Source: Acidobacteriota bacterium (GTDB lineage Bacteria; Actinomycetota; Acidimicrobiia; Spongiisociales; UBA11373). From it: 39,149 nt of DNA. The notes under the pieces are model-generated. The model did not search any database. It saw nothing but the letters and a program-made list of their open reading frames with translations, and had not been told where the DNA came from. The position numbers and the translations under genes are program-made. Location: positions 1 through 39,149 of the forward strand of contig JACZWZ010000002.1 in NCBI GenBank assembly GCA_022571885.1, read 5' to 3'. This document shows, one piece after another, positions 1 through 39,149 of this stretch; positions within the stretch are counted from its first letter, which is position 1, and every line of letters begins with the position of its first letter.

Positions 1-27
1 ATCCCGTTGGGGGCGCACATAGCTCGT

Positions 28-105
28 GGGGGCGTGGTGAAGCCTGGAGTTCACGCCGGCCTGTCAAGCCGGAGATCGCGAGTTCAAATCTCGTCGTCCC
101 CGCCA
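28..105 (+). tRNA. tRNA-Asp (anticodon GTC), CCA encoded
   Basis: The sequence folds as a complete cloverleaf. The 7-bp acceptor pairs 28-34 with 95-101 and contains one G-T pair. The D stem pairs 37-40 with 51-54. The anticodon stem pairs 56-60 with 68-72, with GTC at 63-65. The T arm is 78-94 with loop TTCAAAT. The discriminator G is at 102 and CCA is encoded at 103-105. It supplies aspartyl-tRNA. It is followed after 23 bp by tRNA-Phe in the same direction, so the two probably share a transcript. Confidence 0.97.
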
Positions 106-106
106 C

Positions 107-126
107 GAAGCCCCAGCCAGGGCTTC
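107..126 (+). other. Hairpin between the two tRNA genes
   Basis: GAAGCCC at 107-113 is perfectly complementary to GGGCTTC at 120-126 around a 6-nt loop. There is no T-run behind it, so it reads more like a processing hairpin in a bicistronic tRNA precursor than a terminator. The pairing is seen directly; the role is inferred. Confidence 0.55.
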
Positions 127-128
127 AT

Positions 129-204
129 GGTCAGGTAGCTCAGTCGGTAGAGCGCTGGTCTGAAAAACCAGAGGTCGACGGATCGACGCCGTCCCTGACC
201 ACCA
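129..204 (+). tRNA. tRNA-Phe (anticodon GAA), CCA encoded
   Basis: The acceptor pairs 129-135 with 194-200, and CCA is encoded at 202-204. The anticodon loop is 160-166 with GAA at 162-164. The T stem pairs 177-181 with 189-193. The T loop (182-188) reads ATCGACG, so position 54 is A where nearly all bacterial elongator tRNAs have T. Everything else looks like a functional tRNA-Phe. Confidence 0.96.
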
Positions 205-305
205 CAAAGCACCAGGTCAGACGGGGTTTTCGGGCTCCCGAGCCAACGATCGCTCTTCGACACCGGTGACAGTCGGTAAATCAGGGAACGGAGGTGTTGA
301 CCGCG

Positions 306-920
306 TTACCGGGTCGACACCACCTTGCGGGGGTTCGCTCGGGACCAAGGGTCTACACCCCTGGGGAGTGCTTTGTACCAAGCCCATCGCTTCCCTTGCA
401 GGGAGTCGAGCAGAAAGTGGGCGCCGATGATCAGCAGCGAAATGAACTCCGCCCACCACAGTGTCAACACTCCCACCGCAAGGGTGGCTCCGGCGATGAG
501 TCCGATGACCGCGGCGAAGCCGTACCGATACTCAGCCGGTGCGTCCGACCACCAGACCATGACCGCGACGTTCCCAACGAAAAAGGTGGACGCGAAAACC
601 GTGTGCGCCACCAGCCCGGTATGGAACATGAGGAGGCCTACCAGCGCACTACCCAAGACCCAGTTGTACCAGTGGCACTTCTTTGTGATGCCGTTGACAA
701 TGAACAGCATCGCTGCGATCGCCAGCGGGACGTAAAACCACTGATTCTCGATCATGGCGAAATAGGCGCTGATGCTTCCGCGGATTGGCTCGGGGTCGAT
801 CCACACCATGACGAGCGGAGAGAACACGCAGACAAAGGTCAGAACCCGCTCAATGGGCGCCCACCTCGCCATGACTTCTCCGGCCTGGTTTGCCTTCTCG
901 ACGATGTCTCGAGCGTTCAT
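306..920 (-). CDS. Multi-pass membrane protein of unknown function
   Basis: The protein has 204 residues. I chose the ATG at 920 because an AGGAG-type ribosome binding site lies just upstream; the frame stays open to 989, but that extension is Arg-rich and unlikely. About six hydrophobic segments follow a short charged N-terminus, with many Trp and Phe residues and a basic C-terminal tail. I do not recognise a family motif. It probably sits in the cytoplasmic membrane. It converges on the tRNA pair and is separated from the cupredoxin gene by about 180 bp in which I see no gene. Confidence 0.75.
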   Translation of the reverse strand: MNARDIVEKANQAGEVMARWAPIERVLTFVCVFSPLVMVWIDPEPIRGSISAYFAMIENQWFYVPLAIAAMLFIVNGITKKCHWYNWVLGSALVGLLMFHTGLVAHTVFASTFFVGNVAVMVWWSDAPAEYRYGFAAVIGLIAGATLAVGVLTLWWAEFISLLIIGAHFLLDSLQGKRWAWYKALPRGVDPWSRANPRKVVSTR

Positions 921-1099
921 CCTGTTGCCGCTCCTCGATTGGGCTTGACACATACCGATACGCCACCGCCGGCGCACCAACCTCTTCACCGAGCACTCGC
1001 ACGATCTACCCAGACAGTGGCACCAGCCACCCCGGGGGAGGGGGACTTCCTCCGAGGATCGGCGTCGGGGCCGCCCGGCCCTCCTCGAGCGTCGGAGTA

Positions 1100-1522
1100 C
1101 TAGTTCTCGACGATCAATTCCGCCGTCATTCCAAGTTCAAGGTGGCCCGGCACGGTGCAAATCACCTGGTACGAGCCCGGCACCTCCGGCGCCTGGAATG
1201 TATCGGAGGTCGTTTCGCCCGGGCCGGCCTCGAGCTCCCGGAAGATGAGCGAGTCATCGAGGTCGGCCAAGCTCTCAATGACGATGCGATCCTTGATGAC
1301 CACGAAGGTGTGCTCGACGGTTCCCTGGTTCTCGAAGTCGACCACGAGCAGGGCGCCGGACGGGACGGTCCAACTGGTCGGGATGAACTCGAAGTCTTGA
1401 GCCCTCGCCGTCACCCCGAAAGGATCGCTGACCTCCACCGTTGTCGTGGTGGCCGACGTCGCGTCGTCTCCGCAGCCGGCGAAGACCAGCACGAGCGCCA
1501 CAAGGAGCGTGAGTTTTTTCAT
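1100..1522 (-). CDS. Cupredoxin-like lipoprotein (blue-copper domain)
   Basis: The protein has 140 residues. A lipoprotein signal ends in lipobox FAGC (Cys17), followed by a Thr-rich tether to about residue 32 and then one cupredoxin domain. The type-1 copper ligands are all visible: His71 (in VEHTF) and the C-terminal loop Cys122-X4-His127-X4-Met132. This pattern is that of plastocyanin/azurin-like electron carriers, so the protein probably binds copper on the outer face of the membrane and shuttles electrons or buffers copper. The start at 1522 has a GGAG ribosome binding site; the longer frame to 1678 has no signal peptide and is rejected. No oxidase or nitrite reductase partner is adjacent. 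Confidence 0.9.
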   Translation of the reverse strand: MKKLTLLVALVLVFAGCGDDATSATTTTVEVSDPFGVTARAQDFEFIPTSWTVPSGALLVVDFENQGTVEHTFVVIKDRIVIESLADLDDSLIFRELEAGPGETTSDTFQAPEVPGSYQVICTVPGHLELGMTAELIVEN

Positions 1523-1637
1523 CGTGGTTCTCCGCGTCCCGCCCTCGGTGTGCCACTCGAGCTTACGCGCTTGGAGATGTCTGAGCCCGACCGACATCCT
1601 GAGCCAACCGTGACCTGGTGCGGCTCGGCAGCGACCG

Positions 1638-2972
1638 TCAGCCGCGGTATGCGGCCTCGAGGGCGTTCCAGGTCGCATGGTCGACGATCCCGCTCGCAGC
1701 CAGATTGACCATTGCCTGAAAACTGACGACGGCGCGGCGGGTCATGAGTCCGAAGGTCCAATCGATCGGGCCCGGGTCATGTCCAAGCGCCTCGAGCATT
1801 GTTTGCAAGTCCCGCACGTCCGGCCCGCGGGTCGCATAACTCACCACGATCGCCGACAGGTCGACGGTCGAGCCGGCGGCGGCGAACACCAGGGCGTCCC
1901 ACGTCCCCTGATCGACCGTGCCGGTGTCTGGAAGTCCGGCCACCTTCTGGAAGTCCCGTACCGCTCCGAACGTGAGCGGACCAAAGGCACCGTCGGTCCC
2001 ACCTTGACGATGACCCACCCTGGCCAACATCCCTTGCAGTTCGACCACGATTGGGTCGCGAATCCCGGAGTCCACGACTGAACTCGGAGCTGAAACCACC
2101 AACTCGGACGATGGGGAGGCCGAAACAAGGGCCCTCCTGGTCACCGGCCCCACCTTGCCGTCAACCGCCAGCCCGTTGGCGGATTGAAATGCGGCGACCG
2201 CCGTCACCGTCATCCTGCCAAAGATCCCGTCGACCGGACCGGGGTCGAAACCGAGGGATCCCAAGGTCAATTGCGTTTCGAACACGACGTTGCCCCGGGA
2301 ACCGAATCTCAAGGTGTCATTGGGCCCGGCGGCGGTCGTGGCAGAGGTTGGGGCTGCAACAGCACCACCCGTCACCCGGCACCGGCCCCCGCAAGCGGCT
2401 CGCAATGCGTTGAACGGGTTAACGATCACGCCCCCGGCGTCGAAGAGTTCGAAGTGGAGATGGGGAGGCGTGCTCTCGGCGTTGCCGGAGTCTCCCACCC
2501 AGCCGATGTGCTGACCAGCCTCGACCCGTCCGCCGGGAACGACTCCCTCGACGATTCCCCACACCTGACCATCGTCGGTCCCGGGCGTGTCGTTGTTCAG
2601 GTGGAGATACCAAGACTCCCAGCCGTCATCGTGGCGGATGGCGATCGAGCAGCAACGATGCGGGTTGAGACTTTCGGGGTCGCGGGACCAATTCACATAA
2701 TGAACCGTGCCCGAGGCGACGGCCAGGACCGGGGTCATCTTGGGAGCCATCAGGTCCTGGGCGTGGTGGTCGCCGGTGCTGCGCGTCCCATAGAAGGTGT
2801 CACTCAGGCTCACCGGTCCGTCGACCGGAAATACCAACGGATAGTCCACCATTTCCCCGTATTCGCGGGCGCGTTGGGCGAGAGCCGAGGATCCCGATAG
2901 CACCAGGAGTGCCATCGCCATGATCGCAACCGATCCGACTCGACGGATAACTAGCTCGTTGAATCCCAACAT
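1638..2972 (-). CDS. Secreted M23 peptidase with three peptidoglycan-binding repeats (copy 1)
   Basis: The protein has 444 residues: a signal peptide (to about residue 32), an M23/LytM peptidase domain (about 45-195) and three PG_binding_1 repeats (about 215-290, 300-370 and 375-440). The zinc ligands are present: His69-X3-Asp73 and His171-Leu-His173. It should be a zinc endopeptidase cutting peptide cross-links in the wall, anchored by the repeats. The repeats carry the family pattern LGxDPGPxDGxFG followed by AVxxFQ, although the middle and last ones are degraded at the DGxFG position. I chose the start at 2972 because the paralogue at 4651-6006 begins with the same Met-Leu-Gly and the upstream regions align. 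Neither copy has a clear ribosome binding site. Confidence 0.9.
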   Translation of the reverse strand: MLGFNELVIRRVGSVAIMAMALLVLSGSSALAQRAREYGEMVDYPLVFPVDGPVSLSDTFYGTRSTGDHHAQDLMAPKMTPVLAVASGTVHYVNWSRDPESLNPHRCCSIAIRHDDGWESWYLHLNNDTPGTDDGQVWGIVEGVVPGGRVEAGQHIGWVGDSGNAESTPPHLHFELFDAGGVIVNPFNALRAACGGRCRVTGGAVAAPTSATTAAGPNDTLRFGSRGNVVFETQLTLGSLGFDPGPVDGIFGRMTVTAVAAFQSANGLAVDGKVGPVTRRALVSASPSSELVVSAPSSVVDSGIRDPIVVELQGMLARVGHRQGGTDGAFGPLTFGAVRDFQKVAGLPDTGTVDQGTWDALVFAAAGSTVDLSAIVVSYATRGPDVRDLQTMLEALGHDPGPIDWTFGLMTRRAVVSFQAMVNLAASGIVDHATWNALEAAYRG

Positions 2973-3004
2973 AACTAGCCACACCATCGACCCGTCCGAT
3001 GTGC

Positions 3005-3013
3005 GACTTGAAC
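3005..3013 (-). promoter_or_regulatory. Conserved GTTCAAGTC box upstream of M23 copy 1
   Basis: On the minus strand GTTCAAGTC lies exactly 32 nt before the ATG of the M23 gene. The identical box lies at the same distance before the paralogue (6039-6047), and CGATGnnGTG is also shared between box and start. It could be a -35 region or an activator site. The identity and spacing are seen; the function is inferred. Confidence 0.5.
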
Positions 3014-3053
3014 CAGCATTGGCGCCGCCGGGTCCCGAAACGAGCGTGTGGCG

Positions 3054-3059
3054 TAGGCT
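3054..3059 (+). promoter_or_regulatory. Leaderless-type -10 box TAGGCT
   Basis: TAGGCT matches the actinobacterial TANNNT -10 element and ends 6 nt before an ATG at 3066, so transcription would start at or next to that ATG. No -35 match is visible. Confidence 0.4.
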
Positions 3060-3065
3060 TGGGGC

Positions 3066-3092
3066 ATGGGTGCAAGGTCTAAGCGACGATGA
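3066..3092 (+). other. Possible 8-codon leader ORF overlapping the DUF5658 start
   Basis: ATG at 3066 opens an eight-codon frame (MGARSKRR) whose TGA at 3090-3092 overlaps the ATG at 3089 as ATGA. With the -10 box just upstream, a leaderless mRNA would start on this mini-ORF, and translation of the membrane protein could be coupled to it by termination-reinitiation. Whether it is translated is unknown. Confidence 0.35.
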
Positions 3093-3412
3093 CGACCCGT
3101 GCTCAGACGCGACCGTCGGATCGGGCATGGCTCTACCTGGTCTTGGTGTTCATCGGTCTGAACGCCGTCGATCTCGGAATGACCTATCGCCTGATCGATC
3201 TCGGAGCGGTGGAATTGAATCCGATCATGGCCGCGGCGCTCGGTGCCGGTTGGATGTGGGCAATCGGTCTAAAAGGATCGATCACGATCGGCATCGCCGC
3301 CGGGCTGTGGCTCGGGCGACGGCACCGCATCGTGCGTCGGGCCGGTGTGGGATTCATCGGAGTCTTCGCAGTGCTGGTGTTGTACCAACTGGTCAACACT
3401 TGGGTCATCTGA
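3089..3412 (+). CDS. DUF5658 family small membrane protein
   Basis: The protein has 107 residues and three or four hydrophobic helices. The N-terminal half carries the run NAVDLGMTYRLIDLG followed by VELNPIMA, which is the signature of the DUF5658 membrane family. The two Asp residues and the Glu-Leu-Asn-Pro lie at helix ends and are the conserved polar positions. Its biochemical role is unknown. It is transcribed divergently from M23 copy 1 and ends 10 bp before the convergent squalene/phytoene-synthase-like gene. Ribosome binding is weak (AAGG), which fits coupling to the leader ORF at 3066. Confidence 0.8.
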   Translation: MTTRAQTRPSDRAWLYLVLVFIGLNAVDLGMTYRLIDLGAVELNPIMAAALGAGWMWAIGLKGSITIGIAAGLWLGRRHRIVRRAGVGFIGVFAVLVLYQLVNTWVI

Positions 3413-3422
3413 TCGACCGGAT

Positions 3423-4616
3423 CTAAGCGGCGGCTCCTGAGGGGATGGCCCGCTCGATTGTCTCGGCCGCGCTGAGAAACCGGCCCTCGACCCGTCGAAG
3501 GATCCGATTCGCCCAATGCTGCGATACGACCGACAGAAGCGACGCCAGCAGCAGCAACAACGTCGAGTTGCGGCCGCGCCACGGTTCGTGACCGGTGGCT
3601 ACTGCACAAGCCCGATAGTGGCGGTCGGTGAACAGCAGCATCAAGACCGCGGAGCCTCGCGCCGCGCTGAAGGCCGGAAGCGAGAGATCTTCGAGCAGCC
3701 TACGGTAGGCGGGCACACACTTGAGAGCACGAACCAGCAGTTCCTCTCGCACCTTGCGAACCTGCTCCTTGGCATCGGGATGATCTGGAGTCGCTCCCAG
3801 AAACGGCTTGAGAGAAGGGTGGTAGCCGATGCCGCGCTCGAGATCCTTCTCGATGTCGCGGGTCACATTCGCCAACTGCACCATCTCACTGATGGTTGAT
3901 GTGCTGCGGTGGTGCGATTCCGACAGTGGCTGGTGAACCACCAGCGAAATAGCGAACCGAGCCGGTTCCCCGATCACATCGTCGCAATACTGGCTGAGTT
4001 GTTGCTCCGTCTCCAGGACCCCTCCTTGCCCGGCAAAGGTCTCACTCCACCCCTGCATGCTGGTGGCCATTGTTGTGACCATTCCCGCAATCCTGACTTG
4101 GTCGCTCTCCGGCAAGGTCGCGTACAGACGATCCACCAGCTCGCGACGCTCGACCAAGAGCCTGTCGACCTCTTGGCGCGCACTCGCTGCCGACACTTCC
4201 ACCGGTGGTGCGAGACCGGTCATGGTCCCGGTCGAAAACCGCTCGGCGAACCACCGGAGCGCTCCGATCTTTTGCTCGAAGTCGGGAACCATGTCCTCGT
4301 AGGTGTCGAGCATCCGGGCGTACAGGTACCCGACGAGGGCGACCTGGGCGCGAGCATGAGGGAGCAGCACGATGCTCGCCGCGAAAGACCGCGCCACATG
4401 CGGGATGATCGCCCACGCAAAGCGCTCCGGATCCTGCAGGGAGCGGAGATGCGCCAGGTCGGGCTGTTCGCGATTGACGAACGTCCCGCGTATGAGCAGC
4501 CAGGGCCGCCGGAGGGAAAAAGGCATCGAGCCCACCGCCTGGAACCTAGCCCGCTCCATCTCGATCACCATTTCCGGGTGACGCTGGGGACGAGCGCCGG
4601 GCAAGCCGACCTCCAT
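3423..4616 (-). CDS. Squalene/phytoene synthase family protein
   Basis: The protein has 397 residues from ATG 4616; a GTG directly before it (4619) is an equally possible start. It belongs to the head-to-head prenyl synthase fold. The first Asp-rich motif is DTYED (Asp104-Asp108) and the second is Asn250-X2-Arg-Asp254-X3-Asp258, both needed for Mg-diphosphate binding. It should therefore be able to condense two prenyl diphosphates at the membrane. The C-terminus has a hydrophobic Leu-rich segment (about 345-365) that may anchor it. No carotenoid or hopanoid genes are nearby, and the gene lies between the two M23 peptidases, so product and pathway cannot be told. Confidence 0.85.
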   Translation of the reverse strand: MEVGLPGARPQRHPEMVIEMERARFQAVGSMPFSLRRPWLLIRGTFVNREQPDLAHLRSLQDPERFAWAIIPHVARSFAASIVLLPHARAQVALVGYLYARMLDTYEDMVPDFEQKIGALRWFAERFSTGTMTGLAPPVEVSAASARQEVDRLLVERRELVDRLYATLPESDQVRIAGMVTTMATSMQGWSETFAGQGGVLETEQQLSQYCDDVIGEPARFAISLVVHQPLSESHHRSTSTISEMVQLANVTRDIEKDLERGIGYHPSLKPFLGATPDHPDAKEQVRKVREELLVRALKCVPAYRRLLEDLSLPAFSAARGSAVLMLLFTDRHYRACAVATGHEPWRGRNSTLLLLLASLLSVVSQHWANRILRRVEGRFLSAAETIERAIPSGAAA

Positions 4617-4650
4617 CACGCCCCGAGAATCGGAATTTCGTCACCGACCC

Positions 4651-6006
4651 TCAGCCGGCGGCGGTCACCAAGGCATCCCAGGTCGCCTGATCGACGATCC
4701 CGCTCCCCGGCAGCTCGGCCACCCCCTGAAAGGCGGTGACGGCAGCGCGCGTCTTGGGGCCAAAGATCCCGTCGATCGGGCCGGGGCCGTGCCCGAGGGC
4801 GTCGAGCCTCGTCTGAAGGTCTAAGACCTTCGACCCGCGCGCCCAGTATGCGACCACGATCGTCGGAGCATCACCGTCCGAACCGGCTCCGGCGACAACC
4901 AGTGTGTCCCATGTGGCCCGATCAACGGTGCCGGTACCCGAGAGACCAACGGATGTCTGGAACCTCTGGACCGCGCCGAGTGTCAGCGGGCCGAAGGCCC
5001 CATCGATTGGGCCGGGATTGTGGCCCAACCTGGCCAACATCGTCTGCAGGTCGACGACGCTCGATCCGTTGACGCCGTACGCCACCACCGAACCGGGATC
5101 GGAGGCGTCTGACTCGGACGCCGTCGGACTCGACGCCAGCGCCCCCTTGGTCGCCGGCCCCACCTTGCCGTCAACGGTCAGGCCCCGAACCAGTTGGAAG
5201 GCTTCGACGGCTGCAAGCGTCAATCCACCGAAGATTCCGTCCACTGGACCCGGGTCGAACCCGAGCGACTTCAGTGTCGACTGCAGATCGGAGACGACAC
5301 TGCCGCGGGATCCGAAGATCAGGGTGTCGTTGGGTCCTGCCGTCGTGCTGGTCTGGCTGGTGCTGGTCTGACTGGTGCTGGTCTGGCTGGTGCTGGCACT
5401 ACCGGTCTGAGTGCATCGACTCCCGCAGGCAGCCAGCAGTGCGTCGTAGGGGTTGACGACCACACCTGCCGGATCGAAGAGTTCGAAGTGAAGATGGGAA
5501 GCCGTGTTCTCGGCGTTGCCGGAATCCCCCACCCATCCAATGTGCTGACCGGCCTCGACATGAGCCCCCGGGACTATCCCATCCGCTATCCCCCACGCCG
5601 CAGCGTCGTCCGTCCCCGGCGTGTCGTTGTTCAGGTGGATGTACCACGATTCCCAGCCATCGTCATGGCGGATGGTGATTGTGCAGCAGCGCTCAGGATT
5701 CAGATCTTGAGGGTTGTTGGACCAGTTGACGTAGCCAACGGTGCCTGAGGCCGCGGCGAGTATCGGCGTCATCTTGGGAGCCATCAGGTCCTGCGCGTGA
5801 TGATCGCCGTTGCTACGCGCCGCGTAGAACGTGTCGCGAATACTCACCTGGCCGTCGACCGGGAACACCAACGAGTAGTCGACCATCTCGCCGTACTGGC
5901 GAGCTCGGTGAGCCAGAGCAAGAGAGGTCGACATCAACACGAATGCGACCACCACAATCGCGACTGATCCAATCCGTCGAGTGACTAGTGCAGTGACTCC
6001 CAACAT
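4651..6006 (-). CDS. Secreted M23 peptidase with three peptidoglycan-binding repeats (copy 2)
   Basis: The protein has 451 residues and is a paralogue of the product of 1638-2972, with the same order: signal peptide to about residue 32, M23 domain with His69-X3-Asp73 and His171-Leu-His173, a linker, and three PG_binding_1 repeats. All three repeats keep DPGPxDGxFG-like cores, so this copy is better preserved than copy 1. The linker (about 200-220) is a Ser-Thr-Gln repeat encoded by a 15-bp tandem repeat. It should hydrolyse wall cross-links outside the membrane. It is the first of the minus-strand genes here and ends 34 bp before the prenyl-synthase-like gene, so those two may be cotranscribed. 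Confidence 0.92.
   Translation of the reverse strand: MLGVTALVTRRIGSVAIVVVAFVLMSTSLALAHRARQYGEMVDYSLVFPVDGQVSIRDTFYAARSNGDHHAQDLMAPKMTPILAAASGTVGYVNWSNNPQDLNPERCCTITIRHDDGWESWYIHLNNDTPGTDDAAAWGIADGIVPGAHVEAGQHIGWVGDSGNAENTASHLHFELFDPAGVVVNPYDALLAACGSRCTQTGSASTSQTSTSQTSTSQTSTTAGPNDTLIFGSRGSVVSDLQSTLKSLGFDPGPVDGIFGGLTLAAVEAFQLVRGLTVDGKVGPATKGALASSPTASESDASDPGSVVAYGVNGSSVVDLQTMLARLGHNPGPIDGAFGPLTLGAVQRFQTSVGLSGTGTVDRATWDTLVVAGAGSDGDAPTIVVAYWARGSKVLDLQTRLDALGHGPGPIDGIFGPKTRAAVTAFQGVAELPGSGIVDQATWDALVTAAG
5347..5396. repeat. 15-bp tandem repeat encoding a Ser-Thr-Gln linker
   Basis: Three 15-bp units (5347-5361, 5362-5376, 5377-5391) plus a 5-bp partial unit, differing at one base. In frame they encode repeats of STSQT in the linker between peptidase and binding domains. 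The paralogue lacks the array, so it arose or expanded after the duplication, probably by slippage. Confidence 0.9.
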
Positions 6007-6038
6007 GACTAATCACCGCATCGGAAGCCGGGAGGCGA

Positions 6039-6047
6039 GACTTGAAC
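6039..6047 (-). promoter_or_regulatory. Conserved GTTCAAGTC box upstream of M23 copy 2
   Basis: This is the same nonamer, at the same 32-nt distance from the ATG, as in front of copy 1 (3005-3013). The sequence between box and start is largely different apart from CGATGnnGTG, so selection on the box is plausible. Confidence 0.5.
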
Positions 6048-6153
6048 GTCATTCGGACTTTGGTCCGACCGGGCCGGGGCGTTGATGTCGGCCGGGGGAG
6101 GTGCCTCCAACACCTCGGCGTAAGGTTCGGGTCACACTTCACAGGGGATGCGC

Positions 6154-6696
6154 ATGGGTGAGGAAAGGGTCGACGGGACTCGGGAGCCGGAGACGGAGAG
6201 CAGAGACGACCCCAGTTGGTTTCCGGCCATTGCAGGCATGCTGGGCTTCATCGTGGGAGGGGGCCTCGGCTGGGTGTTGGGGCTCAGGAACGGTCCCGAC
6301 AATGCACTCCAGTTGGGTCTGGTGGGAGGCTTCATCGGCATGGTCCTGGCCGTGGTCCCGGCCACCAAACGGCAAACCGACCAGGAACACGACCAAACAT
6401 CGCCACAACCTGAGCATGAGGACCGCGGTCTGCTCACGATGATCACCTCGTTGCGGCGGGCCAAGGCACCATCAGCGGTGAGGACACCCGGCGGCGGGCT
6501 CGAGACTCGACCGGTACCCAATCGCAACGCCGACCCGACCGGCCACATCGAAGGAGGCCTGGTAGTGCGAATCATCAGGCGATCTGGAATCTGGGCCAGA
6601 ATCGAGGTCGGAGAGGAGAGTCAGGTTCCGATCTGGGTGAAGCATCGCCGGCTCGAACCAATCGAGAATCCTTCCGAGACTTCGGAACCGAGCTGA
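6154..6696 (+). CDS. Two-helix membrane protein with C-terminal SH3-like domain
   Basis: The protein has 180 residues from ATG 6154, which sits 6 nt behind AGGGG; ATG 6148 is an alternative but too close to that site. Two glycine-rich transmembrane helices (about 25-43 and 52-70) are followed by a charged linker. The C-terminal stretch (about 135-175) resembles a bacterial SH3 fold (GIWARIEV, then VPIWVKHRRLEPI). SH3-like modules on membrane anchors often bind wall peptides, which would fit the neighbouring peptidases; that is inference. A TAAGGT -10-like box lies about 30 bp upstream. Confidence 0.7.
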   Translation: MGEERVDGTREPETESRDDPSWFPAIAGMLGFIVGGGLGWVLGLRNGPDNALQLGLVGGFIGMVLAVVPATKRQTDQEHDQTSPQPEHEDRGLLTMITSLRRAKAPSAVRTPGGGLETRPVPNRNADPTGHIEGGLVVRIIRRSGIWARIEVGEESQVPIWVKHRRLEPIENPSETSEPS

Positions 6697-6839
6697 GATT
6701 ATCTCCCTGGCCGCCGAGGCCGCCGGCGCCCATTCGAAAACCGGGCAGGCTAAAGCTCTCTACCCGACCGCGAAGCGGGCTGGGGGACAGAGTCGCCCAC
6801 TCGCGGTCGCCAATCCGATGACGACATGCAGAAGTCGAT

Positions 6840-7817
6840 TCACCCAGACTCGCCTGCAAACGATGGGCCGACCACTTCATCGAGTCGAGCGATCAGCAAC
6901 GGATTGCCGCCCATGTACCGGACGATCAGCCGGTCCCACTGCCAGTAATGGGGAGTGGCGGTGACGTCGTATGGAACATGGGCGATCGTATAGCCATCGC
7001 TCGATACCGCAGCCGCGGCGCGATCCGCAGCCCCGACCCCTCCGAAATCGAACACGGTGATGGTGCTGCCGGCGGCGGTGACCAGGTAGGTGGCGTGAGC
7101 CATGCCCATGGTGCCGGTAAACGGCGACATCTCGGAGAGACCCTCTGGATCGCCGACCAGGACCTGATCCGACGAAAGCGCCGCCAGGAACTCGTCCAAC
7201 GATCTGGAAGCGCCGACGCCGACTCGATTCGATGCATCCACCGGGATGGCGTCATACACGGCCCAAGCGATTTCCTCGGCCTGTTCGACCGACAATGTGG
7301 TGAGAGAGTAAGTCGCCACCGTCACCACCCTGACCCCGTCGAAAAGGTGCACGACTCGGGTGCGCTCGATGGCCATTTCGTCGATCGCCGAGACTTCCAC
7401 CACCCCTGCCTGGTGAGCGCTGCCGCCGAACGGGACTCCGATGATGTCTCCATCACCGGGCCATTCCTGCCACGACACCAGCAACAACCCGATGCCGTTG
7501 GTCCAGGCCATCTGCTCGAACTTGAGGTCGTCCACCTGCTCGGCCGAACATCCCGCATAGATCAGCCCACCGAGCAGGGTCGGCGGCACGGCCTCGATCG
7601 CCATGCTCAATTGAGGGGGTACGTCGGCCGGAACGGCCGCTTTCACCGATTCGTAGAGGGCAGATCGCGCCTGAAAGTCGCCTCCGAAACAGGTGGCGCC
7701 AACGACTGGAGCCGGGATCTCCGATACCGGCGCAATCGATGGATCCGGACCCCCGGTGCCGCCACCACAGGCCGAGACCACCAACGAGAGAGCGAGGGGG
7801 CCGACGAATCGTCGCAT
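6840..7817 (-). CDS. Lipoprotein of unknown function
   Basis: The protein has 325 residues. The signal sequence ends in lipobox VSAC (Cys17), followed by a Gly/Pro-rich tether and a soluble domain. Two extra Cys residues (in ATCFGG and YAGCSAE) could form a disulfide. I recognise no family. It stands alone: its 3' end faces the 3' end of the SH3-like protein gene across about 140 bp, and a heptad-repeat element lies upstream of its start. Confidence 0.75.
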   Translation of the reverse strand: MRRFVGPLALSLVVSACGGGTGGPDPSIAPVSEIPAPVVGATCFGGDFQARSALYESVKAAVPADVPPQLSMAIEAVPPTLLGGLIYAGCSAEQVDDLKFEQMAWTNGIGLLLVSWQEWPGDGDIIGVPFGGSAHQAGVVEVSAIDEMAIERTRVVHLFDGVRVVTVATYSLTTLSVEQAEEIAWAVYDAIPVDASNRVGVGASRSLDEFLAALSSDQVLVGDPEGLSEMSPFTGTMGMAHATYLVTAAGSTITVFDFGGVGAADRAAAAVSSDGYTIAHVPYDVTATPHYWQWDRLIVRYMGGNPLLIARLDEVVGPSFAGESG

Positions 7818-7875
7818 TGAAGTCGAAGCCTAAGGGCCGTAGTGGCTAGGAAGGCGGCTGAAGCCGTTCCCGTGT

Positions 7876-7966
7876 CCAGTTTCCCGTTTCCCGAAATTGT
7901 GTTGCTTGCAGTGTCGTGGCGATTGAAGCTACCGGGCCCGATTCAGGAAACGGGAGACGGGAAACG
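7876..7966. repeat. Heptad-repeat inverted element (7.9 kb copy)
   Basis: The left arm is three 7-bp units (CCAGTTT, CCCGTTT, CCCGAAA at 7876-7896). The right arm is three units of GGAAACG type (7946-7966). The arms are complementary apart from single mismatches and enclose about 49 bp. It fills the gap between the lipoprotein start and the DUF1992 stop. The period of 7 and the inverted arms are shared with elements at 12.3, 14.4, 34.85 and 38.3 kb. Confidence 0.75.
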
Positions 7967-7978
7967 ACTCTGCAGAGG

Positions 7979-8317
7979 TCATAGGGTTATCGGCGGCACG
8001 CGGTCGTCAGAAGTGAGGTGCTCATTGACGGCATCGACCATCTCGTTGAGGGCGTCGACACGGGTGGCGGCGGTAGCTCGGTCTGCCATGACCCGGAGAC
8101 GGGGTAACTCGACTCGAATCGCTCGACGCAACTCATCGGCACGGTGGCGCTCCTTCTCTTTCTCGATGTACCGCTTCGCCCACCAATCTGGGTCATACAC
8201 GGTGGAGAGGTTCTCGATCGGCCGGCCGCTGCCGCGCAAGTTGTCGAACTCGCCGCGCTCTGCGGCCTGGCGAATCTGACGCTCGACGAGTGACTCGAAA
8301 TCTCGCTCAGTTGGCAT
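7979..8317 (-). CDS. DUF1992 (DnaJ-homologue C28-like) protein
   Basis: The protein has 112 residues. The N-terminal run from ERQIRQAAERGEFDNL through GRP matches the DUF1992 core found in bacterial YdhJ-like proteins and human DNAJC28. It is highly charged and probably helical, and the molecular function of the family is not established. The ATG at 8317 overlaps the 3' end of the upstream gene (stop at 8307-8309) by 11 bp, so the two are likely translated from one mRNA. Confidence 0.85.
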   Translation of the reverse strand: MPTERDFESLVERQIRQAAERGEFDNLRGSGRPIENLSTVYDPDWWAKRYIEKEKERHRADELRRAIRVELPRLRVMADRATAATRVDALNEMVDAVNEHLTSDDRVPPITL

Positions 8318-9080
8318 ACGCCAGGGCGTGTACCGGAGCCCAACGCGATGCCGCCGCCGCATAGTGCTCGGCGGCCGCGTCGTAGTCGCCCCGCTCCAGC
8401 GCTTCCAGCGAGGCGCCGATTTCGGCGGCCGACTCGTCGAGAACCAGCTCGGTCTCATCGAACAGGTCGGCGACGCTGCCGTAGTCCAATTCGACGAGGG
8501 CGTCACGCGGAAACTCCTCCAGCCACCGAACTACCTCATTCACCTGCTCGATGATGGAATCGTCGAACTCGGCGTCTTCGAGCACCTGGACCGCATGCCG
8601 CACCCGCTGCAATCCGGTTGCCAGCGCCGTCCGATATCGGACCGTCATCTGTCCGTACTCTGTCGTGATCAGCCTGTCGTCTTGCTCAAAGAGTGCGAAC
8701 CATCGCAGCGGGATGGCGAACGGCGACGTGAGGATGTGGCTCCTGACCCCGGGGAAGCGATCGTGGATTCGATCGAGTTCGGCCGCAGCCCGTTCGGCGA
8801 CCGACTCGGGCACCAGCAGCGCCATCGAGGAGTCGGTGACTGCCGTGCGAAACGCCAGCAGCCCTTCGAGCATCCTCAGTCGTGGATGGCGTGGGCAAAC
8901 GAAACGGCGCCCTTCCTCGTCGATCACAAAGGCGTCGTCTCGGGCCGACTCGGAGGACAGCCCGAATTCTCCCTGGCGGAGAACCCGGATCCCCCGGCTA
9001 CGGTCGGTGACATGCTCGAGCACCGGACCGTCCGAGCCGGTTGCCGGCACATAAACACGAAGGTAGGCAGTGTTGGCCAT
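8307..9080 (-). CDS. Conserved hypothetical protein (cytosolic)
   Basis: The protein has 257 residues from the ATG at 9080, before the sequence ANTAYLRVYVP. It has no signal peptide or membrane segment, is acidic, and is mostly helical in its second half (an Ala/Glu-rich C-terminus that may be a TPR-like helix pair). The N-terminal third is beta-rich. I do not recognise the family. It overlaps the DUF1992 gene by 11 bp and is divergent from the leucine dehydrogenase gene across about 100 bp. Confidence 0.75.
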   Translation of the reverse strand: MANTAYLRVYVPATGSDGPVLEHVTDRSRGIRVLRQGEFGLSSESARDDAFVIDEEGRRFVCPRHPRLRMLEGLLAFRTAVTDSSMALLVPESVAERAAAELDRIHDRFPGVRSHILTSPFAIPLRWFALFEQDDRLITTEYGQMTVRYRTALATGLQRVRHAVQVLEDAEFDDSIIEQVNEVVRWLEEFPRDALVELDYGSVADLFDETELVLDESAAEIGASLEALERGDYDAAAEHYAAAASRWAPVHALAYAN

Positions 9081-9184
9081 GAGCCGATGGTACGACACAA
9101 TGTGACCACTCGCCCCCGAACCACCCGAAGGCCTCATCACTACACTTGGGGTGGTCTCACCTGTTCCGGAAAGGAGCATCCGCG

Positions 9185-10267
9185 TTGGGAGTGTTCGACG
9201 CTATCGGCGATCGGGGCCACGAGGAAGTGGTATTCGGGTCCGATCCCGAATCAGGCCTTCAAGCGATCATTGCCATCCATTCGACGGCTCTGGGTCCCGC
9301 CTTAGGTGGGACCCGTTTCTATCCCTACGGCTCCGAGGCCGAAGCCCTCGAGGACGTGCTGCGCCTATCGCAGGGAATGTCGCTCAAGGCGGCCGCAGCC
9401 GGGCTCGACCTCGGCGGAGGCAAGGCTGTGATCATCGGCGACCATCGCAAACTCAAGTCGGAACGGCTTTGGCGGGCCTTCGGCCGAGTGGTCGATTCAT
9501 TGCAGGGCCGGTACATCACCTCCGAGGACGTCGGCACCGACGCCCAGGACATGGAACTGATCCGGCGCGAGACGCGTTGGGTGGTCGGGGTGCCGGTGGA
9601 AGAAGGTGGCTCCGGCGACCCCTCACCGGCAACGGCACGCGGTCTGATGGCCGCCACCAGGGCGACATCCCGCTTCCTGTGGGGGGATGAGGATCTCAGC
9701 GGGAAGAAGATTGCGGTTCTCGGAGTAGGCAAGGTCGGCACCGACCTTGTCCGTCGTCTCCGCGAGAACGGTTGCAAGATCACAGTCGCCGATGTCTATC
9801 CACCTTCGATCGAGCGTGTTCGCAACGAGTACAGCGTCGATGTCGTCGAACCAGACGAATTATTTGATGTCGAGTGCGACATCTTTGCGCCGTGCTCGCT
9901 CGGGGGCATTCTTAATGAAGAGACTATTCCTCGACTCAGAACGCAGGCCATCGTGGGTTCGGCCAACAACCAACTGGCTACCGAAGAAGACAACGATCGA
10001 CTCGACGAACGCGACATCCTGTACACACCCGACTTCGTGGCAAACGCCGGAGGGCTCATCAACGTGAACGCCGAGCTTCGCGGTTATACGACCGAAAAGG
10101 CCGCGACTCACATCGATCGGATCTACGACAACATGCTGCAGGTGCTCGAGGCGGCCCGGGAGCGGAGCACCACGCCGCACCGCACGGCGGTGACGCTCGC
10201 TGAAGAACGAATCCAGAGCATCGGAGATCTCCGCCTATTCCGTCGCTCCGGCGACGACCGCAACTGA
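9185..10267 (+). CDS. Leucine/valine dehydrogenase (Glu/Leu/Phe/Val dehydrogenase family)
   Basis: The protein has 360 residues, the usual family length. It catalyses NAD-dependent oxidative deamination of branched-chain amino acids to 2-oxoacids and ammonia. The substrate-binding and catalytic Lys pair is present (Lys68 in MSLK, Lys80 in LDLGGGK), the SEDVGT segment is intact, and a Rossmann GxGxxG (VLGVGKVG) lies in the second half. I chose the TTG at 9185 because AGGAG ends 8 nt before it; a GTG six bases later is spaced too far. It is followed after 11 bp by the E1 gene, which would use its 2-oxoacid product. The exact amino acid preference cannot be read from sequence. Confidence 0.93.
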   Translation: MGVFDAIGDRGHEEVVFGSDPESGLQAIIAIHSTALGPALGGTRFYPYGSEAEALEDVLRLSQGMSLKAAAAGLDLGGGKAVIIGDHRKLKSERLWRAFGRVVDSLQGRYITSEDVGTDAQDMELIRRETRWVVGVPVEEGGSGDPSPATARGLMAATRATSRFLWGDEDLSGKKIAVLGVGKVGTDLVRRLRENGCKITVADVYPPSIERVRNEYSVDVVEPDELFDVECDIFAPCSLGGILNEETIPRLRTQAIVGSANNQLATEEDNDRLDERDILYTPDFVANAGGLINVNAELRGYTTEKAATHIDRIYDNMLQVLEAARERSTTPHRTAVTLAEERIQSIGDLRLFRRSGDDRN

Positions 10268-10278
10268 AGGAGTCGATC

Positions 10279-12306
10279 GTGGCGATCGGCATAGATCCTG
10301 CCGCCAATCATCTCGAACTCGGCCTCACCGATGAGGCCCTGCTCGACATCTACCGCACGATGCTGATGGCGCGCCGCATCGACGACCGGATGTGGACCCT
10401 GAACCGGCAGGGCCGCGCCCCGTTCGTTGTGTCGTCGGCCGGTCACGAAGCGGCCCAGATCGGGACTGCTGCCGCCCTGACCAAGGGACTCGACTGGGCG
10501 CTTCCGTACTACCGCGACCAGGCGGTAGCCCTGGCGTTGGGAATGACCCCCGAGGAGATCTTCCTCGGTGTCTTCTCCAAGGCAGGTGACCCCAACTCGG
10601 GCGGCCGACAGATGCCCAATCACTGGTCGCACCCGGGGCTGAACATCTTCAGTCAATCATCGGTCATCGGAACCCAGTACCCACACGCCGCCGGCATCGG
10701 ATACGAGTTGAGGCGACGAGGTGAGAGTGCGGTGACGATGGTGTGGGGCGGTGAGGGCTCCTCATCCGAAGGCGACTTCCACGAAGCGCTCAACTTCGCC
10801 GGAATCCACAAGCTCCCGGTGGTATTCGTAATCGAGAACAACCTGTACGCCATCTCGGTTCCGGCAGTTGAAGAGGTAGCAGGCAATCTGACCGAGCGGG
10901 CCGCCGGATACGGGATTCACTCCGAACGGGTCGACGGCAACGAGGTCCTGGAGGTCTACCAGGCCGCAAGTCGAGCCGTCGCACTGGCGCGCCACGGCGA
11001 GGGTCCATGCTTCATCGAGGCCATGACCTACCGCCACTATGCGCACACCTCCGAGGACGACGACCGCTATCGGCCTGCGAAGGAGATAGAGAAATGGAAG
11101 AAGCGCGATCCGATCAGCAATCTCAAGCGGTACCTCATCGAAAGCCGCCTCCTCAATCAGGCCACCGAAGCGCAAATAGAAGAAGAAGTCGTTGCCGAGA
11201 TTGCAGCCGCGGTCAAGGCGGCCGATGCCGCCCCTTATCCCGAAGATCCGATGGCGTTCGTCTATGCCCGTCCGATTCAGAACACCGAACCCGCGATCGC
11301 TCCAGAGATCGAGCCGGACGGCGATGAGATGAACATGGTCACCGCGATCAACAAGACGCTCCACGAGATCATGGGCGTCTATCCCGAGGTGTCGATCTTC
11401 GGCGAGGATGTGGCCGATCCAAAGGGTGGGGTGTTCAAAGCATCGGTCGGGCTGACCGACACCTACGGAAGGGATCGCTCCTTCAACACCCCTCTCGCCG
11501 AGTCATCGATCGTCGGGGTGGCTATCGGCATCGGCGGCGCCGGTGGCAAACCGATTGCCGAAATCCAGTTCGCCGACTACATCCACCCCGCCTTCGATCA
11601 GATCGTGTCCGAGGCGGCCCGCCTCCACTACCGATCGGCCGGCGGATGGAACTGCCCGATCGTGATCAGGGCGCCATACGGCGGCGGCATCCACGGCTCG
11701 CTCTATCACAGCCAGTCGATCGAAGCCTTCTACGCCCACGTTCCCGGCCTCAAGGTGGTGATACCGTCGACTCCGGCCGACGCCAAGGGACTGCTCTGGT
11801 CGGCTATCGAAGACCCCGACCCGGTGATGGTGCTGGAACCGAAGAAGCTATACCGCCTCGTCAAAGGGTTGGTACCGGTCGGCCCACACCGGGTCCCGAT
11901 CGGTACCGCGGCGGTACGCCGTGTCGGCACCGACCTATCGATCATGGCGTACGGAGCCATGGCGCACTTCGCGGTCGAGGCCGCAAAACTTCTGGCGGAC
12001 CAAGGAGTGAGCGCCGACGTCATAGACCTTCGGTCGATTCGACCGCTGGATTGGGCGACGGTGGAAGCATCGGTAAAACGGACATCCAAGATCCTCATCG
12101 TTCACGAGGACACCGGCTTCGGAGGTTTCGGGGCCGAAGTGTCCGCCCAGATCTCCGAACAGGCGTTTGACTGGCTCGACGCCCCGGTGCGGCGCTACAC
12201 CTCCCCGGAGATGCCGACATTCCCCTACTCGAGCGTCCTGGAAGATCAGGTCTATCCCAGCATCGAGGGGATCGTCGAACGAGCGATCGACCTGGCTGAG
12301 TACTAG
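10279..12306 (+). CDS. Branched-chain 2-oxoacid dehydrogenase E1, fused alpha and beta subunits
   Basis: The protein has 675 residues with an E1-alpha half (about 1-340) and an E1-beta half (about 348-675) in one chain. It decarboxylates branched-chain 2-oxoacids with thiamine diphosphate and passes the acyl group to lipoylated E2. The TPP motif is Gly-Glu-Gly (158-160) with Asn187-Asn188; Glu in the middle is typical of branched-chain enzymes, where pyruvate dehydrogenases have Asp. The GTG start has AAGGAG upstream. Directly behind the dehydrogenase it forms a two-step catabolic operon. E2 and E3 are not in the window. Confidence 0.93.
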   Translation: MAIGIDPAANHLELGLTDEALLDIYRTMLMARRIDDRMWTLNRQGRAPFVVSSAGHEAAQIGTAAALTKGLDWALPYYRDQAVALALGMTPEEIFLGVFSKAGDPNSGGRQMPNHWSHPGLNIFSQSSVIGTQYPHAAGIGYELRRRGESAVTMVWGGEGSSSEGDFHEALNFAGIHKLPVVFVIENNLYAISVPAVEEVAGNLTERAAGYGIHSERVDGNEVLEVYQAASRAVALARHGEGPCFIEAMTYRHYAHTSEDDDRYRPAKEIEKWKKRDPISNLKRYLIESRLLNQATEAQIEEEVVAEIAAAVKAADAAPYPEDPMAFVYARPIQNTEPAIAPEIEPDGDEMNMVTAINKTLHEIMGVYPEVSIFGEDVADPKGGVFKASVGLTDTYGRDRSFNTPLAESSIVGVAIGIGGAGGKPIAEIQFADYIHPAFDQIVSEAARLHYRSAGGWNCPIVIRAPYGGGIHGSLYHSQSIEAFYAHVPGLKVVIPSTPADAKGLLWSAIEDPDPVMVLEPKKLYRLVKGLVPVGPHRVPIGTAAVRRVGTDLSIMAYGAMAHFAVEAAKLLADQGVSADVIDLRSIRPLDWATVEASVKRTSKILIVHEDTGFGGFGAEVSAQISEQAFDWLDAPVRRYTSPEMPTFPYSSVLEDQVYPSIEGIVERAIDLAEY

Positions 12307-12310
12307 GAGA

Positions 12311-12338
12311 AGTCTCCAGTCTCCAGTCATCAGTCTCC
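12311..12338. repeat. Heptad tandem repeat AGTCTCC (4 units)
   Basis: Four 7-bp units, AGTCTCC, AGTCTCC, AGTCATC and AGTCTCC, begin 5 bp after the E1 stop codon. They belong to the same 304-bp gene-free stretch (12307-12610) as the homologous element at 12362. The rest of that stretch holds only promoter-like sequence for the next gene. Confidence 0.8.
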
Positions 12339-12361
12339 AGCCCGAGTCAGAGTCACGGCCG

Positions 12362-12507
12362 GATCGTGGTCCGTTATCCGTTGTCCGTTCACCTGGCGAC
12401 ACCCTCATACAACAGACACTCGACGGCGCTCTCACCAGGAATAGGCTGACAGGTCAGGAACATCCCACCCGACCTGGTCCGGAACGAAGACTCGACGGCG
12501 CCGGTCG
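12362..12507. repeat. Dispersed intergenic repeat, copy A
   Basis: It opens with heptads TCCGTTA, TCCGTTG, TCCGTTC (12370-12390), continues through a CACCTGGCGACACC block, and has ACTCGACG at 12418 and again at 12490. About 145 bp align almost without gaps to 14370-14515, at roughly three-quarters identity by eye. No ORF explains the conservation. Confidence 0.8.
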
Positions 12508-12610
12508 TTAGATGCGCGTATGCGCCCCCAACACCTGCCTACAAGTCGATTGAACCGAGACGGCGATGGACACGTATCCCCTCACGTATACCAGCTAGGA
12601 GAGGGTGGAG

Positions 12611-13078
12611 ATGAGACGTGCAGCAACGCTCCTGATGGCGCTGGCTCTCGTGGCCGCAGCATGCGGCGACGATGACGCCAGTACCACGACCCAGGCGCCA
12701 GATTCGACACAGGCCACAAGTGACGCCGGACCGGCGATGGGTCCGGCCGAGATCACGTTCGAGGCACAGGACTCCGACGGAACCACGATCACCGTGGCGT
12801 CGATCACCCTGCCGTCGCCCGGCTACATCGCAGTTCACGGCAATCTCGATGGAGGCCCAGGTCCGGTGGTCGGCCACTCCGATCTACTCCCGGCCGGCAC
12901 CTCGACCAACGTGGTGGTGACACTCGACGAGCCGCTCGCGGCAACCGACATGCTGTTCCCGATGGCACACATCGATGTCAACGGCAACGGTGAGTATGAG
13001 TTCCCTGGTGAGGATTCTCCTGCCAGAACTGCAGACGGATCGGTCGCAGTCACCGGCGCACTGGTGACGATCGGCTAG
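12611..13078 (+). CDS. Lipoprotein with DUF7282-like domain
   Basis: The protein has 155 residues. The signal sequence ends in lipobox AAAC (Cys18) and Gly-Asp-Asp-Asp, followed by a Thr/Ala tether and one beta-rich domain from about residue 47. The domain order (ITFEAQDSDG, then GYIAVHG, VVGHSDLLPAG and HIDVNGNGEYEFPG) matches the DUF7282 domain of archaeal and actinobacterial surface proteins, whose ligand is unknown. The ATG at 12611 follows an AGGAGAGGG ribosome binding site. It lies directly ahead of the sigma/anti-sigma pair, which may control it. Confidence 0.8.
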   Translation: MRRAATLLMALALVAAACGDDDASTTTQAPDSTQATSDAGPAMGPAEITFEAQDSDGTTITVASITLPSPGYIAVHGNLDGGPGPVVGHSDLLPAGTSTNVVVTLDEPLAATDMLFPMAHIDVNGNGEYEFPGEDSPARTADGSVAVTGALVTIG

Positions 13079-13090
13079 CGCTCCTCCCGA

Positions 13091-13151
13091 CCGAGCCACC
13101 ATGGCTGCGGTGGGGGGACGATCCCGACCCCCCACCGCAGCCCCGGCTCGG
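13091..13151 (+). promoter_or_regulatory. 61-nt two-part hairpin abutting the sigma-factor start
   Basis: A perfect 14-bp stem (13104-13117 with 13128-13141, 10-nt loop) is extended by a 7-bp outer stem (13091-13097 with 13145-13151). The structure ends 5 nt before the ATG at 13157, so the ribosome landing site lies in the outer stem. No T-run follows. It could end the lipoprotein transcript or lock translation of the sigma factor. The pairing is seen; the role is inferred. Confidence 0.65.
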
Positions 13152-13156
13152 CAAGA

Positions 13157-13693
13157 ATGGATACCCAAGTGCCACCTGAATCCGGACCGGATCGTGCCGA
13201 AGCGTTTGTCCGCCGAATGGCGGACGAACACGGCGACGCTCTGTTTGGGTGGGCTCGCGGCAGATTCCAGGATCGACGGGACGCCGAGGAGGTCGTGTCC
13301 GAAACCCTGGTGAAGGCCTGGCGCAGCTACGGCCAGTTCGATCCGGTACGAGGAAGCGAACGAGCGTGGGTGTTTGCCATTCTCAAGACAACCGCGGTCG
13401 ACCACTACCGCAAGAGCAGCCGCCACCTCCGATCGGTGGCTCGGGACGAGGTAGCGGAGGACCCCATGGAGCTACCGGTGGACTCGCTGGCCGATTCGAC
13501 GCTGGTGCAAGACGGGCTCAGGTCGCTATCAGATCAACATCGTGAGGTTTTGGTTGCGGCCTACTTCGGTGGATACTCGATCAACGAGATAGCCGCGCTA
13601 TTCGGGATTCCCGACGGAACTGTCAAGTCGCGGATGTACTACGGAATGCGAGCCCTTCGGGCCGCCCTGGAGGAAAGAGGAGTTCTGGCATGA
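13157..13693 (+). CDS. ECF-type RNA polymerase sigma factor
   Basis: The protein has 178 residues, with sigma region 2 (about 18-85; RDAEEVVSETLVKAW and RAWVFAILKTTAVDHYRK) and region 4 (about 118-170; LSDQHREVLVAAYFGGYSI, then IAALFGIPDGTVKSRM). It is a group IV (ECF) sigma factor that redirects RNA polymerase to a stress or surface regulon. The stop overlaps the anti-sigma start by ATGA, the usual sigma/anti-sigma coupling. The start is weakly supported because the upstream 61-nt hairpin occupies the ribosome binding region; GTG 13169 is the alternative. Confidence 0.93.
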   Translation: MDTQVPPESGPDRAEAFVRRMADEHGDALFGWARGRFQDRRDAEEVVSETLVKAWRSYGQFDPVRGSERAWVFAILKTTAVDHYRKSSRHLRSVARDEVAEDPMELPVDSLADSTLVQDGLRSLSDQHREVLVAAYFGGYSINEIAALFGIPDGTVKSRMYYGMRALRAALEERGVLA

Positions 13694-14322
13694 CCGACCA
13701 CAGCGTGTTCCGCGGCTGGTCTGCCAGCTACGTCCTGGGAGCACTCGACTCGGCCGAGCGGCTCCAGTTCGAGGACCACCTCTCGCAGTGTGAGGAGTGT
13801 CGGCGCGAGGTCGCCGAGTTCGCTCCAATTCCCGGTCTCCTGGCCAAGCTCGACGGATACCAGTCCTCCCCGGCTCCGACAAGGGTGGCGAACATGGCTT
13901 CAGACCAGGTCCGGTCCGAATGGATGGCCTTGCAACGGAGCCGAAAGAGGTGGCGTTGGATCGCCTCGGCTGCGGCTGCGATAGCGGTGGTGACGATGGT
14001 CGCCTCCGCCCTGCCGAACTCCCGAGAGGAAACCGTTTGGGTAGTCGAATCATCCGTATCGGCGACCGGCACCATCCAGTTGCAGTCGCGCGCCTGGGGG
14101 ACCGCGATTCACCTCGATCTGGCCGACCTCCCGCCCCGGGAGGGATACATCGCTTGGGTCATCGACAACTCGGGCAATAAACAACAAGTCGCCGTCTGGG
14201 GACCCACCGACAGTGGAGTCGCCGTGCTCGATTCGACGTCGTCGGTGTCGCTGAACAACGTCTCGATCGTGGCAGTCACCGATCTCGAAGGGCAGGAACC
14301 ACTGCTCACCGCCGGAGGCTGA
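13690..14322 (+). CDS. Zinc-finger anti-sigma factor (RskA-like)
   Basis: The protein has 210 residues. The N-terminal ZAS-type zinc finger is His30-X3-Cys34-X2-Cys37, one transmembrane helix spans about residues 78-97, and the extracytoplasmic C-terminal domain has the RskA pattern (AVWGPTDSG and SVSLNNVSIVAVTDLEGQ). It should hold the sigma factor at the membrane until a signal triggers proteolysis or release. It overlaps the sigma gene by 4 bp. The outer domain probably senses an envelope cue. Confidence 0.92.
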   Translation: MTDHSVFRGWSASYVLGALDSAERLQFEDHLSQCEECRREVAEFAPIPGLLAKLDGYQSSPAPTRVANMASDQVRSEWMALQRSRKRWRWIASAAAAIAVVTMVASALPNSREETVWVVESSVSATGTIQLQSRAWGTAIHLDLADLPPREGYIAWVIDNSGNKQQVAVWGPTDSGVAVLDSTSSVSLNNVSIVAVTDLEGQEPLLTAGG

Positions 14323-14369
14323 CAGCCGGGACCCGACCAATCTCGGTCGAGCCCGCTTTGAGTGTCGGA

Positions 14370-14515
14370 GCCGTCGTCCGTATTCCGTTGTCCGTTCACC
14401 TGACGACACCTTCGGACAACGGACAACTCGACGGCGCTCTCACCAAGAACGGGCTGACACGTAAACAGACATCCCACCCTGCCGGGTCCGGAACGGACAA
14501 CTCGACGGTGCGCCG
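14370..14515. repeat. Dispersed intergenic repeat, copy B
   Basis: Homologous to 12362-12507. Heptads TCCGTAT, TCCGTTG, TCCGTTC lie at 14377-14397. CCGTTGTCCG (14385-14394) pairs perfectly with CGGACAACGG (14413-14422) around an 18-nt loop. ACTCGACG follows at 14426 and again at 14500. It occupies most of the gap between the anti-sigma and GNAT genes. Confidence 0.82.
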
Positions 14516-14556
14516 CCACAGTGCGATCAGAAGCCCCCGTCGGTCCCGGGTGCGAA

Positions 14557-14562
14557 TACGCT
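14557..14562 (+). promoter_or_regulatory. Leaderless-type -10 box TACGCT
   Basis: A TANNNT box ending 8 nt before the ATG of the GNAT gene, which has no ribosome binding site. The arrangement fits a leaderless mRNA. Confidence 0.45.
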
Positions 14563-14570
14563 CACTCTCA

Positions 14571-15437
14571 ATGGACATCACCATCCGACTCGCCGTAGCC
14601 GACGACCGCGACTACATCGCGTCGTGGACCGCCGGAACCTTCTCGTGGGGTGACTACATAGCTGACGCCCTCGGAGACTGGCTCGAGCAAAAGCGCAGCG
14701 CGGTGATCGTCGCCGAAGTGAACGGCCTCGCCCAGGGAGTGGGGCGGATCCGGATGGTCTCCGACTCGGAAGCCTGGTCCAACGCCATGAGGGTCCACCC
14801 CGACCTTCGCCGGGCCGGAATCGGCACCGCCGTCGGGGAGGCAATGTGGCAGTGGGCCAAAGAGGCAGGAGCCCGCGTCATCCGACTGGCGGTTGAGGAT
14901 TGGAACGACCCCGCCCGCGGTCAGGTCACCAAGGCAGGTTTCCGCCCAATCGGTGACTGGTACTGGGCGCAGCGTGGTGTCGGCGACTCGTCCCCGGTGC
15001 CTGAAGGGAACGGGGGGCAGCGGGTAAAGGGCTACGAGGCAATCAAACCGGCGAATTCGGCCGAGGCCGAACCGGCCCTGCTGTCGTGGAGTGGCGGTGA
15101 ATTGGCCCGCGCTGCCCATGGGCTGTTTGCGATCGGGTGGACGTGGCAACGCCTCACGGTGTCACTTCTGGCAGAAGCGGCCAAGCAGCGAATGCTGTGG
15201 GAGGGCCGTCCCGGGTGGGCATACGCAGCTCCGTTCGATGATCGTTTCGAGGTCTACTGGATCGAGACCAACCCCGAGGATTCCAGAGCCATGGTGCGAG
15301 CGCTGGTCGAGCGTGCCGCCGACTCTGGATCCGACACGATGCGGGCGATGGTTCCCGATGTGGATTGGCTGATCCAGGCCTTTCGCCGTGCCGGCTTCGA
15401 AACCGGCGGAATCACGGTGTTCGGCTTGGCGCTCTAG
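14571..15437 (+). CDS. GNAT-family N-acetyltransferase, probably with a second GNAT-like half
   Basis: The protein has 288 residues. Residues 1-150 form a GNAT domain with the acetyl-CoA motif A at MRVHPDLRRAGIGTAVGEAM (RxxGIG/A type) and the following WNDPARGQVTKAGFRPIG segment. The C-terminal part ends in IQAFRRAGFETGGITVFGLAL, which looks like the last strand-helix-strand of another GNAT fold, so this may be a two-domain enzyme. It transfers acetyl groups from acetyl-CoA to an unknown amine. The ATG at 14571 lacks a ribosome binding site and is preceded by a TANNNT box. Confidence 0.85.
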   Translation: MDITIRLAVADDRDYIASWTAGTFSWGDYIADALGDWLEQKRSAVIVAEVNGLAQGVGRIRMVSDSEAWSNAMRVHPDLRRAGIGTAVGEAMWQWAKEAGARVIRLAVEDWNDPARGQVTKAGFRPIGDWYWAQRGVGDSSPVPEGNGGQRVKGYEAIKPANSAEAEPALLSWSGGELARAAHGLFAIGWTWQRLTVSLLAEAAKQRMLWEGRPGWAYAAPFDDRFEVYWIETNPEDSRAMVRALVERAADSGSDTMRAMVPDVDWLIQAFRRAGFETGGITVFGLAL

Positions 15438-15573
15438 GAATCCAACCGCGAGATATCCGACCGGCTTAGGACAGCGGTACCGATCCCTCGACGGGTGCAA
15501 GCCGACACTGGGTAGGTCAGGGGTGCTGAGGGGGTGGGCTAGCTCGCCTACTTGCTGGGGGTGTCAGCATCAG

Positions 15574-15975
15574 GTGGCCAGCGAACTCAACGAATTGAAG
15601 TACAAGCACGGGCTCATTGACGCCGCTACCTATTCGGCAGTGTCGCACAGCCTCACCGCCGCCGAGGCGGTGCTCGGTGAGATGGACCGAGCAGCCGGGC
15701 TACCCGCCGATAAACGAGCGGCGACGCTCGCCATGATCCGCAAACAGATCCGAATAGCCAACGGGGCGGCCTTATGCGGGGTGGACGAACTCAAGTGGCC
15801 GATGTCGCATCGGTTCCACGTCGGCGGCGCCCTTGTTCGCGGGCTAACCGGCGGGCTGTTGCGCGAGCTCCGTCATACCGCTGCTCGGCTAGTCGGGCGC
15901 TACGACGTGGCGCCCTTCGAGGGAGAACGCTCCGAACCGGCGGAGACTCTGCAAACGCGTGCAAGGTCTCACTAA
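15574..15975 (+). CDS. Hypothetical protein
   Basis: The protein has 133 residues from the GTG at 15574; the frame is open further upstream, but that part is Arg/Ser/Pro-rich and does not look like protein. The chosen part is helical and charged (SELNELKYKHGLIDAATY, then AEAVLGEMDRAAGLPADKR), with two Cys-free halves around one Cys. No family is recognised. No good ribosome binding site is seen, so both the start and the gene itself are uncertain. The next 195 bp before the VOC gene (15976-16170) contain no gene that I can support. Confidence 0.45.
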   Translation: MASELNELKYKHGLIDAATYSAVSHSLTAAEAVLGEMDRAAGLPADKRAATLAMIRKQIRIANGAALCGVDELKWPMSHRFHVGGALVRGLTGGLLRELRHTAARLVGRYDVAPFEGERSEPAETLQTRARSH

Positions 15976-16158
15976 TGCCGCGAGCGCGAACTCGAACCGA
16001 ACCCCCCCCACGACCAGGTACCGCCCCTTACCTCCGCGGGAACACGTAGCCCCCCTCCAGTGATCGCGGGAAACCGGCGTCGCCCACCAGCCTCCGTGCC
16101 GGTAGAGGGGCAGAAGGCCCAGTCCCATGTGACGGTTGGCGCAGGCAACAGGCAGCGA

Positions 16159-16164
16159 TAACGT
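16159..16164 (+). promoter_or_regulatory. Leaderless-type -10 box TAACGT
   Basis: TANNNT ends 6 nt before the VOC-family ATG at 16171, and there is no ribosome binding site between them. Confidence 0.45.
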
Positions 16165-16170
16165 CGGGCC

Positions 16171-16584
16171 ATGGACTACCAGACATACCGCGCCGCCAAC
16201 TTCGTGGAACCGCCGCCTGAACCACGGTTCGCCTTTCGTTCCACCGCGGGCGCGACGCTCTACTTTGCCGACTACGACCGAGGAGTCGACTACTACACCA
16301 AAGTGCTGGGCGACCCCGCCTACATCGAGGGTGCCGGCACCCGTAGCTGGCAAATAGGTGACACCTGGCTCACCCTGCTGGCAGGAGGGGACGGGCATCC
16401 GCGTAACGTCGAAATCGGATTCGTGATGGACTCGCCGGGTGAAGCCGAGAGGCTGCAGCGAGCGTTCATCGAGGCGGGCGGTACCGGAGCCGACCCATCA
16501 GACGAGTTCATGCACGTCCCGGTGAGGTTCTGTCCCGTGACCGATCCGTTTGGGACCGAGCTCCTCGTATTGGCTGAGCTCTGA
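16171..16584 (+). CDS. VOC (glyoxalase/bleomycin-resistance fold) protein
   Basis: The protein has 137 residues. A single vicinal-oxygen-chelate module pair is visible: ATLYFADYDRGVDYYTKVLG starts the first beta-alpha-beta unit and CPVTDPFGTELLVLAEL closes the last. Members bind a metal and act on small molecules or sequester drugs; the substrate here is unknown. The stop lies 4 bp before the convergent stop of the EamA transporter gene, leaving no room for separate terminators. Confidence 0.85.
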   Translation: MDYQTYRAANFVEPPPEPRFAFRSTAGATLYFADYDRGVDYYTKVLGDPAYIEGAGTRSWQIGDTWLTLLAGGDGHPRNVEIGFVMDSPGEAERLQRAFIEAGGTGADPSDEFMHVPVRFCPVTDPFGTELLVLAEL

Positions 16585-16588
16585 GGGC

Positions 16589-17437
16589 TTACTCCTTCCG
16601 CGCCAGCACCAGTAACCCGAAGAGGATGAGTCCGATTCCGGCCAGGGTGGTGACACGGGCCGGTTCGCCGAGGATCATCAGTCCGAGCACTGCCGCCGTC
16701 AGAGGCTCGGCCAGTGTCATCGTCGCCGCCACCGCAACCGGTGTCTCCTGGAGACCTCGCGAGAAGAACAGATAGGACACCGCCGTCGTCGGCACCAGCC
16801 ACAGAGCGACGCCAAGCCCTCGGCCCGTGGCAATCCACGAGGCGTCGGCGAGTACCGCGGTGGGCGCCAACACCACTGCCGCCCCGGCGAAGATCACCGC
16901 CGCTGCAAACACCGGGTCGGCCGTCTCAAAGACTGCTTTGGCCCAGACCAGATACACCGCCCACATCAAACCGGCGCCCAACGCAAACATCAGACCGGTG
17001 CCGTCGATCCCGGCGGACTCGCCGCCGGACACCAGCAGCACGGCACCCACGATCGACAGGCCCGTAGCCGCCAACCACGGTCCGGAGATCGATTCTCGCC
17101 GCACCAGCCATGCCAGGAGTCCGGCGAACAGTGGACCGCTGCCGATGGTGACGATCGTCCCGATGGCGACGCCGGTTCGCGCCACGCCACCGAAGAACAG
17201 GGGCTGCGAGGTCGCCATGGCTGCGATGGCCAGCAGAAGCGGAACGCGTGGCAACAATCGGATGGGCGAGGTGGTGCCGGCGCGAACTGAGTGGATCAGC
17301 AGCAGCGAGCCTCCCAGCATGCGGATGAGGGCAACGGTCTCCGGCGTGATGCCTTCGGGACCGAGAGCTTGCGCGGTGCCGGTGGTGCCCCACACGGTCG
17401 CCGCCGCCAACACGAGAAGCGGGCCACGGCGAGACAT
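16589..17437 (-). CDS. EamA/DMT-family transporter
   Basis: The protein has 282 residues and ten predicted helices arranged as two EamA repeats. The typical WGTTGTAQAL near the N-terminus is present, and the second repeat starts at about residue 150 (FALGAGLMWAVYLVWAKA). Members of this drug/metabolite superfamily export or import amino acids, nucleosides or drugs; the substrate is not predictable. It stands alone, converging on the VOC gene. Confidence 0.9.
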   Translation of the reverse strand: MSRRGPLLVLAAATVWGTTGTAQALGPEGITPETVALIRMLGGSLLLIHSVRAGTTSPIRLLPRVPLLLAIAAMATSQPLFFGGVARTGVAIGTIVTIGSGPLFAGLLAWLVRRESISGPWLAATGLSIVGAVLLVSGGESAGIDGTGLMFALGAGLMWAVYLVWAKAVFETADPVFAAAVIFAGAAVVLAPTAVLADASWIATGRGLGVALWLVPTTAVSYLFFSRGLQETPVAVAATMTLAEPLTAAVLGLMILGEPARVTTLAGIGLILFGLLVLARKE

Positions 17438-17559
17438 CGCTGGAGCGTAATCGCAAGGTCATGGCAGTCAACCGGTCATAGGACACCGACAGAGGGAACC
17501 GATGATCCAACTGGATCGTTGAATACGCCATACGCCTTGCAAGCTATTGAGGGAGATTC

Positions 17560-18252
17560 ATGAAGCGCATCGCAATGCTGCTGGTGCTGGTGCTCGTCGT
17601 GGCCGCCTGTGGCGACGACGACGCCGGGGACACGACCACCACCCAAGCGGCCACCGCCACCACGTCGGCACCGGCAACGACCGAAGCCACGACCGACGAG
17701 ACCATGACCGACGAGACCACGGCGGACGAGACCACGACCAGTACGGCCACCGCCACCACCGCAGCCGACGACATGACCATGGAAGGTGCCATCTTCGAGA
17801 TCACCACGGTGACTTTCGGGGCTCCGATGGTGGTCATCACCAACGTCGGCACGGAGGCCGGAAACCTCGGGGGTCACTGGATCTGCCAGCGACCGGGCTA
17901 CCAGGAGCTCCCGGACATCGATGTCGGACCGGGCGAATCGGTGGCTATAAGCCTGGGGGGCGACGTCTTCCTTCCCCCGCCGGGAACACTCACCATCGAA
18001 GCGCAGCTCAACATTGGCGGGATCGGTGCATCCGGCGGTGAGATCGGCCTCTACTCGAGCAACACGTTCGGATCGGCCGACGCCATCGTCTCCTACGTCG
18101 AGTGGGGCAACACCGGCCACGGTCGGAGCGGGACCGCGGTTGAAGCGGGCCTGTGGGATGCCGGCGGCTTCGTCGCCACCACCGATGCCACTGCCGGGAT
18201 TCAACAGGACACCATCTTCTCGATGTCATCGACCGGCTGGTCCGATTTCTAG
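17560..18252 (+). CDS. Lipoprotein with Thr-rich linker and lamin-tail-like domain
   Basis: The protein has 230 residues. The signal sequence ends in lipobox VAAC (Cys17) and GDDDAGD, then a long Thr/Ala/Glu linker runs to about residue 72 with DET-type repeats. The C-terminal beta domain (VVITNVGTEAGNLGGHWICQ, then VGPGESVAISLGG, then SADAIVSYVEWGN) resembles the lamin-tail domain found on secreted bacterial proteins. It probably displays this domain beyond the wall. The ribosome binding site is GGGAG, 5 nt before ATG. A clear terminator follows the gene. Confidence 0.8.
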   Translation: MKRIAMLLVLVLVVAACGDDDAGDTTTTQAATATTSAPATTEATTDETMTDETTADETTTSTATATTAADDMTMEGAIFEITTVTFGAPMVVITNVGTEAGNLGGHWICQRPGYQELPDIDVGPGESVAISLGGDVFLPPPGTLTIEAQLNIGGIGASGGEIGLYSSNTFGSADAIVSYVEWGNTGHGRSGTAVEAGLWDAGGFVATTDATAGIQQDTIFSMSSTGWSDF

Positions 18253-18271
18253 AAGCGAGACAACCGGCAAC

Positions 18272-18307
18272 AACGAGGGGCGCCATGGCGGCGTCCCTCG
18301 TTTCTTT
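18272..18307 (+). terminator. Rho-independent terminator
   Basis: AACGAGGG (18272-18279) pairs with CCCTCGTT (18295-18302), with an inner CGCC/GGCG stem in the loop, followed by TCTTTC. It lies 20 bp behind the lipoprotein stop and upstream of the LiaF-like gene. Confidence 0.85.
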
Positions 18308-18314
18308 CCGGCGC

Positions 18315-18320
18315 TAGTTT
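18315..18320 (+). promoter_or_regulatory. Leaderless-type -10 box TAGTTT
   Basis: TANNNT ends 6 nt before the GTG start at 18327 and sits just behind the terminator, so it would start a separate leaderless transcript. Confidence 0.45.
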
Positions 18321-18326
18321 CGCGGC

Positions 18327-18779
18327 GTGCGAAAGCTCCTCAGCGCCCTCATCAAAGTCCTCATCATCTCGAGCGTGGTCAAGCTCGTGGGGATCGTGCT
18401 GTCGCGCGCCTTCGAAGGTGAGCGCACCGCATCGGACAACAACTTCAAGCTGGTGGCGCTCATGGACGGTCGGGCGTTGACCAGCGAGGCCGGGTCGCTT
18501 CGCACCGGCACCGCAATCGCCTGCATGGGCGGCATCGACATCGATCTCCGCCACGCCACCCTCGACCCTGGTGGTGCCCACATCGCCCTCAAGGCCTTCA
18601 TGGGCGGTATCCGGTTGCTGGTTCCGGCCACTTGGAAGGTCTATGTCGATGTCGACTCCCGCGCCGGCGGCATCGAGATCAAGACGCCCGATCCCGAAAC
18701 CCTGAACGAGGATGCATCCCGGATCACGGTCGAGGCGATCACCCGCGCCGGCGGGATCCTCATCGCTACCGAGGACTGA
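18327..18779 (+). CDS. Small membrane-anchored protein with LiaF-like C-terminal domain
   Basis: The protein has 150 residues from GTG 18327. One N-terminal hydrophobic helix (about 5-27) is followed by a beta-helical domain with the repeated Met-Gly-Gly-Ile/Ala-Gly-Gly-Ile turns (CMGGIDIDLRHATL, FMGGIRLLVP, RAGGIEIKTP, RAGGILIATED). This is the pattern of the cell-wall-active antibiotic response (LiaF C-terminal) family. In Firmicutes LiaF restrains an envelope stress kinase; here no two-component genes are adjacent, so the role is open. The 222 bp downstream (18780-19001) hold no gene, only a 7-bp hairpin at 18964-18990. Confidence 0.8.
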   Translation: MRKLLSALIKVLIISSVVKLVGIVLSRAFEGERTASDNNFKLVALMDGRALTSEAGSLRTGTAIACMGGIDIDLRHATLDPGGAHIALKAFMGGIRLLVPATWKVYVDVDSRAGGIEIKTPDPETLNEDASRITVEAITRAGGILIATED

Positions 18780-19001
18780 AAGGGGGCGCCAATGGGCGCG
18801 GACTCGGTGACCGAGGTTGGGGGCCATGGGCCACACGTTGATGGGAAGTAGAGCACAGCGCCGCCGGGAAGACGGCACCACCGTGCGGAGGCGCTCGAGG
18901 CCGAGGAGGACCCGAACGCCGCAGCCGGATATGGAGCCGAGTACGCACCCGAATAGCGAGCTAAACGCGAAAGGGCCATCGAATCGCGTTAGCGCGCTCG
19001 C

Positions 19002-20213
19002 CTAATTGGCGAACGCTCCAAGCGCCAGTGCTTCGGCGTAGAGCTCGAGCGGGTGGGCAACTCGAATTTCGTCACCGAGATGGCCCCGCAGTTGCATCTC
19101 ACAGCCCGGGTTGGCGGTCGCCACGGTCGAACACCCTGTGGCCAAGACCTCCGCCGCCTTGGCACTTCCCAGCGCGGCAGATGTCTCCGGCCGAAGAAGT
19201 GAGTACACCCCGGCGGCACCGCAGCACATGGCGGCCGGATCGACATCGATCGGCTCGTATCCGGCTGCGCGCAGAATGACCCTCGGTTCGTTGATCATGC
19301 GGAGTGCGTGCCGATGATGACAAGGATCCTGGACCGCCACCCGCTCTCCGGTCAGTTCCAGCGTGGGGAGTCTCCCGTCGGCGATCGCCTCAGCCACCAG
19401 CCGAAGCGCATCGACCGAACGCTCTTGCACCGCGGGAGCCTCCCAATGGCCGTAGCCGGCGAGGTGAGCGCTGCACCCGGCTGAATTGGAGACCACGAGA
19501 TCGACCCCGGCGAACGCCTCCTGATTCACCGCCGCCATCCGGAGGGCTTCATCGGCCGCCCCTTCATGAGCAGCCAGCGCCCCACAGCAGGTCTGCCCCT
19601 TAGGCACCACCACCCGGTATCCGGCCTTCTCCAGCAGCGCGATCGTGGCGTGGTGCACGCTGCCGAACCAGGGGTCCATCACACACCCGGCGAGCAGACC
19701 CACGGTCTCCCCGCCCCGCGACGAGTCGTACCCCAGCACACTCGAGCGACGAAATGGCAGGCGGCGCATTCCCTTCAGGCCGATGCGAAGGCGGCGTGGG
19801 ATGGCCCGTCGACCGACTCGCTGCGCCAGGGCCGCCCCCAACGAGACCAGAGAGACCATCCAACGCCTCCGTATCAAGCGACCAAACACACGAACCCGCA
19901 GTCGGCGACCACGAGGTCGTACTGCCGTCAACTCGGCGCGAGCTCCCTCCATCGCCCGGCCGAATGAGACCAGCGAAGGACAGGCGGCCTCACACGCCCG
20001 GCATTGGAGGCAGAAGGACATGACCTCGTCAAAGGCGTCATCGATCTCGACCAGTCCGGAGGCAACCGCCGACATCGCATTGAGCCTTCCACGCGGCGAT
20101 GCGGTCTCATCACCGGTGAGGCGATACGTCGGACAATGGGGAAGGCAGAGCCCGCATTCGATGCAAGCACTCAGCTCCTCCGACGTCGGCGCCCACCTGG
20201 TCGACCAGGGCAT
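19002..20213 (-). CDS. glcF: Glycolate oxidase iron-sulfur subunit
   Basis: The protein has 403 residues. Two 4Fe-4S motifs are visible (Cys17, 20, 23, 27 and Cys68, 71, 74, 78), followed by two CCG-type cysteine domains (QTCCGALAAHEG and AMCCGAAGVYSL). It passes electrons from the flavin subunits to the quinone pool. I chose the ATG at 20213 over an upstream TTG. It is the third gene of glcD-glcE-glcF, but a 154-bp gap with no gene and no clear signal separates it from glcE. In related operons glcF may serve lactate rather than glycolate. Confidence 0.92.
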   Translation of the reverse strand: MPWSTRWAPTSEELSACIECGLCLPHCPTYRLTGDETASPRGRLNAMSAVASGLVEIDDAFDEVMSFCLQCRACEAACPSLVSFGRAMEGARAELTAVRPRGRRLRVRVFGRLIRRRWMVSLVSLGAALAQRVGRRAIPRRLRIGLKGMRRLPFRRSSVLGYDSSRGGETVGLLAGCVMDPWFGSVHHATIALLEKAGYRVVVPKGQTCCGALAAHEGAADEALRMAAVNQEAFAGVDLVVSNSAGCSAHLAGYGHWEAPAVQERSVDALRLVAEAIADGRLPTLELTGERVAVQDPCHHRHALRMINEPRVILRAAGYEPIDVDPAAMCCGAAGVYSLLRPETSAALGSAKAAEVLATGCSTVATANPGCEMQLRGHLGDEIRVAHPLELYAEALALGAFAN

Positions 20214-20367
20214 CAGTGCCCCGACCGGCAATGCTTGTCGACTTCAGAACGCATATTGAAGCGCCGTCCAAAGGGCGGCACAATCATCCTGAGGAGTTCG
20301 AGACCGGGTAGCGCTCGAACGTCTGTGCCCAACCGCTGCCTCGTCCCGAACATCACCGGCCGGGACA

Positions 20368-21477
20368 TCAGAGATTCCCCGGGAGCCGGCCTGCAACCAG
20401 GACGTTCAGCGGATCGAACGCCGCCTTGATTCGACGTTGCAGATCGATGGTGGCCGGCGGAGTCCCCCACGGATCGATCTCCTCATAGACGGCCTGGGGA
20501 GCACGCTCGACCACAACCGCACCGCCTCCGGCCTCGGCCCGCTCTCGTAGGCCTTCGATTTCGGACGGGTCGACCGCGACGACAACCTCCCCCACCCCGT
20601 GGGCGGCCACGAAACTGTGTGCGGTCAGCGAGGTGACCACCAACGCCACATCGACCGGCGTCACCCGGATGCATACGACACATTCACCGGCCGGCTGATC
20701 CGGCCAGGAGTGTCCCGCGGTGACTTCGCCACCCACCGCGGCGGCCTGCGCCTCGACCTCGGCGGCGGTCCCGGCCAGGTACACCGAAACCCCATCCGGC
20801 GTTTCGAGCACCGCCTGCGGTCGGTGGGTGACGGCCAGCGCTCGATCAGGATCATCGGTGGCAACGGTGGCCAAGGCTTCGGGGACCGGCCACAGCTTCA
20901 GGCAGACCGAGGTGATGATCCCGAGCGATCCGAAGGACCCTGTAAGGAGACGGGGGAGATCGTATCCGGTGACGTTCTTCACTACCCGGGCACCACCTGT
21001 GACCACCCTCCCGTCACCGGTGACGAATTTCACCTGGAGCAGGCGGTCCCGAGTCGGTCCGTAACGGAGTCTTTTCCATCCGGAGACTCCTGCCGCTATC
21101 ACCCCGCCGATCGTCGCCTCGGGCGAAGTCTCGGGAAGAATCGCCGACTGCCGTCGGGTCCAGATCTGGTCGTGCAACAGGCCCAACGTCGCACCGCTTC
21201 CGAGCACCACCGTGAGATCGTCGGGAATCCATTCGGTGATGCCGGCGAGACGGCTGGTGGAGACGATCACATCAGGGTCGATGCGACCTCCGAACCCCTG
21301 ATGCCGCCCGCTTCCCCATGGGAGGACGGTGAGGCCGTGCTCCGATGCGAAGTCGAGCAGCGTGGCGATCTGTTCAGCGGATTCGGGTGCCACGCTCAGA
21401 TCTGCCGCCGGTGCACCGTCGATTTCGATCGCCGATCCTCCTACAAGCTTGCCGAGAGTGGAGCGGAGTCCGGTCAC
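20368..21477 (-). CDS. glcE: Glycolate oxidase FAD-binding subunit
   Basis: The protein has 369 residues from GTG 21477. It has the PCMH-type FAD domain in short form: VLPWGSGRHQGFGG, the segment from SPEATIGGVIAAG to RYGP, then VKNVTGYDLPRLLTGSFGSLGIIT. It is the second flavoprotein of the glycolate oxidase complex. Its start overlaps the glcD stop as GTGA, which decides the start over the TTG six bases earlier and implies coupled translation. Confidence 0.92.
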   Translation of the reverse strand: MTGLRSTLGKLVGGSAIEIDGAPAADLSVAPESAEQIATLLDFASEHGLTVLPWGSGRHQGFGGRIDPDVIVSTSRLAGITEWIPDDLTVVLGSGATLGLLHDQIWTRRQSAILPETSPEATIGGVIAAGVSGWKRLRYGPTRDRLLQVKFVTGDGRVVTGGARVVKNVTGYDLPRLLTGSFGSLGIITSVCLKLWPVPEALATVATDDPDRALAVTHRPQAVLETPDGVSVYLAGTAAEVEAQAAAVGGEVTAGHSWPDQPAGECVVCIRVTPVDVALVVTSLTAHSFVAAHGVGEVVVAVDPSEIEGLRERAEAGGGAVVVERAPQAVYEEIDPWGTPPATIDLQRRIKAAFDPLNVLVAGRLPGNL

Positions 21478-22901
21478 AGCCAAGCGCCCTCGGGGATCGG
21501 CCGCCCAAAATCGAAACAGCGAGCACCTGCCGGAAGGATCTTCTTCGGATTCATCGTCGCCTCCGGATCGAAGGCGTCCCTCAACCGTGCCTGGGCGTCG
21601 AGGTCCACCGGGGAAAAGACCAGGTGCATCAGATCGCGTTTCTCCTGGCCGATCCCGTGCTCGCCCGACAGCACTCCCCCGGCCGCGATCGAAATCTCGA
21701 CGATCTCATCTGCCGCCTGGTTCACCTGAGTCACCGCCTCGGGATCGCTGGCATCGAAGGCGAACAACGGGTGAAGGTTTCCGTCGCCGGCATGGATCGT
21801 GTTGAGAACCACCAGGTTGCGCCGCTCGGCGATCTGGTAGATCTGCTCGAGGACTTCGACCAGCTTGGTTCGAGGGATCACGGTGTCGTGGAGGTAGTAG
21901 TCGGGTGCGATTTGGGCGATTGCCCCAAACGAGGACTTACGGGCCTTCCACAGCAGTTCTCGCTCATCGGCATCGGCGGCACGTCTCAACTGAAAGGCCC
22001 CGTGGTCGGTAGCGATTCGCTCGATCAACTCGGCCTCGACATCCACTCCAGCCTCGTGACCAACGACTTCGGCCAGTAACACCACAGCCGCATCGACCGG
22101 CAGGTCGGCGTGGACGAAGTTCTCGACCGCCCGGATGAGCGGTTGGTCCATCATCTCCAATGCAGCCGGCACGACACCGGACGCGATCACATCCGTGACG
22201 GTGGCGGCTGCTCCTCTGACTTCGGGGAAAGCTATCAGAAGGGTGCGAATCGCAGGCGGATTGGGGATCAGCTTCACCAGGATTCGGGTGATGATCCCAA
22301 GAGTTCCCTCGGATCCAACCATCACCCCGCGCACGTCGAGTCCCGGCGGATCGGGGGCGCCGGACCCGGCCACGACTATCTCACCACCGGCGGTGACGAA
22401 TTCGACGGCCAGGACATGGTTAACGGTCGAGCCTTCAGCCAGGCAGTGCGGACCTCCGCTGTTGTTGGCGACGTTGCCGCCGATGGTGCAAGCCGCTTGT
22501 GAGGACGGATCGGGGGCGAAGTGGATTCCCAGCGAAGCCGTCTGGTTGGACAGATCCAGATTGATGACACCGGGCCCCACCCAGGCAGTCCGATTGGCAG
22601 CATCGACATCGACCTGATCCATCCGGGTGGTCACCAGCAGGATCGCCGGACCCTCAGGTACTGCTCCCCCGGTCAAGCCGGTGCCGGCTCCGCGGGGAAC
22701 GACCGCCAAGCCGTGAGCCACCGCGGTGCGGACGATGGAGGCAACCTGGCGAGCCGTCCTGGGGAGCACCACCACCGAGACCTCGCCGCGTATAACGCCG
22801 GCATCCTTGCTGTAGAGATGTCGATCGAGGTCGCCGGACTTCACCGCCTCCGCACCGACGATCGAAGCCAGTTCGGATACCAGGGCATTGCTCAAACCCA
22901 T
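21474..22901 (-). CDS. glcD: Glycolate oxidase catalytic FAD subunit
   Basis: The protein has 475 residues. The PCMH FAD-binding domain (about 35-215) contains PRGAGTGLTGGAVP and IGGNVANNSGGPHC, and the C-terminal FAD-oxidase domain carries the active-site stretch GGVLSGEHGIGQEKR. It oxidises glycolate (or D-lactate-like hydroxyacids) to the oxoacid. The ATG at 22901 has no ribosome binding site but has a TAGGCT box 9 nt upstream, so a leaderless transcript within the 3' end of the MFS gene is likely. With glcE and glcF it forms a full membrane-associated complex for using photorespiratory or algal glycolate. Confidence 0.94.
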   Translation of the reverse strand: MGLSNALVSELASIVGAEAVKSGDLDRHLYSKDAGVIRGEVSVVVLPRTARQVASIVRTAVAHGLAVVPRGAGTGLTGGAVPEGPAILLVTTRMDQVDVDAANRTAWVGPGVINLDLSNQTASLGIHFAPDPSSQAACTIGGNVANNSGGPHCLAEGSTVNHVLAVEFVTAGGEIVVAGSGAPDPPGLDVRGVMVGSEGTLGIITRILVKLIPNPPAIRTLLIAFPEVRGAAATVTDVIASGVVPAALEMMDQPLIRAVENFVHADLPVDAAVVLLAEVVGHEAGVDVEAELIERIATDHGAFQLRRAADADERELLWKARKSSFGAIAQIAPDYYLHDTVIPRTKLVEVLEQIYQIAERRNLVVLNTIHAGDGNLHPLFAFDASDPEAVTQVNQAADEIVEISIAAGGVLSGEHGIGQEKRDLMHLVFSPVDLDAQARLRDAFDPEATMNPKKILPAGARCFDFGRPIPEGAWL

Positions 22902-22910
22902 AATGGACCG

Positions 22911-22916
22911 AGCCTA
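22911..22916 (-). promoter_or_regulatory. Leaderless-type -10 box TAGGCT (glcD)
   Basis: TAGGCT on the minus strand is 9 nt from the glcD ATG. It lies in the 23-bp gap behind the MFS stop and gives the glc genes their own start point. Confidence 0.5.
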
Positions 22917-22924
22917 CCGGTAGG

Positions 22925-24130
22925 TCATTCGGCACCACGTTGACTGATCCGCCTGCCGAGTCTCCGCAGCGGCATCCAGGTGACGGCAATGACGCCCATC
23001 ACCGCGGCACCGGCGAAGTAGGCACGCCGATCACCGATCGAGTCGGCAAGGGCGGTACCGCCGGCCGGACCGGCGAACTGGCCCACCCGGTTGGCCGAGA
23101 CCCAAGTCCCCACCAGCATGCCTCGGTAATGAGCCGGGCCGACGCTGGCCGAGTAGTCCTGGAGAAGCGGAAAGATCGACCCGGTTGCCAAGCCGAGCAG
23201 GATCAGGCCGAGCGATAGCACCCACAGGGACGGGGCGAGCCCGATCACTGTGAATCCCACAACCATGAAGGTGAAGGCGGATGTGAGCACCTGCCGAGGC
23301 GTGTACAGAGATCCAACGCGGCCACTCAACACGGATGCCAAGCTGCTGGAGGCGGACAGAATCGCAGCCACCAATCCACGCTGCGACACGCCGAGTCCGA
23401 ATTCGCGCTCTAGGAACAGCGGAAGCACGGTGAGGCCGAGCCCGAGGAACACCCCGAGAGTGATCAGCGACATCGGGAGCACACCGAGGAAATCGCTGCG
23501 CTTGCCCTCCCTCTTGAGGAGTTGCATGGCCTCGCGCAGATGTCGAAATGGGGGTGACGGCTTGGTTGCGCCCTTTGGATCCGGCAACCGTCGCGCCATG
23601 ACGAAGACCGGGAAGGCCAAGAAGAAGATGAGGAAAGGTCGGAAGGCGCCTCCCTCGGCGATGAATCCGCCGGCGATCGGAGCCAAGGTCGTCGTCATGG
23701 TGAGCGCTGCCAGATTGATACCCATCGCCCAACGCCGCTCGATCCCGGTAAACAGATCTCCGATGAGAACGACGCCGAGGCTGAGCAGGCCGCTGGTGCC
23801 GAGACCCTGCAGGATGCGAAACCCCACCAGAACCCAGTAGGAGCGAGCAAAGAAGCAGGCCAGACCAAAGACCCCGAAGATGATCAACGACACCCGGATC
23901 ACGCGCCGCCGACCGAACCGATCGGCCAGATATCCGATGTAAGCAGCCAGGAAGATGCCGGGGATGGCTACCGCCCCCTGCACCAGACCGATCGAGCCTC
24001 TGGAGACGCCGAGTTCTTCGGCAAGGTCCGGCAGTACCGGAGCAATGATTGCAAAGGCGAGCACGCCCATCCCGGTAACCGTGACGATGAGGGGTAGCAG
24101 CCGCCGTGGGTCCAGCTCGGTCTGAGGCAT
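22925..24130 (-). CDS. MFS transporter (DHA1-like)
   Basis: The protein has 401 residues and twelve predicted helices. The signature between helices 2 and 3 is present (GYLADRFGRRRVI), as is the helix-5 motif region (GTSGLLSLGVVLIGDLF). The best resemblance is to drug/proton antiporters, but its place directly ahead of glcDEF leaves open a role in hydroxyacid import or export. The ATG at 24130 is preceded by TAGGGT at 9 nt and no ribosome binding site. It is divergent from the large regulator gene across 213 bp that hold no other gene. Confidence 0.9.
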   Translation of the reverse strand: MPQTELDPRRLLPLIVTVTGMGVLAFAIIAPVLPDLAEELGVSRGSIGLVQGAVAIPGIFLAAYIGYLADRFGRRRVIRVSLIIFGVFGLACFFARSYWVLVGFRILQGLGTSGLLSLGVVLIGDLFTGIERRWAMGINLAALTMTTTLAPIAGGFIAEGGAFRPFLIFFLAFPVFVMARRLPDPKGATKPSPPFRHLREAMQLLKREGKRSDFLGVLPMSLITLGVFLGLGLTVLPLFLEREFGLGVSQRGLVAAILSASSSLASVLSGRVGSLYTPRQVLTSAFTFMVVGFTVIGLAPSLWVLSLGLILLGLATGSIFPLLQDYSASVGPAHYRGMLVGTWVSANRVGQFAGPAGGTALADSIGDRRAYFAGAAVMGVIAVTWMPLRRLGRRISQRGAE

Positions 24131-24139
24131 TGGCGGCGC

Positions 24140-24145
24140 ACCCTA
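24140..24145 (-). promoter_or_regulatory. Leaderless-type -10 box TAGGGT (MFS gene)
   Basis: TANNNT lies 9 nt before the MFS ATG on the minus strand, the same geometry as in front of glcD and the regulator. Confidence 0.5.
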
Positions 24146-24328
24146 CCGTCGGTCACAACGGCTCTGGACGGACCCCAGACTGCAACATTTGCCGCATACA
24201 CAGCGGCCAGTGACCTCCCCGGCTGCGTCCTCGTCCTTGAAGTACGTGAGGTGCGAAGTCGTCCGAGGGTCCTGCGTGAGGCATCCCCTGCTTCGCCCGG
24301 AACATCACCAACGTCGCCGGCCACTGGC

Positions 24329-24334
24329 TACCGT
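24329..24334 (+). promoter_or_regulatory. Leaderless-type -10 box TACCGT (regulator gene)
   Basis: TANNNT lies 9 nt before the regulator ATG at 24344, with no ribosome binding site in between. It supports that ATG over the longer open frame starting at 24251. Confidence 0.45.
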
Positions 24335-24343
24335 TTCACACGC

Positions 24344-27300
24344 ATGGAACAACTGGAAATTCGCCTGCTGGGGGGCTTCCAGCTCGGCCGCGATGGACGG
24401 GTGCTCGAGCAGTTGCCGCTACGTGCCGCCCGGTCGCTGTTTGCGTTCCTGGTCCTGAATCGGGAGCGCGCCCACACTCGCGACCTCCTTGCCGGGACCT
24501 TCTGGCCCGACTTCGATGAGGGCCGAGCCCGCCGGCGTTTGAGTCAGGCTCTCTGGCAGACGCAGAGATCACTGGGCGAAGATGACGGACAGCGCTACCT
24601 GATCGGCACCCCCGACACGATCCGCTTCAACCCGGATGCCGACTTTTGGCTCGACATCGACGAGTTTCTCGCCGCGCTCGACGAGGCTGCCGAGGCAGAC
24701 CGGTCGGGAGAGACCGAGGCTCTCACCAGGGCCGTCGAGCTCTACCGGGGCGATCTCCTCGCCGGCTTCTACGACGACTGGCTGTTCCCCGATCAGTCTC
24801 AGTTGAGGACCAAGTTCCTCGTAGCACTCGAGCGGCTGGCCGATCTGGCCATGGCTCGCGGTGACTACGAAACCGCACTCTCCCTGGCGCGACGGCTGGC
24901 GCAGGAGAATGAGTTCGACGAAGAGGCCCACCGACGAGTGATGAGGATCGCGGTCCTGCTCGGCCGACACAACGAGGCGCTGCGCCAGTTCGAAGAGTGC
25001 CGTCGGATCCTCGCTGAGGAACTGGGCACCGAACCGTCAGCCGAGACGGTGGATCTTTACGAGGCGACACTGGCGGATCGCGATGCCGGCGGACGACCGT
25101 TGCCGTCACACGAGGAGTCTCCGTTGTTCGGCGACGCCGAGGCGGCGCCTTTCGTCGGTAGAGAGACGGAACGAGCCCGTTTTGCCCAGCGGCTCGATGA
25201 GGTTCTAGAGGGTAGGGGTGGCATCGTACTGGTCGAGGGTGAGTCCGGTGTCGGCAAGACCCGCCTGCTGCGCGAGGTTGCTGACGATGCCCGGTGGCGC
25301 GGCATGGACGTCATCTGGGGACGGTCCTCCCCGAGTGGCGGGCGGCCGTTCGGACCGATCGGCGATGCACTGCGAACCGGTTTGAGCGACCTGCGAATCC
25401 GTCAGTTGCAGGGACGACTGGACGACACCCGAATCGCGACCCTGGCTCCCCTCATCCCGCGACTTGCTCCCGACGCAGCCCCAGAGGTCGCCATGGGAAT
25501 GGCCGACGAGCAGGCGCGGATGCACGAGGCGATCGGGGCCGCCTTCCAAGGTCTGGCTGCGACCAATCCGACCCTCGTGGTCCTCGAGGACGTCCATTGG
25601 GCGGATGAGGACACCATCCAGACGCTGTCGCAGTTGGCGCTGCGAATTCACGACCAAAGGATCCTGTTCGCCGTCACCTACCGCCACGGTGAGGCGAGAG
25701 AGCGATCCGAGGTGTGGGATCTTCTCCGAGGCTTAGACCGCCTGGAACATTGCGAGCGAATCTCGCTGGCGGCCCTCACCCCGGCCCAGGCCGAAGAACT
25801 CATCCGCAAGAGTCTGGGAATTGCTGAGGTGAGTGGAGGATTCTCCGAGCGGCTCCACCGAGAGACCGGTGGAATCCCACTCTTCATTGTGGAGACGCTC
25901 AGGGCTCTCTATGAGCGGGATTCGCTTGGCGAAGCTGAAGCACCGGCTGAAGACGCCCCGCTAGTCGGTGATCGACTCCCGGTCACCCCAACCGTTCACT
26001 CGCTCATCCGACACCGCCTTGAATCTCTCGGGAACAGCTCACGCCGCACGCTCGAATTGGTGGCGTCCCACGATGGCGTTCTCCTCCTCACAGAAGTCGT
26101 CGATGCGTCCGAACTCGCCGACGCGGCAGCGTTGGAGGCCATCGACGACCTCCAGCGAAGACGCTTCATCGGTGGCAACGAAACAGGCTTCTCTCTCGAA
26201 CACGAACTCGTCCGCCGAGTTGTCTACGACGACCTACCGACGTCGAGACGTCTTGATCTCCATCGCCGAATTGCCCAGGCAGTCGAATCACATCGGCCCG
26301 AAGAGGTTGAGATCCTTGCCCATCACTTCGTCACTGCCCGAATGCCCGATCGTGCCGCCATTTTCCTCGAGAGATCAGCCGAAAAGGCTATGTCTGTCCA
26401 TGCTTATGACACCGCTGCGCAGCACCTCGAGCACGCCTCCAAGGCACTGGACGAGATCGATGCTTCCGACAGTCGTCGCTACGTAGTGGCGGCACTCCAT
26501 GAGGAGGTTCTCGACGTCCTCGGGCGAAGAGACGATCAAGAACTCGTGCTGAGACGATTGAGTAGGTTCGCCAGCGAAAGCGAACGGGGTGAGGTCATCC
26601 GCCGACGAGCATGGTGGCTCGCTCATCAGGACCGGTTTGAGGAAGCCGAGAGCGAAGCGGGCAAGGCTCTCGATGCAGCCCGCAAATCCAAAGAATCTGG
26701 ACCGATCGTTGCGGCGCTCACTGCCCTAGGCATGATCGCCTGTTATGGCGGCCGCGCCGCAGATGGTGTGTTGCACCTTGAAGAAGCCGCCGAGTACCGA
26801 GATACCGACATCCAGCAAGAGGCAAACGCACGAAATGCGCTCGGACAGAACCTGATCGACCTCCAGCGATTCGGCGAAGCTGAGTCGCAACTCCTCGCCG
26901 CATTGAATCTGTATACCGAGATTGGGGACGCGAGGGGACAAGCCGAAGCTCTAGGCACACTCGGCACGCTCCGAATGGAACGCGGAGAGCCTGAAAGCGC
27001 CGAGACGGACCTCATGCGTGCCCTGGAGATCTCACACCGCGTTGGCTACCGGCATGGTGGAGCTGTCTACCGAATGAACTTGGCGATTCTCCAGATCATC
27101 ACAAACCGTCTCGACGCGGCTCTTGAATCGTTCGAGAAGGCCGAGGAGTCCTATGCAGCACTCGGGAACAGCCGCGGCAAGGCTCTCGTTCTCTCGAATG
27201 TCGCTTGGCTATGGCACGGCTTGATCGGTGACGACGAGAGGGCTCAGAGGCAAACCGCTGAGGCTCTTTCGATCTATGAGGAAATCGGTGATTCGCGAGG

Positions 27301-28153
27301 TATCGCTCAGTGCTTGGGGTTGTTGGGCAGTCTCGCCGGTCGCGCTGGAGACCTTGAGACGGGGCAAGCCCAGTTCCGGGAAGCGCTGGCACTCACGCGG
27401 GAATCTAAAGACTCGTGGCTCACGGCTCAAACCCTTCGAGAATTGGCTGCCATCGAATTTGAGAACGACACGATTGATGAAGGGGTCGAGCACATTCTCG
27501 AGGCAGAAGCTATCTGTCGAGAGTTCGGAATGAATGACCTCCTTGTTGGTATCCGCGCCCTTGCAGGTCGGTTAACCCTCAGAGCCGGTAGGCCGGATGA
27601 GGCCCTTGATTGGGCCACGAAGGCCATGCGAGAGATACGACCGGGAGTCGAACTAGCCCACCTCGTACCCCTGGCTCTGAGCGAAGTTCATGGCGTTCTC
27701 GGAAACGATGAGGAGGCCGCACACCACATCACCCTCGCACATGAACAGCTCACCTTGATGCTCGGCGCCCTCGATGAAGATCTCCAGGAGCAATCGTGGA
27801 GTCACATCCCCAACCACCACGCCATCCAGGCTCGTTGGTCCGCGCTACAGCCCAGGAGAGAAATCTTCAAACTGCCCTCGACAAACGCGCCACTCGGCCG
27901 GGCACCACGAGATGACGAGTACATCGACGTCTCCTGGGCCGTTCACGAGCCCGCTGATGAGCGAATCGTCGATCCCATTGAACGGCGGAGACGCCAGGTC
28001 GTCAGGCTTGTGAACGAGGCCAATGAAGCGGGTGCGAGTCCAACAATCGTTCATCTAGCCGAGGCATTGGACTCGAGCGAAGCGACGATTCGTCGAGATC
28101 TGGCGGCGCTTCGCTCTGAGGGATACGCGATTCTTACCCGCGGTAGTCGGTAA
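24344..28153 (+). CDS. SARP-type regulator with AAA ATPase, TPR array and C-terminal DeoR-like HTH
   Basis: The protein has 1269 residues. In order: an N-terminal OmpR-like winged helix (about 1-95) and a bacterial transcriptional activator domain (about 100-250), the SARP pair; an ATPase with Walker A GESGVGKT (299-306) and Walker B TLVVLEDVHWAD (410-421); a long TPR region (about 755-1130); and a C-terminal winged helix (about 1210-1269) whose EALDSSEATIRRDLAALRSEGY matches DeoR-type HTHs. AfsR/MalT-like STAND regulators bind a ligand through such repeats and oligomerise with ATP. Having DNA-binding domains at both ends is unusual, because the C-terminal HTH is normally LuxR-type or absent. 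The secreted-peptide gene follows 105 bp downstream; a weak hairpin (28158-28172) lies between. Confidence 0.9.
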   Translation: MEQLEIRLLGGFQLGRDGRVLEQLPLRAARSLFAFLVLNRERAHTRDLLAGTFWPDFDEGRARRRLSQALWQTQRSLGEDDGQRYLIGTPDTIRFNPDADFWLDIDEFLAALDEAAEADRSGETEALTRAVELYRGDLLAGFYDDWLFPDQSQLRTKFLVALERLADLAMARGDYETALSLARRLAQENEFDEEAHRRVMRIAVLLGRHNEALRQFEECRRILAEELGTEPSAETVDLYEATLADRDAGGRPLPSHEESPLFGDAEAAPFVGRETERARFAQRLDEVLEGRGGIVLVEGESGVGKTRLLREVADDARWRGMDVIWGRSSPSGGRPFGPIGDALRTGLSDLRIRQLQGRLDDTRIATLAPLIPRLAPDAAPEVAMGMADEQARMHEAIGAAFQGLAATNPTLVVLEDVHWADEDTIQTLSQLALRIHDQRILFAVTYRHGEARERSEVWDLLRGLDRLEHCERISLAALTPAQAEELIRKSLGIAEVSGGFSERLHRETGGIPLFIVETLRALYERDSLGEAEAPAEDAPLVGDRLPVTPTVHSLIRHRLESLGNSSRRTLELVASHDGVLLLTEVVDASELADAAALEAIDDLQRRRFIGGNETGFSLEHELVRRVVYDDLPTSRRLDLHRRIAQAVESHRPEEVEILAHHFVTARMPDRAAIFLERSAEKAMSVHAYDTAAQHLEHASKALDEIDASDSRRYVVAALHEEVLDVLGRRDDQELVLRRLSRFASESERGEVIRRRAWWLAHQDRFEEAESEAGKALDAARKSKESGPIVAALTALGMIACYGGRAADGVLHLEEAAEYRDTDIQQEANARNALGQNLIDLQRFGEAESQLLAALNLYTEIGDARGQAEALGTLGTLRMERGEPESAETDLMRALEISHRVGYRHGGAVYRMNLAILQIITNRLDAALESFEKAEESYAALGNSRGKALVLSNVAWLWHGLIGDDERAQRQTAEALSIYEEIGDSRGIAQCLGLLGSLAGRAGDLETGQAQFREALALTRESKDSWLTAQTLRELAAIEFENDTIDEGVEHILEAEAICREFGMNDLLVGIRALAGRLTLRAGRPDEALDWATKAMREIRPGVELAHLVPLALSEVHGVLGNDEEAAHHITLAHEQLTLMLGALDEDLQEQSWSHIPNHHAIQARWSALQPRREIFKLPSTNAPLGRAPRDDEYIDVSWAVHEPADERIVDPIERRRRQVVRLVNEANEAGASPTIVHLAEALDSSEATIRRDLAALRSEGYAILTRGSR

Positions 28154-28258
28154 ACCACTCACCGCGCGTGAGCGCTCAGTTTCTTGTACTCCTTTAGATA
28201 ACGCCGAGAGAGGCCGATCTCATTCTCCAGACATCACGACTACGTGAGGGAGAGACAA

Positions 28259-28357
28259 ATGCGGAATCGGCTCACAGTCCTGGCGCTCACAATCGCCACG
28301 TTCCTTGCCCTCTGGGCACAACCGGCGCTCGCCATCTGGCGACCGGGCCACAGCTAA
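28259..28357 (+). CDS. Small secreted peptide precursor (32 residues)
   Basis: ATG at 28259 follows a strong GAGGGAGAG ribosome binding site at proper spacing and opens 32 codons ending in TAA. The product has a textbook Sec signal: positive MRNR, a hydrophobic core of about 16 residues, then QPALA, an Ala-X-Ala signal peptidase I site after residue 25. Only IWRPGHS remains after cleavage. It lies 105 bp behind the large TPR regulator on the same strand, which suggests an exported signal peptide sensed by that regulator. It could instead be a leader of no function or a membrane mini-protein. No known peptide family is recognised. ORF and signal are seen; the role is inferred. Confidence 0.6.
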   Translation: MRNRLTVLALTIATFLALWAQPALAIWRPGHS

Positions 28358-28492
28358 AGAGATTTCCGCCCTCCGGGTTCGCTCGGGGAGACGGCTAGCT
28401 CCCGGCGGAAGCGGTTCGCCTCGACCGTCGGGAAATACAACATAGACCGGTTGACGTACGCCCAGGGGCTTTCCGGTCACCCCTACCGAGTT

Positions 28493-28514
28493 GATCCCCG
28501 GATGACCGGGGATC
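28493..28514. terminator. Perfect 9-bp hairpin between convergent genes
   Basis: GATCCCCGG (28493-28501) pairs with CCGGGGATC (28506-28514) around a 4-nt loop and overlaps the hyuB stop codon. It could stop both the rightward peptide transcript and the leftward hyu transcript. There is no strong T-run on either strand, so it is called by stem strength and location. Confidence 0.5.
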
Positions 28515-30069
28515 ACTCATTTCTCGGTCCCCAGCCACCCCCACCAGGAGTAAGCACTCGCAGGCGATCACCGCCGGACACCTCAAAGGTCGTCTTGCCA
28601 GGCACCCTTTCTTCGGCGCCACCGGCACGCCTCAACCAGTCCTCTCCGCATGCGCCCGGCTCACCACCGGCCAACCCCCATGGTCTTATCCGGCGGCGCT
28701 CCCCCATCAGAGACACCGTGGCCGCCTCCAGAAACTCGATCTCACGGATGATCCCTTCGCCGCCGTGATGCAGGCCTCTGCCTCCACTGCCAGATCGCAG
28801 ACCCGTCTCATGCACCCGAAATGGATAGTGAGATTCGAGTGACTCGATCGGCGTGTTCTTGGTGTTGGTCATCCCGGTGTGAATCCCCGACTGGCCGGCG
28901 CGATGAGGTGTCGCTCCCTCACCTCCGGCGATCGTCTCGTAGTACACGAAACGGTCCGACCCGATGAGGATGTTGTTCATCGTTCCCTGTGATGCAGCCG
29001 GCACCCGATCGGGAGCCGCCTGCGCCAATGCACCGAGCAGGACATCGGCAATCCTCTGGCTCGTCTCCACGTTTCCGGCAGCGACCGCAACCCCATCTCG
29101 CGCCGACACGATCGAGCCCGGCTCGGTAACGAGTTCGAGCGGCCGATAGCACCCGCCATTGGTCGGAATGGTCGGGTCGGTCGCCACCCGGACGGCGTAG
29201 TAGAGGCACGATCGAGTGACCGCATCGACTGCGTTGAAGTTGGCTTCGATTTGTGGCGAGCTCCCACTGAAGTCGGCCACCAGGCGATCGCCGTCGATCC
29301 CCACCAACACCTCGATCGGAATATCGCGATCACCAAACTCCATGGCGTCGGCAAACCGGTACTCGCCGTCGGGGAGCGCCTGTAGTGCCGAGCGCATCCT
29401 CGCTTCGCCGTAATCGAGCAGTGCACCGGCAATGGCGTCGAACCGGTGCCGACCGTGGCCTCCAATGACCTCGCTGAGGCGAACTGCCCCGGCCTCGTTG
29501 GCGCCGAGCTGTGCCGAGAGATCGCCGACTCGCTCGTCGGGGGTGCGGGTCGCATCAACGAAAGCCTCGAAGAAGTTACGCTCCCACTCACCACCGACGA
29601 CGGCGACCGTCGGCGGCACAACATGTCCTTCCTGCTCGAGTCGGGTGGCGTGAGCCGGCATCGAACCCGGTGCCTCTCCTCCGACGTCGGCATGGTGAGC
29701 CCGATTGGCCACCCATCCCACCAGCGTGCCGTCGAAGTGGACGGGACGAACCAACGTCAGATCATTGAGATGGGTCCCACCCGCATACGGATCGTTGACC
29801 GCGAACTGGGTGCCCGGATCTACGTCCGAACCGAATACCTCGAGCACGGCGGCCACCGAAGCCGGCATCGACCCGAGATGAACCGGGATGTGCTCGGCCT
29901 GAGCCAGCATCTCCCCGTCGGCCACGAACACCGCCGCCGAGCAGTCCGCTCGCTCCTTGATGTTCGGTGAGTAGGCGGTCCGGCGCAGCACCGCGCCCAT
30001 CTCCTCGGCCACAGACGAGAGACGATTCCGAGCCACTTCGAGCGTGACCGCGTCCACCGGCCTCACCAC
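28513..30069 (-). CDS. hyuB: Hydantoinase B / oxoprolinase subunit
   Basis: The protein has 518 residues, the usual length for N-methylhydantoinase/5-oxoprolinase B. Typical segments are the N-terminal RLSSVAEEMGAVLRRTAYSPNIKER, then GDPYAGGTHLND-like (here NDPYAGGTHLNDLTLV), AHHADVGGEAPGSMP and the C-terminal GGGGWG. With HyuA it opens hydantoin or 5-oxoproline rings using ATP. Two adjacent GTGs are possible starts (30069 or 30066); the second gives a GTGA overlap with the hyuA stop. The exact substrate cannot be deduced. Confidence 0.93.
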   Translation of the reverse strand: MVRPVDAVTLEVARNRLSSVAEEMGAVLRRTAYSPNIKERADCSAAVFVADGEMLAQAEHIPVHLGSMPASVAAVLEVFGSDVDPGTQFAVNDPYAGGTHLNDLTLVRPVHFDGTLVGWVANRAHHADVGGEAPGSMPAHATRLEQEGHVVPPTVAVVGGEWERNFFEAFVDATRTPDERVGDLSAQLGANEAGAVRLSEVIGGHGRHRFDAIAGALLDYGEARMRSALQALPDGEYRFADAMEFGDRDIPIEVLVGIDGDRLVADFSGSSPQIEANFNAVDAVTRSCLYYAVRVATDPTIPTNGGCYRPLELVTEPGSIVSARDGVAVAAGNVETSQRIADVLLGALAQAAPDRVPAASQGTMNNILIGSDRFVYYETIAGGEGATPHRAGQSGIHTGMTNTKNTPIESLESHYPFRVHETGLRSGSGGRGLHHGGEGIIREIEFLEAATVSLMGERRRIRPWGLAGGEPGACGEDWLRRAGGAEERVPGKTTFEVSGGDRLRVLTPGGGGWGPRNE

Positions 30070-32024
30070 GCCACCTCCAACGCACCCGACTCGTGAACCA
30101 CAGCGCGCTCTCCCGGGCCGAGATAGCTGGTGGCCTCCGGCTCCTCGATGATCGCCGGACCGACGATCTCAGTCCCCACCGCCAGGTCGGGACGCCACCA
30201 CACCGTTGCCTTGCCGGGCCCGTCCGGAAGCAGCACCATTCGATCCGCTCGCCGGGCATCGCCACCTCCCCGGTGGGCGGGAAGCTGCTCGAACGTGAGC
30301 GCGGGACGTCCGGTTGCAGCCGCTCTCACCGCAATCACCTCTACCGGGTCGCCGGTACGAGCGAATCCGTTGCGATCAAAGTGGGCCAGGTGGAATCTAT
30401 CGGCGAGCGCCGCCCAGCCATCTCCCGGGTCATACGTGATCGAGGTCTCGTGGGATTGACCGCGATACCTCACATCGACGGTGCATTCGACCGCCACCGG
30501 CACCGAACCGGCATCGCTGAGGTCGGAAACGGCGGTTTTGCGCACCGCCTGCACCGCACCGTCGAGATCGCCACCGGGTTCTAGAAGCACCCCCATCACC
30601 GAGTCGGAGCGCGGCGGCGCCAGCAGCAGGCCAAGGGCCGAGAACACCCCGGCATGCGGCGCAACGATCACACCGGCCATGTCGAGATGTCGGGCTAGGG
30701 CAGTCGCGTGCATTCCTCCGGCACCGCCGAAGGCCACCAGAACCGAGTCCCGAGGGTCGGCACCCTCCTCCACCGAAACGACCCGGATCGCCCGCTCCAT
30801 ATGCGACTCGACCACCTCGAGGATGCCTCCAGCGGTGTCGGCGGACGACAGGCCGAGAGCGTCGCCGATCCGGACGACCGCCCCCTGGGCCAAATCCAGG
30901 TCCAGCGCCAGGGCTTCGCCCAGCGAAGCTCCTCCGGCGAGACGACCTACGACCAGATTGGCATCGGTAACCGTCGGATTGATCCCACCCCGGCCATAAG
31001 CAGCAGGGCCGGGAATCGCGCCGGCGCTGCGGGGTCCGACCCGAAGAGCCCCACCCGGATCTACCCAGGCGAGGCTCCCACCTCCGGCACCGACCGTGTG
31101 GATCGCCACCGAGGGCAGTCGATTTGGAAGCCCACCGACGGGCCTTTCGAACATGACCTGCGGCCGACCATCGGTGATCCGACACACATCGGTGCTGGTC
31201 CCACCCATGTCGAACGAGATCAGAGATGACTTGCCGAGAGACGTCCCAAGGGCTGCGGCAGCAACAACGCCTCCGGCCGGGCCCGACAGGACGATCGATG
31301 CCGGCAGACGGGCCGCCGCCGCCAAACCGATCAGACCGCCCGAACTACGCATCACGGACGGAGCACCGGTCACCCCCACGTCGGAAAGAGAAGCACCGAG
31401 CCGGCCCAGATAGCGGGCCATGGTCGGCTGTAGATAAGCGTTGATCACCGTGGTCGAGATCCGCTCGAATTCGCGAAACTCCGGAGCCACCCTCGAGGAG
31501 AGCGAAATCGCGGCCTCGGGCAGAATCTCGGCGACGGCAACGCCCAGCGCCTCTTCGCGTGACGGGTCGAGGAACGAGAACAGGGTGCCGATCGCAACCG
31601 CATCCGGAGCCAGATCCTCCAGTGCCGCCACGGCTTCTCTGAAGTCGAGCCCACCGGAGCCCGTGGCGTCGAACGATCGGCGAGGTACTCCCACCCTGTA
31701 GCTCGACTCGACCAGGGGCTGCGCCCTGGTGACCGCGACGTCGTAGAGCGAAGGTCGATCCTGGCGCCCGATCTCGATCAGGTCCTCGAACCCGGCGTCG
31801 GTGACCAGTGCAGTCCGAGCCCCGGTCCGCTCCAGCAAGGCGTTGGTGGCGACGGTGGTGCCGTGAATCATCTCGTTCGTAGTAGCGTCCGTCGATCGCA
31901 AGACCTCGATGACACCTTTGCTCTGGTCCTCCGGCGTGGTCGGTACCTTGGCGGTCCTGAGCCGCGCACCATCCCACAGCACCAGATCGGTGAATGTGCC
32001 TCCGACGTCGACCCCGGCTCGCAC
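30063..32024 (-). CDS. hyuA: Hydantoinase A / oxoprolinase subunit
   Basis: The protein has 653 residues. The N-terminal ASKHA phosphate loop GVDVGGTFTDLVLWDG is followed by HGTTVATNALLERTG and the second ATP motif SFDMGGTSTDVCRI. The internal GAGGGSLAWVDPGGALRVGPRSAG is characteristic of HyuA. It phosphorylates and opens the cyclic amide together with HyuB. It starts with GTG without a clear ribosome binding site. The two genes form a self-contained operon; no racemase or carbamoylase is adjacent. Confidence 0.94.
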   Translation of the reverse strand: MRAGVDVGGTFTDLVLWDGARLRTAKVPTTPEDQSKGVIEVLRSTDATTNEMIHGTTVATNALLERTGARTALVTDAGFEDLIEIGRQDRPSLYDVAVTRAQPLVESSYRVGVPRRSFDATGSGGLDFREAVAALEDLAPDAVAIGTLFSFLDPSREEALGVAVAEILPEAAISLSSRVAPEFREFERISTTVINAYLQPTMARYLGRLGASLSDVGVTGAPSVMRSSGGLIGLAAAARLPASIVLSGPAGGVVAAAALGTSLGKSSLISFDMGGTSTDVCRITDGRPQVMFERPVGGLPNRLPSVAIHTVGAGGGSLAWVDPGGALRVGPRSAGAIPGPAAYGRGGINPTVTDANLVVGRLAGGASLGEALALDLDLAQGAVVRIGDALGLSSADTAGGILEVVESHMERAIRVVSVEEGADPRDSVLVAFGGAGGMHATALARHLDMAGVIVAPHAGVFSALGLLLAPPRSDSVMGVLLEPGGDLDGAVQAVRKTAVSDLSDAGSVPVAVECTVDVRYRGQSHETSITYDPGDGWAALADRFHLAHFDRNGFARTGDPVEVIAVRAAATGRPALTFEQLPAHRGGGDARRADRMVLLPDGPGKATVWWRPDLAVGTEIVGPAIIEEPEATSYLGPGERAVVHESGALEVAW

Positions 32025-32228
32025 TCAAGGTCTCGCTAGTTGCTCTGCCAGGTAACGTTGACGAGGTTGAGGGCGAGGAAGGGGTTTCTCTGACAAGGAC
32101 CTCGGACGGAGGCACACCGGTCCGTGCTCCGAGGCCGAGGATCCAGCCGGGGGGATCACCGGACGCCCCCAACGCGGCCGACGTTGTCGGACGAGGCACT
32201 AGATTTCGCCGCGACCCCAAGGAGGAGC

Positions 32229-32486
32229 ATGCCGGTTTCGGTCACCCCAACCCCCAACCCGAACGCGCTCAAGTTCACAGTCGGCATCGAATTCGACACC
32301 CCGAAGAGCTTTGCGGCCGGCATCGAGACCGACGACCCGATCGCCGCCCCGCTCTTGGCGTTGACGGGCGTCACGAGTGTGTTCATGTCGGCCGACTTCG
32401 TGACCATCTCGAAGAGCCCGGATGCTTTCTGGGATGAAATCGCGCCGCAAGCCACCCGTATTCTCGAGGCGCACTTCGACGGTTGA
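32229..32486 (+). CDS. Free-standing Nfu/NifU N-terminal domain protein
   Basis: The protein has 85 residues. The ATG at 32229 follows a near-perfect AAGGAGGAG site. The sequence has the Nfu_N core (TPNPNALKFTVG, then LLALTGVTSVFMSADFVTISK). In full Nfu proteins this domain precedes a CxxC iron-sulfur scaffold domain; here there is no cysteine at all, so it cannot bind a cluster itself and may act as an adaptor in cluster delivery. It ends 1 bp before the convergent methyltransferase-like gene. Confidence 0.9.
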   Translation: MPVSVTPTPNPNALKFTVGIEFDTPKSFAAGIETDDPIAAPLLALTGVTSVFMSADFVTISKSPDAFWDEIAPQATRILEAHFDG

Positions 32487-32487
32487 A

Positions 32488-33189
32488 TCACGGGCGAAGC
32501 CCAAAAACCGCGAACCACGGCTCGCGGTCCACGGCCCATCCGGCAGGAACCGCGCCGGCCATCGAGGTGGCCACGTCCTCGAGTAAGGACCGCGCCCTCT
32601 GTTCCGGGACCCAAGCGGCTCCACGCCAGCCGCGCTCACGGATTCCCGACCAGAGTCCGGCAACGTCCTCGTAGGTTCCGCGTACCTCGTCGTAATTGAG
32701 GGTCACGACCTCGCGCAAACCGGCTCGAACGGCCTCGGTTCCCACCGAACCCATAGTCGCGGCCGACAACCTGAGTCGATCCGCCACGTCAGGCTCTGCC
32801 AGGTAGAGCAAACGGACCGGGTATCTGGGACTCGGCCCGGCGAGCAGCCGATTCACATCGATATCTGTGGCCACTACCTCACCACCGGGCCGGACCGCTC
32901 GTACTGCCGCCGCCAGCGCGCCGATAACGTCCGCCGGGGTGCGCCAGGGGCGGCGCAGCACAACCAGGTCTACTGCCCCCTCGGGAAGATCGCGCACTCG
33001 CCCCACGTTCGGCGGATCGAGCGCCGCGGTCAGGAGAGCGAAACGATCGGCTTCGACGGCGAGCGGTGGGGCGCCGGAACGAACCAGATCCTCGGCGAAC
33101 TCGGCGGCTGATTCACCGGCGACGGCAATCGCGCTTCCGGCTTCAAGATGAGTTGAGACGAGTGTGGCGAGGCCGGTTCTCAGTGGCAC
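32488..33189 (-). CDS. Methyltransferase-like protein (possibly degenerate)
   Basis: The protein has 233 residues from GTG 33189. The layout suggests a class I methyltransferase fold: strand IAVAGESAAEFAEDL, acidic VEADRF, DLVVLRRPWRTPADVIGALAAAVRAVRPGGEVVATDID. The glycine-rich motif I (usually GxGxG) is weak here (AVAGESA), so SAM binding is uncertain. The C-terminus is rich in Trp and Arg. It starts 6 nt behind a TAGCCT box and has no ribosome binding site. Substrate unknown. Confidence 0.7.
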   Translation of the reverse strand: MPLRTGLATLVSTHLEAGSAIAVAGESAAEFAEDLVRSGAPPLAVEADRFALLTAALDPPNVGRVRDLPEGAVDLVVLRRPWRTPADVIGALAAAVRAVRPGGEVVATDIDVNRLLAGPSPRYPVRLLYLAEPDVADRLRLSAATMGSVGTEAVRAGLREVVTLNYDEVRGTYEDVAGLWSGIRERGWRGAAWVPEQRARSLLEDVATSMAGAVPAGWAVDREPWFAVFGLRP

Positions 33190-33195
33190 ACTCGG

Positions 33196-33201
33196 AGGCT
33201 A
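33196..33201 (-). promoter_or_regulatory. Leaderless-type -10 box TAGCCT
   Basis: TANNNT on the minus strand, 6 nt before the GTG start at 33189 of the methyltransferase-like gene. Confidence 0.45.
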
Positions 33202-33312
33202 GCCCTCGACCATCGCGCCGTACTCAGCGTATGCCATGACTCTTCGGCTCATCGCGGTGTGGCGCCGGGGCCCAACCCCGGGCACCGAGTCGGCGCAGGT
33301 TGGGGCGTCCTC

Positions 33313-33525
33313 TTAAGGCTGCTGGAACGGGTCGTCGAGTTGGGCCTCGAGGTCTGCCTGCCGCTGCTCTACCTGATCGGCCACGTTCTGCGCCCGTTCG
33401 ACGGCACCGAACGGACCCGGCGATACCGAGACCGAATCGTCCACGTCGGCGCCGGGAGGCGCGGTCGAGCAGGCGGCAAAGGTGGCCGCCAAGAAAACTG
33501 TCGCGATGCTCGCACGGATTCGCAT
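33313..33525 (-). CDS. Small lipoprotein
   Basis: The protein has 70 residues from ATG 33525 (a GTG precedes it directly). The signal sequence ends in lipobox FAAC (Cys19). The mature part is short and acidic, with a predicted helix at the end (VERAQNVADQVEQRQADLEAQL) that could form a coiled coil. It follows the membrane protein gene by 37 bp on the same strand, so it is probably the third gene of that operon. No family recognised. Confidence 0.7.
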   Translation of the reverse strand: MRIRASIATVFLAATFAACSTAPPGADVDDSVSVSPGPFGAVERAQNVADQVEQRQADLEAQLDDPFQQP

Positions 33526-33562
33526 CACTTCTCATCGGCCGATCGACCCGACAACCTGAACC

Positions 33563-34423
33563 TCAAAGTTCGACAATTAGAGACAGCGGCCACCTATTAC
33601 CGACATCGTCGGCCACCGTCAGGACGATCCGCCAACCCTCCGCCAACTGCGCGGCCGACACGATCCTGGGCTCCGACCCCCACACCGAGGCTCGGGCGGC
33701 CGCGATATCGACCACGCCCTGAGGTGGATCACCACTCGCCTCCGGCCACGGAGCGGGCTCCGGACCCACCGGAAGCGCGATGGGCCGGGGGAGATCAACA
33801 ACCGAAGCACCATCCGCCCCCACGTCGATCGCCACCTCGACCGCTCGTACCGGCAACCGGATGAAAGCGCCGTCGGGCGGCGCTGCGAGCGTCCGGAAGA
33901 CCACTCCGACGAGGTAGGCACCGTCTCCAGTCTCGGCGATCCGGAACGTACGAGCCCACTCGACGTACGAAATTCCGCCTCGGCCGTCCTGCGGCATGTC
34001 GGGTAGGTTGGCGGCTCCGGGTAACGCGGCCCGAACATCGGCGGATCCCGTGGGCTCATAGTCGGCCGTAAAGAAATCGGTTACGAACCACTCGGCCCGA
34101 ACGATTGCCGCCCGCTCTCCCGGATCCGGCGGATCGGCCATCAGGTCGGCCTCACTGTAAAGAGGGAAGGTCGACATCGTCGCAGTCGGTACCGCCGCGC
34201 TCCCATCAACCGGCGGAGCCACGTCGGCGGTCACCGGAATCCCCGGAGCGATCACCACCGGTGGTGAAGGGGACCACCACGCTCGAGCGATCACCGCCCC
34301 CAGCACCACTGCTCCCAAGAGACCGGCCACCAGATAGGCAATCCTGCGGATGTCCTGGCTCGGCTCCACGTCGTCGAGCAATTCGCTCCACGGGACCGAT
34401 TCGACCGTTTCATCCTGATCCAT
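33563..34423 (-). CDS. Single-pass membrane protein of unknown function
   Basis: The protein has 286 residues: a cytosolic acidic N-terminus (1-25), one transmembrane helix (about 27-48), a Pro-rich linker and an external domain of about 200 residues. The topology and the outer fold pattern recall conjugation protein TcpC, but no conjugation genes are present, so I do not assign it. The ATG follows directly on the stop of the upstream gene without a gap, implying coupled translation. Confidence 0.75.
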   Translation of the reverse strand: MDQDETVESVPWSELLDDVEPSQDIRRIAYLVAGLLGAVVLGAVIARAWWSPSPPVVIAPGIPVTADVAPPVDGSAAVPTATMSTFPLYSEADLMADPPDPGERAAIVRAEWFVTDFFTADYEPTGSADVRAALPGAANLPDMPQDGRGGISYVEWARTFRIAETGDGAYLVGVVFRTLAAPPDGAFIRLPVRAVEVAIDVGADGASVVDLPRPIALPVGPEPAPWPEASGDPPQGVVDIAAARASVWGSEPRIVSAAQLAEGWRIVLTVADDVGNRWPLSLIVEL

Positions 34424-34633
34424 TCAGCGCTCCCATCTTTCGGCGATGTGCCTCCGCGGGAGCGGCGTCAGGGTCTCGATTTGCGACTGCCACTGCACCC
34501 GATCAAACAGAAGCGCCAACCTGATCGATGTGGGATAAAAAGTGGCGCCCGCAGGCAACGCGGCCGCCGCCACCAAGACGAGCGACAGGAGCAAGACCTG
34601 CAAGAGACGACCGAACCGTCCGGCGAAAAGCAC
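34424..34633 (-). CDS. Small membrane/secreted protein
   Basis: The protein has 69 residues from GTG 34633. One hydrophobic segment (about 10-30) ends in LPAGA, which could be a signal peptide or anchor, followed by about 40 residues of basic sequence. A TACCTT -10 box lies 6 nt before the GTG, which supports the start. It heads an apparent three-gene operon with the membrane protein and the small lipoprotein. Function unknown. Confidence 0.6.
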   Translation of the reverse strand: MLFAGRFGRLLQVLLLSLVLVAAAALPAGATFYPTSIRLALLFDRVQWQSQIETLTPLPRRHIAERWER

Positions 34634-34639
34634 AAACTC

Positions 34640-34645
34640 AAGGTA
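34640..34645 (-). promoter_or_regulatory. Leaderless-type -10 box TACCTT
   Basis: TANNNT on the minus strand ends 6 nt before the GTG at 34633 and would start the three-gene envelope operon. Confidence 0.45.
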
Positions 34646-34734
34646 CGACGGCGGTCCCGCCGTTCCTAGGGGGTTGGAGGAAATGGGCTGGAGTCAGGGT
34701 TGGGAAACTCAGATCGGCTCGATCCCCGATACCC

Positions 34735-34830
34735 AACTCCTTCTCCTCCAACAGGCTCACGACCAGCGCCGGGCGCAGCTTGGTTGGCCGACCATATCGA
34801 CCCCGGCCACATGATCTCACCGCGGTCGGC
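34735..34830 (-). pseudogene. Decayed duplicate of the DUF1015 gene 3' end
   Basis: This stretch aligns to 34896-34985, the last 30 codons of the neighbouring DUF1015 gene, at an offset of 149 bp. One reading frame gives ADRGEIMWPGSIWSANQ, matching ADRGEIMPPKSTWFAPK. After a one-base insertion the match continues in another frame as KLRPALVVSLLEE, matching KLRSGLVVRLLDD. The stop codon is lost. It is a non-functional tail duplicate. Confidence 0.85.
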
Positions 34831-34843
34831 AATGGGCCGCTTC

Positions 34844-34873
34844 CTCGAGAGATCTGACATCTGATATCTCGAG
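34844..34873. repeat. Short heptad-repeat hairpin (34.85 kb copy)
   Basis: Units GATCTGA, CATCTGA, TATCTCG (34851-34871) are flanked by CTCGAG at 34844-34849 and 34868-34873, so the element is nearly palindromic. It lies between the DUF1015 stop and its decayed duplicate, possibly where the duplication broke. Confidence 0.6.
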
Positions 34874-34888
34874 TACCGCCACACGTGC

Positions 34889-36151
34889 CTAATCGTCCAA
34901 CAACCTCACGACCAACCCCGAGCGCAGCTTGGGGGCGAACCATGTCGACTTAGGCGGCATGATCTCGCCGCGGTCGGCAACGGTCAGCATATCGGCGACA
35001 TCCATCGCAGCAACCGCGAAGGCGACTTCAAACTCCGACTCACACAGATGCTCCAGGGCGCCGATCCCCTGAGTGCCCGGGACGAATTCGATTCGGGGGT
35101 CGGTGCGGACATCGACCACACCCAACAGCGGCTCCAGCAGGTGATCGTGCAACACCGAGACATCGAGACCGGCGACGCCGGCAGCGTTGCGCAGGTGCCC
35201 CGGGATGGTGATCCGATGCCACCGTCCGTCCAGATACATGGAGAACTCGCCGGTGGCGGTCGGCGTTGGATCCTCATCGTCGGCGATCTCGACCACGGCA
35301 AAGGTCTCGGCAATCCGGGCGATCAGCTCCACGGTCGACAGGCCCCCGAGATCGGTCAGACAGCGGTCATATGAATGACCCATCAGCTGGTCGGCCGGGA
35401 ACAGCACCGACGTCAGATGCTCGTACGGTTCGGGCCCTGGAGTAGAGCCTCCGCGTCGCCTCGCGGCGTAGCGGGACGCCGCCGCCGCTCGATGATGGCC
35501 ATCGGCGATGTAGACCGTATCCAACTCCGCCAACACCGCCTCGATGGCAGCCACCTCGTCGCCGGAATCCACAACCCAGAACGCTATCCGTAGCTCGGAG
35601 TCGGCCTGGATGTCGATCAGCGGCTCCCGGGCCACCACCCGGGCCACCACCTCGTCGATCCGGGCCAGCTTGCGATGGATCAGGAAGACGGGCAAGAAGC
35701 TCGCTTGGACGCTGTCCATGTATTCGACAAGCCGATCCTCCTGCCCGCGCCTGGTCGACTCATGCACCTTGACCAACCCGCGGTCGTAGGCGGCGAGCGC
35801 CAGATCGGCGACGATGCCCACCTGGGTGTGTCCACCCGATTCGAGGCGGCATACAAAGAACACCGGGGGCTCGTAGTAGTCGAAGATCTCGCCATCCAGC
35901 AGTCGTCGGAGCCGTTCGGCGGTCTCGATCAGCATTACCCGCCGGTCCCCCGGGCTCTGCTCCGGATGATCGATCTCCGAGCGCACCACGTTCAGGAAAC
36001 TGAGAGGGTTCCCGGCGACGATCTGATGGGTCTGCTCGATCGTAAGGTTGTCGTACTGCGGCGCCACCACCTGCTGTGCCAGATCCGGCCGCGGCAGATA
36101 GGCGCCGAAGGGCCGGAACAACGATGACGTGGCGTCAGAACCCGGCGTCAC
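34889..36151 (-). CDS. DUF1015 family protein of the serine operon
   Basis: The protein has 420 residues from GTG 36151, which overlaps the serC stop as GTGA; the frame continues upstream inside serC in a shadow frame, which I discard. The family pattern is clear: LFRPFGAYLPRPDLAQQVVAPQYD, SFLNVVRSEID, then KVHESTRRGQEDR, then YIADGHHRAAAASRYA (Asp217-Gly-His-His-Arg221). The DGHHR-x-A segment resembles the phosphate-binding motif of the ParB/SerK/sulfiredoxin fold. The operon position with serA and serC suggests a step in serine metabolism, perhaps on phosphoserine; no serB is seen. That function is inference. Confidence 0.93.
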   Translation of the reverse strand: MTPGSDATSSLFRPFGAYLPRPDLAQQVVAPQYDNLTIEQTHQIVAGNPLSFLNVVRSEIDHPEQSPGDRRVMLIETAERLRRLLDGEIFDYYEPPVFFVCRLESGGHTQVGIVADLALAAYDRGLVKVHESTRRGQEDRLVEYMDSVQASFLPVFLIHRKLARIDEVVARVVAREPLIDIQADSELRIAFWVVDSGDEVAAIEAVLAELDTVYIADGHHRAAAASRYAARRRGGSTPGPEPYEHLTSVLFPADQLMGHSYDRCLTDLGGLSTVELIARIAETFAVVEIADDEDPTPTATGEFSMYLDGRWHRITIPGHLRNAAGVAGLDVSVLHDHLLEPLLGVVDVRTDPRIEFVPGTQGIGALEHLCESEFEVAFAVAAMDVADMLTVADRGEIMPPKSTWFAPKLRSGLVVRLLDD

Positions 36152-37233
36152 CCTCGATCGGCCTTGAACCGAGCCATGAATCGGACCAAGGCCTCCACGC
36201 CGTCCAGTGGCATCGCATTGTAGAGCGAGGCCCGACAACCGCCGACACTGCGATGCCCCTTCAGCCCCACGAGTCCGGCATCTGTTGCCGCAGCGATGAA
36301 CTCTGCTTCTAGGTCCTCGGTGGGGAGATGAAAAACGACATTCATCAGCGACCGGCTCTCGGGTTCGACCGGGCTCCGGTAGAAGTCGTCGCTGGCAGCG
36401 ATGGCGCCGTAGAGCACTTCCGACTTGGTGTGAGCCGCTGCTTCCATCGCGGCCACACCGCCCCGGGCGACCACCCACTTCAGGACCTTGCCGACCATCC
36501 AAATCGAAAACACCGGCGGCGTGTTGTAGAGAGAATCTTCGTCGGCATGAACGTCATAACGGAGGTAAGCCCCCAGATCACGATTGGTCGTCTCGAGCAC
36601 CGACCTCTGGACGAACACGATGGTGACCCCGGGAGGTCCCAGGTTCTTCTGGGCGCCGCCGTAGACGAGATCGAAAAGATTCCACGGGATCGATCGCGAC
36701 ATGAAGTCCGAGGACATGTCCGCCACCAGCGGGACCCCGACATCCGGCCAGGCAAACATCTGGATGCCGCCGATGGTCTCATTGGAGGTGACGTGCAGGT
36801 AACGACTGCCCGGCTGCAGCTGCAGGTCCTCGGACCGCGGCATGCGACGAAAGCCCTCGGCAGCGCCGTCCCACGCCTTGTAAGCCTTCCCATAGATCCG
36901 AGCGTCTGAGAATGCCTTCTTGGCCCACGACCCGGAAATCACGTACCCAGCCGGTTGGCCGTCTCCGAGCAGGTTCATCGGCACCATCGAGAACTGAAGC
37001 GTTGCTCCGCCTTGGATGAACAGCACCTCGAAATCGTCGGGGGTGTCGAAGACCTCACGTGCCAGAGACGTGGTCTCGGTATGCACTTCCGTGTAATAGG
37101 GGCCGCGGTGACTCATCTCGATCAACGACATCCCGGTGCCCCGGTAGTCCACCAGTTGGTCGCGGGCCTCTTCCATCACACTCGCCGGGAGAGTCGAAGG
37201 ACCCGCCGAGAAATTGGCAATGTGCCCGATCAC
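36148..37233 (-). CDS. serC: Phosphoserine aminotransferase
   Basis: The protein has 361 residues, the normal length. It is a class V aminotransferase making phosphoserine from 3-phosphohydroxypyruvate and glutamate. The PLP lysine is Lys196 (GGAQKNLGPPGV), with Asp172 and the N-terminal NFSAGPSTLP and MSHRGP phosphate-binding segments. The GTG at 37233 overlaps the serA stop as GTGA and has GAGGAGG upstream. It is the second gene of serA-serC-DUF1015. Confidence 0.96.
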   Translation of the reverse strand: MIGHIANFSAGPSTLPASVMEEARDQLVDYRGTGMSLIEMSHRGPYYTEVHTETTSLAREVFDTPDDFEVLFIQGGATLQFSMVPMNLLGDGQPAGYVISGSWAKKAFSDARIYGKAYKAWDGAAEGFRRMPRSEDLQLQPGSRYLHVTSNETIGGIQMFAWPDVGVPLVADMSSDFMSRSIPWNLFDLVYGGAQKNLGPPGVTIVFVQRSVLETTNRDLGAYLRYDVHADEDSLYNTPPVFSIWMVGKVLKWVVARGGVAAMEAAAHTKSEVLYGAIAASDDFYRSPVEPESRSLMNVVFHLPTEDLEAEFIAAATDAGLVGLKGHRSVGGCRASLYNAMPLDGVEALVRFMARFKADRG

Positions 37234-38231
37234 CGCGCCTCCTCAACCGAGATGTCGTGCGATCGCACCAAGTCCAGGTTGACCGGATTGCGGATCTCGC
37301 CGGATTCAAAGGCGGAGATCATCTCCACGATCTCGTCGGCGATGGCATGCTGCGCCTGCACGGTGGAGGCACCGATGTGGTGGGTCCCGTACACGTTGGG
37401 ATGCTGGGCCAGCGCCGAGATGAACTCGCCGCTGCCGGAGCCGGGTTCGTTGGGATACACGTCGAGACCGGCTCGAATACCGCCGTCCAGTGCCGCCAAC
37501 AACGCCCCCTCATCGACCAGATCACCCCGCGAGGTGTTGAGGATCACGGCACCGGGTCGGAGGTGACTCAGCAACTCGGCACCGATCATGCCCTTGGTCG
37601 TCGGATCGGCCGGAACGTGGAACGACATCACATCAACCGCGGCCGCCAGTTCGGGCAGGCCGGGCAGGTAGGCGGCGCCGATGGCATCCAAGCGACGCAC
37701 CGTATCGGGTGACCGCTCGCTGCTGGCAAGGACGTGAACCAGCATTCCGAATGCATGGGCCCGCTCGGCAAGGGCAAGGCCAATCGCACCGATGCCGACG
37801 ACGCCCACCGGCCGTCCGAACAATCCTTGGGCCTGCTGATACCGCGACTTGTCCCACTTGCCGGCCCGCAGATCCGTCACGTTGTCCGGGATATTGCGAT
37901 CGATGGCCAACAAGAGGCCGAACGCCAGCTCGGCGACCGCAACCGCGTTCCTCCCCGGAACGTTGCAGACGTACACTCCCCCCTCACCCGCAGCCCGAAC
38001 GTCAATCGTGTTGTATCCGGCCCCGGCTCTGATCACCAGGCGCAACGCATCTGCGGCGTCGAAGGTGTCCTTGTCCACCTCGGTGCTGCGTACCACCAGC
38101 ACGTCGTACCCCGGCACCGCTGCCGCCAGGTCGGAGCGCGACAGATCCGGACGCAGCTCACATTCGTGACCGCGCCCCTCCATCTCGGCCAAATGCTTGG
38201 CCGGAAACTCGTCGGCGAAGAGGATCCGCAT
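37230..38231 (-). CDS. serA: D-3-phosphoglycerate dehydrogenase (short form)
   Basis: The protein has 333 residues with a Rossmann VGVVGIGAIG and the catalytic Arg (NTSRGDL), Glu (VYPNEP) and His (GTHHIGAS) segments of the D-2-hydroxyacid dehydrogenase family. It lacks the C-terminal ACT or ASB regulatory domain that actinobacterial SerA usually has, so serine feedback through that domain is absent. As the first gene of serA-serC-DUF1015 it is very likely phosphoglycerate dehydrogenase. GGAG lies 7 nt before the ATG. Confidence 0.93.
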   Translation of the reverse strand: MRILFADEFPAKHLAEMEGRGHECELRPDLSRSDLAAAVPGYDVLVVRSTEVDKDTFDAADALRLVIRAGAGYNTIDVRAAGEGGVYVCNVPGRNAVAVAELAFGLLLAIDRNIPDNVTDLRAGKWDKSRYQQAQGLFGRPVGVVGIGAIGLALAERAHAFGMLVHVLASSERSPDTVRRLDAIGAAYLPGLPELAAAVDVMSFHVPADPTTKGMIGAELLSHLRPGAVILNTSRGDLVDEGALLAALDGGIRAGLDVYPNEPGSGSGEFISALAQHPNVYGTHHIGASTVQAQHAIADEIVEMISAFESGEIRNPVNLDLVRSHDISVEEAR

Positions 38232-38262
38232 GCACGCTCCAGGGGGGCACGGCGAGGATACC

Positions 38263-38408
38263 CTGCGGCCTGCGGCCTGCGGCTAGCAGTAGCCAGTAGA
38301 ACAGCCGACGGGTTCCGCCCTGGCTACTCGACGGGGCACACCCGATGAAGAGAGCCGGCGGGTCGCCTGACTCACCAGCGGCACAGTGCGGTACTGGCTA
38401 CTCGACGA
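38263..38408. repeat. Heptad-repeat inverted element (38.3 kb copy)
   Basis: Six 7-bp steps run from 38263 to 38304 (CTGCGGC three times, then TAGCAGT, AGCCAGT, AGAACAG). AGTAGCCAGTA (38288-38298) pairs perfectly with TACTGGCTACT (38392-38402). TGGCTACTCGACG occurs twice (38321-38333 and 38395-38407), sharing the ACTCGACG tail with the 12.4 and 14.4 kb copies. It fills the gap between folE and serA. Confidence 0.75.
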
Positions 38409-38468
38409 CGCTCGGATGCGGCACGATCAGGCGATTCACAAACCTCTGACCCCGACCCGGTGAAAGCC

Positions 38469-39104
38469 TCAGTCCTTGATCAACTCCATGAACTCGGCGC
38501 GAGTGCTGTGATTCGTCTTGAAGCCGCCTCGCATCGCCGAGGTGACCATCGACGAGCCCTGCTTCTGCACTCCGCGCATCATCATGCAGAAGTGGCTGCC
38601 TTCCATCACGACCGCCACTCCGTGCGGATCGAGTACCTGTTCAATGGCATCGGCCACCTGATTGGTGAGACGCTCCTGAACCTGAAGCCGTCGGGCAAAG
38701 AGATCGACGATGCGGGCTATCTTGCTCAGTCCGATGAGCCGCTTGTTCGGCAGGTATGCGATGTGCGCCTTCCCGAAGAAGGGGAGCATGTGGTGCTCGC
38801 ACAACGAGTAGAACTCGACATCCTTGATGATCACCATCTCGTCAGCGTCCGTTTCGAAAATCGCATTGTTGACAGCTTCATCGAGAGAAGTGGTGTACCC
38901 GCTGGTGAGGAAGTCCATCGCCTTGGCGACCCGCAGCGGCGTTTTCACCAAGCCCTCCCGCTGGGGGTCTTCTCCAATTGCGAGCAGCATCTGCTTGACG
39001 TTGGCCTCCACCTCGGCGTCGTAGACCTCACCGTTGTCGGCCTCCATGCTCGCCTCCGCGGCATAGCGGCGGGTGTAGTCCATCGGGGCGAGTTGGTCAC
39101 TCAT
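38469..39104 (-). CDS. folE: GTP cyclohydrolase I
   Basis: The protein has 211 residues from ATG 39104. Zinc ligands Cys102, His105 and Cys173 are in [19 protein letters not shown] and [10 protein letters not shown], the two signatures of type IA FolE; the GTP-binding [10 protein letters not shown] and QVQERLT segments are intact. It makes dihydroneopterin triphosphate for folate. The frame runs on to the window edge through a TTG, but the ATG fits the family better. AGGGA lies about 11 nt upstream. Other folate genes would lie beyond the window. Confidence 0.96.
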
Positions 39105-39149
39105 ACGTCTGAGTCCCTGCTGATCGATCGAGGCGGCAAGGTCTCTCAA

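Follow-up and report, generated by a model that had tools for sequence, protein, structure and literature searches.

A large SARP/STAND regulator and an adjacent short-peptide gene as a candidate peptide-signalling module in Actinomycetota

Main finding

A gene encoding a large SARP/STAND regulator is followed, in the window (the whole stretch of DNA analysed, 39,149 nucleotides, from a little-studied actinobacterial group), by a small gene whose product is predicted to be exported and trimmed to a heptapeptide. The two genes probably form a peptide-signalling module in which the secreted peptide would be re-imported and sensed by the regulator, presumably in a density-dependent manner. The pair has been kept in dozens of related genomes and a binding-site-like promoter lies between its members, which together give it the look of a peptide communication system. 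An earlier interpretation made from the DNA letters alone (the sequence-only reading) had described a 1269-residue TPR regulator and, behind it, a 32-codon ORF with a ribosome binding site, a signal ending in ALA and the residues IWRPGHS; each of these elements was found as described.

The regulator

The regulator gene (24344–28153, + strand, stop included) encodes a putative receptor of 1269 aa, as judged from the ORF, its Pfam domains and its homologs, which aligned over their full length at 36–85% identity. It runs from an ATG at 24344 to a TAA at 28151–28153; an in-frame GTG at 24251, upstream of the ATG, would give a product of 1300 aa. The N-terminal region (24344–25066, + strand) holds an OmpR-like wHTH (approximately residues 1–100, assigned from its similarity to AfsR and EmbR) and a BTAD domain (residues 103–241; Pfam, E = 2.4e-23), the combination by which the SARP family is recognized, and was aligned with residues 27–370 of AfsR (8k60) and, in the N-terminal part, with EmbR (2fez). 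Next come a STAND-like AAA_16 ATPase module (residues 269–433; 25148–25642, + strand; Pfam, E = 1.3e-24) and a TPR helical-repeat array, the putative sensor, which is the layout of MalT-type STAND proteins (Pfam, AlphaFold2 model).

The array was matched by TPR_12 in six stretches (Pfam, E = 2.3e-25) and was modelled by AlphaFold2 as a superhelix of approximately residues 642–1120 (26267–27703, + strand), with pLDDT mostly 70–94; it is the proposed peptide-binding domain. In structure comparison its nearest folds were LGN/Pins TPR–peptide complexes, and its profile matches were LGN and the TPR region of AfsR. Two asparagines are strongly conserved, Asn912 in 41/41 and Asn952 in 39/41. The protein closes with a DeoR-type HTH (residues 1234–1266; 28043–28141, + strand; Pfam HTH_DeoR, E = 4.4e-5, over the cutoff) and a conserved TRGSR end, of which the R, T and G columns are kept across 28 homologs. 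This C-terminal HTH on a TPR-bearing regulator is an addition to the earlier description.

The peptide precursor gene

The precursor gene (28259–28357, ATG to TAA, + strand) starts 105 bp after the regulator stop and was delimited by its ORF, conservation and codon selection. Its 32 codons specify MRNRLTVLALTIATFLALWAQPALA-IWRPGHS, predicted by rule to be a Sec-type signal peptide ending in ALA followed by the proposed mature peptide IWRPGHS (28334–28354, + strand; predicted AxA-type cleavage site, tail conservation). Relatives carry the tails IWRPGHN, ILRPGHP, ILRPGH, TWKPGHG and TWRPGHG. A purine-rich ribosome binding site, GAGGGAGAG, was located at 28246–28254 (+ strand), and AGGAGG occupies the matching place in many homologs. 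A GTG at 28244, upstream of the ATG, would add five residues. A hairpin, GATCCCCGGATGACCGGGGATC (28493–28514), likely a terminator, separates the peptide gene from a convergent gene for hydantoinase B. No family in NCBIfam matched the window peptide, a Rfam search of 24000–28700 returned no known RNA, and no further copies of the gene were found; there is one copy per genome in the window's family.

Conservation of the pair

The comparison took in 46 homologous regulator loci at the levels of order, class and phylum; ORFs of 26–38 codons were scored if they encoded a basic N-terminus, a hydrophobic core and an AxA-like site 4–8 residues before the end. A same-strand ORF of this kind, leaving 5–7 residues after the site, was present behind the regulator in 44 of the 46 loci and in 3/3 further loci fetched afterwards, which bears out the expectation of a conserved signal-peptide mini-ORF with a variable but ever-present tail. 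Precursors were 28–34 aa long (mostly 30–32), and the tail was 6 aa in 32 of 47 precursors and 7 aa in most others. Tail sequences included ILRPGH, AVVNIR, SISDMS, NGDWGV and GIKNLGL, and one precursor (L090) has the predicted cleavage site AWA-VVNMG. Of the two exceptions, one carries an IS3-like insertion; the other (L010) has lost the signal peptide and keeps the SD, the ATG and LRPGH under an intact operator, and could be a decaying remnant.

The distribution is patchy: the pair was found in 34/345 genomes of the class and 15/396 of the phylum. Behind BTAD regulators that lack the DeoR-type end (L050, L051 and L054–L057) no signal-peptide ORF was found; the mini-ORF is therefore not general to SARP genes.

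Operator and promoter

A putative SARP-type operator, CTTTAGATA-acgc-CGAGAGA-ggCCGA, lies at 28192–28217 (+ strand), identified by its repeats, genome searches and comparison with shuffles (p = 0.005). Its heptamers occupy 28194–28200 and 28205–28211, a pitch of 11 bp, and a candidate −10 element, CATTCT (28221–28226, + strand), was placed 9 bp past the second heptamer by consensus across loci. Direct heptamer repeats with an 11-bp pitch were found between regulator and peptide gene in 36 of the 46 loci, with an aligned −10-like consensus, ATnCT, 9–10 bp downstream across these 36. SARP target promoters have, near the −10, direct repeats with a spacing of 11 or 22 bp (PMC10936776), and the promoter layout of the 36 loci, as far as the letters indicate, agrees with that rule. 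Many of these 36 also have a TGAGCGC element upstream, 24 or 33–36 bp away; some subclades with the tails AVVNIR, AVLNML, TGDFHR and AHGNWG are without the canonical repeat.

The operator was single per genome in the six same-family genomes searched, each time before the peptide gene, and the window operator is the only perfect site in its own genome. Even with up to three mismatches, the peptide promoter was the only target found in these six genomes; thus no output beyond autoregulation is visible in the window's family. Additional matches to TGAGCGCAAGGT in two genomes (G003 and G040) were ruled out as operators, lying inside coding frames. A similar repeat precedes a membrane EAL-domain gene in one genus, and in other lineages signalling genes come after the peptide gene. 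Among the neighbours examined no common target gene was found; neighbours vary by lineage.

That the peptide gene is the sole operator target found in six genomes is what one would expect if the peptide were an output of the regulator, not its ligand. The regulator would then sense ATP, another metabolite or phosphorylation, and the secreted peptide would act as an effector on the envelope, on another receptor or on other organisms; the layout is that of AfsR, a large SARP that switches on the adjacent afsS through two 11-bp repeats. We regard this as unlikely, though deserving of serious consideration. Against it, paralogous regulators within one genome (G020) carry distinct tails, AVVNIR and NGDWGV, and the leaderless LRPGH of L010 would be a cytoplasmic peptide. 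In addition, once the ATPase domain is corrected for, tail distance tracks TPR distance (partial r = 0.19; 0/500 permutations), whereas signal-peptide distance does not (−0.10). The tail–TPR correlation is weak, there is also one between tail and ATPase domain (0.14), and tests of this kind are inflated by relatedness.

Selection on the precursor

The related mini-ORFs are under purifying selection, as the sequence-only reading had asked: pN/pS was 0.28 overall and 0.15 between the window and its nearest relative, and changes at codon positions 1/2/3 numbered 349/160/759. Of the outcomes it had named as fatal, neither homologous regulators without the mini-ORF nor a mini-ORF free of purifying selection was what we observed.

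Two further readings were weighed. In one, precursor left unprocessed in the cytoplasm under limiting Sec would bind the regulator, and the pair would monitor secretion or membrane state instead of population density. The receptor is cytoplasmic by its domains, regulator and tail are both conserved, and L010 would represent a version confined to the cytoplasm; but a tail of 6–7 residues behind an AxA site whose position hardly varies looks built for release, and the neighbours examined included no sec gene downstream. We consider the idea improbable. It is slightly harder still to credit that the uncleaved hydrophobic helix is the functional part of a membrane microprotein, with the tail as its exposed end. 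The hydrophobic segment is conserved and pN/pS is alike in tail (0.39) and signal part (0.33), but it is the core that drifts, with the cleavage-site residues and the tail length retained, and L010 keeps the tail and loses the helix. A chance ORF without function, although 32-codon ORFs are common in GC-rich DNA, can in practice be rejected on the 44/46 loci set against 3/220 other long-ORF ends and 29/1840 Markov shuffles of the same DNA, on the pN/pS of 0.28 and on the mini-ORF in all three later-fetched loci.

Proposed mechanism and significance

The signalling module that we favor would operate as follows. The SARP regulator would bind its 11-bp direct-repeat operator, which overlaps the mini-gene promoter, and recruit RNA polymerase, as AfsR structures and the site layout suggest. 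From sequence and conservation, the pre-peptide is predicted to pass through Sec and to be cut by signal peptidase after AxA, freeing a peptide of 6–7 residues. Re-uptake would follow, plausibly via an Opp/Dpp ABC importer; two oligopeptide-type binding-protein loci were found in the same genome. The returning peptide would fit the groove of the TPR superhelix and release the autoinhibited ATPase/SARP, which would raise transcription of the peptide's own gene; output beyond that gene would be lineage specific. Points against this reading are the patchy occurrence of the pair, the subclades without the canonical repeat, the lack of visible targets other than the peptide gene in the window's family, the weak tail–TPR correlation and the chance that L010 is a decaying remnant. 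Of the earlier proposal of a quorum-sensing or self-sensing unit with a SARP-class receptor, the conserved pair, the selection and the variable tail are borne out, and two findings beyond it, a putative operator private to the peptide promoter and a TPR array of peptide-binding type, add to its support; cleavage, export, re-import, binding and a density response are the steps proposed here.

More broadly, and with somewhat less assurance, we lean toward the view that Actinomycetota independently evolved a class of pheromone systems based on genetically encoded peptides. In it, SARP/STAND receptors would control and sense their own secreted peptides of 5–7 residues; these would have diversified into many specificities (RPGH, NIR, DMS, NWG and N-L/M-G-L types), and paralog pairs sharing a cell would be orthogonal. 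For Actinomycetota, small molecules are described as the typical basis of quorum sensing (PMC10075063), and a 2016 review knew of no report of it for Acidimicrobiia (PMC4748050). No description of such a regulator–peptide pair was found in the open-access papers searched. If the module is real, a large-SARP subfamily with an exported-peptide gene under its own operator would supply concrete candidate ligands for a SARP sensor domain, and synthetic hexapeptides could put the ligand question to a direct test. Sensing of secreted peptides by TPR proteins would also have arisen outside Bacillota, on another regulator scaffold and with several specificities on hand for comparison.

Comparison with known systems

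Among the closest known systems is AfsR–afsS of Streptomyces, with which the pair shares a large SARP that also bears ATPase and TPR modules, homologous in its SARP and TPR regions, and an adjacent small gene with two 11-bp direct repeats near the −10, through which activation would occur here also. However, AfsS is a small sigma-factor-like regulator (PMC10972967) and not an exported peptide, whereas the adjacent gene in our 47 loci encodes a predicted signal peptide plus 5–7 residues and no small regulator of the AfsS type. AfsR itself has NB-ARC/NOD and no C-terminal HTH, whereas the window regulator has AAA_16 and a DeoR-type HTH; the NCBIfam AfsR model NF053617 gave 99.3 bits against a cutoff of 1430, which places the window regulator outside that equivalog. 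In AfsR, the best-studied large SARP, the NOD/TPR part is inhibitory, and in 2024 the existence of an inducer still counted as elusive (PMC10936776).

The RRNPP(A) systems of Bacillota (Rap–Phr, PlcR–PapR, NprR, arbitrium AimR) likewise place a TPR regulator gene before a gene for a Sec-type propeptide with a signal of 5–7 residues, predicted in our case. The window regulator has the TPR domain (TPR_12, E = 2.3e-25; model), the precursor has by rule the basic N-terminus, hydrophobic core and AxA-like site, and its length and spacing, like those of its relatives (28–34 aa, 56–291 bp behind the regulator stop), fall inside the published ranges (10–100 aa, −60 to 400 bp). RRNPP receptors, however, are 250–500 aa (PMC10075063) as against 1269 aa here, the window regulator has SARP and AAA modules in place of an Xre-type HTH, the host belongs to Actinomycetota, and signal peptidase alone would release the tail. 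The receptor, a large SARP/STAND protein, does not fit the RRNPP definition in either size or domains, and membership in that group was rejected for this reason.

MalT-type STAND regulators and SARP-LALs such as PimR also combine a DNA-binding module, an ATPase and a TPR-like sensor array, and the SARP-LALs recognize heptamers repeated with a 4-nt spacer, as in the window operator; the known inducers of MalT and PimR are small molecules, without a dedicated exported-peptide gene. NosP, a SARP of nosiheptide biosynthesis, is reported by Li et al. (2018; cited in PMC10972967), going by the title, to react to ligands that originate from a precursor peptide; those ligands are the thiopeptide product and its intermediate, in contrast to the dedicated secreted signal peptide proposed here.

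Locus and conservation of the mini-gene

The regulator gene (24344-28153, + strand) encodes 1269 residues with BTAD and AAA_16 domains and a long array of TPRs. The protein ends in a DeoR-type HTH (window 28043-28153), a second DNA-binding-like domain at the extreme C-terminus with a conserved TRGSR end. Behind it lies the mini-gene (28259-28357, + strand), a 32-codon ORF reading MRNRLTVLALTIATFLALWAQPALA-IWRPGHS; the next gene, encoding hydantoinase B, is convergent, and the mini-gene thus stands alone. The hydantoinase A/B genes (28513-32024, − strand) kept this position in three other genomes (G003, G006, G009), as judged by sequence resemblance. Upstream of the regulator (19002-24130, − strand) are a glycolate-oxidase-like operon, with two FAD-binding subunits and a CCG/4Fe-4S subunit, and an MFS transporter; farther away (13157-14322, + strand), an ECF sigma factor (Pfam) precedes a putative anti-sigma factor with a zinc-finger-like CEECRRE motif, recognized by eye. 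The window's genome is incomplete (2.79 Mb, 228 contigs) and, within a named collection, is most closely related to a metagenome-assembled genome of the Acidimicrobiia (regulator identity 85%).

Homologous regulators were gathered from relatives, the class, and the phylum, most of them from draft genomes. The sequence-only reading had proposed that a short signal-peptide ORF conserved behind them would support the pairing, and this is what was seen: by one fixed criterion such an ORF was found at 44 of 46 loci, as compared to 3 of 220 other long-ORF ends and 29 of 1840 shuffles. The control is rough, since some of those other ORFs may not be true genes, though the contrast itself is not. The pair is conserved, and all three loci fetched later agreed (tails GTAYMT, GVANLGF, and GIRNIGF). 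The ORF lies on the same strand, 56-291 bp past the stop codon, and comprises 28-34 codons; its product has a basic N-terminus and a hydrophobic core, then an AxA-like site followed by a tail of 5-7 residues, variable but always present as the sequence-only reading had called for. No such ORF was found by the same criterion behind BTAD regulators without the DeoR-type end. Purifying selection, also part of that test, was evident in a pN/pS of 0.28 among related mini-ORFs (0.15 between the window and its closest relative). Within the window's family, each genome carries one mini-gene, beside the regulator wherever the contig extends far enough. The mini-gene is a real gene; its distribution is patchy (34/345 class genomes and 15/396 phylum genomes at the thresholds used).

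Both exceptions are informative. At one (L047, genome G005) the peptide ORF stops short after MRRRIAFVALTAAT, beside an IS3-like transposase ORF of integrase type on the opposite strand. At the other (L010, genome G008) the operator is intact and the signal peptide is missing: the ORF MLRPGHGPS begins 87 bp past the regulator stop, with a perfect SD and an ATG fused to LRPGH (ATG-CTG-CGC-CCC-GGA-CAC). This single case could represent either early decay or a change to self-signaling within the cytoplasm.

Promoter and probable operator

The promoter of the peptide gene carries an operator-like element of direct heptamer repeats (window 28194-28200 and 28205-28211). Repeats of the form TGAGAYA-n4-NGAGACA, with an 11-bp pitch, were present in 36 of 46 intergenic regions (p<0.05 vs shuffles; L043 marginal), and the aligned consensus has an ATnCT −10-like element 9-10 bp past them. 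This is the layout described for SARP promoters, in which direct repeats are 11 or 22 bp apart and the 3' repeat lies 8 bp from the −10 (PMC10936776; PMC10972967). In family f1, that of the window, the operator CTTTAGATA-n4-CGAGAnAnRCCGA occurred exactly once per genome in six of six genomes, always ahead of the peptide gene. The stricter GAGAYA-n5-GAGACA had five matches in ten genomes, two of them peptide promoters (G659, G635) and one elsewhere (G040:C71). Given this distribution and layout, the peptide gene is very probably under the regulator's control, presumably through binding to these repeats.

The remaining two matches (GAGACA-n5-GAGACA at L120 of G410 and L121 of G432) lie ~1.3 kb upstream of the regulator, ahead of a membrane protein gene whose product in G432 has an EAL domain, which suggests a c-di-GMP output in that genus. 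Same-strand signaling genes also occur behind the peptide gene: histidine kinases (L128, G015; L127, G017), a PAS-domain protein (L129, G018), and, immediately after the peptide at L092 (G659), an H-box sequence (SHELRTPLTVIRG).

Many loci have the 12-mer TGAGCGCAAGGT 24 or 33-36 bp ahead of the first heptamer (intergenic regions L009, L014, L038-L041, L045, L048, L092, L094, L096, L097, L135, and L136). It mostly coincides with the regulator stop codon, yet is also present where the stop sits elsewhere, and is likely a third operator half-site. In the AVVNIR subclade (L019, L021, L022, L027, L031), a shared element, approximately CTGTAG-K-TTTTTTCG-n-TTnTGCCGATT, replaces the GAGACA repeats.

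Tails and the putative receptor

Tail classes track regulator clades: RPGH types (f1), S-x-x-D/N/L/F-M-S/T, AVVNIR/L and AVLNML, GDFHR, x-x-x-W-G types, and G-x-x-N-x-G-x types (family f67). Genomes with two regulators have two different tails, AVVNIR being accompanied by NGDWGV (G020), DANWGN (G027), NVNWGT (G033), or DGVWGG (G040).

The TPR array is of a peptide-binding type. An AlphaFold2 model of residues 642-1269 gave a confident TPR superhelix with a poorly modelled C-terminal part, and Foldseek and profile searches placed LGN/Pins TPR domains, in structures holding target peptides, among the best matches. The TPR of AfsR is matched by the same profile (E 9e-19). Asn912 (kept in 41/41 homologs) and Asn952 (39/41), at equivalent positions of adjacent repeats, align with the Asn of the LGN NLG motif; in LGN, as in kinesin light chain, Asn at this position makes contact with the backbone of the peptide. 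Corrected for the ATPase domain, tail dissimilarity correlated with TPR distance (r 0.19, 0/500 permutations) and signal-peptide dissimilarity did not (−0.10); the former is weak support, because, given the TPR, the tail shows a correlation with the ATPase domain too (0.14), and a test of this kind is inflated by relatedness.

Most likely the peptide is a ligand of the regulator: the SARP regulator would activate the peptide gene, the pre-peptide would be exported via Sec and cleaved, and the released peptide would be re-imported to bind the TPR groove, closing a positive feedback on its own gene. Binding proteins of the oligopeptide type (SBP_bac_5) are encoded at two loci of the window's genome. 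The main rival reading makes the peptide the regulator's output rather than its ligand, by analogy with afsS, the small target gene adjacent to afsR in Streptomyces.

Comparison with known systems

A 2016 review of quorum sensing gives none for the class Acidimicrobiia or Nitriliruptoria (PMC4748050), and the open-access literature searched yielded no account of any SARP paired with a dedicated secreted peptide. Its domains make the regulator a large SARP; identity with AfsR was ruled out (99 bits vs a model cutoff of 1430). The pair resembles the RRNPP systems of Bacillota in the order of its genes, the size of the precursor, and the distance between the two. However, RRNPP receptors measure 250-500 aa, and the 1269-aa regulator, far outside that range and of another architecture, is therefore not a member.
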